Source: Lachnospiraceae bacterium (GTDB lineage Bacteria; Bacillota; Clostridia; Lachnospirales; Lachnospiraceae). Taken from it: 64,000 bases of DNA. Where the stretch lies: the NCBI GenBank assembly GCA_024690825.1, contig JAILOK010000132.1, forward strand, positions 1 to 64,000. The letters run 5' to 3'. Below the pieces are notes generated by a model. That model saw only the letters and a list, made by a program, of their open reading frames with translations. It had not been told where the DNA came from and did not search any database. The position numbers and the translations under genes are program-made. Positions 1-64,000 of this stretch are shown here, in pieces (position 1 is the stretch's first letter; each line of letters begins with the position of its first letter).

Positions 1-55
1 AACCCTCGACAACTTGATTAAAAGTCAAGTGCTCTACCGACTGAGCTAGTGACTC
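1..55 (-). tRNA. tRNA-Lys(TTT), cut by the left window edge
   Basis: Read on the minus strand, the acceptor 5' strand GAGTCAC is followed by TA, a D arm and an anticodon stem with loop CTTTTAA, giving anticodon TTT (Lys). The T arm and 3' end lie outside the window. It is the last member visible of a minus-strand cluster Arg-His-Gln-Lys. Confidence 0.93.
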
Positions 56-62
56 ATATAAA

Positions 63-134
63 CAGGGCTAGCTGGATTTGAACCAGCGAATGCAGCAGTC
101 AAAGTGCTGTGCCTTACCGCTTGGCGATAGCCCT
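63..134 (-). tRNA. tRNA-Gln(TTG)
   Basis: The acceptor strands AGGGCTA and TAGCCCT pair fully. The anticodon stem CAGCA/TGCTG closes loop CTTTGAC, anticodon TTG (Gln, CAA codons). The T arm carries GGTTCAAATCC. No CCA is encoded, which is normal in this group. It is 7 bases from the tRNA-Lys gene, so probably one transcript. Confidence 0.95.
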
Positions 135-235
135 AAATAGCAATCTACTACATTTTGCCCTCTTAACCGCCAAGCTGTCGTATACGATCCGTGAAGATCA
201 AAGCAGCTCCGGCAGATCTGTTTTATTACTTCAAG

Positions 236-310
236 GGTGGGTGATGGGACTCGAACCCACGATCTCCAGAACCACAATCTGGCGCGCTAACCAACTGCGC
301 CACACCCACC
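236..310 (-). tRNA. tRNA-His(GTG)
   Basis: The anticodon stem CCAGA/TCTGG encloses loop TTGTGGT with anticodon GTG (His). The extra 5' G (G-1, position 310) opposite C73 is present, as expected for tRNA-His. About 100 bases without other features separate it from tRNA-Gln. Confidence 0.95.
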
Positions 311-344
311 ACGATGGACACAGCCAAAACCTGCATGTGTCCAA

Positions 345-418
345 TATGCCCGTGGGGATTCGAACCCCAGACCCTCGGCTTAGAAGGCCGATGCTCTATC
401 CAGCTGAGCTACGGACAC
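345..418 (-). tRNA. tRNA-Arg(TCT)
   Basis: Anticodon stem TCGGC/GCCGA with loop CTTCTAA gives anticodon TCT (Arg, AGA codons). The acceptor stem is complete, with a G-T closing pair and one internal wobble. It is the first gene of the minus-strand tRNA cluster. Its 5' end overlaps the last bases of the truncated malQ reading frame (409-418). Confidence 0.94.
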
Positions 419-1647
419 ACAGATTGTGCATACAACCCCAAAATATTATCATAGGTGCAATGGAATGTCAATTCCATATCAAAGGTGTCATTGTCGTGAG
501 TTCCCGTATATACAACACTGTTACTGTTATAATTGTGCATGAGGTAATCCGATTCTTCCCTCGGATCAAAGGCAAACTGCAGCACCTTCATTCCCGGATA
601 CCCTGTTCTCTTCACCAGTCTGATGACAGACGGTGTCAGAAAGCCAAGATCCTCCGCTATGACTTCCTTTTTTCCGAGTTTCTTTTTCATTACATCAAAA
701 AGCTCATATCCGGGTCCCTTTTCCCATTTTCCCTTCACCGCATCCCTTGCCGGAAACGGTATCGAATAGTACTCGTCAAATCCCCTGAAATGATCAATCC
801 TTACAATATCATACAGTTCAAAGCAGGCCGACAGTCTTTTCATCCACCACTCATAACCTGTTTTTTTGCAGTAAGTCCAGTCATAAAGAGGATTCCCCCA
901 AAGCTGCCCCGTTTTTGAAAAGGCATCCGTAGGACAGCCTGCCACTGCAACCGGACGAAGATCGCCATTGAACTGGAAAAGCTTCGGGTTTGCCCATGCA
1001 TCCGCAGAATCAAGTGCTACATATATGGGAATATCTCCGACGATCTTTATACCCCTTGAATTCGCATATTCCTTTAATTCCTTCCACTGTACCGCAAATT
1101 CATACTGCAGAAACTCATAGAAAAGGATCTCCTTCTCAAATTTTGCCGTATATTTCTTAAGAGCCTCCTTCTTTCTTAAGCGTATATCATCATCCCACTC
1201 CTGCCAGCTCTTATTATCAAAGGATGCCTTGACGGCCATATACAGAGCATAATCGGAAAGCCAGAAGGAGTTTTTTCTTACAAATGAAAGAAATCCTTTA
1301 TCCTTTAGATCGAACTTCTTGAATGCTTCCTTCAGGAGTTTGAATCTGGAAAGATATATCTTTTCATAATCAACTCTTTCCGGATCGTTCCCGAAATCAT
1401 AGCTGTCGCACTTTCTTTTCGTAATATAACCCTTCTTTATCAGCGTTTCAGGATCTATGAAATAAGGATTTCCGGCAAAGGTCGAAAATGACTGGTACGG
1501 ACTGTCTCCGTATCCCGTCGGTCCCAAAGGCAGGATCTGCCATACGCTCTGTCCCGCATCATGCAGATCGTCTATAAACCTGTATGCTTCTTTTGAAAAA
1601 CAGCCTATCCCGTATTTTGAGGGAAGTGATGTTATTGCCATCAACAC
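409..1647 (-). pseudogene. malQ: 4-alpha-glucanotransferase (amylomaltase, GH77), 3'-truncated
   Basis: The protein resembles MalQ from its N terminus (SLPSKYGIGCF, then GDSPYQS) through VGDIPIYVA, VRIDHFRGF, AEDLG and GTHDNDT. MalQ joins maltodextrins by transferring glucan chains and normally works with glycogen phosphorylase, present here at 14276-16549. Homology stops after GTHDNDT near base 484; the last ~25 residues are read from the tRNA promoter and tRNA-Arg 5' end, so roughly the last 100 residues of a ~500-residue enzyme are missing. The start is also odd: similarity continues five codons upstream of the first usable start (GTG at 1647) to an ATT at 1660-1662 that sits 4 bases after GGAGGGG, where an ATG is expected. 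Probably non-functional. Confidence 0.8.
443..471 (-). promoter_or_regulatory. Promoter of the tRNA-Arg/His/Gln/Lys cluster
   Basis: On the minus strand TTGACA (471-466) and TAATAT (448-443) are separated by exactly 17 bases, and tRNA-Arg begins 25 bases downstream of the -10 box. The promoter lies inside the non-homologous tail of the truncated malQ frame, so this DNA belongs to the tRNA unit and not to malQ. Confidence 0.82.
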
Positions 1648-1766
1648 GCCGGCATGTCTAATTTGTCCCCTCCATTTTGTAACTGTTAATGTAATATGAT
1701 TTCAGCCTTTCCAAAACTGTTTTAATTCTACTAAACCCGTCTGTCCGGGTCAACAAAAAAGCCTTG

Positions 1767-1795
1767 TTGCATTATTCTTCTTAAATAGGTATAGT
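1767..1795 (+). promoter_or_regulatory. Predicted promoter of the VOC-family gene
   Basis: TTGCAT (1767-1772) and TATAGT (1790-1795) are 17 bases apart, about 33 bases before the start codon at 1829 and its AAAGGAG ribosome binding site. The rest of 1663-1828 shows no gene. Confidence 0.6.
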
Positions 1796-1828
1796 AAAGC
1801 AGTATGAAAATGAAAGGAGCATGTAAAT

Positions 1829-2209
1829 ATGCAAATCACCACTTTTAACCCCATGATTCTTTCAAAAAACGCTGATGACATAATCAAACTCTTCGAAGAA
1901 CTCGGATTTGAAAGAAAGCACCAGAAAGATGACATCGACGGCAAGGACATATCAAGCGTCCGCATGACGGATGCCAACGGATTTCATGTTGACGTTGCAT
2001 GTGTGGAATCCATGGAGCGCGACATGACAACGATGCGTATGAATGTAAGGGATTTTGATGAAGCCTATGATTTCTTAAAGTCCCGCGGATTCAAAAACGC
2101 AGCCGGAGCCGATCACAGAGTAGAATCAGCATCATCGATATCCTGCCTTATGATCTCACCTTCAGGCTTCTCCATCCAGCTTACGCAGCACATAAGAAAA
2201 GACGACTGA
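1829..2209 (+). CDS. VOC (glyoxalase/bleomycin-resistance fold) family protein
   Basis: A 126-residue protein of typical length for a single VOC domain unit. It opens with a beta strand (TTFNPMILSKNADDIIKLFEELGF) pattern seen in the first beta-alpha-beta repeat of this superfamily, and has the second-repeat pattern around residues 60-125 with a final SPSGFSIQLTQ strand. VOC proteins are metal-dependent lyases, dioxygenases or antibiotic-binding proteins; the substrate cannot be read from sequence. The start is set by AAAGGAG 8 bases upstream of ATG. It stands alone between a clear promoter and a hairpin at 2223-2260. Confidence 0.78.
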   Translation: MQITTFNPMILSKNADDIIKLFEELGFERKHQKDDIDGKDISSVRMTDANGFHVDVACVESMERDMTTMRMNVRDFDEAYDFLKSRGFKNAAGADHRVESASSISCLMISPSGFSIQLTQHIRKDD

Positions 2210-2222
2210 TAAGAATGATCCG

Positions 2223-2260
2223 AAATCCCCGTTGCCTGCACGATCCGGCAATGGGGATTT
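2223..2260 (+). terminator. Stem-loop terminator after the VOC gene
   Basis: Arms 2223-2236 and 2247-2260 form a 14-bp stem with one G-T pair and a 10-base loop, starting 14 bases after the VOC stop codon. The U-tract after it is weak (ATTTCTC), so termination strength is uncertain. Confidence 0.6.
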
Positions 2261-2318
2261 CTCATGTTGAACGGGTGGAATAAGGAAAGCGCGGTTTTCA
2301 TTATGAACAGGAATATAA

Positions 2319-2912
2319 AAGACAGGTTTTCTGGTGTACCAGCTGCCCGTGATCATATTTGGTATCGCGATGATCACCATGGATAAGGACCGTCAGGTTG
2401 TTCCTGATCCTGCATACGGTCATTGCCTGTCTGAAGATGCGGATATCTCCGGTGGAACTGTGGAAAAAGGTCCTGCCTTCCTTCCTGATCGCCCTTTCGA
2501 CAGCCTCCTCATCAGCAGCACTTAAGGAAAGTCTTTCGATCTGAAAAAAAAACTTGGGATCAGCAGAAAAGTTGTGAATTTCGGCATACCTTTGGGCCAT
2601 ACCGTATATGATCCCGGTTTTGTTGCAATGTTCTGGTTTTCGGCATTGTGCATCGCGGATAACGGCGGTATGGAGGTTTCCGCGGCCTGGCTCATCACGG
2701 CGTTTTTCACAAGCATCGTGCTGGGAGTAGCAACTCCTCCCGTTCCCGGAGGAATGGTCGCAACCTATGCAATACTCTTTACACAGCTCGGACTTCCGAA
2801 AGAAAATCTTGCGATAATAATGTCTCTTTCAGTTCTCCTTGATTATCTGCTGACTGCGACAAAGGTTTTTTCAAACCAGTGCCTCATGATGCTCGTGCCG
2901 AAGGACATGTGA
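2319..2912 (+). pseudogene. Dicarboxylate/amino acid:cation symporter (DAACS family) remnant
   Basis: Pieces of one membrane transporter can be read in different plus frames. An upstream piece (LVYQLPVIIFGIA, from about 2319) is followed in another frame by a stretch ending in the DAACS serine-rich signature LSTASSSAAL (about 2495-2523). After a frame change near 2521-2530 it continues as KKLGISRK, NFGIPLG, ATPPVPGG and LLDYLLTATKVFSNQ to a stop at 2912. The N-terminal half is missing. At least two frame changes make this a decayed gene. Intact relatives take up C4-dicarboxylates or amino acids with Na+ or H+. No other gene is supported in 2261-2930. Confidence 0.75.
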
Positions 2913-2932
2913 AGCGTTCCCTCTCCTGCTGA

Positions 2933-2962
2933 TTGACCGTTTACAGGCTGAAATGATATAGT
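2933..2962 (+). promoter_or_regulatory. Predicted promoter of the ECF/ABC transporter operon
   Basis: TTGACC (2933-2938) and TATAGT (2957-2962) with an 18-base spacer, 39 bases before the ATG at 3002. A strong CGGAGG site precedes that ATG. No riboswitch-like fold is apparent in the short leader. Confidence 0.6.
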
Positions 2963-3001
2963 AATCGTGTTGTTATTGTCTGTTCAGAACGGAGGTTTAT
3001 C

Positions 3002-3553
3002 ATGAAAAAGCTCTCGGTAAAAACAATCGTAGCCATAGGCATAGGCGCTGCCCTTTTCTTTGTTCTCGGACGCTTTGTGGCAATCCCGTCGCCCATACCC
3101 GACACGAACATCACAACACAGTACGGACTCCTGGCGTTCATTGCTGCTGTATTCGGTCCCATAGCAGGACTGTTTGCTGGCTTGATCGGACATTTCTTCA
3201 TAGATTTCAGCTACGGCTGGGGTGTATGGTGGAGCTGGGTCATAGCATCCGGCGTATTCGGACTTCTGATGGGTATCATCTCAAGGAAGCTTCGTGTGGA
3301 TGAAGGCGAATTTTCCGGAAAGGATATAGCATTCTTTAACCTGGAACAGTTTATAGCGCACATCATCTCATGGGTTATCGTGGCACCGGTTCTTGATATA
3401 CTCATCTATTCCGAGCCCGTGAACAAAGTATTCACACAGGGACTTGTCAGCGCCGTTTCAAACAGCATCACCACAGGCATCATCGGCACGCTCCTGTGCC
3501 TTGCATATGCAAAGGCAATCCCGAAGAAAGGAAGCCTGAAGGAAGAGGATTGA
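3002..3553 (+). CDS. ECF transporter S component, UPF0397 family
   Basis: A 183-residue hydrophobic protein with about five to six membrane segments. It resembles the UPF0397 family: an opening AIGIGAALFFVLGRFVAIPSP segment, then FGPIAGLFAGLIGH and WWSWVIASG. S components bind a small vitamin or metabolite in the membrane and work with an energising module of ATPases and EcfT, which follow directly here. The substrate of this family member cannot be named from sequence. RBS CGGAGG is 7 bases upstream of ATG. The stop codon overlaps the TTG start of the ATPase gene, so translation is probably coupled. Confidence 0.87.
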   Translation: MKKLSVKTIVAIGIGAALFFVLGRFVAIPSPIPDTNITTQYGLLAFIAAVFGPIAGLFAGLIGHFFIDFSYGWGVWWSWVIASGVFGLLMGIISRKLRVDEGEFSGKDIAFFNLEQFIAHIISWVIVAPVLDILIYSEPVNKVFTQGLVSAVSNSITTGIIGTLLCLAYAKAIPKKGSLKEED

Positions 3554-5268
3554 CGGATAATAAAGACATTCTTGTAGAATTTGATCATTTCGGTTTCAAA
3601 TACAACGCCCAGCAGAAGCCCACGCTTTCTGACATCAGCCTCTCAGTCAAACGGGGTGAGAAGGTACTGATCGCCGGCCCCTCAGGCTGCGGGAAGAGCA
3701 CCATGGTCCACTGCATCAACGGACTTATCCCCTTTTCCTACAAAGGAGAGATGACCGGTTCGTTAAAGATCTCGGGAAAAGAGAGCCGTGATCTGGATCT
3801 TTTTACGATATCGAAAACAGTGGGGACCGTTTTGCAGGATACGGATGCGCAGTTTGTGGGAATGACTGTGGCGGAGGATATAGCCTTCGCCCTGGAAAAC
3901 TCCTGCGTGATCCGGGAAGAAATGAAAGAGAGGGTCCTGCGCATTGCCGGAACGGTAAATGTGCAGGATCATCTGCATCATGCTCCCGGAGAGCTGTCCG
4001 GCGGACAAAAGCAGAGAGTCTCGGTGGCAGGTGTCATGGTGGATGATGTGGAGGTCCTGCTTTTTGACGAGCCGTTGGCAAACCTTGATCCCGCAACAGG
4101 CAGGGAAGCTATTGAACTAATAGATAAGCTTCAGGAAGAGACCGGGGCTGCAGTAATCATCGTAGAGCACCGTCTGGAGGATGTTCTCTGGCGGCATGTT
4201 GACAGGGTTGTCCTGATGAACGAAGGCCGGATAATTTCAAACACCGATGCCGACACACTGCTCTGCTCAAAACTGCTTTCAGAAACGGGAATAAGAGAAC
4301 CTCTTTATGTACAGGCTCTGAAGTATGCAGGTGTTTTTCTGGCGCCCGAAAAAAAGCCGTCGGATCCTGCCCTTCCGGGACTTGATGAAAAAGACAAAGA
4401 AATGGTACGCCGGTGGTTTGAAAACTCGGGTGATGACAGTCCGTCCGGCAGAAAGCATCCACTGCTCGAGGTCAGGGACCTTTGTTTTTCTTATGAAAAA
4501 AGAAACCGGCGGGCACTCGACGGCATATCCGCTGCCATATATGAAGGCAGTATGACGGCCATCGTCGGGACGAACGGCGCGGGCAAATCCACTTTTTCAA
4601 AAGTGATCTGCGGCTTTGAAACCGCTTCGAGCGGAGAAATGATCTTTGAAGGCATCGATCTTAAAAGTCTCAGCATGAAGGAAAGAGCAGAGCATATCGG
4701 ATATGTGATGCAGGATCCGAATCACATGATATCCCAGACCATGATCTATGACGAGGTGGCTTTCGGCCTCAGAAACCGGGGTGTTCCCGAGGATGAGGTA
4801 CAAAGCCGGGTGGAGGATGCACTTAAGATCTGCGGCCTCTACAGGATGAGGAACTGGCCTGTCAGTGCCTTAAGCTACGGGCAGAAAAAACGCGTTACCA
4901 TAGCATCCATTCTTGTTCTGCGTCCAAAGATGCTGATCCTTGATGAGCCAACCGCCGGGCAGGATTACCGGCATTATACAGATATCATGGAATTTCTGGT
5001 TAAGCTTCGCGATCAGGGCATCACCATCGTCATGATCACCCACGACATGCATCTGATGATCGAGTACGCGGACAGGGCCATAGTCTTTTCAAACGGACGC
5101 ATCATAGCCGATGATGATCCGGCCCGTATCATCACCGATGCCGGCATAATAAAAACGGCAAGCCTTCGTGAAACAAGTCTGTATCTGCTTGCAAAAAAAT
5201 GCGGCATAAATGACGGGACTGCTTTTGTGAAGCGCTTTATTGCCTGTGAAAAGGAGTACAGGAGATGA
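3550..5268 (+). CDS. ECF transporter double ATPase (fused EcfA1-EcfA2)
   Basis: Two complete ABC ATPase domains lie in tandem. Domain 1 has Walker A GPSGCGKST, signature LSGGQKQRV and Walker B LLFDEPLANLDP; domain 2 has GTNGAGKST, LSYGQKKRV and LILDEPTAGQD. This is the YkoD-type arrangement that powers an ECF importer. I place the start at TTG 3550, which shares bases with the S-component stop and follows AAGGAAGAGGA; an ATG at 3496 in the same frame has no ribosome binding site and would sit inside the upstream gene. The stop overlaps the next ATG (ATGA). Confidence 0.9.
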   Translation: MTDNKDILVEFDHFGFKYNAQQKPTLSDISLSVKRGEKVLIAGPSGCGKSTMVHCINGLIPFSYKGEMTGSLKISGKESRDLDLFTISKTVGTVLQDTDAQFVGMTVAEDIAFALENSCVIREEMKERVLRIAGTVNVQDHLHHAPGELSGGQKQRVSVAGVMVDDVEVLLFDEPLANLDPATGREAIELIDKLQEETGAAVIIVEHRLEDVLWRHVDRVVLMNEGRIISNTDADTLLCSKLLSETGIREPLYVQALKYAGVFLAPEKKPSDPALPGLDEKDKEMVRRWFENSGDDSPSGRKHPLLEVRDLCFSYEKRNRRALDGISAAIYEGSMTAIVGTNGAGKSTFSKVICGFETASSGEMIFEGIDLKSLSMKERAEHIGYVMQDPNHMISQTMIYDEVAFGLRNRGVPEDEVQSRVEDALKICGLYRMRNWPVSALSYGQKKRVTIASILVLRPKMLILDEPTAGQDYRHYTDIMEFLVKLRDQGITIVMITHDMHLMIEYADRAIVFSNGRIIADDDPARIITDAGIIKTASLRETSLYLLAKKCGINDGTAFVKRFIACEKEYRR

Positions 5269-6098
5269 CTAATCTCTTTAATTATATCGAACGTCCATCG
5301 CCCATACACCGCCTGACAGGCGCCACCAAGCTTGTGTGCATGCTGCTTTGGAGTTTTGCGGCCATGGTGACCTACGATACAAGATTTCTCGCTCTGCTTT
5401 CCATAGCGGGGGCAGCCTTGTTTCTTGTCGGAAATATCCGGACTAAGGATGTGTCCTTCATGCTGGGATTTACGATAGTATTTCTGTTTTTCAACAACAT
5501 TCTGATCTATGTTTTTTCGCCCATGCATGGGACAGGCATCTATGGATCCTGCACCTACCTGACCTCCTGGCATGGCAGATATGCGCCCACTGTCGAGCAG
5601 CTTTTCTACCAGTTGAACTATATCCTCAAATACAGTGCCACCATTCCGGTCATCCTGCTCTTTGTCTGCACCACGAACCCCAGCGAATTTGCCGCGTCGT
5701 TAAACAGGATCGGCATAAGCTACAGGATATCATATTCCGTATCCCTTGCCCTGCGGTACATTCCCGATGTGCAGCAGCAGTATTATGAGATCAGCAAAGC
5801 AAGCCAGGCCAGAGGAGTGGAGATGAGCAAAAAGGCTTCGCTTTTAAAACGCTTAAAGGCGGCATCAAATATCCTGATACCCCTCATACTGTCAAGCATG
5901 GGAAGGATCGAGACCATTGCAAATGCTATGGAACTGAGAGGTTTTGGAAAGCATAAAAAAAGAACCTGGTACATGGCAAGAAAGTTTCGCATTTCGGACT
6001 ATGCTTCAATGGCTGTATCTTTACTGCTCTTTATCACAGCCCTCGTATTAAATCACATCAATAACGGAAGATTTTATAATCCGTTCTTAAATCATTAA
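5265..6098 (+). CDS. ECF transporter transmembrane component EcfT (CbiQ family)
   Basis: A 277-residue membrane protein with hydrophobic segments near residues 20-60, 65-90, 120-150 and 245-270. It carries the two short cytoplasmic coupling motifs of EcfT: ASQARG (about residue 184) and ELRGFG (about residue 223), which dock on the ATPases. With the S component and double ATPase it completes one ECF importer. Its start overlaps the ATPase stop by 4 bases. A 16-base gap with AGGAGG leads into the amino-acid ABC gene, so the two transporters appear co-transcribed. Confidence 0.9.
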   Translation: MTNLFNYIERPSPIHRLTGATKLVCMLLWSFAAMVTYDTRFLALLSIAGAALFLVGNIRTKDVSFMLGFTIVFLFFNNILIYVFSPMHGTGIYGSCTYLTSWHGRYAPTVEQLFYQLNYILKYSATIPVILLFVCTTNPSEFAASLNRIGISYRISYSVSLALRYIPDVQQQYYEISKASQARGVEMSKKASLLKRLKAASNILIPLILSSMGRIETIANAMELRGFGKHKKRTWYMARKFRISDYASMAVSLLLFITALVLNHINNGRFYNPFLNH

Positions 6099-6114
6099 CA
6101 GGAGGACAATCCCG

Positions 6115-7680
6115 GTGATACATTCGGGAAAAGAAAAAAATTATTTCATGGCAGCAGGCCTCATCGTCCTGACTGCTTTTCTGGTCTTTGCCGGTCATGA
6201 ACACACACATGCTTCGGACGGAAAAGCGATCACTTCAAAGGAACAGCTGAACCATGAGAACATCAGGATCGGAGTGGGCCAGGGTGGATATGCCGAGCAG
6301 GTTGTGGGAAAGGAATTACCCAAAGCCCGGCGCGTGTTCCTTGTCCATACCGACGGATATCAGGCTGTGGCTGAGGGAAAGGTCGACGCCTTCATTTTTG
6401 AGCGTTACGCGCTGGAGCTTGCCATCAAAAGCGGTCTTGAGGGAGTTCGGCTTCTTGATGAGAACATGGATGAAACAATCCCTGTTGCGGTAGGCATTTC
6501 GCCGGTAAGTCACATAGATGACCTGAAGGGTAAGATCGATTCCTTTATCGATGAAATGAAAGAAAACGGTACCCTGGATGATATGTATGACCGGTGGGTG
6601 ATAAAAAACGAAGACGAAATGCCGGAGATAAAGCCTGCCGATGATCCAAAAATTCATCTGAAGATCGGTACTACGGGCATAGTTCCGCCCTTCAGTTATT
6701 ATAAGGATCAGGATCTTTGCGGCTATGATATAGAACTTGCATACCGTTTTGCGTCCTGGCTTGGTGCAGATCTTGAGTTCAGGACATATGATTTTAACGG
6801 TCTGATCACCGCAGCCGCCACAGGAGATGCTGACTTGCTGATGTCGGAGCTGAATGTGACTCCCGAAAGAGAGGCGGCGCTTCCCTTTTCCGAGCCTCTT
6901 TTTGAGATCCCCATAGGGATCATGGTACACGATTCCTCTGGCACGGCATCCGGAAGCGGCGCTTCATTTTTGTGGAAAGTGAAGACAAGCTTTGAAAAAA
7001 ATTTCATCAGGGAGGGACGCTGGAAGCTATTCTTAAAGGGAGTACTTGTCACGTTCCTCATCACGGCTCTGTCCATGATCTTTGGCACGATTCTGGGTTT
7101 TGTGCTGTTTTTATGGTGCAGGAACGGTAACAGGACAGCAAACGCAGTGACGGGCGTATTTGGGCGGCTCATCCAGGGTATGCCCATGGTCGTTCTGCTT
7201 ATGATACTTTATTATATCGTTTTCAAAGAGATCGATATCGGCGGCGTAATGGTTTCCGTCATAGCATTTTCCATGACTTTCGGTTTGTCCGTATACGGAC
7301 TTTTAAAGGTGGGTGTCGGCGCTGTGGACAGAGGACAGTATGAGGCAGCCTATGCCCTCGGCTATTCCGTGAACCGGACTTTTTTCAGGATAATACTTCC
7401 CCAGGCGCTTCCGCATGTGATGGATTCCTATCGCAGTGAGACTGTCACTCTGATAAAGGCCACTGCCATCGTGGGATATATAGCCGTACAGGATCTGACA
7501 AAGGTCGGAGACATCGTAAGAGCCCGTACCTATGAAGCGTTCTTTCCGCTCATAGCCATAGCCGTCATATATTTCGGGCTCGAGGCGCTCTTCGGTTTTG
7601 CGGTCAGCCGCATATGCATCCTTTTTGACAGGAAGAAAAAAATGAGGACAGGTATCCTGAAGGGGGTGAAGTTAAAATGA
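6115..7680 (+). CDS. Amino-acid-type ABC importer: substrate-binding domain fused to permease
   Basis: A GTG start follows AGGAGGACAATCCCG. After a signal/anchor segment (about residues 12-30), residues ~45-165 resemble the second half of a family-3 binding protein (IGVGQGG, then DLKGK, GTLDDMYDRW). Residues ~180-275 resemble the first half (TGIVPPFSYY, GYDIELA, DADLLMSELNVTPERE). Residues ~300-510 are a HisM/GlnP-type permease with an EAAYALGYS coupling loop. The lobes therefore appear in swapped order relative to a normal binding protein. It overlaps the ATPase gene by 4 bases; together they form a two-gene importer, probably for a polar amino acid. Confidence 0.85.
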   Translation: MIHSGKEKNYFMAAGLIVLTAFLVFAGHEHTHASDGKAITSKEQLNHENIRIGVGQGGYAEQVVGKELPKARRVFLVHTDGYQAVAEGKVDAFIFERYALELAIKSGLEGVRLLDENMDETIPVAVGISPVSHIDDLKGKIDSFIDEMKENGTLDDMYDRWVIKNEDEMPEIKPADDPKIHLKIGTTGIVPPFSYYKDQDLCGYDIELAYRFASWLGADLEFRTYDFNGLITAAATGDADLLMSELNVTPEREAALPFSEPLFEIPIGIMVHDSSGTASGSGASFLWKVKTSFEKNFIREGRWKLFLKGVLVTFLITALSMIFGTILGFVLFLWCRNGNRTANAVTGVFGRLIQGMPMVVLLMILYYIVFKEIDIGGVMVSVIAFSMTFGLSVYGLLKVGVGAVDRGQYEAAYALGYSVNRTFFRIILPQALPHVMDSYRSETVTLIKATAIVGYIAVQDLTKVGDIVRARTYEAFFPLIAIAVIYFGLEALFGFAVSRICILFDRKKKMRTGILKGVKLK

Positions 7681-8771
7681 TAAAGATCGAGCATCTGAAA
7701 AAATCATACCCCGATGTCACCCCGCTTAAGGATGTAAGCATCACAATAAATGACGGGGATGTGATATCAGTCATAGGTCCGTCAGGCGCAGGCAAGAGCA
7801 CCTTCCTCCGCTGTATCAATCTTCTGGAAAAGCCGGATTCCGGTGATATCTGGATAGGTGATGAACGGATCACCGATCCGAAATGCAGTATAGAAAAGAT
7901 CAGGAGACGGGTTGGTATGGTTTTTCAGTCCTTCAATCTTTTCCCGCACCTGAATGTGATCGAAAACATCATGCTCGCTCCCGCGGATCTCCTTCATACG
8001 GATCGTCAGGAGGCCTATGATAAAGGTATGGAGCTTTTGCAGCTTGTGGGACTCTCACAAAAAGCCTTAAGTTTTCCCGAGGAGCTTTCCGGAGGACAGA
8101 AGCAGCGTGTTGCCATTGCCAGGACTCTTGCGATGGATCCCGACATGATCCTCCTCGACGAACCGACGAGCGCCCTCGATCCTGCCATGGTAGGAGAAGT
8201 CCAGTCCGTCATCCGTGATCTGACAAAGACAGGCAGGACCATGATGATCGTTACCCATGAGATGAATTTTGCCAGAGCCATCAGCAACAGGGTCTTTTTC
8301 ATGGATCAGGGAGGGATCTGTGAGGACGGTCCTCCGTCTCAGATCTTTGATAACCCGCAAAATGAAATGACACGAAGGTTCGTACGAAGGCTGAAAGTGC
8401 TTGAGATCTTCATAGACAACAGTGAACTTGATCTTGCCGCTTCGGATATGCTGATCACAAGATACTGCTTTCAAAATGGTCTGCCGGCGGTACTAAAATA
8501 CAGGATACGGGCGGTCTTTGAGGAACTGGTCGGTCAGATTCTCATGCCTGTTCTGGAAGATCCGAAGATTCAATTTACGGCAGAGTATTCCGGGGAGGAC
8601 AATAAAGTAGAACTGTCTGTCAGATATAACGGTCCGGTTTTTGATCCGAAGGATTCGGAAAACGATCTGTCTGCAGCCATGTTGAAAAGCATGTTATACG
8701 ATGCTCATCACTTTGCTGTGTCTGAGGATGGCTATACAAACAATTTTAAGTGTTTTATCAGGAGAGAGTGA
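7677..8771 (+). CDS. Amino-acid ABC importer ATPase with extra C-terminal domain
   Basis: Residues 1-240 are a GlnQ/HisP-type ATPase: Walker A GPSGAGKST, Q-loop MVFQSFNLFPHL, signature LSGGQKQRV, Walker [14 protein letters not shown] and the H-loop THEM. Normal relatives end near residue 240-250, but this one carries about 120 further residues. That tail has the spacing of a GHKL/anti-sigma-like ATPase fold (an FEELVGQIL helix, a beta strand, then YNGPVFDP), although the motifs are weak and this reading is tentative. It is translationally coupled to the permease fusion upstream. It ends the operon; only a weak inverted repeat follows (8773-8810). Confidence 0.87.
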   Translation: MIKIEHLKKSYPDVTPLKDVSITINDGDVISVIGPSGAGKSTFLRCINLLEKPDSGDIWIGDERITDPKCSIEKIRRRVGMVFQSFNLFPHLNVIENIMLAPADLLHTDRQEAYDKGMELLQLVGLSQKALSFPEELSGGQKQRVAIARTLAMDPDMILLDEPTSALDPAMVGEVQSVIRDLTKTGRTMMIVTHEMNFARAISNRVFFMDQGGICEDGPPSQIFDNPQNEMTRRFVRRLKVLEIFIDNSELDLAASDMLITRYCFQNGLPAVLKYRIRAVFEELVGQILMPVLEDPKIQFTAEYSGEDNKVELSVRYNGPVFDPKDSENDLSAAMLKSMLYDAHHFAVSEDGYTNNFKCFIRRE

Positions 8772-8820
8772 CGGACACCCCGGGCGACTCCTGTTGCGGT
8801 GCCTGTCCAGGGTCCCGCGA

Positions 8821-9747
8821 TCACTGAATGGGATCTGTGTATGGAATGTTATTCAGGATCTGCTCATAACGATTCATTCCTTCAAGCTTCAGCAGATATT
8901 TTCTGTAGTTCTCCAGCACCAGAGTTCTTTTTAGATCATCCCCGTCAGCGGCCATAACCGTCTTCGTCCCGATGAAATCCGAGATATATGTTCTGACGGT
9001 CTCGATCCACAATTCATATGCTGAATTGGAGAGATGAACTCCGTCGCCGGCTGCATATTCCGGCAGCAGATAGCCATCGGAATCGCTCATTTTTGCCGCT
9101 ATGTCTATATAATAAATGCCCGGATAGGCATCACAATAGTTTTTCACATAGGAGTTAAAGGCCATTATCTTGGAATTGATGACTTTGCTTGTTGCCGTTG
9201 ACGGCGTACAGCTTTCCATGAAGATCGTGATGCCGGGATTTTCTTCCAATATTTCCGCTATATATTTCTTAAAATTGTTAAGGGCGTTTTCCGCTCCGGA
9301 TTTTCCTACCAGGTCATTGGTTCCCATGCAGATGAAAACATAACCGGCTCCGCTTTCCCTTATCGCGTCCTTTGCTCTCATCGGCGTCCCGTTAAATCTG
9401 GGAAGATACGGAGTATTGGATTTGAAGTCGTTGACAAAAGAATATGATTCCTTCGTAAGCATCGTTGCATCTCCGAGGGAGATGTTGCCCTTTTGTCTGC
9501 CAAACAGATAAAGACCGACACTTGTGGAATTTCCGACAAAGGCAGATCTTGAAAGAAACTCATCCACAGGATCAGTATATATTGCAGATGGACTGATACC
9601 GCCTTCGAAATTCATTTCGGACCTGTTCTCAGATCCGGATGCAGAGCAAACCGTACGGTCAAGAATAAAGAATGCAAAAAGAAAGCATGCAAAGAAGGCG
9701 ATGATCCGGAAAAACATCTTATATGGTTTTATCAATTGTTTACTCAT
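8821..9747 (-). CDS. SGNH/GDSL-family hydrolase, secreted or membrane-anchored
   Basis: An N-terminal membrane segment (about residues 12-30) is followed by an SGNH hydrolase domain. The nucleophile block reads FVGNSTSVGL, a variant of GDS; block III is MGTNDL; the catalytic Asp-His block is GDGVHLS. Such enzymes remove acyl groups from polysaccharides, cell wall or lipids outside the cell; the substrate here is unknown. I chose ATG 9747, preceded by GGGGTG, over a TTG 18 bases upstream. It converges with the importer operon. The 285 bases upstream to 10032 hold no gene. Confidence 0.8.
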   Translation of the reverse strand: MSKQLIKPYKMFFRIIAFFACFLFAFFILDRTVCSASGSENRSEMNFEGGISPSAIYTDPVDEFLSRSAFVGNSTSVGLYLFGRQKGNISLGDATMLTKESYSFVNDFKSNTPYLPRFNGTPMRAKDAIRESGAGYVFICMGTNDLVGKSGAENALNNFKKYIAEILEENPGITIFMESCTPSTATSKVINSKIMAFNSYVKNYCDAYPGIYYIDIAAKMSDSDGYLLPEYAAGDGVHLSNSAYELWIETVRTYISDFIGTKTVMAADGDDLKRTLVLENYRKYLLKLEGMNRYEQILNNIPYTDPIQ

Positions 9748-10032
9748 CTTTTCACACCCCGGCAAGTGTTTTAAATGTGTCAGAGGGACGGTTCTTCTGA
9801 CAACTATCTTCCCTTCATCAGACCGTTTGGGTCATAGATAGTATTTGGGGAACTCTATCCATATTCTGTAAATCCGTATATATTTCGTATGATATCATAA
9901 ATTATGTAAACAAAGCAACAATATCCGTGATCTTATTGCCTGAAGGATTGTTTCTTATAGAAAAAAAAGCCATAATATGATACACTTTTCGCAGATTTAT
10001 CGATCATCCGTTCCGGATAAAAGGGGGTAAAA

Positions 10033-11610
10033 ATGAAAATAATCAAAAAATCCACCGCACTGCTTCTTTCAGCGATATTAGTCGTTCTCACCGGCTGCTC
10101 ATCCTATATGGAGATGGAGCCGAAAACAAACGTTGTGGAAATTGACGGTATTCCGGCAAATGAGCTGGTTGATATGCTTGGTCTTGATAACACCTTTGAA
10201 GTCACTGTGGATCCCGATACAGGCGCAGTTATGATAGACGGACAATCCGTAAATGAGCTTGTCAAAGCAAAGAACAGTATCAGCTCTCCCGAAGAAAAAA
10301 AAGAAGACGCTTCGGATAATGACGATAAAGACAAAGAAGATTCACGCGATACAGAAAAAAAGAGCAGCAAAAAAGATAAAGCTGAGAACACGGAAGAATA
10401 CAGGGAATGCGGCGTGACCTTAACGCTGCCGGGTGAATTCAGCGATATTCTGGGCGTCACGGAAAGCATGGGTGATGAATTAGGCTTTGAAGATGACATA
10501 TATGCTGTTTCATATGTTTACGGAGGGATATCCGCGGAGTGGCTGCATTCACTGGAAGAAAGGACCGAAGAAGACGATGAAAAAATAGATTCCAGCATAG
10601 TGGATCTTCCCTCTGTATGGTGTGTGAAGAAGGGCAAAAAGCTTTCCGAGGTCACAGATGTTGCCGAAAAGTGCAGCTATACCGTGGAAGAGGAATTTTT
10701 CTCAAAGATCTGCGAAAAAGACGGATATGTATTTTACAATTATTTTAACCCCGATCAGAAAAACTATGACAATCTTGACCCTGATTTCAGAGCGGAATTT
10801 GATGATCTCTGCGATATCATGGACGAAGCCATCAAAAACGCCGAATTCTATGAGCCTGAAAACGTCTACTCGGATCTTATAGGAAAAAAACTTGAATTCA
10901 CCACAACAGATCTTGACGGAAACAAAGTAACAAGTAAAGAACTCTTTTCAAAAAATGAGATCACCATGATCAATGTATGGGCTACCTGGTGCCACAACTG
11001 TTTGGACGAACTTTCCGAACTTGACAAAATAAACAGGCGTCTTGCAAAGAAAGACTGCGCAGTCATAGGCCTTCTGGGTGACGGAACCAATGACGAACTG
11101 ATCGATCTCGGAGAAAATCTTCTCAAGGAAAATGATGCCGATTATGAAAATATCCTTCCCTGGGAAGGCGCTTTTGATGATGATCTGATATTACCATGCT
11201 GGCCTGTGACTTACTTTGTCGACAGAAACGGTATCATCCTTTCAAAGCCTGTTCTCGGAGCCAGGGTACAACTGTATGAAAAGGCTGTCGACAAACTTCT
11301 TGATAATAAAGATACTGATAAAAAAGATCCGGAAAGCATGGCTGTAACTCCCAACGGATTAAAGGAATACCGTGTTTATGTGACAGATACGGATTCCAAA
11401 CCCGTTAAGGGAGTCATGGTGCAGATATGCGATGACTCAACCTGCCGCGTCGAAAACACTGACAGCGACGGTCTTGCGGTCTTTGATTCCAAAAAGAACG
11501 ATTACGAAGTACATCTGCCAAGCATTCCCAAAGGCTACAGTCTTACAAAGGATATCCCTGATCTTCCGAAGGAGTACAGCGATCTTTATATAGTGCTTGA
11601 AAAGGAATGA
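10033..11610 (+). CDS. Lipoprotein with TlpA/thioredoxin-like domain and C-terminal beta domain
   Basis: A signal peptide with lipobox LTGC (Cys at about residue 22) points to a membrane-anchored extracellular protein. Residues ~75-125 are a charged, low-complexity linker rich in D, E, K and S. Residues ~285-430 form a TlpA-like thioredoxin fold with active site WATWCHNC near residue 316. The last ~80 residues (from EYRVYVTD) look like a small carboxypeptidase-regulatory or Cna-B-type beta sandwich. Such proteins exchange disulfides or electrons at the outer membrane face. AAGGGGG precedes ATG. It leads an operon with two redox genes, 3 bases before the next start. Confidence 0.82.
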   Translation: MKIIKKSTALLLSAILVVLTGCSSYMEMEPKTNVVEIDGIPANELVDMLGLDNTFEVTVDPDTGAVMIDGQSVNELVKAKNSISSPEEKKEDASDNDDKDKEDSRDTEKKSSKKDKAENTEEYRECGVTLTLPGEFSDILGVTESMGDELGFEDDIYAVSYVYGGISAEWLHSLEERTEEDDEKIDSSIVDLPSVWCVKKGKKLSEVTDVAEKCSYTVEEEFFSKICEKDGYVFYNYFNPDQKNYDNLDPDFRAEFDDLCDIMDEAIKNAEFYEPENVYSDLIGKKLEFTTTDLDGNKVTSKELFSKNEITMINVWATWCHNCLDELSELDKINRRLAKKDCAVIGLLGDGTNDELIDLGENLLKENDADYENILPWEGAFDDDLILPCWPVTYFVDRNGIILSKPVLGARVQLYEKAVDKLLDNKDTDKKDPESMAVTPNGLKEYRVYVTDTDSKPVKGVMVQICDDSTCRVENTDSDGLAVFDSKKNDYEVHLPSIPKGYSLTKDIPDLPKEYSDLYIVLEKE

Positions 11611-11613
11611 CAG

Positions 11614-12063
11614 ATGGATAAGACAAGATTATTTCTTATAATACAATCCGTCATCTGTATCCTCGTGGTCCTGATGCTCTCTGTATCTGCCATAAGGATA
11701 TATCGTGACGGCATGGCGCGCAGGGCGGAAAATCCTGCTGAAAGCATCTATACAAGGGAAAATTTCATGGCTGCCGCAGCTCCCGGCATGCTGACCGCAT
11801 TTCTGGGACTGGGCATAGCCGCTGCCTGCTGGATTTTGGGAATAAAGGACGAAAAGGCTGAAAAACCCGCAGCAGATGTTGATATTGATATGAAAACCGG
11901 CAGGATAAAAACTCAGCTTTCAGGGAAAAATCTGCAATATGCCAGACTTGCCGTTCTGATCATTGCCGCAGTTTTTATAATTGCCGGCATCATAAACGGA
12001 AATATGTATTCCATCTTAATAAAAGCCATCAACATATGTACGGAATGCATAGGGCTTGGATAG
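11614..12063 (+). CDS. Membrane protein ending in a CXXC motif (CD1871A-like)
   Basis: A 149-residue protein with three membrane segments (about residues 5-25, 50-70 and 108-128). Its extreme C terminus reads NICTECIGLG, matching my memory of the short CD1871A family of CXXC proteins, which sit beside polyferredoxin and TlpA genes in Clostridia. It is longer than those, so it may be a fusion of an unknown membrane domain with that tail. The two cysteines could pass electrons or disulfides between its neighbours. Function is not established. Confidence 0.68.
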   Translation: MDKTRLFLIIQSVICILVVLMLSVSAIRIYRDGMARRAENPAESIYTRENFMAAAAPGMLTAFLGLGIAAACWILGIKDEKAEKPAADVDIDMKTGRIKTQLSGKNLQYARLAVLIIAAVFIIAGIINGNMYSILIKAINICTECIGLG

Positions 12064-12075
12064 GAGTAAGCCTTT

Positions 12076-14283
12076 ATGATCGAGAAACTCATTTCATGGT
12101 GGAACAGCCACCGTCCCACAAAAAGGCGTCTTATCCAGCTCTACAGTGCCCTGCTTTATAACGCCCACCTCAAGGGATTCATAACAGGAGAAATCTACAG
12201 CGGAAAGCTTAAGGCCCTGTGTGTTCCGGGCTTTAACTGCTATTCCTGCCCGGGAGCCGTCGGCGCCTGCCCTTTGGGATCACTTCAGGCCGCTCTTTCG
12301 TCTTCCGGTAAGCAGATCGGATTTTATATCATCGGCATCCTTCTGCTCTACGGCCTCATTGCCGGCAGAACTATCTGCGGCTGGTTCTGTCCTCTCGGGC
12401 TGATCCAGGAGCTTCTGCACAAAATTCCTACCCCAAAGATCCCCAAAAGCCGGATCACAAGGATACTTTCTTATCTGAAATATGTTTTTCTTGTTATATT
12501 TGTCTTTATTATCACTCTCTGGTACGGGCTGAAACACGATATGGCTGTTCCTGCGTTCTGCAAGTACATATGTCCCGCAGGAACCTTTGAAGGCGCAATG
12601 GGTCTTCTGTCCAATCCCAATAATTCGTCGTATTTCGGCATGCTCGGTATTTACTTCACCCGGAAGTTTATTTTCATGCTCCTCATAGGGGGGCTGTGTA
12701 TATTCTGCTACCGTGCCTTCTGCAGGTTTATCTGCCCTTTGGGAGCCATCTACGGCATGTTCAACTCTCTTTCCGTTATCGGAATAAAGGTGGACTTTGA
12801 CAGGTGCAGAGGATGCGGAGCCTGTGTCAGAAACTGTAAGATGGATGTGAAAAGAGTCGGGGATCATGAGTGCATCCACTGTGGACAGTGCATTCAGAAA
12901 TGCGGTTTTGGAGCAATAACGATGAAGGCCGGGAATTTTGAACTTATGTCAACCAGTGCCAGTGATGAAAACAACACTCCCGATATTACGGAAAAGCGCA
13001 GAAAGATCGAAAAGTATGCATGGCGGACCGCTCTCATAATACTTGCCCTTCTCCTTATCTGGGTTAATCTCATCGACCCGTCCGGCAGGAAGAAAAAGAG
13101 CGTCGCAAAAGATAATACTCCTTCAGAGAATGTGATCAGCCATCAGGAAGAAATATCTGAAACTGACGGATCCGAAGAAACAGCTCAGAATCTGTTTGAA
13201 AGCAGCGCTCCCCTCGGGTTTGAGGTCGGCCAGCAGCTTCCTGACTTTACCACCGAATGTTTTGACGGAACCGTTTTTAAGCTGAGTGAAAACAGGGGGA
13301 AAGTTGTCGTTATAAACCTCTGGGCTACCTGGTGCGGTCCGTGTGTGAAGGAACTTCCATATTTCAATGATTTCCGGCATGAACACGCAGACGATGCAAT
13401 TGTACTTGCCTGCCATTCGTCAAACGCACCGGAAGATGTTCCTGATTTCCTGAGCGATAAGGACTGGAACCTGCTCTTTACAATCGATAACGATGAAAAC
13501 AGGATTTTTGAGATAACAAACGGATCAGGCGTGCTTCCCCAGACTATAGTATTAAACCGGAGGGGAGAGGTCATATATAATGAGATACGTTCTGTAACTC
13601 CCGATATGCTCGAGCAGCTTTATAAGCAGGCTTCGGAAAATGAAACGTCTGAAACTACATCTGTAGGATCCGGGTCCGATTTAACAGAAGTACAGGGTAC
13701 TCAGGACAATGATGACTTTGAAATTTCCTCAGACACTGATGGATCTACAGTTTCAGAAACCGGTGATTCAGCTGAACTGTCAGAAACCGGTGATTCAGCT
13801 GAACTGTCAGAAACAGGTGAACCGGCTGAATTGTCAGAAAACCTTGAAACCAGCACTTTCGGCTATAAAGAGGGGGATACTCTCAGAGACTTCAGTACGC
13901 AGTGCCTTGACGGAAAACCGTTCAGGCTCTCTGAAAGCCGTGGCAGGATAACGATCATCAACTTATGGGCTTCTTATTCTGAGGACAGTCTTAAGGGGCT
14001 GAATGAATTAAATGATCTTTATAAGGAAAATAAAGACGATATCTCAGTTATCGCAGTCCATAATCATTTCGGATCAGAAAAGGTCCCCGACAATGTCAGA
14101 GACCTTGATATTCCCGTTGCAATAGACAACAGTGATGAGAGGATATTTAAGCTTTGCGGAGGCTCCATGGCTGTACCCAGAACCCTGATCGTCGATAAAG
14201 ACGGTAAGATCGTCTATAACAGACGCGGCTGTCTCACAAGAGAAGAATTGGAGGATCTGATCTCCTCTTACGTGATCAATTAA
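12076..14283 (+). CDS. Membrane polyferredoxin (NapH/CcoG-like) fused to two TlpA-like domains
   Basis: Residues 1-235 hold several membrane segments with cysteine pairs in [16 protein letters not shown] and CRFICPLG, typical of NapH/YccM-type proteins. Residues ~243-275 carry two 4Fe-4S motifs ([11 protein letters not shown] and [11 protein letters not shown]). Another membrane segment (~316-332) leads to an outside TlpA-like domain with active site WATWCGPC near residue 416. After a linker of three nine-residue repeats comes a second TlpA-like domain in which the active site has become WASYSEDS (about residue 631), with no cysteines. It looks like a membrane wire from cytoplasmic iron-sulfur centres to external thiols. 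Substrate unknown. Confidence 0.85.
13753..13833 (+). repeat. Three tandem 27-bp in-frame repeats
   Basis: Units at 13753-13779, 13780-13806 and 13807-13833; the first two are identical and the third differs at a few bases. They encode SETGDSAEL twice and SETGEPAEL once, forming the flexible acidic linker between the two thioredoxin-like domains. Confidence 0.93.
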
Positions 14284-16549
14284 GCTTCCAGATGTCCTTA
14301 TTATACTCCTCTATGGTTCTGTCGGATGAGAAGAAACCGGCTTTGGCTATATTTACGAGCATCATCTTCTTCCATTTTTCCCTGTTCTCATAGTCTGCAA
14401 ACATCTCGTCCTTCTTTTTGATGTAACTTTCAAGGTCGAGCAGCGTCATGAACCAGTCTTTGTTGAGAAGCTCATTATAAAGCCTTTCCAGATTCTCCTT
14501 ATGTCCTGTCTTAAGCACTTCATCGCTTACTATGAAATCCACGGCTTCCTGTATGACTTTTGATTTTTTGTAATAATCCCTGGATACATAGTCAGCTTTT
14601 TCATAGTGCTTTATTACTGTATCCGAATCCACGCCGAAGATGTAGATATTATCGTCACCCACAAGTTCATGGATCTCAACATTTGCTCCGTCATCCGTTC
14701 CCAAAGTCACAGCGCCGTTCAGCATGAATTTCATGTTGGATGTTCCCGATGCCTCCTTTGACGCCAGACTTATCTGCTCTGAGATATCGCAGGCGGGGAT
14801 CAGCTTTTCGGCATAGCTTACATTGTAATTTGTCACCATTACCACCTTAAGATAAGGGCTGACCTCCGGATCGTTATTGATTATATTCTGAAGCACCAGG
14901 AGCAGATGGATGATATCCTTTGCGATAATATATGCGGGAGCGGCCTTTGCGCCGAAAATGCAGGTAATGGGTCTTACAGGCTTCTTTCCGCCCTTGATCT
15001 CGAGATACTTATGAATGATATAGAGCGCATTCATCTGCTGTCTCTTGTACTCATGAAGTCTCTTGACCTGTATATCAAATACGGATTCGGGATCGAGCTC
15101 CACTCCTTCATTCTTTCTGATAAAATCAATGAGCTCGAGTTTTTTCTGCTTCTTGATATCGCAGATCTTGTCAAGCACGGCTTCGTCATCCCTGTATTTA
15201 AGGAGGTCTTCAAGCTTGTCCGCATCCTTCCTGTAACCTTTGCCTATCGTCTCATCCAAAAGCTTTGAAAGCGGTCTGTTGCAGGACAGCAGCCAGCGTC
15301 TGAAGGTCACTCCGTTGGTCTTGTTGTTGAATTTGTCCGGATAGAGCTTATAAAACGCGTTAAGCTCGGTATTTTTTAATATATCCGTATGTATGGCGGC
15401 CACTCCGTTTACAGAGAAACCGTAATGTATATCGATATGAGCCATATGAACGCGCTTCTGATCGTCGATTATCTGGATCTTCGGATCTTTGCTGTTCTTT
15501 TTGATGCGGTTGCTGAGCTCTTTTATTATGGGTACAAGCTGCGGAACAACCTTTTCAAGATAATCAAGCGGCCATTTCTCGAGGGCTTCGGCAAGTATCG
15601 TATGGTTTGTATATGCACAGGTCCTGCTGACGACATTTATCGCATCCTCGATCGTGAACCCTTCATCCCAGGTCAGTATTCTTATCAGTTCAGGTATTAC
15701 CATTGTAGGATGTGTATCATTGATCTGTATGACTGCATGTTTATCAAGTTCATAAAGATCATAGCCTTTTTCCTTCATCTCTTTGATAATGAGCCGGGCT
15801 CCGTTTGAGACCATGAAATACTGCTGATAGATCCTCAACAGGTTGCCTGCTTCATCCGAATCATCCGGATAAAGAAAGAGCGTGATATTCTTTTCAATAT
15901 TTTCCTTGTCAAAATTTATGCCGTTCTTTACGAGTCCTTCATCCAGACTTTCAAGATCAAAAAGATGAAGCTTGTCTATGCCGTTCTCATAGCCTATGAC
16001 ATCGATATCATAGAGAACGGACTTTACCTTTTTTCCGCCGCCGAAGCAGACCTCAAAGGATGTATCTGTCTTTTTGAGCCATCCGTCCTTTTCGATCCAG
16101 TCGTTCTTTTCGGCCTGCTGCAGATTGTCTCTGAATACCTGCTTAAAAAGACCGTAATGGTAATTTAAGCCTATGCCGGCACCCGGAAGACCGAGTGTTG
16201 CTATGGAATCGAGGAAACATGCCGCAAGCCTTCCAAGACCTCCGTTTCCCAAAGAGGGCTCCGGCTCAATATTTTCAAGAGCCGCGATCGACTTTCCGTT
16301 TTTGCTTAATATCTCCTCTATCTCATCATAAACGCCCAGGTTTATCAGGTTATTTGAAAGCAGTTTTCCTATCAGGAATTCAGCTGAAATGTAGTATACC
16401 TTCTTTTCACCCTCAATTTCCTTTTTTTCACCTGCCAGATCCTTTGTAAACTGAAAGAGAACATGATACATCTCCTGCTCCGTCACCTGATTTATGGGTC
16501 TTCCGTACAGCTTTCTTGTAAGAGTATCAAGTCTTTGCTCAAGTTCCAT
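14276..16549 (-). CDS. glgP: Glycogen/maltodextrin phosphorylase
   Basis: A 757-residue GT35 phosphorylase that releases glucose-1-phosphate from alpha-1,4-glucans in the cytoplasm. Family landmarks are [14 protein letters not shown], the DTHPT loop, KRLHEYKRQ and the pyridoxal-phosphate lysine motif [15 protein letters not shown] followed by [10 protein letters not shown]. Length and motifs are normal, so it should be active. CGGAGG lies 9 bases upstream of ATG. Its last 8 bases overlap the end of the convergent polyferredoxin gene. Its usual partner MalQ, 13 kb away, is broken. Confidence 0.97.
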
Positions 16550-16574
16550 TTGTATTAACCTCCGAAATCCAATG

Positions 16575-16612
16575 CATAAAAAATGATCAGGGCAAACCCT
16601 TCTGCCCTGACC
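16575..16612 (-). terminator. Rho-independent terminator of the GH43/deacetylase operon
   Basis: Arms 16585-16594 and 16603-16612 form a stem with one G-T pair (core TCAGGGCA/TGCCCTGA). On the minus strand a run of six T follows. It lies between the deacetylase stop and the glgP start. Confidence 0.85.
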
Positions 16613-16637
16613 ATTATAGCTAATATGAACAGATGTG

Positions 16638-17324
16638 TCACGGTTTTACAAATTCGACCCCCCTGTCCGTAAGGATAGTCAGCATCTTCTCATAATACTT
16701 GGGGATCTGCGCTTCGGTTTCGTCATGCGCGTGCAAAAGCAGGATATGTCTGGCATTTTCTTCAAAAAGAGGCGCTCCGTTTTTTGGACTTTTACTTTCC
16801 ATTTTATTTATTATATCTTCAAAAGTGATCCCGTTTCCCGGGCGGATAGTGTACTCTTCAAAATCATAAGTCCAATAAGTGTCTATATCCCTGTCATGTC
16901 CCTGTTCCCTCCACCAGGCATATGGGATATCCCTGTCATTTACCTTGTCAAATTTCATTTCCGCGAGCATTTTCTGCAGCGAATCCTTTTTATCCCCGCC
17001 TTTATCCCCGTAAGGAAAGCGGAAAAATCTGTACTTTCTTTCAACTTCCGCATCAGCATACAGTTTTTCAAGGACATCCTCGCATTTTTCGATTTCCTTC
17101 CTGCATGCATCCATATCAAGTCCGGAAAAATACGGATGGCTGTAACTGTGATTTCCGACGATCATTCCCTTCTTCAGAGCATACACGGCTTCATCATGAT
17201 ATTTTTCCGCCTGTCCTCCGACAGCAAACATTACAGCAGTAATATTTTTTGAAACAAGCCAGTCAACTATGGCCGGTGTATTTTTTGAAGGCATGTCATC
17301 AATTGTAAGCAGCGCTTTTATCAT
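16638..17324 (-). CDS. Polysaccharide deacetylase family protein (CE4, NodB-like)
   Basis: A 228-residue NodB-fold protein. The first motif is LLTIDDMPS, holding the catalytic Asp pair, and the second, GNHSYSHP, supplies the metal-binding histidines. A late LLLHAHD matches the fifth CE4 motif. It has no signal peptide, so it should act in the cytoplasm, probably on imported acetylated oligosaccharides. It is the last gene of the minus-strand sugar operon, 44 bases after GH43, and precedes a strong terminator. AAAGGAAAG sits before ATG. Confidence 0.83.
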
Positions 17325-17368
17325 TTTCTTTCCTTTCAGTAAAAAATATTTCAGATGAGGAGCTGATC

Positions 17369-18715
17369 CTATTTCATGAAAACAAATTCCTCGATCTCAC
17401 AGATCGTTCTTTCCTTAAAGAATTCATCCATCCAGTCATCCTTTGGTCTGTAACGTTCCGCTGCAAAATACAGTGCATGCCGTCCCGTCACATTTTCCAC
17501 ACGGGCTGTATATTCACCGTCATGAAGGTCCGTTTCGATCTTTCCTATGCATTTTCCTCCTTTTTCGGCAGATGGCGCGTCAATATAGACATGCAGGCAT
17601 CCCCTGATCCCCGTGCCGTTTAACTTCATTGCAAGAAGCATGGTCTTTGTAGTATCATCATTTCCGAAATCGAAATATTTATAGCCTATTACGCACCCGT
17701 CTCTTACAGATGTGATAACACGTCTGAATATTCCCTTTTCGGTAACAAAGCATCCGTTCGTATGCACACATGCTATCTCAGCCTTTACCGGATAATAGGG
17801 CGACAGCGAATCCTCAAATCCGAGGGATGTCATCTCTACCGGCGGTATCGTCCCGTCCGGAAGAATCTCGACTTTTTCAACACAGGCTCTCCTTGAAGTG
17901 ATGCAGTTATTTGTCATTCTGTGATAAAAGATATACCACTGATCTCCTATTTTACACAAAGAGCCGTGATTATTCCCCTGTGGTTCATAGTCAACGCCGT
18001 TATCAATGATATATCCTCTGTATGTGAACGGTCCCGTCGGCGAGGCAGATGTGGCATAGGCAAGTCTTGTTCCCTTTCTCGGAGAATAGATCAGATAATA
18101 CAGATCTCCTATCTTTCTCGGAGAACTTGCCTCATAAAACCTCTCCTCTATACATACATCCTGCGAATCGTTTATTACCGGCTTCTTCAGACTCCCCGGG
18201 ATCACCCTGTACATGGTTTCGGGATCGAGCTCGTTCATATTTGAATGCTCAAATCCGTAATATGCATACACCCGTCCGTCATCGTCAACCAGAACACCGA
18301 TATCGTTAAAAATACCATCATCCCCGGCATCTTCGGGAGCATATTCATAGGTTGAAAGATATGTGAAAGGTCCTTCGGGCTTATCACTTACGCTGACACA
18401 GCCCTTTGATGCAAGGATATAGGTATACAGATAATACTTTCCGTCCTTTTCCACCACATCCGGTGCATAGATCTCTTTATCCGTAAACGGAACTGACGGC
18501 TCGTGATCCGAATCAGCCTTCGTATGAATACTGTGTCCATGGCACTCCCAGTGATTCAGATCATGTATGGACGCACTCCACACCTTCAGTTTATGATCAC
18601 AGAATTCCACATTTCCCGCCCTGTCATGCGACCCGTAAATATATACCCTGTCCCCGAACTGTCTGGGCTCTCCGTCAGGAATATACTCCCATAACGGTAA
18701 AAACGGATTTGCCAT
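17369..18715 (-). CDS. Glycoside hydrolase family 43 enzyme
   Basis: A 448-residue protein with a five-bladed-propeller pattern of GH43: IPDGEPRQFGDRVYIYGSHD at the start, IYAPDVVEKDGKYYLY with a probable catalytic Asp, FNDIGVLVDDDGRVYAYYG, and YEASSPRKIGDLYYLIYS with a probable catalytic acid. A beta-rich segment of ~140 residues follows. Without a signal peptide it is intracellular, fitting an exo-acting beta-xylosidase or alpha-arabinofuranosidase that cleaves imported oligosaccharides. Exact specificity cannot be read. AAGGAGG precedes ATG. Neighbours are a sugar ABC importer and two deacylating enzymes. Confidence 0.88.
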   Translation of the reverse strand: MANPFLPLWEYIPDGEPRQFGDRVYIYGSHDRAGNVEFCDHKLKVWSASIHDLNHWECHGHSIHTKADSDHEPSVPFTDKEIYAPDVVEKDGKYYLYTYILASKGCVSVSDKPEGPFTYLSTYEYAPEDAGDDGIFNDIGVLVDDDGRVYAYYGFEHSNMNELDPETMYRVIPGSLKKPVINDSQDVCIEERFYEASSPRKIGDLYYLIYSPRKGTRLAYATSASPTGPFTYRGYIIDNGVDYEPQGNNHGSLCKIGDQWYIFYHRMTNNCITSRRACVEKVEILPDGTIPPVEMTSLGFEDSLSPYYPVKAEIACVHTNGCFVTEKGIFRRVITSVRDGCVIGYKYFDFGNDDTTKTMLLAMKLNGTGIRGCLHVYIDAPSAEKGGKCIGKIETDLHDGEYTARVENVTGRHALYFAAERYRPKDDWMDEFFKERTICEIEEFVFMK

Positions 18716-18741
18716 GTCTTCCTCCTTTTAACAATAAAAGT

Positions 18742-19395
18742 TCATTCTTCCTCTGTTTCGTCCTCAGATCCTTTTTCCTGCTCCGGAAACATTTTTGCTT
18801 CAAGCCTGTCAAATTCCTTCACAAAAAACTTACTGTTGTAATACAGCATGACTGTCTGGGAAAAAAGGCAGATGAGCCATGCCCACTTGAAATACCATAT
18901 TCCGATGATAAACGGCAGTATGAACAGCGCTATCGCAATGAAAACACGGAAGAATCTCGCTCCGGTCATTCCAAGCGCCGCTTTTACGGCCTCTGATGTC
19001 TTTATCTTATATCTGGCTATGATCGGGAAAAGGCAGAATGAAAACATCATAAAAAGAACGGTCACCACTGCCAGTGTGATCCTGTATGCCGTAAGAGAGG
19101 GATTTTTTATTACAAAATACCAGTCCAGAATAAGCAATCCCGCCCCCGCCGTCAAAAAAACAGACGGCAATACTGTCTGTTTAAGATTTGATCTGAAGGA
19201 ATAAAAAAAGGACCTGACCACAACGGGTTCGTGACCCCTGCAGATCTTCATCCCCACATAATATTTTGCACTCATGGCAGCCCCCGCCGTAAAAAGCGGA
19301 AGTGAGCAGACTATCCAGAGGATATTCAGGATCACATAATCGGTGATCCTGTTGATCGTCTGCATCACAGGGCTGTCAAATGCAAGAAAATTCAT
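18742..19395 (-). CDS. YesL/DUF624 family membrane protein
   Basis: A 217-residue protein with about five membrane segments, opening with a helix and NILWIVCSLPLFTAGAA, the hallmark start of the YesL (DUF624) family. It ends in a charged EEK/DE tail. YesL proteins are nearly always next to YesM/YesN-controlled sugar importers, as here, and their role is unknown. It starts 4 bases after the upstream permease stop, so it is probably translationally coupled. Confidence 0.85.
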   Translation of the reverse strand: MNFLAFDSPVMQTINRITDYVILNILWIVCSLPLFTAGAAMSAKYYVGMKICRGHEPVVVRSFFYSFRSNLKQTVLPSVFLTAGAGLLILDWYFVIKNPSLTAYRITLAVVTVLFMMFSFCLFPIIARYKIKTSEAVKAALGMTGARFFRVFIAIALFILPFIIGIWYFKWAWLICLFSQTVMLYYNSKFFVKEFDRLEAKMFPEQEKGSEDETEEE

Positions 19396-19399
19396 ATCT

Positions 19400-20362
19400 T
19401 CACTCTTTCACACCGCCAATGGTAAGGCCGGTGACAAAGTATCTCTGCAGGAACGGATAGAGCATGACGATAGGCGCCATGGTGATGATCGTGGCTGCCG
19501 CGCGCACCGAAATAGGTGTGATGTTGACGGTCGTGCCCGATGTTGCCGCGCCGGCATTTCCCTTAAGGCTTGTAACTGCCGAAAGCATCTTCATCAGCTC
19601 ATACTGCAGAGTCGTATATTTATCTGCCATACGGTTGTAAAGCATCGTATCAAACCATGAATTCCACTGTCCAACGGCCACAAACAGGGCTACGGTTGCA
19701 TAGATCGGTTTACACAGAGGGGATATTACCTTCAGGAATATGGTCATATATCCTGCTCCGTCGATCTGAGCCGCCTCCTGAAGCGATTCGGGCAGTCCCT
19801 CCATATATGTCCTCATTACGAGCATGTTAAATCCGCTGATCATCGCGGGTATGACATATACCCAAAAGGAATTTGTCAGATGCAGATTCTTGTACAGGAT
19901 CATGATCGGGATCATTCCGCCGTTCACATACATTGTTATGACCCAGAAAAGAGAAAGCTGCGATCTGAAAATAAACTTCTTCTGGCTGACTATAAACGCA
20001 AGAAGCGCGTTCGCAACGAGGGCAAGCAGTGTTCCTATCACCGTCCTTAAGACCGATATCAGCGCGCCCTGTCCGATATTTTTCATTGCCAGGACCGTCG
20101 TATAATTCTGTGTCGTAAACAGTCTGGGGAAGAGATGAACTCCGCCCCTCATGGCATCCACACCGTCATTAAAAGAGATCGCCAGTGTGTTGATAACGGG
20201 ATACAGCGTAACAATACAGAAAAGAAGCATAAATATGCCGTTGCATACATGAAAGATCACATCTCCCGCTTTCAGCCTTTTGTGTTTCTTAGGAGGGTAT
20301 TTTTTTACGGCTTCTGTCCCGTTCTTATTATCCAATGCTTCATTCATCATGTTTTCTTCCAT
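19400..20362 (-). CDS. Carbohydrate ABC importer permease (LplC/MalG type)
   Basis: Six predicted membrane segments with the EAA coupling loop EAAQIDGAGYMTIFLKVISPL at about residues 210-230 of the protein. The C terminus is the typical FVTGLTIGGVKE. It pairs with the permease at 20373-21311 and the solute-binding lipoprotein; no dedicated ATPase is encoded, as is usual for this class, which borrows a shared MsmX-type ATPase. An ATG at 20362 gives 6 bases after AGGAGG; a longer frame to 20389 would overlap the upstream gene. Confidence 0.9.
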   Translation of the reverse strand: MEENMMNEALDNKNGTEAVKKYPPKKHKRLKAGDVIFHVCNGIFMLLFCIVTLYPVINTLAISFNDGVDAMRGGVHLFPRLFTTQNYTTVLAMKNIGQGALISVLRTVIGTLLALVANALLAFIVSQKKFIFRSQLSLFWVITMYVNGGMIPIMILYKNLHLTNSFWVYVIPAMISGFNMLVMRTYMEGLPESLQEAAQIDGAGYMTIFLKVISPLCKPIYATVALFVAVGQWNSWFDTMLYNRMADKYTTLQYELMKMLSAVTSLKGNAGAATSGTTVNITPISVRAAATIITMAPIVMLYPFLQRYFVTGLTIGGVKE

Positions 20363-20372
20363 CATCCGCCTC

Positions 20373-21311
20373 CTAAAAAAGTCTCTCATCCGTGGTCTTT
20401 TTCGCGATCGTATTGGCTATCACGATGATCACGATGGATACCACACTCTTGAAGATACCCGCTGCCGTACCAAGTGAATAATCATTCTGGCTGATACCCC
20501 AGGTCAGCACATAGATATCGATCGTATCCGAAACGCTCTTTACCAGACCGTTTCCGAGCAGGTACTGTACTTCAAATCCTGCATTCAGGAGATTTCCCAT
20601 ATTCATGATCAGAAGCACGATGATCGTAGGCTTCAGACTGGGAAGAGTTATATGCTTTATCTTCTGCCATCTCCCCGCTCCGTCGATCGATGCCGCTTCG
20701 TAAAGATTCGGATCGATGGATGTGATGGCCGACAGATATATGATCGTATTCCATCCGGTCTCCTTCCACAGATGAGCGAAGGTAACTATCGGCCAGAAAA
20801 GCGCAGGGATCGAAAAGAACGGGATGGTATCCTTTATTATGCCGGACTTCTTCAGAAGCTCGTTTACTATTCCTGTTGAAGAAAGAGCGTCATTAAGGAT
20901 ACCGGTAACAATGATCCATGAAAGGAAGTGAGGCAGATAAGAAACCGTCTGTATGGCTTTTTTTGCGCGTGTCAGTCTTACCTCGTTAAGGGTTATCGCA
21001 AAAAAGATCGCCATGAGCGTGGTAAACACAAGGTTCATGGTACCCATGCAGAAGGTGTTCCTGATAACCCTTATAAAAGTCGCATCTGAAAACAGAAATT
21101 TGAACTTATCAAGTCCCACCCACTGGGAATGCAGGAATCCGGTCTTGTTCTTGTAGTTCTGAAAAGCCATCACCCAGCCGCCCAAAGGCAGATAATAAAA
21201 GATAAATCCGTAGATCACAAATATTGCGGACCAGATCAGCATGAACTTCTGTCTGCCAAGTTCCTTCATTGTTATAGGTGTCTTGTTCTTATTTGATTTC
21301 TTGCTGCCCAT
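20373..21311 (-). CDS. Carbohydrate ABC importer permease (LplB/MalF type)
   Basis: Six membrane segments with EAA loop EAASIDGAGRWQKIKHITLP. The gene belongs to the LplB/YteP group that imports complex oligosaccharides together with an LplC-type partner. I choose ATG 21311 (after AAAGG with 8 bases) because an upstream ATG at 21341 lies inside a 13-bp inverted repeat that separates this gene from the binding-protein gene. Confidence 0.9.
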   Translation of the reverse strand: MGSKKSNKNKTPITMKELGRQKFMLIWSAIFVIYGFIFYYLPLGGWVMAFQNYKNKTGFLHSQWVGLDKFKFLFSDATFIRVIRNTFCMGTMNLVFTTLMAIFFAITLNEVRLTRAKKAIQTVSYLPHFLSWIIVTGILNDALSSTGIVNELLKKSGIIKDTIPFFSIPALFWPIVTFAHLWKETGWNTIIYLSAITSIDPNLYEAASIDGAGRWQKIKHITLPSLKPTIIVLLIMNMGNLLNAGFEVQYLLGNGLVKSVSDTIDIYVLTWGISQNDYSLGTAAGIFKSVVSIVIIVIANTIAKKTTDERLF

Positions 21312-21330
21312 TATCATACCCTTTCCCAAA

Positions 21331-21367
21331 ATGGCAGTCATATACAGTTAAAGCATATGACTGCCAT
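21331..21367 (-). promoter_or_regulatory. Stem-loop between the binding-protein and permease genes
   Basis: Perfect 13-bp inverted repeat, arms 21331-21343 and 21355-21367, loop of 11 bases, lying between the stop of the binding protein (21396) and the permease start. On the minus strand it is followed by only TTTT. Such hairpins after binding-protein genes commonly raise their transcript level over the permeases by partial termination or RNA protection. Confidence 0.75.
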
Positions 21368-21395
21368 CCGGTTAATGTATAGAAAAGTTTTAAGC

Positions 21396-23180
21396 TTACT
21401 TGTTTGCTGCTACTCTCTTGTCAAGCTCTGCCTGCATCTCTGCCAGGAAATCTTCAGGCTTGCACTCTTTGTATGCCTTCATGTAGTTATCCCACTCGGA
21501 TTCGAAGTTCGAAGCCATGACAACCTTGGGCAGCCACTCATGCTTTGTCTCACCCATCTTTGTCCATGCAACACCGCCGGGTGTTGATGTATCAAGATTG
21601 TTGGAGAATGACCACATCGGGAACCAAGGATGAGTTGCATTTACATCTTCCTTGACTGAACCGATCAGATCGGGATAGTTCTTTGCGCCGTATGCAGTGA
21701 AGCATTTCTGCATGGGCTCTGCCAGCTGGTCAAAGAATTCGGAAGGCTGCTCATCGGGAAGATTTGCATTCTTTCCGTCATCACTTGTTCCGCCGTACTG
21801 AGGCAGGTAGCTGTAGAAGCAGAGGTGGTCAGCCCTGTACTTGGGATCTGAAATGTTTGCGCGGATCTCGGGAGTTCTGTAGAAGAGTCCGTTCTCATCA
21901 ACGAGATAATCAACTCCTTCAACTCCCCAGAAACGAAGATTGTGGATATCCTGGTCAAGCATTGCATTTAAGAATGAGAATGCCAGATCGGGATCCGAGC
22001 AGCTTGTTGTAACGGCGATACCTGAAGCGATATTGAGAGTATCTCCGTATGTATGCCAGCGGTTCTCCATTCCCTCTTCGATCGTAAGTCCCAAAGGTAC
22101 ATAGTTGCATCCCTGATCCTCAAGACCGGTGTTGCGGAGTGAATCCTTAACCTGCTGGAAATCCCAGTACTGATCGCACATTCCGAGTACATTTCCGTTT
22201 GAAAGCTTCTGAATGTAATCGTCATACTTCTGTGTACCGAAATCCTTGTCTACGATGCCCTTCTTATATTCTTCGTTAAGCTTCTTGAAATACTTGACTG
22301 CTGTTTCGGTTGTATTGTAGTCAACGATCGTAGGATCCTTGCCGTCGAAATCAACTATAACCGAACCGTCATTGGGATAACCGTCAAGGAACTGAGGAGC
22401 GTTTTCTATACAGAAATAACGCCAGTCGTCGCAAAGGCAGGTATACGGGATAACCTCGATATCATTTCCGTTAGCGTCCTTGACCGTAGGATTTGCTGCC
22501 GCATATCTTTCAAGAAGGTCAAAATACTGGTCAAGTGTCTTGATCTTGGGATAGTTGTCCCACTCGAGAACTCTTGCCTGGATCCAGAAAGCCTCATCAT
22601 TGTGTGCCGTTCCTGTAGGCTCACCCTTTGTATTCTGGAAAACATTACACCAGTAGATCTTGCCGTCATCCTGTCTGAACTGATCCCATTCTGCGGGAGT
22701 GTAATAATTTGTCAGGTTGGGATATTTGCCGCTTGCAAGATAATCATCCCAGGGCACCAGAACACCTTCATTATAGAGATCGAGACATCCGTCACCACCG
22801 TCGATGAGATCGGGATAGGTTCCGGAAGCGATGATACTTCCTATAGCTTCGGCAACAGTCTGTCCTGTAAGCCATGTCTCCTTAAGTCTGACGCCGGTCT
22901 TTTCAGCGATCATATCCTGAATATCGTTGTTTCCGTTATTGATCTCTGTTCCGGGCATTCCGCCGAAGAATGTAAATTCAACAACATCTCCTGATGATTC
23001 CCCTGATCCCGAATCGGAATCAGCTGCTTTCGCATCGCCTGAATCTGCTGCCGCGCCGCTGTCCGCTGCTGCCCCTGCATCGCCTGTTGCAGCGGCTTCT
23101 CCGCAGCCTGCCAGAGCGCATGCGGTAAGAGCCATACTGAGGGCGATACCAATGATCTTCTTGAGTGTTTTGTTCTTCAT
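21396..23180 (-). CDS. Extracellular sugar-binding lipoprotein of an ABC importer (LplA type)
   Basis: A signal peptide with lipobox LAGC near residue 24 is followed by a low-complexity A/G/D/S linker and a large (~550-residue) family-1 binding domain of the LplA/YtcQ type. It captures oligosaccharides outside the cell and delivers them to the two permeases downstream. The start ATG 23180 lies 6 bases after AAGGAG; a much longer upstream frame exists but has no ribosome binding site and would spoil the signal peptide. A TATAAT box lies about 85 bases upstream without a clear -35, fitting activation by the YesN-type regulator. Confidence 0.93.
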   Translation of the reverse strand: MKNKTLKKIIGIALSMALTACALAGCGEAAATGDAGAAADSGAAADSGDAKAADSDSGSGESSGDVVEFTFFGGMPGTEINNGNNDIQDMIAEKTGVRLKETWLTGQTVAEAIGSIIASGTYPDLIDGGDGCLDLYNEGVLVPWDDYLASGKYPNLTNYYTPAEWDQFRQDDGKIYWCNVFQNTKGEPTGTAHNDEAFWIQARVLEWDNYPKIKTLDQYFDLLERYAAANPTVKDANGNDIEVIPYTCLCDDWRYFCIENAPQFLDGYPNDGSVIVDFDGKDPTIVDYNTTETAVKYFKKLNEEYKKGIVDKDFGTQKYDDYIQKLSNGNVLGMCDQYWDFQQVKDSLRNTGLEDQGCNYVPLGLTIEEGMENRWHTYGDTLNIASGIAVTTSCSDPDLAFSFLNAMLDQDIHNLRFWGVEGVDYLVDENGLFYRTPEIRANISDPKYRADHLCFYSYLPQYGGTSDDGKNANLPDEQPSEFFDQLAEPMQKCFTAYGAKNYPDLIGSVKEDVNATHPWFPMWSFSNNLDTSTPGGVAWTKMGETKHEWLPKVVMASNFESEWDNYMKAYKECKPEDFLAEMQAELDKRVAANK

Positions 23181-23308
23181 CATAATCTCCTTCCCTTGAA
23201 TTTGATCCCGCATCAGTAAATAGAGGATCCCCTTAATTCTGTAAAAGATTATAATAAAGACACGGAAGATATTATCCCGACAAAATATAGGATAAAAACC
23301 GAAAAATT

Positions 23309-24439
23309 TTAGGACTGTTTTTCCTTGCGGTAATTTGACGGAGTACAACCCATACGTTCTATGAATTTCTGTACAAAATAATCGCTGTCCTTATAGCCGA
23401 CATCCTCAGCGATATTGATGATCTTGCGGTCAGTTCCGGCAAGAAGCCTTGCCGCTTCCTTTATCCTGTAATCGGTAAGGTAATCCTTAAACGAAACCCC
23501 GTATTTCTTTTTAAACATCTGTCCCAGATAGGCATTGTTAATGTAAAACTTTTTGCTCATCTCGCGAAGACTTAAGTTCTCGGCGTAATGCTCGCGGATC
23601 TCCTTTTCAACATCCGAAAGAACGCTTCTGACAGAACTTTTTCTAAGCTGGCTTATATACTCGGCATATTCAAGGCAGAACCGGATCATGATGTCGCTTT
23701 TTCCCTTCAGGAGGCTTTCCTCAAAAGAGCTTTCGCTGATGAAATTCATGATCTCCTCATGGTTGACATCCTCATCCTGTTCCGATGCTATCCTTATCAG
23801 CTGGAATAAAAGATAAGAAATATTAAAGTTTACGCTTTCATCCGAAAGTCCCTTATTTTTTGCTTCTCTGTAAAAAGCATGGACAAGCCGGCCTATCTCT
23901 TCCGCATCGTTTACCTCGATGGCCCTGACAAGCTTATCGAGGACCTCGTTGCATATGATCTTACCCGTACTTTCTGAATCATAGGTTCCTATGAGCCTTG
24001 ATATCATATTCCTTCCACGGTAGGCATTCTCGATCTCCTTGTGTCTTTCCTCCTCTTCCTGCCTGGATCTCTCATTAATGCTTAAATTTCTTATTATCTC
24101 AAGCAGCTCTCCCTCATCCACCGGCTTTAAGAGATAATCGACACATCCCATCCTGAGCGCCTTCTGGGCATAGCCGAAATCATCATATCCGCTCATTATC
24201 ACAAAGGCTGCATCGCTTATTCCCTCTTCCTTCACCTTTTCCATAAGATCCAGCCCGCTCATCTCGGGCATGCGGATATCGGTCAGCACCAGATCGATCC
24301 TGTTTTCTTTCAGGAATTTATATGCGTCCCTGCCGTTTTCGAGGCAGGCGGCGATCTCATATCCTTCCTTTTCCCAGTCGATCAGAACACTTAAGCCCTG
24401 GGTTATGAACGGTTCATCATCAACTATCAGTACTTTCAT
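23309..24439 (-). CDS. Response regulator with AraC-type DNA-binding domain (YesN-like)
   Basis: N-terminal receiver domain with acidic pocket VDDEP, phosphorylation Asp in LVLTDIRMPEMSG (about residue 55) and the conserved Lys in DYLLKPVDE. The last ~100 residues are an AraC/XylS helix-turn-helix pair with NNAYLGQMFKKKYG and DSDYFVQKF. It overlaps the kinase gene upstream by 20 bases, so both are made together. It most likely switches on the binding-protein/permease/GH43 genes directly downstream. Confidence 0.92.
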   Translation of the reverse strand: MKVLIVDDEPFITQGLSVLIDWEKEGYEIAACLENGRDAYKFLKENRIDLVLTDIRMPEMSGLDLMEKVKEEGISDAAFVIMSGYDDFGYAQKALRMGCVDYLLKPVDEGELLEIIRNLSINERSRQEEEERHKEIENAYRGRNMISRLIGTYDSESTGKIICNEVLDKLVRAIEVNDAEEIGRLVHAFYREAKNKGLSDESVNFNISYLLFQLIRIASEQDEDVNHEEIMNFISESSFEESLLKGKSDIMIRFCLEYAEYISQLRKSSVRSVLSDVEKEIREHYAENLSLREMSKKFYINNAYLGQMFKKKYGVSFKDYLTDYRIKEAARLLAGTDRKIINIAEDVGYKDSDYFVQKFIERMGCTPSNYRKEKQS

Positions 24440-26201
24440 TTCTTTTTTCTCCCACAGGTATAGTCATTCTTATCACGGTGCCCACACCGCGCTCGGATTC
24501 AACAAAGAACCGGGCCTTTCCCCCTGTCACCATCTTCAGCCTTAAAAAGGCATTCATGATGCCGACATGCTTCTTTCCCTTCATTGTCTCGATGCTCGCG
24601 TTCTTCACGCGTTCCGTTATATCATCTGCCACGACCACATTCATGCCTTCGCCGGTATCTTCCACTTCTATATTTATCTCATCATCCTTTTTGAATACCC
24701 TGACAAAAATCCATCCGGGCACGGACTTTTTCTCCACGCCGTGTTCGCATGCATTTTCCACAAGTGTTACAATTGTAAGCTTCGGTATGGAGTACATCTC
24801 GCAGTCTTCATTCACGGTCAGCTTATATGAAAGTCTGTCTCCGAAGCGGTATTTCTGAAGTGCCAGATATGTATCCACGAAATCCATCTCCCTGCGGATA
24901 GGAACCTCGTCATCTCCCCAATTTACATAGGTTCTCTCCATTACGGCAAGTCTTCCGACCATCTCGGCCGTTTCCCTCTCACCTCTCAGAAGGCTGTGCA
25001 TACGGATACTTTCAAGGGCATTGAACAGAAAATGAGGATTAATCTGGGAATGAAGAGCCAGAAGTTCGGCATTCTGCTTGGCGATGCTCATCTCCTGCTC
25101 ATACAGACGGTCCTTGTAAACAGTATTAACCAGCTCATTCATCCTTTCCGCCATACGGTTATAACTGTCGATCAGTCCGCTTATCTCGTCGTCTCCGCCT
25201 ATCCTTTCGATAAGCTGCATTTTCTCATCTTCCATGATCCCGAAGGAGCCTTCCAGATACCTTATGCGCACGATCATGGTCTTTTCGATCAAAGACATCA
25301 TCACTGCCATCATAATGATATTTATGGCCATCAGTATCAGGAATATTCCTCCGTTACCGATAAGAAATGCTCTTGCTTCATTTTCTTTTGAAACTATATA
25401 TATGGAAAGATCCCTGTTATAAAGCCTGAAATCCTTTTTATACGAGATCTTCCCGACATCCGGCAGCTTTGAAAAGGGCTTCATCTCACCTTCGCTCTTA
25501 TTATTTGTAAAAATAAGCGTATCTCCGTCACAGACATAGACATCATCCTCTATATCAAGCTTTCGGAGCTCATCCTCAAAATCGCTGAAATCAAGATCCA
25601 TCCTTAGCGTTTTTTTCAGTCCGTTAAAGGCTCCCATGTTCATCTTGACAAGGATCAGAACGCGTCGTTTCGATTTGTTATCGCTTTCCATGCCGACCCC
25701 GTACTCAAACATGAGTATCCTGTTTTCCTTTCCGGCATAAAATTCCCTGTACCATTCCTGATCCTTTGCAAGATCCAGCTTATAAAAACCGGATCCGTTC
25801 AGTATTGTCGGATTATCTACAAATATGCTGACCCTCGCGCCCTCTATGCCCATGGTGGCATCAAACATCTGATTGCTTTCTATCCTGTAATACGCGTCAT
25901 AATAATCATACGGAGAAGCGTATTCTTCGTTCAGGAAATCTTCGATCACCTGGCTTTTATATATATTGTGGGCGATATTGGCCGGATATTCCAGATGCTT
26001 CTGAAGTGCATACTCCACAGATGTCGCCGTTCTTTCCATATCGGCTCTGACATCGGACGCAACAGAACGATACACCCCCGCGAGCATTATTACATTTGTA
26101 ATAAGAAGGGGCACCGCAACACAGAAAACAAAGAGAAATCTCAGTTTTCCGCCCATATCAAGCTTATTAAGATAGTCTTTCAGATGATTAAACAGCTTCA
26201 T
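24420..26201 (-). CDS. Sensor histidine kinase (YesM-like)
   Basis: Two membrane segments (about residues 20-44 and 280-305) flank an extracellular sensor domain. A HAMP region leads into the His_kinase motif INPHFLFNALE with the phospho-accepting His (about residue 393). The ATPase domain follows with the N-box TLVENACEHG and DTGEGM. This is the YesM class, which senses extracellular sugars or a ligand-bound binding protein. It lies 24 bases after the esterase stop and overlaps the response-regulator gene. Confidence 0.92.
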   Translation of the reverse strand: MKLFNHLKDYLNKLDMGGKLRFLFVFCVAVPLLITNVIMLAGVYRSVASDVRADMERTATSVEYALQKHLEYPANIAHNIYKSQVIEDFLNEEYASPYDYYDAYYRIESNQMFDATMGIEGARVSIFVDNPTILNGSGFYKLDLAKDQEWYREFYAGKENRILMFEYGVGMESDNKSKRRVLILVKMNMGAFNGLKKTLRMDLDFSDFEDELRKLDIEDDVYVCDGDTLIFTNNKSEGEMKPFSKLPDVGKISYKKDFRLYNRDLSIYIVSKENEARAFLIGNGGIFLILMAINIIMMAVMMSLIEKTMIVRIRYLEGSFGIMEDEKMQLIERIGGDDEISGLIDSYNRMAERMNELVNTVYKDRLYEQEMSIAKQNAELLALHSQINPHFLFNALESIRMHSLLRGERETAEMVGRLAVMERTYVNWGDDEVPIRREMDFVDTYLALQKYRFGDRLSYKLTVNEDCEMYSIPKLTIVTLVENACEHGVEKKSVPGWIFVRVFKKDDEINIEVEDTGEGMNVVVADDITERVKNASIETMKGKKHVGIMNAFLRLKMVTGGKARFFVESERGVGTVIRMTIPVGEKRNESTDS

Positions 26202-26225
26202 AATAAAAGATCATATCCTGTGGGG

Positions 26226-27575
26226 CTAAAAGGCGTTCGGACCGCTGTTGGAAAAATCGATACCGTTTTTCTCAGAGCTGTTATAGGGTCTCCATTCGGG
26301 AAGCCTGTTTCCGTACATATCCGTTCCGTTCGGATCGCCGTTTCTTACAAATCCTGCGATGTAGTCACACATGATCCTTGCCAGATCAAAATGCCTTCCC
26401 GTAAACGGTCTCCTGCACTTCATAAGAGTCTCAAAAAAGAACCACAGGTCACATGAATGAAAACATCCGGGATGATCATCACCGGGGATATCACAGGAAA
26501 ATGTATAATAAAAGAGTTTCGCGTCTTTGTCGTTCCGGAGTCTTTTGTCAAACACTTCCTTTATTGAACGCTCAACCGTATTTACTCCGTCCAGGACAAA
26601 TTCATCAACGGTATTTCCCGATAATACAGGGACCCGGGCGCAGTCACCGTCAATAAACGCTTCATAGGGGTCCACGGTTATAAACTTACCGTCTTTAATA
26701 TTTGCAAAAAACGGGTGAGACTCGCGGTACCGCGCATATTTATCCCTTATCTGTATTGCAGGCAGGGCTCTTGCCTCTTCCAAAGTCTTCACCCCAAGGT
26801 AAGAAAAGAAATCCTCGCCTCTCCTTTCCGCTTCCGAAAGATCGGGTGGGTTAAAGAGATCCATATCTTTTTTATTATCGGGAAATCTTATGATGCCGCT
26901 GTAGATCACGGCCGAAGATATCATATCCCGGTTTGCCCTGCAGGCGAGCTGATTTGCGACACTGTTGCCGCCTGCCGACTGCCCTCCTATGGTTATCCTT
27001 TTCGGATCCCCTCCGAAGGCGGAAATATTTTCATACACCCACTTAAGTCCGGCCTGCTGGTCGAGCAGTCCGAAGTTTCCCGGAGCATCAGGATTTTCTT
27101 TCGTTATCTCCGGATGAGACAAAAAACCGAACACTCCAAGCCGGTAATTTACGCTTACGACTATAATGCCTCTTGCAGCCAGCCTCTCTCCGTCAAATTC
27201 CATTTCCGCCGTATATCCCCACTGATATCCGCCGCCAAAGAACCATACGAATACCGGCAGCTTCTCATCCGGATCCTTTGCCGGTGTCCAGACATTAAGA
27301 TACAGACAGTCTTCATCCATGGGCATGTCAGGATCCACATGCCATTCCCTGCAGTAAAGATCGTCTCCGAGTCCGGGTGTGTCCTGTATCGAAATCGGAC
27401 CGAATGCAAAACATTCCCTTACGCCATCCCATTTTGAAGGAGGTTCGGGGTCCCTGAAACGCCTTTTTCCCACAGGCGGAGCCGCAAAGGGAATGCCCCT
27501 GTAGACGGTTATTCTGGCATCCGTACCCTGAAGTCCTTTTACCCGTCCGTATTTTGTCTCAGCCGTCCTTTTCAC
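26226..27575 (-). CDS. Carboxylesterase, type B family
   Basis: An alpha/beta-hydrolase of the type-B group with YRGIPFAAPPVGKRRF at the start, EDCLYLNVWTP, oxyanion-hole region WFFGGGYQWG, and nucleophile elbow GGQSAGGNS. The acid and His are probably in DEFVLDG and PGCFHSCD. At 449 residues it is a little shorter than typical. There is no signal peptide, so it should remove acyl groups (for example acetyl or feruloyl) from imported oligosaccharides. The start is a GTG after AGAGGT. It heads the kinase/regulator pair of the sugar locus. Confidence 0.88.
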   Translation of the reverse strand: MKRTAETKYGRVKGLQGTDARITVYRGIPFAAPPVGKRRFRDPEPPSKWDGVRECFAFGPISIQDTPGLGDDLYCREWHVDPDMPMDEDCLYLNVWTPAKDPDEKLPVFVWFFGGGYQWGYTAEMEFDGERLAARGIIVVSVNYRLGVFGFLSHPEITKENPDAPGNFGLLDQQAGLKWVYENISAFGGDPKRITIGGQSAGGNSVANQLACRANRDMISSAVIYSGIIRFPDNKKDMDLFNPPDLSEAERRGEDFFSYLGVKTLEEARALPAIQIRDKYARYRESHPFFANIKDGKFITVDPYEAFIDGDCARVPVLSGNTVDEFVLDGVNTVERSIKEVFDKRLRNDKDAKLFYYTFSCDIPGDDHPGCFHSCDLWFFFETLMKCRRPFTGRHFDLARIMCDYIAGFVRNGDPNGTDMYGNRLPEWRPYNSSEKNGIDFSNSGPNAF

Positions 27576-27630
27576 TGCACATTACCTCTTACACATATAA
27601 TATTTGCAAAACTCCATACTGCTTCCGTTC

Positions 27631-28587
27631 TCAGTCTCTTCTGAATTCGTCTCTTTCAGTCTTCATTTCGTACATCCGCTTATCCGCTGTTTCTATATAT
27701 TCATCCAGATCCGTCATTCCCTTTTTGAGCGGCAGAAATACCCATCCGTAGCTGACGCCAATTACATACGGATTTGAATGGGCCTTATTATACAGGTCCA
27801 GAGCCTTATCGAGTTTTGTCCCCATTTCATCAGGCTCCTTGCTGTCCGGTTCAAGAACTGCCATCAGCAGGAATTCATCCCCTCCGGTACGCACTATCCT
27901 TGAACCCTTTGGAGCTGCTTTTAACAGCTCCGATGATACCTCGGCTATTGCCTCGTCACCGGCCGCGTGACCGTAGGTATCATTGAGATGCTTCAACCCG
28001 TTTAAGTCCGCCACGCATACAAACACATTTTTCCCGCTCTTTTCCGCCTGATCGATTATGATATCGGTATAATACTTCATACCCTTGCGGTTATAGCAGC
28101 CGGTCTGGTCATCCCTCATATTCTCTTCAAAGAGTTCTTCATATCTGTCATGAAGTTCTTTCAAAACAGCGCGCTGTTCGGCTTCTTCCTTTAATTCACG
28201 CACTTTTCTTTCATCTATGTCCCTTATCAGCATCAGACAGTCGTTTCCCTCTGTACTGTCCTCCTTTAATGCGTTACAGATGGTGATCTCTGACCAGTAA
28301 TACCGGCCGTCAGCATATCTTATGCGAAATTCTCCCGAAATGAAAAGCTTTTTTTCGAGTTCTTTCAGAAAATGATCTTTATCCGAAAAAAGAGCAAAAG
28401 CTTCACGATCCTCCGGGTGTATATTGATCAGGATCCCTCTCCGAAAGGCGCTGTAAGACCTTGTTTCACTCAGGTTTTTCAGTTCCTTATTGTGGTCAGC
28501 CGTCTCGATTACTGCAGCATCCCTGTCAATTACAATGATCATCTGATACAGACTTTTAATTGCATTTTTGATAGATTCGACTTTCAT
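27631..28587 (-). CDS. PAS-GGDEF protein, probable diguanylate cyclase
   Basis: A cytoplasmic 318-residue protein without membrane segments. Residues ~15-130 resemble a PAS fold (FRIRYADGRYYWSEI, then LMLIRDIDERK). A short coiled coil leads to a GGDEF domain with DLNGLKHLNDTYGHAAGDE and an intact RTGGDEF active site near residue 245, which would make cyclic di-GMP. No I-site RxxD is evident before it. It lies 55 bases upstream of the esterase on the same strand and may be read into the sugar locus. Confidence 0.85.
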   Translation of the reverse strand: MKVESIKNAIKSLYQMIIVIDRDAAVIETADHNKELKNLSETRSYSAFRRGILINIHPEDREAFALFSDKDHFLKELEKKLFISGEFRIRYADGRYYWSEITICNALKEDSTEGNDCLMLIRDIDERKVRELKEEAEQRAVLKELHDRYEELFEENMRDDQTGCYNRKGMKYYTDIIIDQAEKSGKNVFVCVADLNGLKHLNDTYGHAAGDEAIAEVSSELLKAAPKGSRIVRTGGDEFLLMAVLEPDSKEPDEMGTKLDKALDLYNKAHSNPYVIGVSYGWVFLPLKKGMTDLDEYIETADKRMYEMKTERDEFRRD

Positions 28588-28729
28588 AAGATGTATCCGG
28601 ATCCCTTCTGAAATAATGTCTCAAATACAGATATTTTACCACATCGGCACCATTTTTCATATCTGTATATGCGATGCGGATGAGAGTTAATTTGTATACT
28701 GATCACACTGCGACCCCAACATCTTGCGG

Positions 28730-28758
28730 TTGATTTTATCGAACATATATTCTATTAT
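28730..28758 (+). promoter_or_regulatory. Predicted promoter of the small HAD gene
   Basis: TTGATT (28730-28735) and TATTAT (28753-28758), 17-base spacer, 62 bases before the start codon. A 12-base motif just upstream (28712-28723) recurs ahead of the hybrid kinase. No gene is seen in 28588-28820. Confidence 0.55.
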
Positions 28759-28820
28759 GGATATAGAACATCTGTTCGCGCTGCAGGATACCGTGACATA
28801 TTCGTTTAAGGAGGTTTCAT

Positions 28821-29147
28821 ATGGATGATTACAAGATAATCGCCGTGGATTTCGACGGGACCTTATGCTACAGCGAGTGGCCTTCTCTCGGTGAACCCAA
28901 TGAGAGACTGATAGAATATCTGAAAAAATGGAGAGAAAAGGGAAACAAACTGATCCTGTGGACATGCCGCGCAGGAGAAGCTCTTGACAATGCGATCCTG
29001 TGGTGCAGGAAACAGGAGCTTGAATTTGACGCTATCAATGACAATCTGCCGGAAATAGTGGAGCTGTACGGCAACAACTCACGCAAGATAACCTGTGATT
29101 ATTACATAGATGACAGGGCCGTTCTGCCTGAGGCAGTCGGTTTCTGA
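28821..29147 (+). CDS. Small HAD-superfamily hydrolase-like protein
   Basis: A 108-residue protein starting with the HAD motif I AVDFDGTLCYS (nucleophile Asp), then LILWTCRAGEAL as motif II, and IDDRAVLPE near the C terminus matching motif IV. It resembles the short phosphatase-like proteins found in Firmicutes and phages, with no cap domain. The substrate is unknown. RBS AAGGAGG lies 7 bases upstream of ATG. It stands alone under its own promoter. Confidence 0.8.
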   Translation: MDDYKIIAVDFDGTLCYSEWPSLGEPNERLIEYLKKWREKGNKLILWTCRAGEALDNAILWCRKQELEFDAINDNLPEIVELYGNNSRKITCDYYIDDRAVLPEAVGF

Positions 29148-29165
29148 ACAGGTTTATGCCAATAT

Positions 29166-29521
29166 TCAGTCTTCAGATCCGATATATCCTATTTCAGAGC
29201 AGATCATGCCGTGCTTTCCTCTTTCGGATCTCATCAGGGAAATCCCCGTCACATTCATTCCCTCATCCGGCACATATATTTTTCCGGGATCGGAAATCCG
29301 GACATCTGACGCCTTTCTCAGCACGGTTATATGAGGAGAAAACTTCTTTCTGTCGTAAGGTATCCCGGATCACTGTACTCTCCGATAAAAGCCAGCGTCA
29401 GATGAAAATTTTCTTCCGGTATATAATTTCCTTTTATTCCGACAGACTGCATATCCTGCTGGATATATGAAAGCGCGTGCTTTATCCTGTCAGGAAACTG
29501 TATTGCTATAAACAATCTCAT
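29166..29521 (-). pseudogene. thpR: RNA 2',3'-cyclic phosphodiesterase (2'-5' RNA ligase-like), internally deleted
   Basis: The minus strand reads a normal N terminus (MRLFIAIQFPD, first catalytic motif FHLTLAFIGEY) for about 55 residues and then shifts frame. In the next frame the C-terminal part continues with the second catalytic motif SPHITVLRKA and ends at a TGA at 29166. About 70 residues between the two HxT motifs are missing relative to a typical ~180-residue ThpR. The deletion plus frame change makes this non-functional. The join is near 29330-29345. Confidence 0.8.
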
Positions 29522-29641
29522 ACTGTCATTTTTCTCATTCTGTATATTTCACCGTGTTTTTTTATTCAGGCCTATTTTAACACAAAAAACTTTTGACCCC
29601 AACATCGTATATATGGTCGAAAAATATGTTAGAATAGATAC

Positions 29642-32492
29642 ATGTCAGATCAAACATACATGAGTCATAAAAACAATGTCAGAATACCGGTACAAAGGCT
29701 TTTTCCCTTTGCCTGTGCGATCATGATCACGACCTGCTGCTTTCCTGCCGTTATATTTGCCGACACGAAATCCGAAGTGGTTCGTGTAGGCTATTACGAG
29801 AACGAAGTCTTTGAAGAAGGGGCGGGAGAAGGCGAAGTCAAGAGCGGCTATGCCTATGAATACTACCGTAAGCTCTCCGAATACACCGGCTGGAAATATG
29901 AATATGTCTACGGAGAATTCAGCGATCTCTATCAGATGCTTCTTGACGGCAAGATCGATCTGCTTGCGGGGCTTGCAAAGAGAGAAGACCGGACCGGGAT
30001 AATCGGATATCCCGATGCCGTAATGGGCAGCGAATCCTACTACCTTGTCAAGCATGATGAAGATCTGAATATCACAGCCGATCCCTCCACATTGAACGGA
30101 TGCAGGATCGGTGTGCTCGACAGCGCAATGGTCGGAGTTCTCGATCAATATCTTGATGACCATGATGTAAATGCCGATGTCGTCACCTACCCTGACTATA
30201 CCCGGTTGTTTGCAGCCTTCGATTCACATGATGTGGATATCCTTGCGGCGGAAAGCGATGGTGCTTACGGCAGAGATCATTCCGAAGTGCTGTCCGTTTT
30301 TGGTACATCGGATTATTATCTGTGTGTAAACATCAACAGGTCCGATCTCCTGTCGGAACTGAATTCCGCGCAGACACTGTTAGCTGCCGATGAACCAAAT
30401 TATCTGAGTTCTCTTGGCACCAAATATTATTCTGTAAGCGTAACGGCCCGGGCTTTTTCACAGGCCGAGCGCGAGTGGATGGATACCCATGACACTCTGA
30501 AGGTCGGTTACCTTGAAAACTACCTTCCTTCCTTATAGTGCCACGGATGCAGACGGAAATGTGACCGGTATTATCCGTGACCTGATCCCCGATATCATGA
30601 AGACACTTGGAATCCCGGAGACTGCCGTTACATATAGCGGCTATCAAAGCTATGACGATATGGTTGCCGACATGGCCGCAGATGTGATCGATGTGGCATT
30701 TCCCGTGGGCGGAGGATTGTATTATTCGGAGGAGAACGGCATCTATCAGTCAAACCCCGTGGTTTCTTCGCCTACAGCACTGATATATCAGGGTGAATTC
30801 ATCGAGACAACGACCTCCCGTTTTGCTGTCAATGAAAACAACCGCATGCAGTATTACTATGTGTGCACCAATTACCCTGATGCAAAGATCGATTTCTTCC
30901 CTTCGATCGAAGACAGCCTTGCAGCCGTGCTTTCCGGCAAGGTCGAATGCACAACGCTGAACGGACTCCGCGCAAATGAAATCCTGAAAAACAAAAAATA
31001 TGCTGACCTGTCGATCCGTCAGTCAAGCTATAACGATGACCGCTGCTTTGGTGTGAAGATCGGTAACGAGGGACTGCTGAAGCTCTTAAACCGCGGGATC
31101 AACGTGCTCGGTTCCGACTATGCCCAGAATATTTCATACCGCTACACCGGCGGCCTGTATTCCTACAGTTTTACGGATATGCTCAGTGATCATATGGCTG
31201 TTGTCGGTTCGATCCTTCTCGCAATTGCCGCCCTTATCGTATTTCTGCTTATACGGGATATCAGACGTACAAGGAAAGAAGTCGAAGAAAAAGATAAAGC
31301 CAGCCGGGCAAAGACCGCTTTTCTCAACAACATGTCCCATGACATACGTACTCCCATGAATGCCATCAAGGGCTTCACTGCATTAGCTGCTTCCCATCTC
31401 GATGATAAAGACCAGGTGAGGGATTACCTTGACAAAATCTCTGTGTCCAGCGCACATCTGCTGTCACTTATCAATGATGTGCTGGATATGAGCCGTATCG
31501 AAAGCGGAAAAGTCACCGTTGAGGAGACAGAAGTTCATCTTCCGGACATGATCCGTGATCTAAAGGCGATCCTCCAGTCAAACATCGAATCAGGACAGCT
31601 GAAACTGATCGTTAATACTCAGGATGTTATACATGAAGATATCATTACGGATAAACTCAGACTGAATCAGGTGCTCTTAAATATCCTGTCCAATGCAGTT
31701 AAATTCACTCCTTCAGGCGGCACAGTCATTTTCAGCGTCATCGAAAAACCGTCCGGCGTAAAGAACACCGCTGATTTTGAATTCCGTATCAGGGATAACG
31801 GGATCGGCATGAGCAAAGAATTCCAGAAGACGATATTTGAAGCCTTCACCCGTGAAAAGACCAGCACGGTCAGCGGCATACAGGGAACGGGCCTGGGTAT
31901 GGCGATCGCAAAGAATCTCATTGATATGATGGGCGGCACGATCGAGGTGCATTCCACTGAAGGCCGCGGCTCAGAATTCATAGTTGAACTTCCCTGCAGG
32001 ATCAAAAGTGTCCCTGAAGGATCCGGGTCACTGCCGGAACCGGCAGAACCTCTTACGGATTCTCCTGCCGGACAGCAGGCGCAGGAGGATGACGGATCCA
32101 TGCCTGATTTTACCGGAAAACGCGTTTTACTGGCAGAGGATAACCAGATGAACCAGATCCTTGCAGAAAACATACTGACCAGTGTCGGGCTGTCTGTTGA
32201 TATAGCAGGCGACGGGACAGAGGCCGTTGAAAAAATGAAAAATGCAGACGCAGGTTATTACGACATTATACTGATGGATATTCAGATGCCCACTATGGAT
32301 GGATATGAGGCTACAAACCTTATCCGCGCGCTTGATGACAGAAAAAAGGCTGAAATCCCCATCGTGGCTGTTACGGCAAATGCATTTGAAGATGACCGGC
32401 AGATCGCATTGAACGCCGGCATGAATGGTCATCTGGCAAAGCCGTATGATATCCCGGCGATCATGAAAACTCTGAAGGAACTGTTGAAATGA
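29642..32492 (+). pseudogene. Hybrid sensor kinase with tandem binding-protein sensor domains, frameshifted
   Basis: Two overlapping frames (29642-30538 and 30513-32492) are one gene. The first holds a signal segment and a family-3 binding-protein domain; the second continues with another such domain, a membrane segment, HisKA (NNMSHDIRTPMNAIKG), an ATPase domain (NILSNAVKFTP, DNGIGM, GTGLGM) and a C-terminal receiver (DIILMDIQMPTMDG). The break is at 30523-30534, where CCTT occurs three times; removing one copy restores NYLPYSATDADG. It would be a BvgS-like sensor of small ligands. No ribosome binding site precedes 29642; a TAGAAT box seven bases upstream suggests a leaderless message. Confidence 0.82.
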
Positions 32493-32542
32493 ACCCGTAT
32501 GAAGTCTGACAGTATAAGAATAGTTAATGACAGGCGTCTCAA

Positions 32543-32980
32543 TTAAAGTCTCATATCAAATGCCTTTTTTGAACTGCCATCAAATCCCTTGTTTTCGTAA
32601 AAGCGATGTGCATCTTCCCGTGTGATCCCGCTCTGGAGAATAACTTTATAACAATCCTTCTCTTTTGCGTATGCTACTGCCATATCAATGACTCTTGAGG
32701 CCAGTCCCTGATTCCTATAGTCCTTATCAGTTACTATATTCTCAATAAAACAGATGCCTCTGTTGTTTCTTGTAAGATTAGGTATATAAACCGCATAACA
32801 GGTAGATACCACCTTGCCGTTATCGATCGCTCCAAAATATTGAATATTCGGATCATTCTCAATTTCCTGCCACACAGATTTGCTTTCTTCCACAGATGAA
32901 GGATCATCATCCGGTTGAAGCTGCTTATATAATTCGAGCAGCGACTGCAGATCCTGTTTTGTCAATCTTCTAAATTCCAT
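32543..32980 (-). CDS. GNAT-family N-acetyltransferase
   Basis: A 145-residue GNAT protein: MEFRRLTKQDL start, then FIENIVTDKDYRNQGLASRVIDMAV carrying the acetyl-CoA pyrophosphate-binding RxxGxA pattern, and HRFYENKGF near the end. Substrate unknown. ATG 32980 is chosen because GAGGGGG lies 7 bases upstream; a longer frame to 33028 would overlap the methyltransferase. The two genes are 28 bases apart and probably co-transcribed. Confidence 0.86.
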   Translation of the reverse strand: MEFRRLTKQDLQSLLELYKQLQPDDDPSSVEESKSVWQEIENDPNIQYFGAIDNGKVVSTCYAVYIPNLTRNNRGICFIENIVTDKDYRNQGLASRVIDMAVAYAKEKDCYKVILQSGITREDAHRFYENKGFDGSSKKAFDMRL

Positions 32981-33008
32981 ATCAGGCCCCCTCTTCACTT
33001 CATAGAAC

Positions 33009-33824
33009 TCATGCATCTTTTCTTTCACATATTTTCCTTCCCTGTAAGATCATGGAAAGCGGAAAACCGCTGCGATCCATTTCGGAAAAGCCACCGCTGA
33101 TGTCATGATCAAACTCCTTAAGTCCCGTAACGACAATTCCGTTACTGCACATTCCGGATATTATTTCCGACATCGGATGAGTAAAATCGGTAAATGTCTT
33201 CGAATGATAGCTCTTCTTCGTCATATAATACATACCGTCATTCCCGGTCCATTCATGTTCAAAATACGAAAATAGGCATTCTGTTCTATGATCCGGATCA
33301 AACCCGGCATCGCCTTGTGCAGCCAGCATATTTGTGCAGGGATGCTGTTCATTAAGCACGATCACAGCCCCGGACTTCATGCATTTTGCCACAATCTCAA
33401 AAAACCGATTCAGATCTTCAAACCAGCATAACGCTCCGATAGTGATGATCACCACATCAAACTGCTCTTTAAAACTATCATCAATGTCATAGACATTCAC
33501 GGCTTCAAACGAACAAGGCAGGTTCAATTCTTTTGCTTTTTCATTTGCAAAAGCGATCTGGTTTTCAGCAATGTCAAATCCTACTCCCCTTGAGGCCTTA
33601 CCGTTTTTTACAAAAGACAGCAGTTCCCGGCCATTATTACAGCAAAACTGACCGATGACTTTCCCTTCTGCATTGATATTTCGTAATACATCAACCATTT
33701 CTTTTTCAAAAAATGGATATTCCTCTTTCTCTATACGCTCTGTAATGTCAGCGCCCCAGGATACATCCCTGTTATCAAATGCCTCTTCCCAGGCTGCTTT
33801 ATTTCCTTCAATATATTTTTCCAT
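33009..33824 (-). CDS. Class I SAM-dependent methyltransferase
   Basis: A ~271-residue methyltransferase with an altered glycine loop (GQFCCNNGRELLSF in place of the usual GxGxG), an acidic GVGFDIAENQIAFA strand, and FDVVIITIGALCWFED at motif II. It looks like a small-molecule methyltransferase of the UbiE/COQ5-like group; the substrate is not identifiable. ATG 33824 follows AAAGGCAG. It precedes the GNAT gene, suggesting a two-gene modification unit. No terminator was found. Confidence 0.82.
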   Translation of the reverse strand: MEKYIEGNKAAWEEAFDNRDVSWGADITERIEKEEYPFFEKEMVDVLRNINAEGKVIGQFCCNNGRELLSFVKNGKASRGVGFDIAENQIAFANEKAKELNLPCSFEAVNVYDIDDSFKEQFDVVIITIGALCWFEDLNRFFEIVAKCMKSGAVIVLNEQHPCTNMLAAQGDAGFDPDHRTECLFSYFEHEWTGNDGMYYMTKKSYHSKTFTDFTHPMSEIISGMCSNGIVVTGLKEFDHDISGGFSEMDRSGFPLSMILQGRKICERKDA

Positions 33825-34023
33825 ATTATCTGCCTTTCTGAACACCTTCCGGGATTTATCCCCACTGTCCGGGCAATACTTTCTTATTAAATTAAACCGG
33901 AAATATAATACGAACTCATTCTAACATATCACTTGAGGAAATCAACGCAATTAAGGCTTCAACGAACGCTTACTGCAAATTTACGACCTTTACCTGCATG
34001 AGCAGCTGCTGTGATGACAAATA

Positions 34024-34053
34024 TTGACACAGAACTGAAAAACAAGATAGTAT
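34024..34053 (+). promoter_or_regulatory. Predicted promoter of the membrane diguanylate cyclase
   Basis: A consensus TTGACA (34024-34029) and TAGTAT (34048-34053) with an 18-base spacer, 31 bases before ATG 34085. The stretch 33846-34023 holds no gene. Confidence 0.6.
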
Positions 34054-34084
34054 TATAAATACCCAAAATCATATGAGGTGTTTT

Positions 34085-36250
34085 ATGAGATCAAACTTAG
34101 GCAAGCTGATGAAAGCCTGCGTATTCGTTTATTTCATCATACTTACCCTGACCTTAGGTCATGTTTTTTTCTATACCGATATGCAGGAGTTCATGCATGC
34201 TGATAAGGAAGCTGCAAATCGGGACTTTACCGGTGATTGGATCCTTGATACGGGGGAAACAGTCAAGATCGATGTGATCACCGCAGGCAAACTCGGGGGT
34301 AGTTTTACAGCGTCAAAAACTCTGCCCTCAAAGATGGAAGAAACAGATTCAATTTATTTTTCAACAAGTAATCTTAATTTTACGATATATGTAAATGAGG
34401 ACAAGATTTATTCCTTCAATACCGCGGAGAACCTGACAGGTACCGGAGACGGTATTTCCTATCATATGATAGGACTGGGGACCAAGGATGAAGACGCTGT
34501 GGTCCGAATAGAAGCCAAGGCAGCTTTTGGCGACGGACATGGCGGACAGATCAACGAGATGCAGTTTGGAAATGAAGAACTGTACCGATATGCTGTTATG
34601 AGACGTAATGTTACGGGAATGAATCTGTCCATTCTGATGATCATATTCGGAGTAGTCATTATTGCATTCTTTTTCGGGATGTCCTACAGAAATTCTATGA
34701 TGCGTTCGTTGTGGGCACTCGGTCTTTCTGCCATCCTTTTCGGATTATGGAGCCTGTGTGATACGGGTCTGCCGCAGCTTCTGAGCGGCAGCACATATGC
34801 ATCGCGGGAGATTGTGTATCTGATCCTGCATCTGGCAGGCTTTCCGATGATCTATTTCGTAAATTCCAAAACTAAACAACAGAAGAAAATATATCCTTAT
34901 CTTTCTTTTGCGTTTATGGTCATATGTTTAATGTGCCTGCTTATTGCAAGATACATCTACGGAATCGACATGCATCGGATGGTAGCGGTGATTTATTTTT
35001 CATATGCTATTCAGTTGATATGGTTGATCATAATGCTGATAGACAATGAACTTTACTGCCGCAAAAGATCGGTATCCTCTTATATGAAGTTTTTTTATGT
35101 CGGCGCGGCTGTTTTCGTGGCCACATCGTTTATCGACATGGGAAGATATATGGCAGTCAAAAGAGGATCGATATGGCATGGGAGCTGGTTCAGGTTCGGA
35201 CTTGTGATCTTCTTCCTGTTCATGGGATTCCAGATATTTGACTGGTGGGCAAAAGAAAAATCATCTCTTGAAAGAGACCGTTTCATCAATCATCTGCTTC
35301 AGTACATCATGGGAGAGATGGATCCGGACGACAAGATCGATAAGGTGCTTGAGTATCTTTGCACCGAACTTCACGCCGACCGCGCATATATATTTGAAGA
35401 CATGGGCGACGGGACTTTTGATAATACATACGAATACTGCGCCGAAGGCGTTACCCCGGAGATAGATAACCTCAAGGGAGTAAAGTATAAGGGTGTCATT
35501 GATACCTGGTATGAGGAGTATAAAAGAGGCGGTCACATCCTGATATATGATCTGGAAAAATATCGCGAAGTCAGTGAAAACATGTATGAAGTCTTAAAAC
35601 CGCAGGGAATTAAAACTCTGGTTACGGGACCGCTCATACTTAACGGTTCCTATATAGGATTCTTTGGTGTGGATAATCCTCCGGTCAATATGATGGAAGA
35701 GATATCCGAGATCATCAGACTTCTCATGTTCTTCCTGTCCGAGCTTGTTGCGACAAGAGACAATCAGAGACGCCTTATTGATTACAGCTACCATGATGCG
35801 CTTACCGAAGTAGGAAACAGGCGTGCTCTTCGTGAATTTGAGAGAGACAGCCTTGATACTTCAAGACCATACGGATTCATCATGTGTGATGTCAATGGAC
35901 TTAAGGCGGTGAACGATACGGAAGGACATGGAGCAGGAGATGCAATGATTAAAAATGTATCATCCGCTCTTACGGAAGTGTTCGGCCGCGATAATGTCTA
36001 TCGCCTGGGTGGTGATGAATTCGCCGTGTACACTTATGAGGATTACAGTCAGACATTCGAAAGCAAGATCGAAAAAGTAAGAGATCTGGTTGAACAGAAG
36101 GGTATTCATGTAGCTATGGGCGGATCCTTCGCTCAGAATGGAGACAAGGATTATAATTCGCATAAGATGGAAGCGGATAAGAGAATGTATGATGAAAAAC
36201 GCAGATTCTATCGCGATGCCAATGACAGGCGCGGACGACAGCGTCTATAA
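34085..36250 (+). CDS. Membrane-bound diguanylate cyclase (7TM-GAF-GGDEF)
   Basis: A ~721-residue protein. After an N-terminal membrane segment, residues ~40-180 form an extracellular beta-rich domain and residues ~185-385 hold about seven membrane segments, a 7TMR-DISM-like layout. A GAF-like domain follows (~400-545; LHADRAYIFED, GFFGVDNPP). The C-terminal GGDEF domain has DVNGLKAVNDTEGHGAGD and an intact RLGGDEFAVY site. It should make cyclic di-GMP in answer to an outside signal. ATG 34085 is preferred over 34073 because GAGGTG lies 4 bases before it. Its 3' end abuts a DUF5680 remnant on the other strand. Confidence 0.88.
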   Translation: MRSNLGKLMKACVFVYFIILTLTLGHVFFYTDMQEFMHADKEAANRDFTGDWILDTGETVKIDVITAGKLGGSFTASKTLPSKMEETDSIYFSTSNLNFTIYVNEDKIYSFNTAENLTGTGDGISYHMIGLGTKDEDAVVRIEAKAAFGDGHGGQINEMQFGNEELYRYAVMRRNVTGMNLSILMIIFGVVIIAFFFGMSYRNSMMRSLWALGLSAILFGLWSLCDTGLPQLLSGSTYASREIVYLILHLAGFPMIYFVNSKTKQQKKIYPYLSFAFMVICLMCLLIARYIYGIDMHRMVAVIYFSYAIQLIWLIIMLIDNELYCRKRSVSSYMKFFYVGAAVFVATSFIDMGRYMAVKRGSIWHGSWFRFGLVIFFLFMGFQIFDWWAKEKSSLERDRFINHLLQYIMGEMDPDDKIDKVLEYLCTELHADRAYIFEDMGDGTFDNTYEYCAEGVTPEIDNLKGVKYKGVIDTWYEEYKRGGHILIYDLEKYREVSENMYEVLKPQGIKTLVTGPLILNGSYIGFFGVDNPPVNMMEEISEIIRLLMFFLSELVATRDNQRRLIDYSYHDALTEVGNRRALREFERDSLDTSRPYGFIMCDVNGLKAVNDTEGHGAGDAMIKNVSSALTEVFGRDNVYRLGGDEFAVYTYEDYSQTFESKIEKVRDLVEQKGIHVAMGGSFAQNGDKDYNSHKMEADKRMYDEKRRFYRDANDRRGRQRL

Positions 36251-36536
36251 TTTCTTCATATCCCTGAAACCAGGTAAAATCTCCGGTCACTTTACATCGA
36301 TATGTGTATTCTCCTGACTGATATAATTCCGGTCCTCTGTACGGCATCTTTTCATCTGCTGCTCTAAGCGCTTCTTTCAGGAAGTTACCGCTAAAACCAT
36401 CTGCCAATACTCGGCCCATATAATTCATAGCATATACTGCCTGTCCATCCTTCCATACCGCTTCTTCTCCGGCAAATTCCTCTCCGCCGACATATGTGTC
36501 GTGATACATATACTTTCCATTCTCATATCGAAAATC
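36247..36536 (-). pseudogene. DUF5680-domain fragment, truncated at both ends
   Basis: The minus strand reads a clear piece of the DUF5680 domain: YHDTYVGGEEFAGEEAVW, VYAMNYMGRVL, GFSGNFLKEALR, MPYRGPELY, GEYTYRCKVTGDFTWFQGYEEI. It begins without a start codon context at about 36536, next to a hairpin, and runs into the 3' end of the diguanylate cyclase gene at 36250, after which the frame is only its reverse complement. In complete proteins this domain follows a helix-turn-helix. A remnant of a lost regulator gene. Confidence 0.72.
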
Positions 36537-36561
36537 ATGAGAGGCAGGTCTTGCCTGCCTA

Positions 36562-36598
36562 TAAGAAAGCCCTCAGGGTTTATCCTGAGGGTTTTCTT
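36562..36598. terminator. Terminator downstream of tRNA-Gly
   Basis: Perfect 8-bp stem CCCTCAGG/CCTGAGGG (36570-36577 and 36584-36591), 6-base loop, with T-rich sequence after it on the plus strand and CTTTCTT on the minus strand. It directly follows tRNA-Gly on the minus strand. Confidence 0.8.
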
Positions 36599-36602
36599 AT
36601 AC

Positions 36603-36673
36603 AGCAGGTGATGGGAATCGAACCCACGTATCCAGCTTGGAAGGCTGGTGTTCTACCATTGAACCACACCTGC
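36603..36673 (-). tRNA. tRNA-Gly(TCC)
   Basis: Acceptor strands GCAGGTG/CACCTGC pair fully; anticodon stem CCAGC/GCTGG with loop CTTCCAA gives TCC (Gly, GGA codons). No CCA is encoded. A promoter and terminator flank it, so it is a single-gene unit. Confidence 0.95.
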
Positions 36674-36685
36674 AACAACTTTTAT

Positions 36686-36714
36686 ATTTTACAAACCTTT
36701 TATTCCTTTGTCAA
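36686..36714 (-). promoter_or_regulatory. Promoter of tRNA-Gly
   Basis: Minus strand TTGACA (36714-36709) and TAAAAT (36691-36686) with a 17-base spacer, ending 12 bases before the tRNA. Confidence 0.8.
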
Positions 36715-36724
36715 GCCTTCAATT

Positions 36725-38158
36725 TCATGAATTCAGATCCACTTTATCCCCGTTCACGGTATCCGTCCCTTTTCCGGTCTTTCTGTCTATCTCATACCAT
36801 GCCGCTGTCGCTGTGTGGTCTTCCATATCATCATACAGATGCAGCGTGACCAGATCTCCGTTTACACTGTCTACATCACAATTGCCCGGGCGGCTGCCTG
36901 TCTGTCTTTCGTAATGATCCAGAGCCATTTTGCAGAGTTCCTCGTCCGAAAACACCTTTCTTTCCGGTTCCTTCAGATCCGGTTTCAGTATCTTTACATT
37001 GGAAAGCGGAGTGTATCCAATATTTACATACGCGCCTTCCGCCTTACTCACATAATTGTCAAAATATGTCTGATCGACCGGTTTTGCTTTTGTTATATCC
37101 CAGTCACAGGTAACGGTGGAAAAATAAGGTCCTGCTGCGCTGCCATCATAAATCACACCGTCAACAGGAGAAAGAGCCCCGAAGGCATCCATATTGAAGT
37201 GGAAAACGGCATAACTGGATGCGGAACTTGAACCTTCATTATAAAAGGTATCGTCTTTTGAAAGATAATAACGGTCTCTTTCCCCGCCTTCGATCAAAAG
37301 CTTCAACTCACCGTCCGCCACGGTATAGACCTGATATATGGAAGGTTTGTAATCAGCCGTAAATTTTTCACCTATAAACAGTTCATCCACCCCGTTTTTA
37401 TCAACATCGTGCAGATAATATCCGATCCTGTTCATTGAGTCATCATCATAACTCATACCGCACAGATAGCTCAATCCGTTCATCTGAAGTGTTCCCGGAT
37501 CCCAGTTTTCATAAACCGCTACCGCGTACTGCTGGATAATGTCATCATACAGACTGCCGGCAATCTTAGCCTTATCCTTCTCGTACCATTCATTTGAAAG
37601 GAAATCGAGCTTATCTTTAACCTTCATGAAGCGCACTCTGAAAGACGGTTTATAACTTCCTTTTGCGTCCGTCTCATAAAAGATCTCATATACTCCATTT
37701 GTAATATTTCCCGAAACACACTTTACCTGCTTTATTCCGTCATTGGCATGCTTTGATACATCTACACCTGGTTTGTCGTATTCACACTGTAAGAAAGAAT
37801 TACAGGAAGCCGTGTTGAGAATCTTTTCCATCTGAGCCAGTTCATTTTTATCCAAAGGCCCGTTCTTCGGCGCTTCATCCTTCTTAACATCCTGTGATAC
37901 CGTTTCTTTCTTTTCTTCAGGCTTTTCCTGTGGTTTTTCAGGCTCCTCTTTTACCGGCTCGTCAGGTTCAGCCTTATCAGTCTCCTCCTGAGCATATTCC
38001 TGCTCAACCTTTTCAACATCTTCTTCAGAATCGTCAAACACAAATTCTTCTGCCTTTTTACCGCATCCCGACAACAGTAATACTGCCAAAAAGATCATCG
38101 ATAATGCGTATCTGCCGTGCCTTCTGTTATCATGTTTTTTTGATCTTGTTATAAACAT
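36725..38158 (-). CDS. Lipoprotein of unknown function
   Basis: A 477-residue protein with lipobox LLSGC (about residue 32), then a ~70-residue linker rich in E, P, K and D, and a large extracellular part. Around residue 253 it has DVDKNGVDELFIGE, an EF-hand-like acidic loop that may bind calcium. The final ~70 residues, from KMALDHYERQTG to the end, look like a separate small domain that I recall from other Lachnospiraceae lipoproteins. I recognise no enzyme motif. CGGAGG lies 6 bases upstream of ATG. It may share a transcript with the small genes upstream. Confidence 0.75.
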   Translation of the reverse strand: MFITRSKKHDNRRHGRYALSMIFLAVLLLSGCGKKAEEFVFDDSEEDVEKVEQEYAQEETDKAEPDEPVKEEPEKPQEKPEEKKETVSQDVKKDEAPKNGPLDKNELAQMEKILNTASCNSFLQCEYDKPGVDVSKHANDGIKQVKCVSGNITNGVYEIFYETDAKGSYKPSFRVRFMKVKDKLDFLSNEWYEKDKAKIAGSLYDDIIQQYAVAVYENWDPGTLQMNGLSYLCGMSYDDDSMNRIGYYLHDVDKNGVDELFIGEKFTADYKPSIYQVYTVADGELKLLIEGGERDRYYLSKDDTFYNEGSSSASSYAVFHFNMDAFGALSPVDGVIYDGSAAGPYFSTVTCDWDITKAKPVDQTYFDNYVSKAEGAYVNIGYTPLSNVKILKPDLKEPERKVFSDEELCKMALDHYERQTGSRPGNCDVDSVNGDLVTLHLYDDMEDHTATAAWYEIDRKTGKGTDTVNGDKVDLNS

Positions 38159-38186
38159 CGCTGCCTCCGATCCCGTTTATGCTCTC

Positions 38187-38447
38187 TTACAGTCTTTTGT
38201 CTTTTCCCATCAGAGCTTTAACGGGGTTTATTTCCTTTGCCATTTTATATATATTATCCTGCTCACTTCTCACATAGTCCGCAAGCTGGTTGATCTCCTC
38301 TTTGGAAAAGCCGTTATTTCTGACGATCCCGCATCCCGGCAGAGCGATCTCCACGCTCTTTTTTCCATCTTCAAACAGTACATATATAGCTTTGTTATCC
38401 TTTGTGCGTGTCACTGACGACACACTCATTTTGATCTCACTGTTCAT
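38187..38447 (-). CDS. Small protein of unknown function
   Basis: An 86-residue soluble protein: a beta-rich first half (SVSSVTRTKDNKAIYVLFED, then SVEIALPGCGIV) and a helical second half ending GKDKRL. I do not recognise a family. It lies 20 bases downstream of the C-GCAxxG gene and 29 bases upstream of the lipoprotein, all on the minus strand, so it is probably part of one transcript. There is no signal peptide. Confidence 0.6.
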   Translation of the reverse strand: MNSEIKMSVSSVTRTKDNKAIYVLFEDGKKSVEIALPGCGIVRNNGFSKEEINQLADYVRSEQDNIYKMAKEINPVKALMGKDKRL

Positions 38448-38467
38448 CAGATCATCCTGCCTGACCG

Positions 38468-38884
38468 TTATCCCTTATCCCGGCTTTTTTCATAATCAGC
38501 GATCACCTGCTCAAGAATATCGCAGGCCGTTTCCACTGTCATCTTACATCTGTACTCCGGCTTAAATGACTGTGCTTTTATGTCCTTGCACAATACAGAC
38601 CCGTATCTTTTATTAAATTCACGGATAAGATCAGTTGTTACGGGTTTTATATCCTTGCTTTCATGAGCCTTCTGTTCAATATACTTCATTGATAATACGG
38701 ACGCAGCAGCAAGGATCGCACCACAGGTATTTCCGGTCTGTATGCCTGCGCCATAAGCTCCCAGCATTATCATATCCCTGTCGTGAAGCTGCAGATCATA
38801 ATAATCATTTGCTGCCCTGATGAGTGTTTCCGCACAATTGTAATTCTGCTCAAAATAATACTTTTCATAACAGTCCTTTAACAT
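38468..38884 (-). CDS. C-GCAxxG-C-C family (redox) protein
   Basis: A 138-residue protein with the cysteine pattern that names the family: YNCAETLI near the N terminus, TCGAILAAAS in the middle (the GCAxxG position, here with T for G), VLCKDI, and RCKMTVETACDILE at the C terminus. Relatives are putative redox-active or metal-binding proteins with no settled function. It lies between surE and a small gene on the same strand, preceded by AAGGTGG. Confidence 0.82.
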   Translation of the reverse strand: MLKDCYEKYYFEQNYNCAETLIRAANDYYDLQLHDRDMIMLGAYGAGIQTGNTCGAILAAASVLSMKYIEQKAHESKDIKPVTTDLIREFNKRYGSVLCKDIKAQSFKPEYRCKMTVETACDILEQVIADYEKSRDKG

Positions 38885-38901
38885 TTTTCCACCTTCCTTT
38901 T

Positions 38902-39621
38902 TTATCCTATATTTCTGACTCTTCCGATTGAAACATAATTGCTGAGGATAGCCGCGTAGTCTGTGCCTTCTTCGATCGCAGGCTTATGAACTCCCTCTAC
39001 CATCAGTTCTATTCCGCCGTCCTCAAATTCTTTCAGCACATTGTAGTGGTCCTTGTAATATGCCTGTCTTGATACCCTCCGGTTTCTCAGTATTCCTTTA
39101 CATTCATCCAGAGAGCAGCCGGGAAAATTGATATTTATTATCTCCCCGGGAACATATGGTTCATCTATCACTTCTTTAAGCACTTCATAGAGATACCTGT
39201 CTGCTGTCTCATGCCTGTCTTCTGCAGCCTCCGAGACGGCTATTGCGGTAATCTCCTGGAATTCTGCTTCAAATGCCCCACCTGCCGTTGCCGAATACTG
39301 TATGTCAGAAGCCATGTTATATCCATAGTTTATCCCCGAAAGTACCACATCGGGCTTCACCGGCATTATGCTGCAGACTCCCACCCTCACGCAGTCCGCG
39401 GGCGTCCCGCTGCAGGAATAAGCAATGATGCCGTCAACCGGAAGATCAAACGGATGTATCTCGATCGAGTGCCTTAATGTTATACTGTGAGAAACGGCAC
39501 TTCTCTGCTTTGCGGGGGCAGCCACCCATACTTTTCCGAATTCCTTTGCTGCTCTGCAAAGCCTTATCAATCCATCCGACTCTATGCCGTCATCGTTTGT
39601 TATGAGGATATTTCTGTTCAT
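38902..39621 (-). CDS. surE: 5'/3'-nucleotidase SurE
   Basis: The N terminus NILITNDDGIESDGL is the SurE signature with the metal-binding Asp pair. SVSHSITLR-like AVSHSITLR, SGTPADCVRVG, and SGINYGYNMASDIQYSATAGGA are the other active-site blocks. The enzyme removes phosphate from nucleoside monophosphates in the cytoplasm. At 239 residues it is of normal length. ACGGAG precedes ATG. It is the first gene of a minus-strand group with the C-GCAxxG and small genes. Confidence 0.93.
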   Translation of the reverse strand: MNRNILITNDDGIESDGLIRLCRAAKEFGKVWVAAPAKQRSAVSHSITLRHSIEIHPFDLPVDGIIAYSCSGTPADCVRVGVCSIMPVKPDVVLSGINYGYNMASDIQYSATAGGAFEAEFQEITAIAVSEAAEDRHETADRYLYEVLKEVIDEPYVPGEIININFPGCSLDECKGILRNRRVSRQAYYKDHYNVLKEFEDGGIELMVEGVHKPAIEEGTDYAAILSNYVSIGRVRNIG

Positions 39622-39707
39622 GCTCCGTTCTTTTTCCTTTCATACCGCTGCCGGCAGCAGCAACAAAAAGTATATCACAGAACGAAGCAAAAAGCGAAAG
39701 GACCTGT

Positions 39708-40586
39708 TTACAGATCAAAAATACTCATCTGCGGATATCTCTCCGGCAGATCCTGCATATAGTCAAAGCACTCCTTCGGAGTGGACATGATACCATTATT
39801 TCCGCATATATTGTGAAGTATCGTCAGCAGTTCATCCGACCCGGGACTTGGAAGTTCATATGAGTTCCCGTATCTTTTGATATACCTTTCCTTCATTCCC
39901 GGAAAGTGTTTATCGAGCGCCGCATAGTAATATTCACGGTCACCTTCCCTGAGTGTCAGCCCCATCCCGAAATCAATGACTCCTTTTACACCGGTTCTCA
40001 CACATTCATTCAGTATGGATGTGACATTATCCGCAGTATCGTTGATAAACGGCAGTATCGGCGTCATCCATACGATCGTTGGGATGCCTCTTTTTTGCAT
40101 TTCCTCCAGAACCTCTATCCTGCGCTTTGTATTGCATACATTCGGTTCCAGGATCCTGCACAGATCATCATCATAGGTTGTCAGCGTCATCTGAACCACG
40201 CACTTCGCAGAACGGTTTATTTCTTCGAGCAGATCGATATCCCGGAGGATACGGTCAGATTTAGTCTGAATCGCTGCGCCAAAGCCGTTTTTCAAAATTA
40301 TCTCAAGACATTTTCTCGTCAGACACAGTTCCTCTTCGCAGTGCATATACGGATCAGACATCGCTCCGGTCCCTATCATGCACTTCTGTCTTTTTGATCG
40401 CAACGATCTTTCAAGCAGTTCCGGCGCATTCTGTTTCACCTCAACATCTTCAAAAGGATGTGTAAACTGATAGCATCTGCTCCTGCTGTCACAATAAATA
40501 CAGCCATGCGTGCATCCTCTGTAGATATTCATTCCAAAACGGCCCCTGCTGCCTGTAAGTATACCTTTTGCGTCAACGAAATGCAT
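39708..40586 (-). CDS. Radical SAM protein, SPL-family-like
   Basis: The iron-sulfur motif is GCTHGCIYC (CxxxCxxC, about residues 25-33), preceded by MNIYRGC as in Rv2578c/SplB-like radical SAM proteins. Further blocks: MIGTGAMSDPYM, IQTKSDRILRDIDLL and WMTPILPFIND. These proteins resemble spore photoproduct lyase, but most members of this subgroup have unknown substrates. AGGAG sits 9 bases before ATG. It follows the aminotransferase by 44 bases on the same strand. Confidence 0.87.
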   Translation of the reverse strand: MHFVDAKGILTGSRGRFGMNIYRGCTHGCIYCDSRSRCYQFTHPFEDVEVKQNAPELLERSLRSKRQKCMIGTGAMSDPYMHCEEELCLTRKCLEIILKNGFGAAIQTKSDRILRDIDLLEEINRSAKCVVQMTLTTYDDDLCRILEPNVCNTKRRIEVLEEMQKRGIPTIVWMTPILPFINDTADNVTSILNECVRTGVKGVIDFGMGLTLREGDREYYYAALDKHFPGMKERYIKRYGNSYELPSPGSDELLTILHNICGNNGIMSTPKECFDYMQDLPERYPQMSIFDL

Positions 40587-40630
40587 TTTCTTAAACTCCT
40601 GTGTCGTTTAACCGGTACCGGGGGCAGCCA

Positions 40631-41797
40631 TCATTTCAGTTTCGCCAGTCTCCCAAGCGCTTCATCGAGTATCTCACTGCCTCTTGCAAAATGGATGCGG
40701 ATATACCGGTTTATATCTTCCCTGAAGAAGCTCGATCCCGGAACCGCTGCCACTCCTATCTCTTTTATCATCCATTCGCAGAATTCAAGATCGGACCGGT
40801 CCCTGAACTCCGGCCTGTCAAGGAACTCCTGTATGTCGATCATTATGAAATATGTGCCCTGCGGGACATTATGTTTAAGCCCTATCCTGTCGAGACCTTC
40901 AAGAACACGGTCTCTCTTTTCCGTATACAGTCTGTTCAATCCTTTATAATAGTCATCTCCGAGAAGAAGTCCGGCCGTTGCAGCCTCCTGCAAAGGCGCC
41001 GCTGCTCCCACGGTAAGGAAGTCATGGACCTTTCTTGCGGCTTCGATAAAACCTGCAGGACCTATGATATATCCGAGCCTCCATCCGGTAATGGAAAATG
41101 TCTTGGATAAGGAGTTACAGGTAATGGTATGATCGAACATTCCGGGAAGGGCGGACACATAAGTGTGCTTATACGGTGCATAAACAAGATGTTCATAAAC
41201 CTCGTCTGTTACAACATAAGCGTCATATCTGACTGCAAGCTCTCCTATCGCTGTAAGTTCTTCCTTCGTAAACACCTTGCCGCACGGATTTGACGGGTTA
41301 CATACTATTATCGCTTTTGCTCCGTCCTTAAAGCCCTTTTCTACCAGATTTATGTCAAAATCGTACTCCGGCGGCACGAGTGGTATGTATATCGGATCTG
41401 CTCCCGAAAGGATCGTGTCAGCGCCATAGTTTTCATAGAACGGAGAGAAAACCATGACCTTATCGCCCGGGTTGCATATTGTCATCATCGCGCAGATCAT
41501 TGCTTCGGTGCTTCCGCAGGTAACAACGATCTCCGTTTCGGGATCGATCTTTCTTCCCGTAAATTTTTCCTGTTTTGCAGCAAGCGCCTGCCTGAAGCCT
41601 GCCGCACCGAATGTTATGGAATACTGATGAGGGCCTTTTGATGCCGCCTTGGCAAGAGCGTCTGTCAGTTCCTTCGGAGGATCAAAATCAGGAAAGCCCT
41701 GTGATAAATTTATCGCATTGTACTTGTTGCTGATCCTTGTCATCCTGCGGATGACCGAATCCGTAAATGTCTGTACTCTGTCGCTTATCTGTGGCAT
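40631..41797 (-). CDS. PLP-dependent aminotransferase, class I/II
   Basis: A fold-type I aminotransferase of the aspartate/aromatic group, 388 residues. Landmarks: NLSQGFPDFDPP, CGSTEAMI, FSPFYENYG, CNPSNPCGKV, VTDEVYEHLVY with the PLP-contacting Asp and Tyr, the lysine motif SLSKTFSITGWRLGY, and a final RIHFA with the carboxylate-binding Arg. The amino acid partner cannot be fixed from sequence. RBS AAAGGAT precedes ATG. It is transcribed toward the radical SAM gene. Confidence 0.93.
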   Translation of the reverse strand: MPQISDRVQTFTDSVIRRMTRISNKYNAINLSQGFPDFDPPKELTDALAKAASKGPHQYSITFGAAGFRQALAAKQEKFTGRKIDPETEIVVTCGSTEAMICAMMTICNPGDKVMVFSPFYENYGADTILSGADPIYIPLVPPEYDFDINLVEKGFKDGAKAIIVCNPSNPCGKVFTKEELTAIGELAVRYDAYVVTDEVYEHLVYAPYKHTYVSALPGMFDHTITCNSLSKTFSITGWRLGYIIGPAGFIEAARKVHDFLTVGAAAPLQEAATAGLLLGDDYYKGLNRLYTEKRDRVLEGLDRIGLKHNVPQGTYFIMIDIQEFLDRPEFRDRSDLEFCEWMIKEIGVAAVPGSSFFREDINRYIRIHFARGSEILDEALGRLAKLK

Positions 41798-41907
41798 TTT
41801 TTTATCCTTTCTTATTCCTCTTTCCCTCGACTGCGATATTTTATTATATAATATAACATCCTTAAAGGGAACTTGGACCTGACCGGCAAAAAATCACTGC
41901 AGGATAT

Positions 41908-41935
41908 TGAAAAAGACCGCAATACTGCGGCCTTT
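41908..41935 (-). terminator. Terminator downstream of tRNA-Pro
   Basis: Short GC-rich hairpin (CCGCA 41917-41921 with TGCGG 41926-41930, extended by flanking pairs). On the minus strand it is followed by TTTTTC. It lies 7 bases after the tRNA. Confidence 0.75.
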
Positions 41936-41941
41936 TCTGCA

Positions 41942-42015
41942 TCGGGGTGACAGGATTCGAACCTGCGGCCCCCTGCTCCCAAAGCAGGTGCTCTACCAAA
42001 CTGAGCCACACCCCG
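41942..42015 (-). tRNA. tRNA-Pro(TGG)
   Basis: Acceptor strands CGGGGTG/CACCCCG pair fully. Anticodon stem CCTGC/GCAGG with loop TTTGGGA gives TGG (Pro). This copy is complete. A 39-base copy of its 5' half lies 91 bases upstream (42108-42146). Confidence 0.95.
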
Positions 42016-42046
42016 TATTTTCTTTTTTCCCCTGCTTTTGTCGCCC

Positions 42047-42107
42047 TGCACCAGATGCGCCCAGCGCATCTAAGCGGTGCACAAAACATGCCATAGGGCA
42101 TGTTTTG
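42047..42107. repeat. Two adjacent palindromes inserted between tRNA-Pro and its partial copy
   Basis: Palindrome 1 (42047-42081): arms TGCACC and AGATGCGC pair with GCGCATCT and GGTGCA around a CCA loop, with a short AAGC bulge. Palindrome 2 (42082-42107): an 11-bp perfect stem CAAAACATGCC/GGCATGTTTTG with a 4-base loop. Neither has the U-tract expected of a terminator on the minus strand. Confidence 0.88.
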
Positions 42108-42146
42108 CCCAAAGCAGGTGCTCTAACAAACTGAGCCACACCCCGT
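42108..42146 (-). pseudogene. Partial duplicate of tRNA-Pro (5' half through the anticodon)
   Basis: The 39 bases match 41978-42016 except for one change (A here for C at 41997, plus strand). It contains the acceptor 5' strand, D arm and anticodon TGG, and ends before the variable region, so it cannot make a tRNA. It lies between the tRNA promoter and the palindromes. Confidence 0.9.
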
Positions 42147-42157
42147 AAAACCAATGT

Positions 42158-42186
42158 ATTATATACCCTGGTGCAGTCCTATTCAA
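42158..42186 (-). promoter_or_regulatory. Promoter of the tRNA-Pro locus
   Basis: Minus strand TTGAAT (42186-42181) and a perfect TATAAT (42163-42158), 17-base spacer, ending 11 bases before the partial tRNA copy. The -35 box lies in the last codons of yfcE. A transcript would contain the half tRNA, both hairpins and then the full tRNA-Pro. Confidence 0.75.
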
Positions 42187-42661
42187 GGAAATTCAGAGAA
42201 AAATGAGCCTCTCCTTCACGGTCGATCTCCATCAGAATGTAGCTCTTTTTTCTGCCATCCTGTCTCGGGTATGATATGCTTCCCGGATTGATAAGCCACA
42301 CTTCCCGTTTTTTCATGATGCACGGTCTGTGTGTATGTCCGAAAAATACAATCTCTGCCCCTCTCGATAATGCCTCTTCCAAAAGCATCTCATATCCCAT
42401 GGAAATACCGTAGTTATGTCCGTGACACAGCCAGGCGCTGTATCTGCCTATCTTAAACTCTTCTTCTCTCGGAAGAGCAGAAAAAAAATCGTTATTCCCG
42501 GAAACGATCCTGCAGGGACACCCCGCCATTCCGATTATCTCATGCTCCATCCCTTCTGTATCGCCGCAATGGATGAGCAGATCTATATTTCCCACATCGT
42601 ACAGTACATCGCACAGATCTCCCTGTCTTCCGTGGGTATCGCTTACTACAAGGATCTTCAA
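42179..42661 (-). CDS. YfcE-type metallophosphoesterase
   Basis: A 160-residue single-domain metallophosphoesterase. Metal-binding motifs: VSDTHG, HCGDTEG, SGNNDF, CHGHNYG and FGHTHRP. Relatives hydrolyse phosphodiesters with Mn2+ or Ni2+, but their natural substrates are mostly unknown. It overlaps rdgB by 4 bases and is the last gene of the lacI-led operon; its end contains the -35 box of the tRNA-Pro promoter. Confidence 0.93.
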   Translation of the reverse strand: MKILVVSDTHGRQGDLCDVLYDVGNIDLLIHCGDTEGMEHEIIGMAGCPCRIVSGNNDFFSALPREEEFKIGRYSAWLCHGHNYGISMGYEMLLEEALSRGAEIVFFGHTHRPCIMKKREVWLINPGSISYPRQDGRKKSYILMEIDREGEAHFSLNFLE

Positions 42662-43275
42662 TGCGTCACCCCGGGATACTCCCTTATTATGATATCCCTT
42701 ACCTTTCTGAGTGCCTTACCTCTGTGGCTTATGGAATTTTTTACTTCCGGCTCCACCTGTGCGGAAGTCATTCCGTATTCCGGCAGATAAAAGATCGGAT
42801 CGTATCCGAAACCGTTTTCTCCGGCCTCAGAATAGCCTATCCTGCCTTCCATTGTCTCCCTTACAACGATCTTTCTTCCGTCAGGACAAATGAGAGCCAT
42901 GGCGCAGACAAATCTGGCTGTTCTGTTTTCGTCGGAAATCCCATCAAGTCTTCTTATAAGATCAGCATTTTTTTCATGATAGGAAGTATCCTTTCCCATA
43001 TACCTGGCAGAAAGAATCCCCGGTTCTCCACCCAGCGTATCTATCTCAAGACCCGAGTCATCGGCAACGACAAGGTCCCCCGTCTTTTTTCCGTTTTTTT
43101 CATATACATATTCTGCCTTTAAGACGGCATTTTCCTCAAAGGTATGTCCGGTTTCCTCGGCTTCTCCCGTGATCCCTGCGTCCTTCATGGATATGATCTC
43201 TATATCGCAGCCTTCCATGATCTGTCCTATCTCACGAAGCTTGTCTTTATTTCCCGTTGCGAATATTATCCTCAA
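42658..43275 (-). CDS. rdgB: XTP/dITP diphosphatase (RdgB/HAM1)
   Basis: The family start IIFATGNKDKLREI, the VVADDSGLEID metal site, the SARYMG loop, GFGYDPIFYLPEYGMTSAQ and the final SHRGKALRKV are all present. The enzyme removes inosine and xanthosine triphosphates from the nucleotide pool in the cytoplasm. Length (205) is normal. It overlaps its neighbours on both sides by 4 bases (amidase upstream, yfcE downstream). Confidence 0.95.
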   Translation of the reverse strand: MRIIFATGNKDKLREIGQIMEGCDIEIISMKDAGITGEAEETGHTFEENAVLKAEYVYEKNGKKTGDLVVADDSGLEIDTLGGEPGILSARYMGKDTSYHEKNADLIRRLDGISDENRTARFVCAMALICPDGRKIVVRETMEGRIGYSEAGENGFGYDPIFYLPEYGMTSAQVEPEVKNSISHRGKALRKVRDIIIREYPGVTH

Positions 43276-44270
43276 AATATCTCCTCAATGGCCTTTGCGG
43301 CCTTTTCTTCATATTCCTGCGAGGCCATCATTTCTGCCTCGCTCTTATTTGTAATAAAACCGGCTCCCACATAAATACCGGGAATGTCACTTTCTTCAAA
43401 ACCGGGGAGCTGCTTTTTTTTCTGAACCTTCTTTTCCGTGCCGCCCGAGATCTTTGACAGTTCATCAGCCAGTTTCCCGGCTTTCTCCTTCAGTTCGTCT
43501 TTATTATAGTACACTTCCACGCCGCGGGTTATCCTGGTTGAACCGTCAGCATTCGTATGCAGCGTAACCAGCATATCAGGCGCCAGTTTTTCTGCATATT
43601 CCTCCCTGTCCTTTAAAGGCACCGTGCTGTCATCCGGGCGTGTATAGAATATTCCTTCTGTCTTTTCCGGATCATTTCCGATCTTTTGTGCTATTCCAAG
43701 TGTAATATCTTTTTCGCGCACCCCATAGGCCTCACTCCCGCTGTCATCTCCCCCGTGTCCCGGATCGATCAGTATTACCCTGTCATAGATATCATGCGGT
43801 CTGTCATATCTGATATAAAGACATCTGTCGCTGATCTCGGAAGTCATCACGCAGACTCCGTCCGTATGGATCTCAAATATGACTCTGCCGTTATCCGTGC
43901 CGAAGCCTATATTTTTTATATTAACCTTACTTCCTGAAAGATTATGGTTGTAATAATAATCAGGATCCTCTGCCGGAATAGAGATAAGAGTCATGTCATC
44001 CATCTTCCTGTCATCTATGCCGATATCCTCTTTCTTTGTTCCATCCGGGATCGGAATACAGAAAAAACCTTCCTTTCCGGGCAGCACTTCATCGTCCTCG
44101 TAGAGTTCCTCTGCATTTTCGGTATACAGAAGCGTCCCGTCCGGATTATCTCCGCTCGTAAGGATCCCTTCTTCCGACGAAGTGTCCCTGAAAAGCATAA
44201 AAAAAACCATCATCGTCATCAGACAAAGGAAAAATACAGTTGTCACTGCTACAGCAAGGTACTTTTTCAT
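43272..44270 (-). CDS. N-acetylmuramoyl-L-alanine amidase family protein (Amidase_3)
   Basis: An N-terminal membrane anchor (about residues 5-27) and a ~130-residue region of unknown role precede an Amidase_3 domain. Zinc ligands are visible in LIDPGHGGDDSG, YGVREKD and LVTLHTNADG. However, the catalytic glutamate normally found as VExGF or VETSF is replaced: the sequence reads IYVGAGFITN. The protein may therefore bind cell wall without cutting it, or use another residue. It overlaps the THUMP methyltransferase and rdgB by 4 bases each. Confidence 0.88.
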   Translation of the reverse strand: MKKYLAVAVTTVFFLCLMTMMVFFMLFRDTSSEEGILTSGDNPDGTLLYTENAEELYEDDEVLPGKEGFFCIPIPDGTKKEDIGIDDRKMDDMTLISIPAEDPDYYYNHNLSGSKVNIKNIGFGTDNGRVIFEIHTDGVCVMTSEISDRCLYIRYDRPHDIYDRVILIDPGHGGDDSGSEAYGVREKDITLGIAQKIGNDPEKTEGIFYTRPDDSTVPLKDREEYAEKLAPDMLVTLHTNADGSTRITRGVEVYYNKDELKEKAGKLADELSKISGGTEKKVQKKKQLPGFEESDIPGIYVGAGFITNKSEAEMMASQEYEEKAAKAIEEIF

Positions 44271-45412
44271 CGTCTTCCCGCAGGTTTCGGCCCCTCATAG
44301 ATATAAAGATATGTCTTTATCATCCCGTTGTATATCTTTCTGTTTTTTGATGCTGCTTTTCCGATATATCTCTGCGCATCCTCATATGCGGTGATAATAT
44401 AATAAGACCATGTATCCAGGGCATTCATGCTCTGACCTATTTCGGAATAGATACCCGGCAGGGTTTCCCTGTCCTCAAGTCTCTGTCCGTAAGGAGGATT
44501 TGTAATGATAAACCCGTATTTATTATGGTGTTTCAGTTCGCTTACCGGCCTCTGCTGAAAATGGATCATATCCTCGACTCCGGCCGCCTTTGCGTTTGAT
44601 CTTGCAGCTTTCAGAACATTGCCGTCTATATCATAACCCTGGATATCGGCCGAGGCATCCCTTTTGATCATATCGTTTGCTTCGTCGAGGGCTTCGTACC
44701 ACAACTTCTTTTCTATCAGACCCGTCCATTTTTCCGCCGTAAACTCTCTTCCTGCCCCGGGGGCGATATTTCTGGCCTTCATGGCAGCCTCTATGGGTAT
44801 GGTGCCGCTCCCGCAGAAAGGATCAACGAGAATCCTTCCCTCTTTCCAGGGGGTAAGTCCAAGGATCCCCGCAGCAAGGTTTTCCGCTATCGGAGCTTCT
44901 CCCTGCAGTTTTCTGTAGCCGCGCTTATGAAGCGAGTCGCCGCTGGTATCGAGACTTATCGTCACCTCGTCCTTATTTATGAAAACGCGTATGGGATAAT
45001 CATCCCCGTCCTCTTCAAACCGTTCTCTTTTATATTTTAATGACATGGAATCCACTATGGCTTTTTTTACTATCTTCTGAATATCGCTTGCAGAAAAAAG
45101 CCTGGATCTGACGCTTGACGCTTTTTTTACCCAAAACCTCGCATTTTCGGGAATAAAGGAAGGCCAGTCGCATGATTTTGTTTTTTCATAAAGTTCATCA
45201 AAGGTCTCGGCATGAAATGATCCGACCACGATCAGAACCCGTTCGGCGGTCCTTAAGAAAACATTTGCCCTTACCGCGGCCTCAGGATCTCCTTCAAAGA
45301 TCACCCTTCCGTCCGATACACTTTTTATGTTATATCCGAGATCGGTTATCTCCCGCTTGCATACAGACTCGAGTCCGAAGTGGCACGGGACCATTATATC
45401 AAATCTTCTCAA
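44267..45412 (-). CDS. THUMP-domain rRNA (guanine-N2)-type methyltransferase, RlmL/YpsC family
   Basis: An N-terminal THUMP/ferredoxin-like RNA-binding region (residues ~1-150) and a SAM-binding Rossmann domain with LVDPFCGSGTIPIEAAM and the amino-group catalytic motif TNPPYGQRL. It matches the short RlmL/YpsC family that methylates 23S rRNA. The start is TTG 45412, 8 bases after a GAGGAG site that lies in the end of lacI; the lacI stop is one base away. It is the second gene of the operon. Confidence 0.9.
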   Translation of the reverse strand: MRRFDIMVPCHFGLESVCKREITDLGYNIKSVSDGRVIFEGDPEAAVRANVFLRTAERVLIVVGSFHAETFDELYEKTKSCDWPSFIPENARFWVKKASSVRSRLFSASDIQKIVKKAIVDSMSLKYKRERFEEDGDDYPIRVFINKDEVTISLDTSGDSLHKRGYRKLQGEAPIAENLAAGILGLTPWKEGRILVDPFCGSGTIPIEAAMKARNIAPGAGREFTAEKWTGLIEKKLWYEALDEANDMIKRDASADIQGYDIDGNVLKAARSNAKAAGVEDMIHFQQRPVSELKHHNKYGFIITNPPYGQRLEDRETLPGIYSEIGQSMNALDTWSYYIITAYEDAQRYIGKAASKNRKIYNGMIKTYLYIYEGPKPAGRR

Positions 45413-45413
45413 T

Positions 45414-46424
45414 TTACAGACTCCTCACTGATCCTCCCTTAAGGAGCTTTCCGTCCACAACCACTCTTTCTATGATCGTCGTCTTCGGTCTTTCTATCAG
45501 GTTGATAAGACATTCGGCCGTCTTTTTTCCCATCTGTGCCGTATCCTGCTCTATGGTGGTTATCTTCGGCTCAAGCACCTGTGAGATATTGATGCCGTCA
45601 TATCCTGCTATGGAAACATCATCCGGCACCGACAGTCCCAGTTCCTGAATCGCGTTCAGTCCTCCAAGAAGCGCAAAATCGTCAGGATATATGATACAGG
45701 TGGGCGGATTTTTCATCTTTAACAGCTTCAATGTATGATCGTGGCTTGCTTCGGTATCCCTGTAAGCGCCCTCACAGACATAATCATCGGGAACCTTCCC
45801 TCCCAGTTCCTCCATGGTCCTGTAAAAACTTGCCAGTCTGTTTCGTGTAACGGCGGAATCGGTGCCATGGATATATGCAATATTTCTGTGTCCCTTCTCC
45901 TTATATATATATTCAAGCAGTTCCCTCATACCCTTTACATTATCCGATATGACGGCGCTGACCCCGTTAAAGATATGGTCTACCGTAACTACGGGAATGT
46001 CTCCGTTTATGAGTTCAACCACCTCAGGGTCATTGTATCCTGCGCAGACCACAGCCACTCCGTCCAGTCCCCTGTATCTGCTGTGTTCGAGGAAGGTCAT
46101 TTTTGTGGCATTTTCATTACAGTTTATAAAAGTAATGTCATAACCCTTTTCCTCCGCAGTAGCCCTGATATTCTCAAGTATCTTTCCATAGAAGTCATGA
46201 GTCAGTCCCATCCCCGCTTCATCGATCATGAGAACACCGATGTTGTTGCTCCTGTTGGTCTTGAGCTGTTTTGCGGAGGCATTCGGAAAATATCCCATCT
46301 GTCTGGCGACTTCCTTGATATGTTTTTTTGTCTCCTCGCCTATATCACTCTGATCGTTCAGAGCTTTGCTCACGGTAGCCACTGAAACTCCGCATCGAAG
46401 CGAGATGTCTTTCATCGAAACCAT
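45414..46424 (-). CDS. LacI-family transcriptional regulator
   Basis: N-terminal LacI helix-turn-helix (MKDISLRCGVSVATVSKALND) with hinge helix, followed by a ~270-residue periplasmic-binding-like sensor domain (IGVLMIDEAG, DGVAVVCAG, VPDDVSIAGYDG). It probably represses the divergent cellobiose phosphorylase gene in response to cellobiose or a related sugar. A matching operator half-site lies in its own leader, so it may also repress itself. Four unrelated housekeeping-type genes follow with no gap. Confidence 0.93.
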   Translation of the reverse strand: MVSMKDISLRCGVSVATVSKALNDQSDIGEETKKHIKEVARQMGYFPNASAKQLKTNRSNNIGVLMIDEAGMGLTHDFYGKILENIRATAEEKGYDITFINCNENATKMTFLEHSRYRGLDGVAVVCAGYNDPEVVELINGDIPVVTVDHIFNGVSAVISDNVKGMRELLEYIYKEKGHRNIAYIHGTDSAVTRNRLASFYRTMEELGGKVPDDYVCEGAYRDTEASHDHTLKLLKMKNPPTCIIYPDDFALLGGLNAIQELGLSVPDDVSIAGYDGINISQVLEPKITTIEQDTAQMGKKTAECLINLIERPKTTIIERVVVDGKLLKGGSVRSL

Positions 46425-46449
46425 TGCTGAAAATACCCCCCGATTGTTT

Positions 46450-46460
46450 CTTAATCGTTT
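46450..46460. promoter_or_regulatory. Candidate LacI-type operator upstream of lacI
   Basis: The 11-mer CTTAATCGTTT is identical to a site before cellobiose phosphorylase (46577-46587). It lies between a minus-strand TATAGT box (46471-46466) and the lacI start, a position suited to self-repression. Confidence 0.55.
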
Positions 46461-46523
46461 TCGTTACTATAGAGTATATTATAAATCCTCAATAAATACA
46501 ATGTCGCAAGATGCTACTTTTAC

Positions 46524-46552
46524 TTGATTTGTCAGTTATCTTACTCTATAAT
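46524..46552 (+). promoter_or_regulatory. Promoter of the cellobiose phosphorylase gene
   Basis: TTGATT (46524-46529) and a perfect TATAAT (46547-46552) with a 17-base spacer. The start codon is 72 bases downstream. Confidence 0.8.
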
Positions 46553-46576
46553 GTACCACAAGGTTTTCTTTTTTAA

Positions 46577-46589
46577 CTTAATCGTTTAA
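46577..46589. promoter_or_regulatory. Candidate LacI-type operator before cellobiose phosphorylase
   Basis: TTAATCGTTTAA (46578-46589) is a near-perfect palindrome around a central CG, the form typical of LacI-family operators. It lies 25 bases after the -10 box, where bound repressor would block transcription. Confidence 0.65.
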
Positions 46590-46624
46590 TTTTGGGCTTA
46601 TACAGCCTTGGATTGGAGGGACAA

Positions 46625-49057
46625 ATGAATTTCGGACATTTCGATGATGAAAACAGGGAATATGTCATAACGACACCCAGAACTCCGCTTCCGTGGATCA
46701 ATTACCTGGGATGCAATGACTTTTTCTCGCTTATCTCAAACACCTGCGGCGGTTACTCTTTTTATAAGGACGCAAAACTTCTCCGTATCACAAGATACCG
46801 CTACAACAGTGTTCCCGCCGACACTAACGGCAAGTATTTCTATATAAAGGATCAGGATACCGTATGGAACCCCGGATGGCAGCCTGTCAAAACAGAGCTT
46901 GACGAATATGAATGCCGCCACGGAATGGGCTACAGCCGTTTTACAGGAAAGAAGAACGGTATCAAAGCTTCGGTTCTTACCTTTGTTCCCATGGATGACA
47001 CCTGTGAGATTTCAAAGGTAACCCTGACAAATGACACTGACAAAGCAAAGAGCATTTCTCTTTTCTCTTATGTTGAATTCTGTCTCTGGAACGCGATGGA
47101 TGACATGACCAATTTCCAGCGTAACCTTTCCACGGGAGAGGTCGAAGTCATCGGATCTGCCATCTATCACAAGACCGAGTACCGCGAAAGGAGAAATCAT
47201 TATGCCGTATATTCGGTAAACACTGATGTTGCAGGCTTTGACACAAGCCGTGACGATTTCATGGGAGTATATAATTCTCCCGCCGATCCTCAGGCCGTAT
47301 TTGCAGGAAAATGCACAAACAGCATCACTTCAGGCTGGTATCCCATAGCAGCTCATCAGATAGACATCACTCTGGAACCCGGCCAGTCAAAGGATTTCGT
47401 ATTCGTTCTCGGTTATTGCGAAAACCCCGAAGATCAGAAATTCGAATCCCCGAATGTCATCAACAAGACTCCCGCAAAGAAGCTTCTTTCAAAATATGCA
47501 ACTTCGGAGGATGTGGACAAAGCATTCAATATCCTTAAGGATTACTGGGGCACTCTTCTCTCCAAATATACGGTTGCATCATCAAACGACAAGGTAAACC
47601 GCATGGTAAATATCTGGAACCAGTATCAGTGCATGGTTACCTTCAATATGTCAAGGTCGGCTTCATACTATGAATCCGGTATCGGAAGAGGCATGGGCTT
47701 CAGGGATTCATGCCAGGATCTTCTCGGATTTGTACATCTCATCCCGGACAGGGCAAGGGAAAGGATCATCGATATAGCATCCACTCAGTTTGAGGACGGA
47801 AGCGCATACCATCAGTATCAGCCTCTTACCAAAAAAGGTAATTCCGATATCGGTTCAGGCTTCAACGACGATCCGCTCTGGCTTATTGCCGGAACCAGCG
47901 CCTATATCCGCGAGACAGGCGATACGACCATACTTGATGAGAAGGTTCCCTACGACAATGATATGTCTGTGGCAACATCTCTCTTTGAGCATCTGACCAG
48001 AAGTTTTGATTATATAGTAAACCACAAAGGACCTCACGGCCTGCCTCTGATCGGCAGGGCTGACTGGAATGACTGCCTGAACCTCAACTGCTTCTCAGAG
48101 CATCCCGGTGAATCCTTCCAGACTTTCGGTCCGTCCGAAGGACCTGTTGCCGAATCGGTATTCATCGGTGGAATGTTTGTTAAATATGGTAACGAATATG
48201 CGGATCTCTGTGACTTTATCGGGAAAGGTGATGAAGCAAAGCGCGCAAGAGATGAAGTCGCAAAGATGACAAAAGCCCTTCTTTCAGACGGATGGGACGG
48301 AAAATGGTTTGTACGTGCCTATGATGCAGACAGCAAAAAGGTGGGATCAGACGAGTGTGAAGAAGGAAAGATCTTTATCGAGCCTCAGGGCTTCTGCGTA
48401 CTTGCGGGAGTCGGTGTCGAAAGCGGCCAGGCTGAAACAGCCCTTAACTCTGTGCGTGACATTCTTGATACAAAGTACGGCATCATGATCCTTCAGCCCG
48501 CTTATACAAGGTACCATCTTGAACTTGGCGAGATTTCAAGCTATCCGCCGGGATACAAGGAAAATGCCGGTATTTTCTGTCACAACAATCCCTGGGTATC
48601 TATTGCAGAGACTGTTATCGGCCGCGGTGACAGAGCATTTGAGATCTATAAGAAAACCTGTCCTGCATATCTTCAGGATATCTCCGAGATACACAGGACC
48701 GAACCATATGTATATTCACAGATGGTAGCCGGTAAGGATGCCAAATTCTTCGGCCAGGGCAAAAACAGCTGGCTTACCGGAACCGCAGCATGGACCTTCA
48801 CGGATATATCGCAGTATATACTTGGCGTGTACCCTACTCTTAACGGACTGCAGATCAATCCCTGTATCCCGAAGGATTTCGGTGACTTCACGATAGACCG
48901 TGAGTACAGAGGTGCCAAATATCACATAAACGTAAAAACAAACGGAGTCGAAAAGGGTGTCAAGTCAATGACTGTGAACGGAACCTCAGTAGAAGGAAAT
49001 GTTATCCCTTATGAAAAGGACAAGAAAGACTTTGATGTGACGGTAGAGATGGGATGA
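46625..49057 (+). CDS. Cellobiose phosphorylase (GH94)
   Basis: A ~810-residue GH94 enzyme that splits cellobiose with phosphate into glucose-1-phosphate and glucose in the cytoplasm, saving ATP. The N terminus [21 protein letters not shown] and PWINYLG match cellobiose phosphorylases. The catalytic-acid region is [16 protein letters not shown] (Asp about residue 361), followed by GSAYHQYQP and [13 protein letters not shown] 46625 follows GGAGGGACAA; an upstream TTG has no ribosome binding site. It has its own promoter and operator and a strong terminator. Confidence 0.94.
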
Positions 49058-49074
49058 CAACACCTGATAAATGC

Positions 49075-49115
49075 AAAAACCGGCAGACTTTTGGTCTGTC
49101 GGTTTTTTATTTTTT
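49075..49115. terminator. Bidirectional terminator between cellobiose phosphorylase and yfhO
   Basis: Arms 49080-49088 and 49094-49102 form a 9-bp stem with one G-T pair and a 5-base loop. A TTTTTTATTTTTT tract follows on the plus strand, and TTTTT on the minus strand. It serves both converging genes. Confidence 0.92.
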
Positions 49116-51653
49116 CTATTGAACGGATGATGATCTTTTTATGTTTGTGATGATCATCAATATGATACCCAAAAGGCTTGCCAGTATTCCTATATTCAAT
49201 CCCGGCGGAATAAAACGCATGTCAATTTCATGTTTTCCCTCTGTTAATCCTACGCCCGTCAGAATATCCAGGATCTTTTCACTTTCCACCCTTTGACCAT
49301 CAACCGTTATATGCCATCCTTTTGTATAGGGAACTGTCACCAGCAGTATGTCTCCGTCCCCCGCGTCGACATCAAATTTCAGATGTGAGCTTGAAAGTCT
49401 TGTTATTTCACTGTTATCCCTGTTCTTTTCTTCAAGTATGTCATGCCACTGCGAAAGGGCATCCATATCCTCATAATAAAAACATGCCTCATCCACTTCC
49501 AGCTCTTCTTCGATTATCTTAAGCTTTATCCGGACCCTGTCTCCCTTCTTAAAAGTGCCGGCGCAGACTACGTTCCAATGTGTTTCGGTAAAATACTGGT
49601 CCCAGGAGACATCGTTGACAAAAATCTCGGAATAACCGGTAAAAGGCGCATCAAAATACATATACAGCGGATATTCCTCTGTGATGTCTATATCATATAT
49701 GAGAAAGGCGTCACCCTCTCCGGTTTTTCTGTATATATTATCACCGGCAGGAACCGCGTTTTCCGGTTTTACCGTTTCGGACCGGGCCTTCTTAAAGATC
49801 TCCTTATCAAATACGGATCCCGCTATATTGTTTTGCAGTTCGAAGGTATTGCCCTCCGCGGCATCAACATCCCTTAAGGCAGGATCTGTAAGATAAGCCA
49901 GCGGCATCACATTTTCATTTCTGAAGATGTAGTACTTGTCAGTGCCGCCTTCATAACTGTATCCTTTCTCCAGGCCGTCCCACTGACTTATAAGGTACTT
50001 TACGCCTAAAAATGAATCCGCAAAAGCCGTGCTGCCTCCGGCATAGAAAGCATACAGACCGGTATCACGAAATCCCATCCTCTGCATGAAGTGTCTGACA
50101 TCGATCCTTTCGCAGGAACTGCTGTGTGACAGTCCCGGCTGATCAAAGAGCATGGGATCGTTCATGGAATATTCAAAGGTTTTTTCCGTTCTGAAAAATC
50201 CGGGATCTTTTTTTACTCCGTCAATAACTTCACTTATCTCATCATATGACCTTTCAAAACCGGAGATATTTGTCTTTTCATCTTCGGTCAGACGGTCATT
50301 TAAATTTGCAAAGACCACCCGCGAATTATAGAGCATATCTGAAAATGATATGAGAAACAGCACCCCGAGTATGAGTTTTCCGTGTTTTTTTCTGAAGGAT
50401 GGAAATATCGCCAGAAGCGCTGTTATGACTACAGTCACGGAAGCATTTATTATAAGCCTCTCCCTGTCAATGTAGGGATTGTTTACCAGAGCATGGATAA
50501 CGCAAAGAGCGGCAAACAGAGCTCCGGCGATAAAGACCGGTATTTCTTTCTTCATCTTCAAATACGCCCTGTAGCCCAATATTACAAATGAAAGACTTAA
50601 TAAATAGGAATATCTCCACGGAACACCCACAGGATTGTTAAATCCATGCCATACGGCATCAACAGTATTGATGAACATACTCGCAGCAAGAGAAATGATC
50701 ACAAACGCGTTGCCGGCTTTTTCCCGTATATTGATCTCCTTCAGAAAAAAATATGCAAGAACTGACACGGCCACGATAATGGAACAGTATACCTGCGGCA
50801 GCATATCGTTTCTTAATGCCCCCGAATAAAAAGCTGAAGTGAATCTGAAAAGTGAAAATTTCCTGTAAAAGGAAAAATCCGCTTCGGTGGTGCTCTTCTG
50901 TCCGCGCAGCGCGATAACTGTCGGGATGAGACTGAAAGCATCCAGCAATACAGCCTCTGTTACACAGAGCACTACATCCTTTATGGCCTTAAGATTATCA
51001 AAATCGATGATAACCCTGCTGATAAAGATTATCCCTAAAAATATAATTACCATGTATCCCTGGTAATAATTCATCCAGACTGCCAGAAAAAGCATCAGAG
51101 TAAACGGTATCCTGCACCTTCGTTTTTCAATAACCTCTAAAAACAGATAAAGAATAACCGGAAGTATCATAAGAACCGTAAAAAATGCCAGGTTCGATAT
51201 ATAGGCAAAAAAGAAAGAACAAAACGGATAGGCCGTGGAAAAGATCAATGAGGCCGGATCGTATCCGTATCTTTTATTAAGCAGCACGGAACACGATAAT
51301 CCGGCAAAGCCCAGCTGAAGCATAAAGATCACCTCTATGCCGACGGCTATACTCCCGCCGGGAAACAAAAGCAGGAGGGCAAGCAGCGGATCATGAAGAT
51401 AATATGCGCAAAAACCCGGCATATCTCCGCCAAGAGTCTTGGAAAAAGTGTAAAAAAGATCATTTCCTCCTTCAAGGACCGTCTTCAGATATGAATAATA
51501 ACTGATGAACTGCCTGTTCATATCCCAGACCAGAAGACTTTCATCTCCGAACGGATATATGTGGGAGAGCGCAAAAAATATCACGACCATAACAACAGGT
51601 ATGATAAATGCAAGACAGTATATGAGTATTCTCTTCTTCAGATCCGTCTTCAT
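49116..51653 (-). CDS. YfhO-family membrane protein
   Basis: An 845-residue protein with about twelve membrane segments in the first ~500 residues and an extracellular beta-rich part, then a last membrane helix near the C terminus. FGDESLLVWDMNRQFISYY near residue 40 and the repeated aromatic membrane pattern match YfhO proteins. Relatives glycosylate lipoteichoic acid or other surface polymers from lipid-linked sugars; that role is inferred. It overlaps the upstream MATE gene by 4 bases and ends the nrdDG-led operon. Confidence 0.86.
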   Translation of the reverse strand: MKTDLKKRILIYCLAFIIPVVMVVIFFALSHIYPFGDESLLVWDMNRQFISYYSYLKTVLEGGNDLFYTFSKTLGGDMPGFCAYYLHDPLLALLLLFPGGSIAVGIEVIFMLQLGFAGLSCSVLLNKRYGYDPASLIFSTAYPFCSFFFAYISNLAFFTVLMILPVILYLFLEVIEKRRCRIPFTLMLFLAVWMNYYQGYMVIIFLGIIFISRVIIDFDNLKAIKDVVLCVTEAVLLDAFSLIPTVIALRGQKSTTEADFSFYRKFSLFRFTSAFYSGALRNDMLPQVYCSIIVAVSVLAYFFLKEINIREKAGNAFVIISLAASMFINTVDAVWHGFNNPVGVPWRYSYLLSLSFVILGYRAYLKMKKEIPVFIAGALFAALCVIHALVNNPYIDRERLIINASVTVVITALLAIFPSFRKKHGKLILGVLFLISFSDMLYNSRVVFANLNDRLTEDEKTNISGFERSYDEISEVIDGVKKDPGFFRTEKTFEYSMNDPMLFDQPGLSHSSSCERIDVRHFMQRMGFRDTGLYAFYAGGSTAFADSFLGVKYLISQWDGLEKGYSYEGGTDKYYIFRNENVMPLAYLTDPALRDVDAAEGNTFELQNNIAGSVFDKEIFKKARSETVKPENAVPAGDNIYRKTGEGDAFLIYDIDITEEYPLYMYFDAPFTGYSEIFVNDVSWDQYFTETHWNVVCAGTFKKGDRVRIKLKIIEEELEVDEACFYYEDMDALSQWHDILEEKNRDNSEITRLSSSHLKFDVDAGDGDILLVTVPYTKGWHITVDGQRVESEKILDILTGVGLTEGKHEIDMRFIPPGLNIGILASLLGIILMIITNIKRSSSVQ

Positions 51654-52996
51654 GACAAGCCTCCCGTCAGTCCTTTTTTAAGCATATATCTGTAACAGAC
51701 AACACAGATTACAATTGAAAGAAATGAGCCGAGCGGAGCCGCAAGTCCCATTGGGAAAAGATTTTCCGGATAATACAGAGAGGCCAGCCAGGCGCCCGGG
51801 ATCCTCACCAGAAGAATGGACAGCGTATTATGCATAAATGTGATCCATGATCTCTGGTAAGCGTTAAAGTACCCCGAAAAGGAAAACTGTACCCCGCCCA
51901 AAGCGCAGTCGAGCGCATACGCTTTGAAATACTGCGTTCCAAGCCTTACCACTTCCGGATCATCCTTTACAAAAAGTCCGACCGCATCCGAACCGAAAAA
52001 CTGTGTCAGGACAAAGACAGCTGATCCGATCAGGAGACATATTCCGATACAGTACCCAAGCGTCTGTTTTCCTCTTTCGTATAAACCTGCTCCTATATTC
52101 TGCGCCGTGATCATCGCAACAGTCGACATCATTGCCGACGGAACAAGAAACAGGAAGCTTATGATCTTTTCAACTATGCCTACCGCGGCCGCAGTTTCCA
52201 GCCCTCTTCTGTTTGCTATTACCGTTATCACAAGAAAGGATATCTGTATGAACCCCTCCTGTACGGCTACAGGGATCCCTATCTTAAGGATCTTTGTGCC
52301 GATCCTTCTTTCAAATGCGATATCCGAGCGAATAAGCCTGACAGCGCCTTTTTTCCCGAAGAGAGCAAAAGCAGATATTATCACGCTGACAGCCTGGCTT
52401 ATTACCGTGGCAAGCGCTGCGCCTGCCGTCCCCATTGAAAACGGTCCTATCAGGATCCAGTCAAGTATAATGTTTATTACACCTGCTGCAGCCACAAAAT
52501 ACATGGGTGTCTTCGAATCACCGAGCCCCCTGTAGATGCTGCTCAACACATTGTATGCCGTAATAAAGGGAACTCCCGCAAAACAGATAAGACAATATAT
52601 CCGTGCGCTGTCAAAAGCCCGGGCAGGAACCGACAAAAGACTTAATATGCCGTCCGTGCTTAAAAGGAGCAGGACTGTCAGCATAACAGCAAATACAGCA
52701 AAGATCAGCAGGGTATTGCCCATGACCTTCTTCATCTCCTTCTGCGATTTCGCACCGACAGCATGGCTTAAGGAAACGGAAGCGCCAACAGACAGGCCCA
52801 CGATCACCACAGTGAGCATATGCGTGATCTGTGATCCAACCGATACTGCAGTTATCTCGGCAGCCTTATTAAAATGACCTATTATAAAAAGGTCTGCCAG
52901 ACCGTAAAATGTCTGCAGGAAATTTGACAGGATAAAAGGCAGCGAAAATTCCAATATAAGAGAGAGAACATTCCCTTTTGTAAGATCATTTTTCAT
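51650..52996 (-). CDS. MATE-family efflux transporter (second of two)
   Basis: A 448-residue protein with twelve membrane segments in two similar halves. Family patterns include SLPFILSNFLQTFYGLADLFIIGHF at the start and PAMMSTVAMITAQNIGAG in the middle. MATE proteins expel cationic drugs or metabolites using Na+ or H+. It overlaps the other MATE gene and yfhO by 4 bases each. The two MATE proteins differ clearly, so they may act on different compounds or pair together. Confidence 0.92.
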   Translation of the reverse strand: MKNDLTKGNVLSLILEFSLPFILSNFLQTFYGLADLFIIGHFNKAAEITAVSVGSQITHMLTVVIVGLSVGASVSLSHAVGAKSQKEMKKVMGNTLLIFAVFAVMLTVLLLLSTDGILSLLSVPARAFDSARIYCLICFAGVPFITAYNVLSSIYRGLGDSKTPMYFVAAAGVINIILDWILIGPFSMGTAGAALATVISQAVSVIISAFALFGKKGAVRLIRSDIAFERRIGTKILKIGIPVAVQEGFIQISFLVITVIANRRGLETAAAVGIVEKIISFLFLVPSAMMSTVAMITAQNIGAGLYERGKQTLGYCIGICLLIGSAVFVLTQFFGSDAVGLFVKDDPEVVRLGTQYFKAYALDCALGGVQFSFSGYFNAYQRSWITFMHNTLSILLVRIPGAWLASLYYPENLFPMGLAAPLGSFLSIVICVVCYRYMLKKGLTGGLS

Positions 52997-54351
52997 AACT
53001 TCGCGATTATGCGGTCATTTATCCTTTTATAAAAGTAAGCCGACAAGGTGAAGGATACAGCTTCCGCTATGAGAAAGGCCCACCAGATATTTGTTACTAC
53101 ACCTGTAAGCGATAGCAGCCAGGCAGCTGGTATCAGAACCAGCAGCTGACGGCAGATCGAAATAATAAGAGAATATACAGGTTTTGAAAAAGCCTGGAAC
53201 ACCGATCCCAGCGCTATTGACGCACCGGCGACCGGAAAATGGATCGAGATTATGCGAAGCGCGGCAAGTCCTATTTCTTTCATATTATCCGATGCATTGA
53301 AAAGGTCGAGAAGATTGCCGGGAAACAGCTGAAAGATCAGAGTCCCTACAGCCATTATCCCGACTGCAAGACATAAGGAGAATCTGAGCGCCTCTCTGAT
53401 CCTGTCTCTGTTTCTTGCGCCGAAGTTATATGCCATTACCGGGATAAGACCGTTGTTCAGTCCAAAAATGGGCATAAAGAAGAAGCTCTGCAGTTTGAAA
53501 TACACCCCGAATACTGCGGTCGCAGTAGAAGAAAATGCGATCAGTATCCTGTTGAAAGAATATGTCATAACGGCACCGATCGACATCATGAGTATTGTCG
53601 GAACTCCGACTGCGTAGATCCTTCCGATGATGAATTTATCGGGTTTTATTATGGATTTCAGAGAAAAATGTATCTCACGGTTAAACTTAAGGTTAAAGAA
53701 CAGCGCCAGGCAGCTTGCAACGGTCTGTCCGAAAACCGTGGCATAAGCTGCGCCTGCAACACCAAGTCTCGGAAAACCGAAAAGACCAAAGATCATTATG
53801 GGATCAAATATGATATTTGTAAGAGCTCCCGACATCTGCGATATCATCGAATAAACCGTTTTGCCAGTTGACTGGAGCAGTCTTTCAAGAGTCATTTGCG
53901 ACAGGGCCCCTATGGAAAGAAAACAGATGATCGAAAGATAGGTTATACCATACTGCGCGATCTCCGGATCACCGGTCTGAGATCTGATGAAGGGAGAAAC
54001 TATCGTAAATCCCAGGACCACAAACAGCAGATAGGAAAAGAATATAAGCATTATGCCCATATTTGCGGCTTTGTCGGACTTTTCAAAATCCTTTTCTCCA
54101 AGTGCCTTTGAAAGAAGGGCATTGATACCCACTCCGGTTCCCGAACCGATCGAAATTATGATCTGCTGGAGCGGAAAGGCAAGAGTAACAGCCGTCAGCG
54201 CGTTCTCATTGATGCGTGACACAAACACACTGTCTACAATGTTGTACATTGCCTGTACCAGCATTGATATCATCATAGGCAGAGACATGCTTATTATCAG
54301 TTTTTTTACGGGCATCACGCCCATCTTGTTTTCGGTTACGGCTTCCTTCAA
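52993..54351 (-). CDS. MATE-family efflux transporter (first of two)
   Basis: About 452 residues with twelve membrane segments; ISMSLPMMISMLVQAMYNIVDSVFV and GTGVGINALLSKALGEKD are typical MATE patterns. I place the start at TTG 54351, ten bases after AAGGAG, which overlaps the nrdG stop; a frame from 54381 would begin inside nrdG. It overlaps the next MATE gene by 4 bases. Confidence 0.9.
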   Translation of the reverse strand: MKEAVTENKMGVMPVKKLIISMSLPMMISMLVQAMYNIVDSVFVSRINENALTAVTLAFPLQQIIISIGSGTGVGINALLSKALGEKDFEKSDKAANMGIMLIFFSYLLFVVLGFTIVSPFIRSQTGDPEIAQYGITYLSIICFLSIGALSQMTLERLLQSTGKTVYSMISQMSGALTNIIFDPIMIFGLFGFPRLGVAGAAYATVFGQTVASCLALFFNLKFNREIHFSLKSIIKPDKFIIGRIYAVGVPTILMMSIGAVMTYSFNRILIAFSSTATAVFGVYFKLQSFFFMPIFGLNNGLIPVMAYNFGARNRDRIREALRFSLCLAVGIMAVGTLIFQLFPGNLLDLFNASDNMKEIGLAALRIISIHFPVAGASIALGSVFQAFSKPVYSLIISICRQLLVLIPAAWLLSLTGVVTNIWWAFLIAEAVSFTLSAYFYKRINDRIIAKL

Positions 54352-54365
54352 TTTAATACTTCTCC

Positions 54366-54896
54366 TTACAGATCCGGACACAGCACTATCCCGCCGTTGT
54401 TCTGCAGCGTCTTTTTCACATCAATGATACGCTGATTTGAACTTCCGCGAAATGGCAGCATCAGATCTTTTTTTTCCGTCACAAATTCTCCGTCAACGAG
54501 AACATCCGTAAGACTTAAAATTGCCGCGGTGTCGGCACCGTGGCATCTTTTGTTTTCCGTATCGGTCAATTCTTCAAAGGTATATCCGGAATATATCCAG
54601 ACCGACGCATGGCTCACTTCATTTTTCACTCTTTCGAGGAACGGCCTGATAACCTTCTGATTGGAGAGTTCCATCGGTTCTCCGCCCAGGATCGACAGTC
54701 CTTCTATGTAGTCGGGCCTCAGGGATTCTATGATATCATCTTCAGTCTCTTTTGTGAATGGTTTTCCGTAATCAAAATCCCATGTCTCGGGATTAAAGCA
54801 TTCACGACAGTGATGGGTACATCCGCTCACGAACAGGGCTGTCCGGCATCCCGTACCGTTTGCCACATCACAATAATAGATCTTTCCGTAGTTCAT
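54366..54896 (-). CDS. nrdG: Anaerobic ribonucleotide reductase activating enzyme
   Basis: A 176-residue radical SAM activase. The iron-sulfur motif is SGCTHHCRECFN (CxxxCxxC), followed by SILGGEPM and VWIYSGYTFEEL. It creates the glycyl radical on NrdD. The start overlaps the nrdD stop by 4 bases (ATGA), so the two proteins are made together. Confidence 0.96.
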   Translation of the reverse strand: MNYGKIYYCDVANGTGCRTALFVSGCTHHCRECFNPETWDFDYGKPFTKETEDDIIESLRPDYIEGLSILGGEPMELSNQKVIRPFLERVKNEVSHASVWIYSGYTFEELTDTENKRCHGADTAAILSLTDVLVDGEFVTEKKDLMLPFRGSSNQRIIDVKKTLQNNGGIVLCPDL

Positions 54897-57091
54897 GATA
54901 CGCTCATATGCAGAACCCTGTCACGGATCTCCTGCGTCCTCCCCTGATTCCAGTACTGCGTGCCTATATAACCGCAGGTCCTGCGTGCGACAAACATCTG
55001 GTCCTGCTGTCTGTTTCCGCAGTTCGGGCATTCCCACACAAGTTTTCCGTGATCATCCTCAGTTATCCTGATCTCCCCCTCGTATCCGCAGACCTGACAG
55101 AAATCACTCTTGGTATTGAGCTCGGCATACATGATATTATCATATATAAAACGGATGATCGACAGTACTGCCGGGATATTATTCTGCATGTCGGGAACTT
55201 CCACATAACTTATGGCGCCGCCCGGCGAAAGTCTCTGAAATTCCGATTCGAATCTCAGTTTGCTGAAAGCATCTATCTCTTCGGTCACATGTATGTGATA
55301 ACTGTTCGTGATATAGTTTTTGTCCGTAACACCCTGTATGACGCCGAACCGTTTCTGAAGACATTTTGCGAACTTATATGTCGTTGATTCCATCGGCGTT
55401 CCGTAAAGAGAATAACTGATATTTTCTTCAGCTCTCCACTTTGCGCATTTATCGTTCATATACTGCATGACTTTGAGAGCAAACGGCTTTGCTTCATCAT
55501 CCGTATGTGATCTGCCAAGCATCCTTACACAGGTTTCGTAAAGTCCGGCGTAGCCAAGCGATATGGTGGAATAATTGCCAAAAAGCAGCCTGTCAATGGT
55601 CTCACCCTTTTTTAGTCTGGATATTGCGCCATACTGCCAGAGGATGGGGGCCACATCCGATACCGTGCCTTTCAGTCTTTCATGCCTGCATCTTAATGCC
55701 CGGTGGCAGAGCTCCAGTCTTTCGTCAAATATCTCCCAGAACCTGTCCATATCTCCGTTTGAAGAACATGCGACATCAACGAGATTGATAGTCACAACTC
55801 CCTGATTAAACCTTCCATAATACTTGTGCGAACCGTCAGGATTCATTCCTGCGGTATCGGGAGTCAGAAATGACCTGCAGCCCATGCACGGATACACATC
55901 TCCGTTTTTGTATTCACGCATCTTTTTGGCGGAAATATAATCCGGAACCATCCTTTTTGCCGTACATCTTGCGGCAAGCTTTGTGAGTTCCCAGTATTTG
56001 GAATCGGTATTTATATTATCTTCATCAAGCACATAGATAAGCTTCGGGAAGGCCGGCGTGATCCATACGCCTTTTTCATTTTTGACGCCTTTCATCCTCT
56101 GGGTCAGGACCTCTTTTATTATGGCGGCGAGATCCTCTCTCGTCTGTCCGTCGGGAACCTCGTCAAGATACATGAACATCGTAACAAAAGGCGCCTGGCC
56201 GTTACAGGTCATAAGTGTTATCAGCTGGTACTGTATGGTCTGGATGCCGTTTCTGATCTCCTCGGCAAGCCTCATCTCGGTAAGCTTTCCGACTATCCTT
56301 TCGTCTAAACTCTCGCCGCATTCCTTCCTTTCGGCAATAACTTCCTCCCGGATCTTTTTGCGGCTGATATCAACAAACGGAGCCAGGTGGGAAAGCGTAA
56401 AGGACTGTCCGCCGTACTGGTTGCTGGCAACCTGGGCAACGATCTGAGTCGTCACATTGCAGGCCGTGAAAAAGCTGTGCGGTTTCTCTATGAGCGTCTC
56501 GCTTATAACTGTGCCGTTCTGAAGCATATCCTCAAGATTTATCAGGTCACAGTTATGCTCTCTCTGCGCAAAATAATCGGAATCATGGAAATGGATGATC
56601 CCCTCCTCGTGCGCTTTTACTATCTCTTCCGGCAGGAGCACTCTCTTTGTCAGATCCTTGCTGACCTCGCCCGCCATATAATCTCTCTGTGTTGAATTGA
56701 TAACAGGATTTTTGTTGGAATTCTCCTGCTTAACCTCTTCATTAGCCTGGTCTATGAGAGACAGGATGCCGTCGTCCGTAGTATTGGACTTTCTGGCCAG
56801 ATTCCTCTTGTAGCGGTAACGGACATATTTCTGGGCAACTTCAAATCCCCTCATCTCCATGATCCCGCGCTCAACAAGTTCCTGTATATCTTCAACATTA
56901 ACGGCATGAGACGAAGTCTTCACTTCCTTTGCGATATTGTCAGCGACAGCCTGGATCTGATATTCATTCATCTGATGGATCCTGTCGACCTCATTGTTTG
57001 CCTTGATGATCGCATTCACGATCTTTGTGATATCAAAGCTGACCTCCTGTCCGTTTCTCTTGATGACATTAATGCTTACCTTCTCTCCCAT
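54893..57091 (-). CDS. nrdD: Anaerobic ribonucleoside-triphosphate reductase
   Basis: A 732-residue class III reductase that makes deoxynucleotides without oxygen. An ATP-cone domain fills the first ~95 residues (INVIKRNGQEVSFDITKIV). The body includes HNCDLINLEDMLQNG and PCMGCRSFL. A zinc site CQVCGYEG/CPNCGN near the end precedes the glycyl-radical loop RRTCGYIGTQYWNQGR. Length is normal. It leads a five-gene operon and is preceded by tandem NrdR-type boxes. Confidence 0.97.
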   Translation of the reverse strand: MGEKVSINVIKRNGQEVSFDITKIVNAIIKANNEVDRIHQMNEYQIQAVADNIAKEVKTSSHAVNVEDIQELVERGIMEMRGFEVAQKYVRYRYKRNLARKSNTTDDGILSLIDQANEEVKQENSNKNPVINSTQRDYMAGEVSKDLTKRVLLPEEIVKAHEEGIIHFHDSDYFAQREHNCDLINLEDMLQNGTVISETLIEKPHSFFTACNVTTQIVAQVASNQYGGQSFTLSHLAPFVDISRKKIREEVIAERKECGESLDERIVGKLTEMRLAEEIRNGIQTIQYQLITLMTCNGQAPFVTMFMYLDEVPDGQTREDLAAIIKEVLTQRMKGVKNEKGVWITPAFPKLIYVLDEDNINTDSKYWELTKLAARCTAKRMVPDYISAKKMREYKNGDVYPCMGCRSFLTPDTAGMNPDGSHKYYGRFNQGVVTINLVDVACSSNGDMDRFWEIFDERLELCHRALRCRHERLKGTVSDVAPILWQYGAISRLKKGETIDRLLFGNYSTISLGYAGLYETCVRMLGRSHTDDEAKPFALKVMQYMNDKCAKWRAEENISYSLYGTPMESTTYKFAKCLQKRFGVIQGVTDKNYITNSYHIHVTEEIDAFSKLRFESEFQRLSPGGAISYVEVPDMQNNIPAVLSIIRFIYDNIMYAELNTKSDFCQVCGYEGEIRITEDDHGKLVWECPNCGNRQQDQMFVARRTCGYIGTQYWNQGRTQEIRDRVLHMSVS

Positions 57092-57169
57092 TTCTCATGC
57101 TCCTGTTTTTTTGTGAGCCGCTCAGGCAGCCTGACCAACCCTTAAAACGCCTTTTTTAAGCCTTTTCTT

Positions 57170-57212
57170 CTATATATAGTCAGGCCGGATTTATCGACCA
57201 CAATATATTGTG
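57170..57212 (-). promoter_or_regulatory. Tandem NrdR-box-like operators upstream of nrdD
   Basis: CACAATATATTGTG (57199-57212) is a perfect palindrome and agrees with the NrdR consensus as I recall it (ACAC-W-ATATAT-W-GTGT). A weaker palindrome CTATATATAG (57170-57179) lies with its centre 31 bases away, about three helix turns, the spacing usual for paired NrdR boxes. They lie 80-120 bases before nrdD. Confidence 0.72.
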
Positions 57213-57299
57213 TTCTACTATTCTATCAAAAATATAAAAAAAGTAAAGATAAAAGTGCTATTATATTATCAGAATTTAAAGATGCCATGGAGAATGCCG

Positions 57300-58307
57300 T
57301 TGAAACGCCGCGATATCATATCAGTAATGCTTATCATCATATGTGCGTTCTTTTCCGGATGCAAAGGAGCAGATACAGCAGTCCCTCCCGTGATCCGGGA
57401 TTCATTTACCGCGGAGGTTTCCTCTGGAGTCATTATCTCGGATAACAGGGTTCTTGTTACCACGCCCGATATAGATGTGAATATTTCACGCGACAGCGTA
57501 CCTTCGGCAGATTTTGAAAAAACAGTGATATCGGTCCCGTCGATAAATACGGTCTCCCCCGATTTTTCGGTCTACATACCAAAGGGAGCATCCTTTGATG
57601 AGCTTTTTAACAATGTGGAAAACGAAGGGGTGTCCATCACCCTTGACGAGCCTGCAACTGTCTCTTCGGATGCAAACCTGCGCATATCAATATCCGGTGA
57701 TACGATAAAAGATATGAAAACTGCGCAGAGGCCGGACACTCCGCTCACTCTGTATTACAGAATGTCTTCCTATAATTATCAGGGGAAACCCCTTCACGGA
57801 GCCTGCACACCGATGACTGCCATAAACTGTCTGAACAGGTTTAACGATAATGGGGAATGCACGCTTTCCGAGACCCTTGATCTTGCTTACAGACTGGGTA
57901 TCTGGACTCCTGAAGACGGAATGAGTGCGGAGGGCGTTTTTATCACCGTGGCCGCGCTGAATGAACTACACGAAACGGCCAACACCTGTGCGCTGTTTGG
58001 TCCCAAAGACTGCGATGAACTCGGAGACATCATAGACAAAGGCCTGACTGCCGGTGTATGTATTGACTCTTCAATGCTCTGGCGCGGAACAAAGGATGGC
58101 TATGCAGACCATATGATAGCTGTCCTTGGAACAAAGCGTGATATATACGACACACTCGAAGGCTTTGAAATCATAGACAACGGTATGGGACTTAAGTACA
58201 TTTCGGCTGATCTTTACGATGAATGCGCTCTCGGAAACAAACTCGGCTTTGTGATGGTCTTTGGAAATCCCGAAAACCCTCCCTATCAGACAGAAAATGG
58301 AAATTAG
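57300..58307 (+). CDS. Lipoprotein with C39-like cysteine peptidase domain
   Basis: A short signal peptide with lipobox FFSGC is followed by ~150 residues of beta-rich unknown sequence. The C-terminal ~170 residues look like a papain-like C39_2 domain: GACTPMTAINCLNRF with the probable catalytic Cys, YADHMIAVLG with the His, and IIDNGMG with the third residue. It should act outside the cell; the substrate is unknown. I prefer TTG 57300, seven bases after GGAG, giving MKRRDII; ATGs at 57282 and 57294 lack a spaced ribosome binding site. It overlaps the FliB-like gene. Confidence 0.75.
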   Translation: MKRRDIISVMLIIICAFFSGCKGADTAVPPVIRDSFTAEVSSGVIISDNRVLVTTPDIDVNISRDSVPSADFEKTVISVPSINTVSPDFSVYIPKGASFDELFNNVENEGVSITLDEPATVSSDANLRISISGDTIKDMKTAQRPDTPLTLYYRMSSYNYQGKPLHGACTPMTAINCLNRFNDNGECTLSETLDLAYRLGIWTPEDGMSAEGVFITVAALNELHETANTCALFGPKDCDELGDIIDKGLTAGVCIDSSMLWRGTKDGYADHMIAVLGTKRDIYDTLEGFEIIDNGMGLKYISADLYDECALGNKLGFVMVFGNPENPPYQTENGN

Positions 58308-59424
58308 AAAAACCTCGATCTACGACAATTTCACATGTACAGCCGGGAAATGTCCCGAAAACTGCTGCAGAGGATGGCGCGTACACATCGATGCCGACAC
58401 GGTGCAGAAATATCTGAAAATGAAGGGTCCCGACGGATTTATAATAAGAGCCTGCATGCACACCGATGACACAATGCCCTATTTTTCTGGCAAATCCATC
58501 GTCTGCCCGCTGATGACCATGAAGGGACTGTGTTCCATACAGAAAAAACACGGCGAGGATCTGATGCCTGAGATATGCAGGAGATTCCCGAGAGATATCC
58601 GGAATTACGGTCCATTTGCCGAAATGCATCTGGACCCGGCCTGCACAAGGGTCAGTGAGATGCTCATTTCTTCGCAGAATGATATTACGCTTGTAAGTTC
58701 AAATGGCGTGCTTGATCTACCATTATATGGGAATAATGATGACCGGGATTTTCTCATGGATCTTGACAGATCGAGATCGTCTTTACTGAGCCTTTTTGAA
58801 TACGACAACAGCAAAACCGTTTACTCACTTGACGGTATCTTTACTGAAGCGATGAACATCGCCTTTGATGACCACGAAAGGGTTCTGGGAATAAAAGAAA
58901 GTCATCGGGAAAGAGAGTCGGGCATAAAAAATTTTCCGCTTCCGGCCGGACTTTTGAATAAAATGACAGCGGACAGCTTTTATAAGGATAAGATACTTTT
59001 ATACTCTCCGTTTTTTTACAGGCTTTTCAGGGCATATTTCAGATATTTCGGAAATCTGAATCCGGCATCGGCAGATCGTCGGTACAGAAACGCCCTGGAC
59101 CGCATGCTTGCAGAATATCCGGAAACCACAGAGCACATTTTCAGATACATCAGATACAGCCTTGAACGGGAGTACCTGACAACATATGAAGATTACAGCT
59201 TCATAAAAAGGATCCTCGACAACATCATATGTGCGAATATGGTTCTGATGATGATGACCGTCTGTCACATGAAATACAGAAGACTGACCGTCACGGATGA
59301 AGCCAGGATCATCTCAATGACGGAAAGAAGGGCGCGTCACAACGACAGTATATTAAAAACTCTGTCGGATATGTACAGGAACGGCACACCCGGGTTTTTC
59401 TCAACGGATATGCGCCGCCCTTAA
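58297..59424 (+). CDS. Flagellin lysine-N-methylase-like protein (FliB family)
   Basis: The cysteine-rich start FTCTAGKCPENCCRGW and a later CSIQKKHGEDLMPEICRRFPR match the FliB family, which methylates flagellin lysines and carries an iron-sulfur cluster. The rest (~250 residues) is mostly helical. ATG 58297 overlaps the end of the peptidase gene by 11 bases. No flagellar gene occurs in this window, so its target may be another surface protein. It ends inside folD, which runs the other way, overlapping by 24 bases. Confidence 0.82.
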   Translation: MEIRKTSIYDNFTCTAGKCPENCCRGWRVHIDADTVQKYLKMKGPDGFIIRACMHTDDTMPYFSGKSIVCPLMTMKGLCSIQKKHGEDLMPEICRRFPRDIRNYGPFAEMHLDPACTRVSEMLISSQNDITLVSSNGVLDLPLYGNNDDRDFLMDLDRSRSSLLSLFEYDNSKTVYSLDGIFTEAMNIAFDDHERVLGIKESHRERESGIKNFPLPAGLLNKMTADSFYKDKILLYSPFFYRLFRAYFRYFGNLNPASADRRYRNALDRMLAEYPETTEHIFRYIRYSLEREYLTTYEDYSFIKRILDNIICANMVLMMMTVCHMKYRRLTVTDEARIISMTERRARHNDSILKTLSDMYRNGTPGFFSTDMRRP

Positions 59425-60243
59425 AAGATGCTTTGCAAGGACCGATGTTGTGACAGAACCGACACCTCCCGGAACGGGAGTGATCAAAGAAGCCTTTCCG
59501 GCAACAGCGTCAAAGTCCACATCTCCGCAGATCCCCCCGTTACCGTCATCATTGATGCCCACATCTATAACGACGGCCCCTTCGGAAACAAAACCGCTCT
59601 TTATCATCTTTTTTGAACCTGCGGCAGCAATTAAAATCTCGGCATTTCTGCACTTTTCTTCGATATTCTTTGTTCTCGTATGACAGATCGTCACCGTGGC
59701 ATTCCTCTTTATCAGCAGCATGGCTGCCGGTTTCCCGATCACCAGACTTCTTCCTACAACTGTAACATTCTTTCCGGTCAGATCTATGCCTGCATGATTC
59801 AGGGTTTCGATAACTGCTTCAGCCGTGCAGGGAGCATACCCGCTCTCATCGCCTGCATAGACTTTTGCCATGTTTATCGGAGAGATTCCGTCCATATCCT
59901 TAAAAGGATCGATCCTGGCACAGACGGCCTCCTCATCTATGTGTTTCGGAAGCGGTCTGAGCAGCAGTATTCCATCGATCTCATTATCCCTGTTTATTCT
60001 GTCAAATTCACTTTGAAATCTCTCATTTGTAATATCATCCGGGAATGTATTGAGAGTATATTCCAGACCCAGCTTTTCCATTTTCTTTACTGCGCCTTTT
60101 TCATATGCTATGTCATCTGCTCTTTCGCCGACTCTGATTATCGCAAGCCTCGGAATGTAACCGTCAAGATTTTTTACCTTTTCGATTATCCCCTCATTTA
60201 TGGCTTTTGCCACATCGATACCCTTTAATACCTCAGCGCTCAT
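59401..60243 (-). CDS. folD: Methylenetetrahydrofolate dehydrogenase / cyclohydrolase
   Basis: A 280-residue FolD of normal length. GILLLRPLPKHIDE, the catalytic-region YEKGAVKKMEKLG, PCTAEAVIETL, VVGRSLVIGKPAAMLL (cofactor binding) and ITPVPGGVGSVTTSVLAKHLL are family landmarks. It interconverts methylene-, methenyl- and formyl-tetrahydrofolate in the cytoplasm. It starts 2 bases after the cyclodeaminase stop, so the two one-carbon enzymes are co-translated. Confidence 0.96.
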   Translation of the reverse strand: MSAEVLKGIDVAKAINEGIIEKVKNLDGYIPRLAIIRVGERADDIAYEKGAVKKMEKLGLEYTLNTFPDDITNERFQSEFDRINRDNEIDGILLLRPLPKHIDEEAVCARIDPFKDMDGISPINMAKVYAGDESGYAPCTAEAVIETLNHAGIDLTGKNVTVVGRSLVIGKPAAMLLIKRNATVTICHTRTKNIEEKCRNAEILIAAAGSKKMIKSGFVSEGAVVIDVGINDDGNGGICGDVDFDAVAGKASLITPVPGGVGSVTTSVLAKHLLRAAHIR

Positions 60244-60245
60244 CT

Positions 60246-60887
60246 TCAGTTACCTCCCTTAATAGCGGTAAGAATCCTTTCATATGTGTCTTCATATATG
60301 ATCTGTGCCTGTGCCGTAAGAGTCTGTGCTCTCTGCTCCAGTTCTTCGGCCTTTCCCCTGTCCTTCATGAGTCCGGCATTGATATAAACATTCAGGGAAG
60401 ATGCCTTCAGCGCTGCCAGAGTAAGCTGTATGGCGGCTCCGGCATCACTTATCGCAAGCCTGCTTCCTATCTGGGATATCCTCTGGATCAGCATCATGGC
60501 ATCAAGTATTATCTTCATCTGTTCCAATGGCGCCTCACTGGCTTCAAGAAGAGCCTTTTCCATCACTTCATCCTTGTATCTGATCTCCTCCTCAGTCGTC
60601 TTCGGAAGAGAATATGCTTTGGACAAAGGCTCAAATGCTTCGGCGTCCCTGTCTATGCTGGCAAGAAGATTTTCGGTGATCTCACCCGCCTTTTCCATAC
60701 TCTCCTCTATTTCCTGCTGATACTGCGCATACTTCTTTTTTCCGTCTGTGAGCGCAAGCACCATATCTCCGAGACTCATTCCCAGAGCTCCCGCAAGTCC
60801 CGCTGCTCCTCCCCCTCCCGGAACGGGATCGGAAGATGAAAGCGTCCTTATAAATTCATTTATCTGCATATCCGACATTCCTGACAT
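60246..60887 (-). CDS. Cyclodeaminase/cyclohydrolase family protein (FchA-like)
   Basis: A 213-residue protein with the folate-binding SDPVPGGGGAAGLAGALG loop at the N terminus and an otherwise helical fold. It corresponds to the cyclodeaminase domain of formiminotransferase-cyclodeaminase and to methenyl-tetrahydrofolate cyclohydrolase FchA. Paired with folD it should feed the formyl branch of one-carbon metabolism. The exact start is unclear: ATGs at 60887, 60878 and 60869 are in frame, and AGGA at nine bases fits 60869. Confidence 0.88.
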   Translation of the reverse strand: MSGMSDMQINEFIRTLSSSDPVPGGGGAAGLAGALGMSLGDMVLALTDGKKKYAQYQQEIEESMEKAGEITENLLASIDRDAEAFEPLSKAYSLPKTTEEEIRYKDEVMEKALLEASEAPLEQMKIILDAMMLIQRISQIGSRLAISDAGAAIQLTLAALKASSLNVYINAGLMKDRGKAEELEQRAQTLTAQAQIIYEDTYERILTAIKGGN

Positions 60888-60896
60888 ACGGGTTTC

Positions 60897-60930
60897 GTTG
60901 TCACCTTAAAATAATTTAGGGGTTGACAAC
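60897..60930. promoter_or_regulatory. BirA-like operator between fchA and bioY
   Basis: Inverted half-sites GTTGTCACC (60897-60905) and GGTTGACAAC (60921-60930) are 15 bases apart, the layout of the biotin repressor operator known from Firmicutes (TTGTTAACC-N15-GGTTAACAA type). The right half contains TTGACA, a possible -35 box for bioY. Confidence 0.6.
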
Positions 60931-60951
60931 TTCCTCCTTTCACAATAAACT

Positions 60952-60997
60952 ATGATGATGTCAGAGGCAATAGATACCTTGACCCTGACATCATCAT
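60952..60997. repeat. 13-bp perfect inverted repeat in the bioY leader
   Basis: Arms 60952-60964 (ATGATGATGTCAG) and 60985-60997 (CTGACATCATCAT) with a 20-base loop, 40 bases before the bioY start. There is no U-tract immediately after it. It may be a second operator or an RNA structure. Confidence 0.8.
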
Positions 60998-61036
60998 ATT
61001 ATAAGACTCAGATACAAAAAAGAAAAGGAATCAGAA

Positions 61037-61585
61037 ATGAAAACCCGTGATATTGTCTACATCGGAATTTTTTCCGCAATCATTGCAATCTGTTCATGGA
61101 TCAGCGTACCGTTTACCGTACCTTTTACCCTCCAGACCTTTGCGGTATTTCTCTCGGTGTTGCTTTTGGGCGGCAAATACGGTACCGTCTCCGTTTTGAT
61201 ATATATCCTTCTGGGAGCAGCCGGGATCCCGGTTTTTTCCGGATTTAAGGGTGGTATCGGAGTACTGCTCGGCCCCACGGGCGGCTACATCATAGGCTTT
61301 ATCGCATCATCACTGTTAATGTGGGCTTTCGAACCCTTAAAGACAAAAAATCAGACCGTATTCCCGATCATTTCCATGCTTTTGGGACTTTTGGTCTGTT
61401 ATCTGTTCGGAACCATATGGTTTTCCTGTGTATATAATAACGGTACCGACACCCCCGCCTCGATATCGATGATCCTCAGCTGGTGTGTGATACCGTTCAT
61501 AATACCCGATCTTATAAAGATCTTTCTTGCTTTTCTTATAAGCCGCAACAAAGCTCTGAAAACAATACTCCGTAAGGATCTATAA
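61037..61585 (+). CDS. bioY: Biotin transporter S component BioY
   Basis: A 182-residue membrane protein with about six segments. [42 protein letters not shown] and [10 protein letters not shown] are the BioY signature regions. It binds biotin and can work alone or with a shared ECF module, perhaps the general type elsewhere in the genome. AAAAGGAA precedes ATG. Its last 6 bases overlap the convergent ATPase gene. The upstream BirA-like operator supports biotin control. Confidence 0.94.
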
Positions 61586-62302
61586 AACCTTTGACAGAAA
61601 CTCCTTTAACCTGTCATCTTTCGGATCGTTAAAGAAACTGAGAGGATCATTTTCTTCCTTTATTATGCCCTCATCAACGAAAAGGACCTTATTGGCAACT
61701 TCTCTGGCAAATCCCATTTCATGAGTTACTATTACAAGCGTCATACCACTTTCGGCAAGTTCCCTGATGACTTCCAGAACCTCTCCCACCATTTCGGGAT
61801 CAAGAGCCGATGTAGGCTCATCAAAGAGCATGACCTCCGGATTCATGGCAAGAGACCTGACTATCGCGATACGCTGCTTCTGACCTCCTGAAAGCTGCGA
61901 CGGATACGCATCTGCCTTGTCTGTAAGGTTCACTCTCTCAAGCAGACTCAGTGCATTTTCCTTTGCTTCCTCCGCTGTCTGCAGCTTTAAGGTTACTGGA
62001 GCCAGGGTTATATTATCCATGATCGTCAGGTTGTTAAAGAGATTAAAATGCTGAAATACCATTCCCATATGTGACCTTATCCTGTTCACATCAACATCGG
62101 GTGAGGTAATCTCTTCTCCCTTGAAAAAAATCTGTCCTGATGTCGGTGTCTCAAGGAGATTGATGCATCTTAAGAAAGTTGATTTTCCGGATCCGGAAGG
62201 CCCGATAACCGCGATCTTCTCTCCCTTTTCGATATCATAGCTGATCCCTCTGAGTATTTCATTATCGCCGAAATTCTTTTTCAGATCCCTAATGCCGATC
62301 AC
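61580..62302 (-). CDS. Amino-acid ABC importer ATPase (GlnQ type)
   Basis: A ~240-residue ATPase with Walker [11 protein letters not shown]-loop [12 protein letters not shown], signature LSGGQKQRI, Walker [14 protein letters not shown] and H-loop THEMG. GTG 62302 is chosen as the start because AAAGGAGG lies ten bases before it. It overlaps the permease end by 14 bases. Together with the permease and binding protein it forms a standard polar amino acid importer, probably for glutamine, cystine or similar. Confidence 0.93.
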
Positions 62303-63008
62303 TCTTGCGAAGCCTCCTTTCGACAAATGAGAACATGTAGCTTATAAGGTGTACTATCGCAAGATAAACAACCGCCACACCTAATAGCGGAAGCAGCGCG
62401 TCAAAGGTAGTACCCCTGATGATATCTCCTCCTCTTGTCAGCTCATTTAAGCCTATATAACCGCATATGGAGGTTTCCTTCAAAAGGGTGATGAGCTCAT
62501 TTACAAGTGCCGGCAGAGATGCCTTAAATGCCTGCGGAAGTATTATCTTCGTCATTGTCTGGACATATGAAAGACCAAGAGATCTTCCCGCTTCCATCTG
62601 TCCCCTGTCGATGGACATAATTCCGCCTCTGATGATCTCGGCAACATAAGCCCCCGAATTGATCCCGAAAGTCAGTACAGCAACCATCACCTTAGATTTT
62701 GCTGAAACAAGAATAACGAAATACATTATCAGAAGCTGTACCAGCGCCGGTGTTCCTCTGATCACTGTCAGATAGATGTGACAGAGCGCATTAAGGATAT
62801 TCAGGGCTGTTTTCTTTATTCCCGTCAGTTCCTTTCCCGACTGCTGGTCATGAGCACATCTGATGATGCCGACGACCACCCCGATCGCCACGCCGATGAT
62901 CAGTGCAAAAGCAGTAACAATAAGGGTGATCTTTAATCCGTTCAATATGAACTTCCACCGGTCATCCTCTATGAAATCCTGATAAAACTTTTCCGTGAAA
63001 CTGCTCAT
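62289..63008 (-). CDS. Amino-acid ABC importer permease (HisM/GlnP type)
   Basis: A 239-residue permease with about five membrane segments and the coupling loop [40 protein letters not shown] is the usual family sequence. It lies 15 bases downstream of the binding-protein gene and overlaps the ATPase gene, all on the minus strand. Confidence 0.95.
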
Positions 63009-63023
63009 CCGGTCCTCTTTTTC

Positions 63024-63788
63024 TTACTTTATGTACTTTGAGATTATCTCATCAAGCTTACCTTCCGATTTAAGTTCGCCTAATGCTTTGTTTACCGCAT
63101 CAAGAAGTTCGGTATTTTCCTTATTGATCGCTGCCGCGTAATCTTCCTTGACATACTCGGTATCAAGGATCTTTAATCCGTCATTTGCTGCAACATAATT
63201 CTTTGCAGGTTCGTTATCAATGACCACTGCATCAACCTTGCCTGAAACGAGCGCCATCACCGCATCATTTCCCTTGCTGTATTCTTCGACATTTTCCTGT
63301 CCGAAATCATCGGTACAGTAGATATCTCCGGTGGTCGCAAGCTGTACTCCGATCTTTTTTCCTCCCAGATCATCGACAGACTTTATATCAGAGTCTTCCT
63401 TTACTATTACAACCTGTACACCGGTAGCATATGAATCCGTAAAATTGATGTTCTTCTTCCTCTCCTCGGTAACAGTCATTCCTGCCAGTCCGATATCCGC
63501 CTTGCCCGAAGCTACCGCAGTTATTATGGAATCAAACTCCATATCCTCGATCTTCAGTTCCATGCCAAGCTTATCCGCTACTGCTTTTGCGATCTCGGCA
63601 TCTATTCCTACTATATCATCCCCCTCGTAATACTCATAGGGCGGAAAATATGCATTTGTCGCCATTGTAAGAACACCGGCTGTCACTGTCTTTACAGACC
63701 CCTCAGCTGCTGCATCCTTCGAAGAACCGCATGCGATAAGCGGAAATACTAAAAGCGCTGTCATGATCAAAGCTATTGTTTTTTTCAT
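63024..63788 (-). CDS. Amino-acid-binding lipoprotein of an ABC importer
   Basis: Signal peptide with lipobox LIAC (Cys about residue 20) and a complete family-3 binding domain in normal lobe order: FPPYEYYEGDDIVGIDAEIAKA, GKADIGLAGMTVTEERKKNI, then DLGGKKIGVQ and a final EGKLDEIISKYIK. It hands a polar amino acid to the permease. ATG 63788 follows AAGGAGGGAGATT; a longer frame would run through a promoter and a tRNA promoter region and is not credible. Confidence 0.95.
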   Translation of the reverse strand: MKKTIALIMTALLVFPLIACGSSKDAAAEGSVKTVTAGVLTMATNAYFPPYEYYEGDDIVGIDAEIAKAVADKLGMELKIEDMEFDSIITAVASGKADIGLAGMTVTEERKKNINFTDSYATGVQVVIVKEDSDIKSVDDLGGKKIGVQLATTGDIYCTDDFGQENVEEYSKGNDAVMALVSGKVDAVVIDNEPAKNYVAANDGLKILDTEYVKEDYAAAINKENTELLDAVNKALGELKSEGKLDEIISKYIK

Positions 63789-63831
63789 AATCTCCCTCCT
63801 TGAAATCCTTAAAAACTGCAAATTACGCTTT

Positions 63832-63861
63832 ACTATACCATAAACCCGTACAAAAGCACAA
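63832..63861 (-). promoter_or_regulatory. Predicted promoter of the amino-acid importer operon
   Basis: Minus strand TTGTGC (63861-63856) and TATAGT (63837-63832) with an 18-base spacer, 43 bases before the binding-protein start. Confidence 0.6.
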
Positions 63862-63881
63862 TCGGAACCGATAAAAAAACC

Positions 63882-63910
63882 TTGCTTTTCACTTTTTATC
63901 GTGATACTAT
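63882..63910 (+). promoter_or_regulatory. Predicted promoter of tRNA-Gln(CTG)
   Basis: TTGCTT (63882-63887) and TACTAT (63905-63910) with a 17-base spacer, 41 bases before the tRNA. The two divergent promoters share about 20 bases of spacing. Confidence 0.55.
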
Positions 63911-63951
63911 AGGTGTCGTTGCAGATGTGTGACCTCTGCATCATATAATAC

Positions 63952-64000
63952 AGGGCTATCGCCAAACGGTAAGGCAACGGACTCTGACTCCGTCATTTCA
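63952..64000 (+). tRNA. tRNA-Gln(CTG), cut by the right window edge
   Basis: The 5' half matches the tRNA-Gln at 63-134 in the acceptor and D arm (AGGGCTATCGCCAA). The anticodon stem ACGGA/TCCGT with loop CTCTGAC gives anticodon CTG (Gln, CAG codons). The T arm lies beyond the window. Confidence 0.92.

Follow-up and report, generated by a model that had tools for sequence, protein, structure and literature searches.

Small gene-less hairpin elements are the systems closest to the locus described here. Those of mitochondria are the double-hairpin elements, or DHEs (Paquin et al. 2000, as cited in PMC5910586), and PMC5910586 also places tRNAs at the ends of palindromes in cryptophyte mitochondria. 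Like the DHEs and the sponge RHEs (PMC2800124), the element that we describe measures tens of nucleotides, carries no gene, is dispersed, keeps its stems paired and is suggested to be mobile. As in DHEs, two adjacent hairpins make up the whole element, and its dispersed copies differ between close relatives. Unlike DHEs and RHEs, it resides in a bacterial chromosome, with a consensus of its own, the likeness to the Allomyces DHEs being structural only, and its recurrent entry into tRNA loops goes with a partial duplicate of the tRNA next to the intact gene. With the REP and BIME sequences associated with RAYT transposases (PMC3733652), it shares a dispersal as extragenic palindromes, sometimes in opposite pairs (here in G021), and a presumed movement in trans. 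In contrast to REPs, most of its copies lack a GTAG or CGTC tag, Y1_Tnp genes do not track it, and it inserts into tRNA copies. Rickettsia palindromic elements (RPEs) are palindromic elements inserted into protein genes. The present palindromic element also inserts into genes, but these are tRNA copies, and it enters other palindromes as well. RPEs are mentioned in PMC3733652. In its workings, the element resembles the mitochondrial DHEs and, more loosely, the REPs. Among the literature matches listed, which are mostly open access, none describes a bacterial DHE, a hairpin element of tRNA loops, or this family.

The locus lies in the first 64,000 nt of contig JAILOK010000132.1 of a Lachnospiraceae bacterium (assembly GCA_024690825.1), a stretch hereafter called the window (table 1). 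The promoter, the 5' tRNA-Pro copy with one change, the two palindromes, and the intact tRNA pointed out in the earlier note are all present. Of the parts in table 1, the note mentions neither the AGCAGGGG remnant nor the terminator-like hairpin. The direct repeat spans positions 41978–42017 and 42108–42147 (40 nt, 39/40 identical, spacing 130) and comprises 38 nt of the tRNA (positions 1–38) and the 2 nt immediately upstream. The half-copy scores 35.5 when aligned locally with the intact tRNA-Pro, whereas shuffled sequences reach 10.5 at most. No such copy, direct or inverted, was found within 300 nt on either side of the window's other four complete tRNA genes (a fifth is cut by the window start). 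By eye, a TATAAT box is seen at the corresponding place in the close relatives G001 and G027. Folded as DNA, the two palindromes reach −26.3 kcal/mol (z −7.8), and hairpin 1 is the window's sole perfect hairpin with an arm of at least 11 and a loop of 3–8 nt. Base 42108 is common to the element and the tRNA fragment. AGCAGGGG begins 9 nt past the element, and the same 8 nt come after position 38 of the intact tRNA. As AGCAGGGG seems to resume the broken copy, this remnant suggests that the element interrupts the anticodon loop of a tRNA-Pro copy that is itself truncated.

Table 1. The tRNA-Pro(UGG) locus, read along the minus strand from 42186 to 41942 (promoter, tRNA-Pro(UGG) 1–38, double hairpin, 9 nt, AGCAGGGG, spacer, intact tRNA-Pro(UGG)), and the hairpin that follows it
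Feature	Position	Strand	Basis or remark
Sigma-70-like promoter, TTGAAT-17-TATAAT	42158..42186; boxes 42186-42181 / 42163-42158	minus	read from sequence
Broken tRNA-Pro(UGG) copy, positions 1–38, one change (G to T in D-loop)	42108..42145	minus	repeat search, alignment
63-nt double-hairpin element, in anticodon loop of broken copy (suggested)	42046..42108	minus	covariance model, 85.4 bits
Hairpin 1 of element: 11-bp stem, 4-nt loop	42082..42107	minus	alignment, folding
Hairpin 2 of element: outer stem (6 bp in this copy), one-sided bulge of 4 nt, inner stem (8 bp), 3-nt loop	42047..42081	minus	alignment, folding
AGCAGGGG, 3' side of anticodon stem, seeming resumption of broken copy	42029..42036	minus	read from sequence
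A-rich spacer before intact gene	42016..42028	minus	last two bases within 40-nt repeat
Intact tRNA-Pro(UGG)	41942..42015	minus	70.3 bits
Intrinsic-terminator-like hairpin after tRNA	41910..41937	minus	read from sequence

Both palindromes, at query positions 79–136 of a BLAST search against 61 genomes, recur at many places within the same genus. The edges of the element are sharp (GCAAAA...CG, 62–64 nt). When 30 copies (28 distinct) are aligned, 99.4% of the cells of the two-hairpin structure are paired, a count made on the same sequences from which the structure was drawn, against 25–47% for control structures slid along the alignment. Among the 28 distinct copies, 10 of 24 stem pairs have changed on both sides (62 cells), 5 cells have changed on one side, and 4 are unpaired. 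This covariation consists almost wholly of Watson–Crick swaps. The near absence of G-U intermediates suggests, as far as the alignment goes, a constraint or a correction at the DNA level; by analogy, correction by template switching (PMC8794818) would yield compensatory changes without such intermediates.

With a covariance model at E 1e-3, at least 523 matches, some of them weak, were obtained in 39 of the 48 genomes of the genus. The highest copy number listed for a genome is 42, and the source genome holds six copies at E below 1e-3. A family-wide covariance search found matches in 9 of 299 genomes, two of which belong to this genus while the other seven match weakly (best E 1e-6). Strong matches are limited to this genus. 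A pattern scan of named genomes returned 34 stretches. One belongs to Thiotrichales and the other 33 to metagenome assemblies of Lachnospiraceae; the titles of 21 of the 34 name a ruminant stomach compartment. A related double hairpin at L104 1501–1557 (source genome C93:13478–13534) lies in a spacer of what we take to be an rpmJ-rpsM-like ribosomal-protein region. At L079, L204, and L207 of G021, elements are paired in opposite orientation about 8 nt apart, like REP dimers.

Four of the six copies of the source genome are linked to tRNA genes by eye: tRNA-Pro(UGG), tRNA-Pro(AGG), and two tRNA-Asn. At tRNA-Pro(AGG), a half-copy of 45 nt has the element behind its anticodon stem; at the two tRNA-Asn genes, the 5' end abuts the element. 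At the latter loci (L102 and L103), an arm of the element seems to provide the first bases of tRNA-Asn, and apparent rRNA operons end nearby. Of the 91 listed places, 90 were handled; the other, in G067, lacks a left flank in the stretch fetched. By eye, 13 of the 96 copies covered in four genomes lie, at 11 loci, in a partial tRNA or at a tRNA end. The Poisson probability of this is 6e-11 if tRNAs and 100 nt on each side are assumed to make up 0.63% of the genome. Positions within partial copies, assigned by eye, are the D-loop, the anticodon loop, and the variable region of tRNA-Pro; elsewhere, they are the D-loop and the variable loop of tRNA-Met and the T-arm of tRNA-Leu. Not all tRNA sites are loops, since the tRNA-Leu sites are in the T-arm or at the junction of T-stem and acceptor, and the tRNA-Asn copies abut the acceptor end.

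In six relatives (G002, G021, G006, G026, G024, and G004), the element occupies the D-loop of a tRNA-Pro 5' half with the full gene downstream, although in G026 this gene is cut by the contig end. The G021 locus has two tandem units, and this genome also carries the element in the D-loop of a tRNA-Met half. Only the portion after the element is retained in G001 and, for tRNA-Met, in G023. As at the source locus, the broken copy goes on past the element in G006, with AGAGCGCTACCTTAG. The half-copies of G002 and G021 match their own genome's tRNA variants, and by eye the leader is partly duplicated in both. At these 5'-type loci, an intact gene follows wherever the contig is long enough. The exception is L082 in G033, where tRNA-Pro(UGG) is split in the D-loop and no intact copy appears before the contig ends 142 nt on; no UGG match of G033 is among the matches listed. 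Empty sites exist in relatives. By eye, G017 (L154) has a plain gene behind a leader similar to that of G033 (L082), and G023 (L156) corresponds in the same way to G002 (L031).

A mirror arrangement, with the element within a partial 3' copy, is found 3' of tRNA genes: tRNA-Pro(AGG) in G004, G016, and G006; tRNA-Leu in G064, G067, and G024; and tRNA-Met in G024, where the intact gene is upstream, as well as in G003, G023, and G021, where none is called nearby. In G021, the contig ends 31 nt ahead of the element. The element lies past the terminator in the tRNA-Pro cases, in the G024 tRNA-Met case, and in G064. In G023 (L083) and G003 (L076), the stretch before the terminator keeps no more of tRNA-Met than its 3' end; other sequence stands in place of the 5' part, as though the gene had been split or replaced. 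After the terminator of tRNA-Pro(AGG), an inverted tRNA 3' half scores 19 in G016, 27 in G004, and 17 in G006 (shuffle maxima 11, 13, and 13). At L155, L166, and L147, which represent three species, these inverted halves turn round near the anticodon. An inverted 3' half of tRNA-Met is at best marginal: the two scores, 10 and 8, do not exceed the shuffle maximum, which is 10 in both cases. A direct 3' part after the element exceeds the shuffles only in G016 and, for tRNA-Met, in G023; for tRNA-Pro(AGG), G004 and G006 stay within them.

The interpretation in the earlier note is partly supported. Its gene-less mini-element is borne out, for the 63-nt double hairpin is dispersed and related copies occur next to partial tRNA copies at other tRNA genes. 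A fixed 39-base attachment site is not, as the 5' fragments range from 17 to 45 nt. The inspected copies away from tRNA genes show no evident tRNA fragment by eye.

We surveyed 63 tRNA-Pro loci of the genus: 69 genes less five belonging to other families and one with 7 nt upstream; the 63 loci have between 55 and 300 nt of upstream sequence. The survey covers the source locus and 40 of the 42 further places in the genus among the matches listed. Seven loci have a half and an element, one a half only, one an element only within 150 nt upstream, and the rest neither. Seven of the eight half-copies thus carry the element, which is found at one of the 55 loci without a half within 150 nt upstream and at two within 300 nt. 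The second of these is L013 (G024, UGG), where the element is 165 nt upstream in the other orientation. The association yields a Fisher p value of 1.1e-7 (5e-7 with 300 nt upstream); these values are approximate because the loci share descent and were listed by an element-containing query. L158 (G026), whose tRNA is cut by the contig end, is outside the table. Six tRNA-Pro(CGG) loci that exceed the shuffles (L168, L169, L173, L177, L180, and L181) were counted as having no half; by eye, their 16-nt D-arm match belongs to an adjacent tRNA-Lys. The co-occurrence of half and element, together with the absence of any complete tandem tRNA-Pro pair among the 63 loci, favors insertion and duplication as one process or as strictly interdependent, and we infer a single event or two tightly coupled ones. 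Selection presumably acts too, because the cell needs tRNA-Pro.

Targets are not confined to tRNA genes. The element also occupies loops formed by other palindromes and by further copies of itself, where CCAGT or CCCTTT precedes it. Of the 38 copies handled in G067, about 21 lie within the stem-loop of another repeat. Copies in this host repeat, AAGCCTTCCCCC..GTAAGG..GACGGATGAGGG, are nested at one point, apparently moving as a composite. For wider tests, 169 flank pairs were available, including loci fetched for their tRNA; 154 had 40 nt on both sides, and clustering left 66. For these 66 dissimilar copies, the 40-nt flanks form more pairs across the point of insertion than do flanks that were re-paired (7.7 vs. 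6.0 crossing pairs, z 4.3; MFE z −7.0). The excess loses significance (z 1.3) once the flanks are cut to their 20 nearest bases, and not every copy lies in a palindrome. A loop-apex test on 74 flank pairs with offsets up to 5 gave a mean of 3.01 vs. 2.62, with stems of at least 7 in 5.4% vs. 0.4%. We rejected a strict loop-apex rule, given this small excess and a wider fold test that is significant only with 40-nt flanks. T is favored before the element (34/66) and G after it (37/66).

No mobilizing enzyme was found among the Y1 and IS110 families searched in the 48 genomes of the genus. PF01797 (Y1_Tnp) occurs in 24 of them. A Y1_Tnp partner, of REP/RAYT or IS200-like type, was rejected because presence of the gene does not follow copy number: G024, G026, G033, and G019 have 19–27 copies and no Y1, and G014, G030, G062, G065, and G066 have 4–14 Y1 and zero copies, several of these genomes being incomplete. 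PF01548 (IS110) exceeds the cut-off in 13 of the 48, with no match in G067 and G004, which hold 36 and 42 copies. Among 132 distinct copies, the REP tags GTAG and CGTC occur within 12 nt of the left/right end in 5/2 and 2/15, respectively. Direct repeats of at least 5 at the ends, as a target-site duplication would leave, were observed in 3 of 66 copies, no excess over chance (mean 0.7, maximum 4); a MITE of a DDE transposon was rejected on this ground.

The reading that we consider best, with a probability of about 0.6, is that a gene-less, non-autonomous mobile double hairpin enters hairpin-forming DNA and that the local tRNA duplication is tied to the insertion or to its rescue. An element of about 63 nt with two hairpins would enter foldable DNA, be it the loops of tRNA genes, other palindromes, or its own loop. 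In the source genome, the site of entry would be the anticodon loop of a copy of tRNA-Pro(UGG), whose broken 5' part would remain upstream, behind the promoter. The intact copy directly downstream leaves the cell its tRNA-Pro. In the simplest coupling, the polymerase would switch template at the hairpin and copy the leader and the tRNA again, and selection would retain only those products that leave an intact tRNA. Simple copy-and-return switching does not, in one step, yield broken copies that continue past the element, as AGCAGGGG and, in G006, AGAGCGCTACCTTAG appear to do.

A duplication of unrelated cause could instead have come first, the element landing later in a redundant tRNA copy that then decayed from its 3' side. 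A half-copy without an element does exist: L171 in G033, upstream of a rather different tRNA-Pro(CGG), is a 42-nt 5' half of tRNA-Pro(CGG). That the hit copy once continued is shown by the remnant past the element, and the duplicated leaders of G002 and G021 resemble, by eye, a tandem duplication. We nevertheless regard this order of events as rather unlikely. Complete tandem pairs are missing from the survey, and few to tens of copies per 1.5–4 Mb genome should almost never strike a given 45-nt stretch, yet nearly all halves have been struck.

The preferred reading leaves room for a further step, namely that a transposase-free element spreads by replication template switching at hairpins into loops, and that the same switching duplicates tRNA ends, seeding half-genes later kept as regulators. 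Template-switch mutations (PMC8794818) would account both for stem changes that compensate each other exactly and for copies inverted at hairpins, among them the inverted 3' halves of tRNA-Pro(AGG). The duplicates at tRNA ends would then be direct 5' halves and inverted and direct 3' halves. Unlike a dispersed element, template switching is a local mutation process that does not by itself disperse a family. We hold this extended form to be unlikely.

Alternatively, the half-tRNA and the double hairpin may form a domesticated leader acting as a folding competitor, as a handle for RNase P or RNase III, or as a regulator of tRNA-Pro supply. Between G006 and G026, the block of half, element, and remainder differs at 1 of 100 positions, against 15 of 75 in the leader and spacer (Fisher 1.3e-5) and 5 of 48 in the promoter region, but this conservation comes from one species pair. 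By eye, G028 has a closely related-looking locus without the block, and the block is lost or eroded in G001 and G027. Insertion sites and isoacceptors vary between genomes, and the element is much changed at the matching 3' site of G004, G016, and G006. The idea that the half-tRNA competes for folding holds only in silico: in equilibrium folds, which exclude cotranscriptional folding, modification, and RNase P, the upstream half at the source locus is predicted to take 90% of the pairing of the acceptor 3' strand, leaving 9% to the tRNA's own 5' strand; the share of the half is 40% in G006 and 90% in G002. A functional leader as the general explanation seems improbable to us. Conservation of the block between G006 and G026, which far exceeds that of the sequence around it, makes co-option in some species possible.

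A remnant of an integrated phage, island, or integron-like element would fit with the partial copy that flanks the insert and with tRNA genes being classic sites of attachment. The earlier note's alternative of a last trace of an integrated element is not supported: the 63 nt are too short for a gene, neither an integrase nor anything larger was seen in them, target sites are not generally duplicated, and the point of crossover differs between copies (D-, anticodon, or variable loop). Copies are also dispersed at non-tRNA places, and no exact pattern match was found in viral_contigs. We consider such a remnant very improbable; the element also lacks the integrase gene and the fixed attachment core of a tRNA-targeting integrative element. 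An assembly artefact is hardly conceivable, even though this metagenome-assembled genome is in 138 contigs and many copies of relatives lie at contig ends, since the palindromes are not unique, the same architecture recurs in several other assembled genomes with each genome's own tRNA variants matched (G002 and G021), and G006 and G026 have the block in common.

If the preferred reading is true, the element would be a bacterial counterpart of the mitochondrial double-hairpin elements, preferring folded DNA and tRNA loops and leaving a signature of rescue at needed genes. It would then offer a tractable route to the movement of gene-less palindromes and to the origin of tRNA half-genes and of inverted copies of tRNAs.
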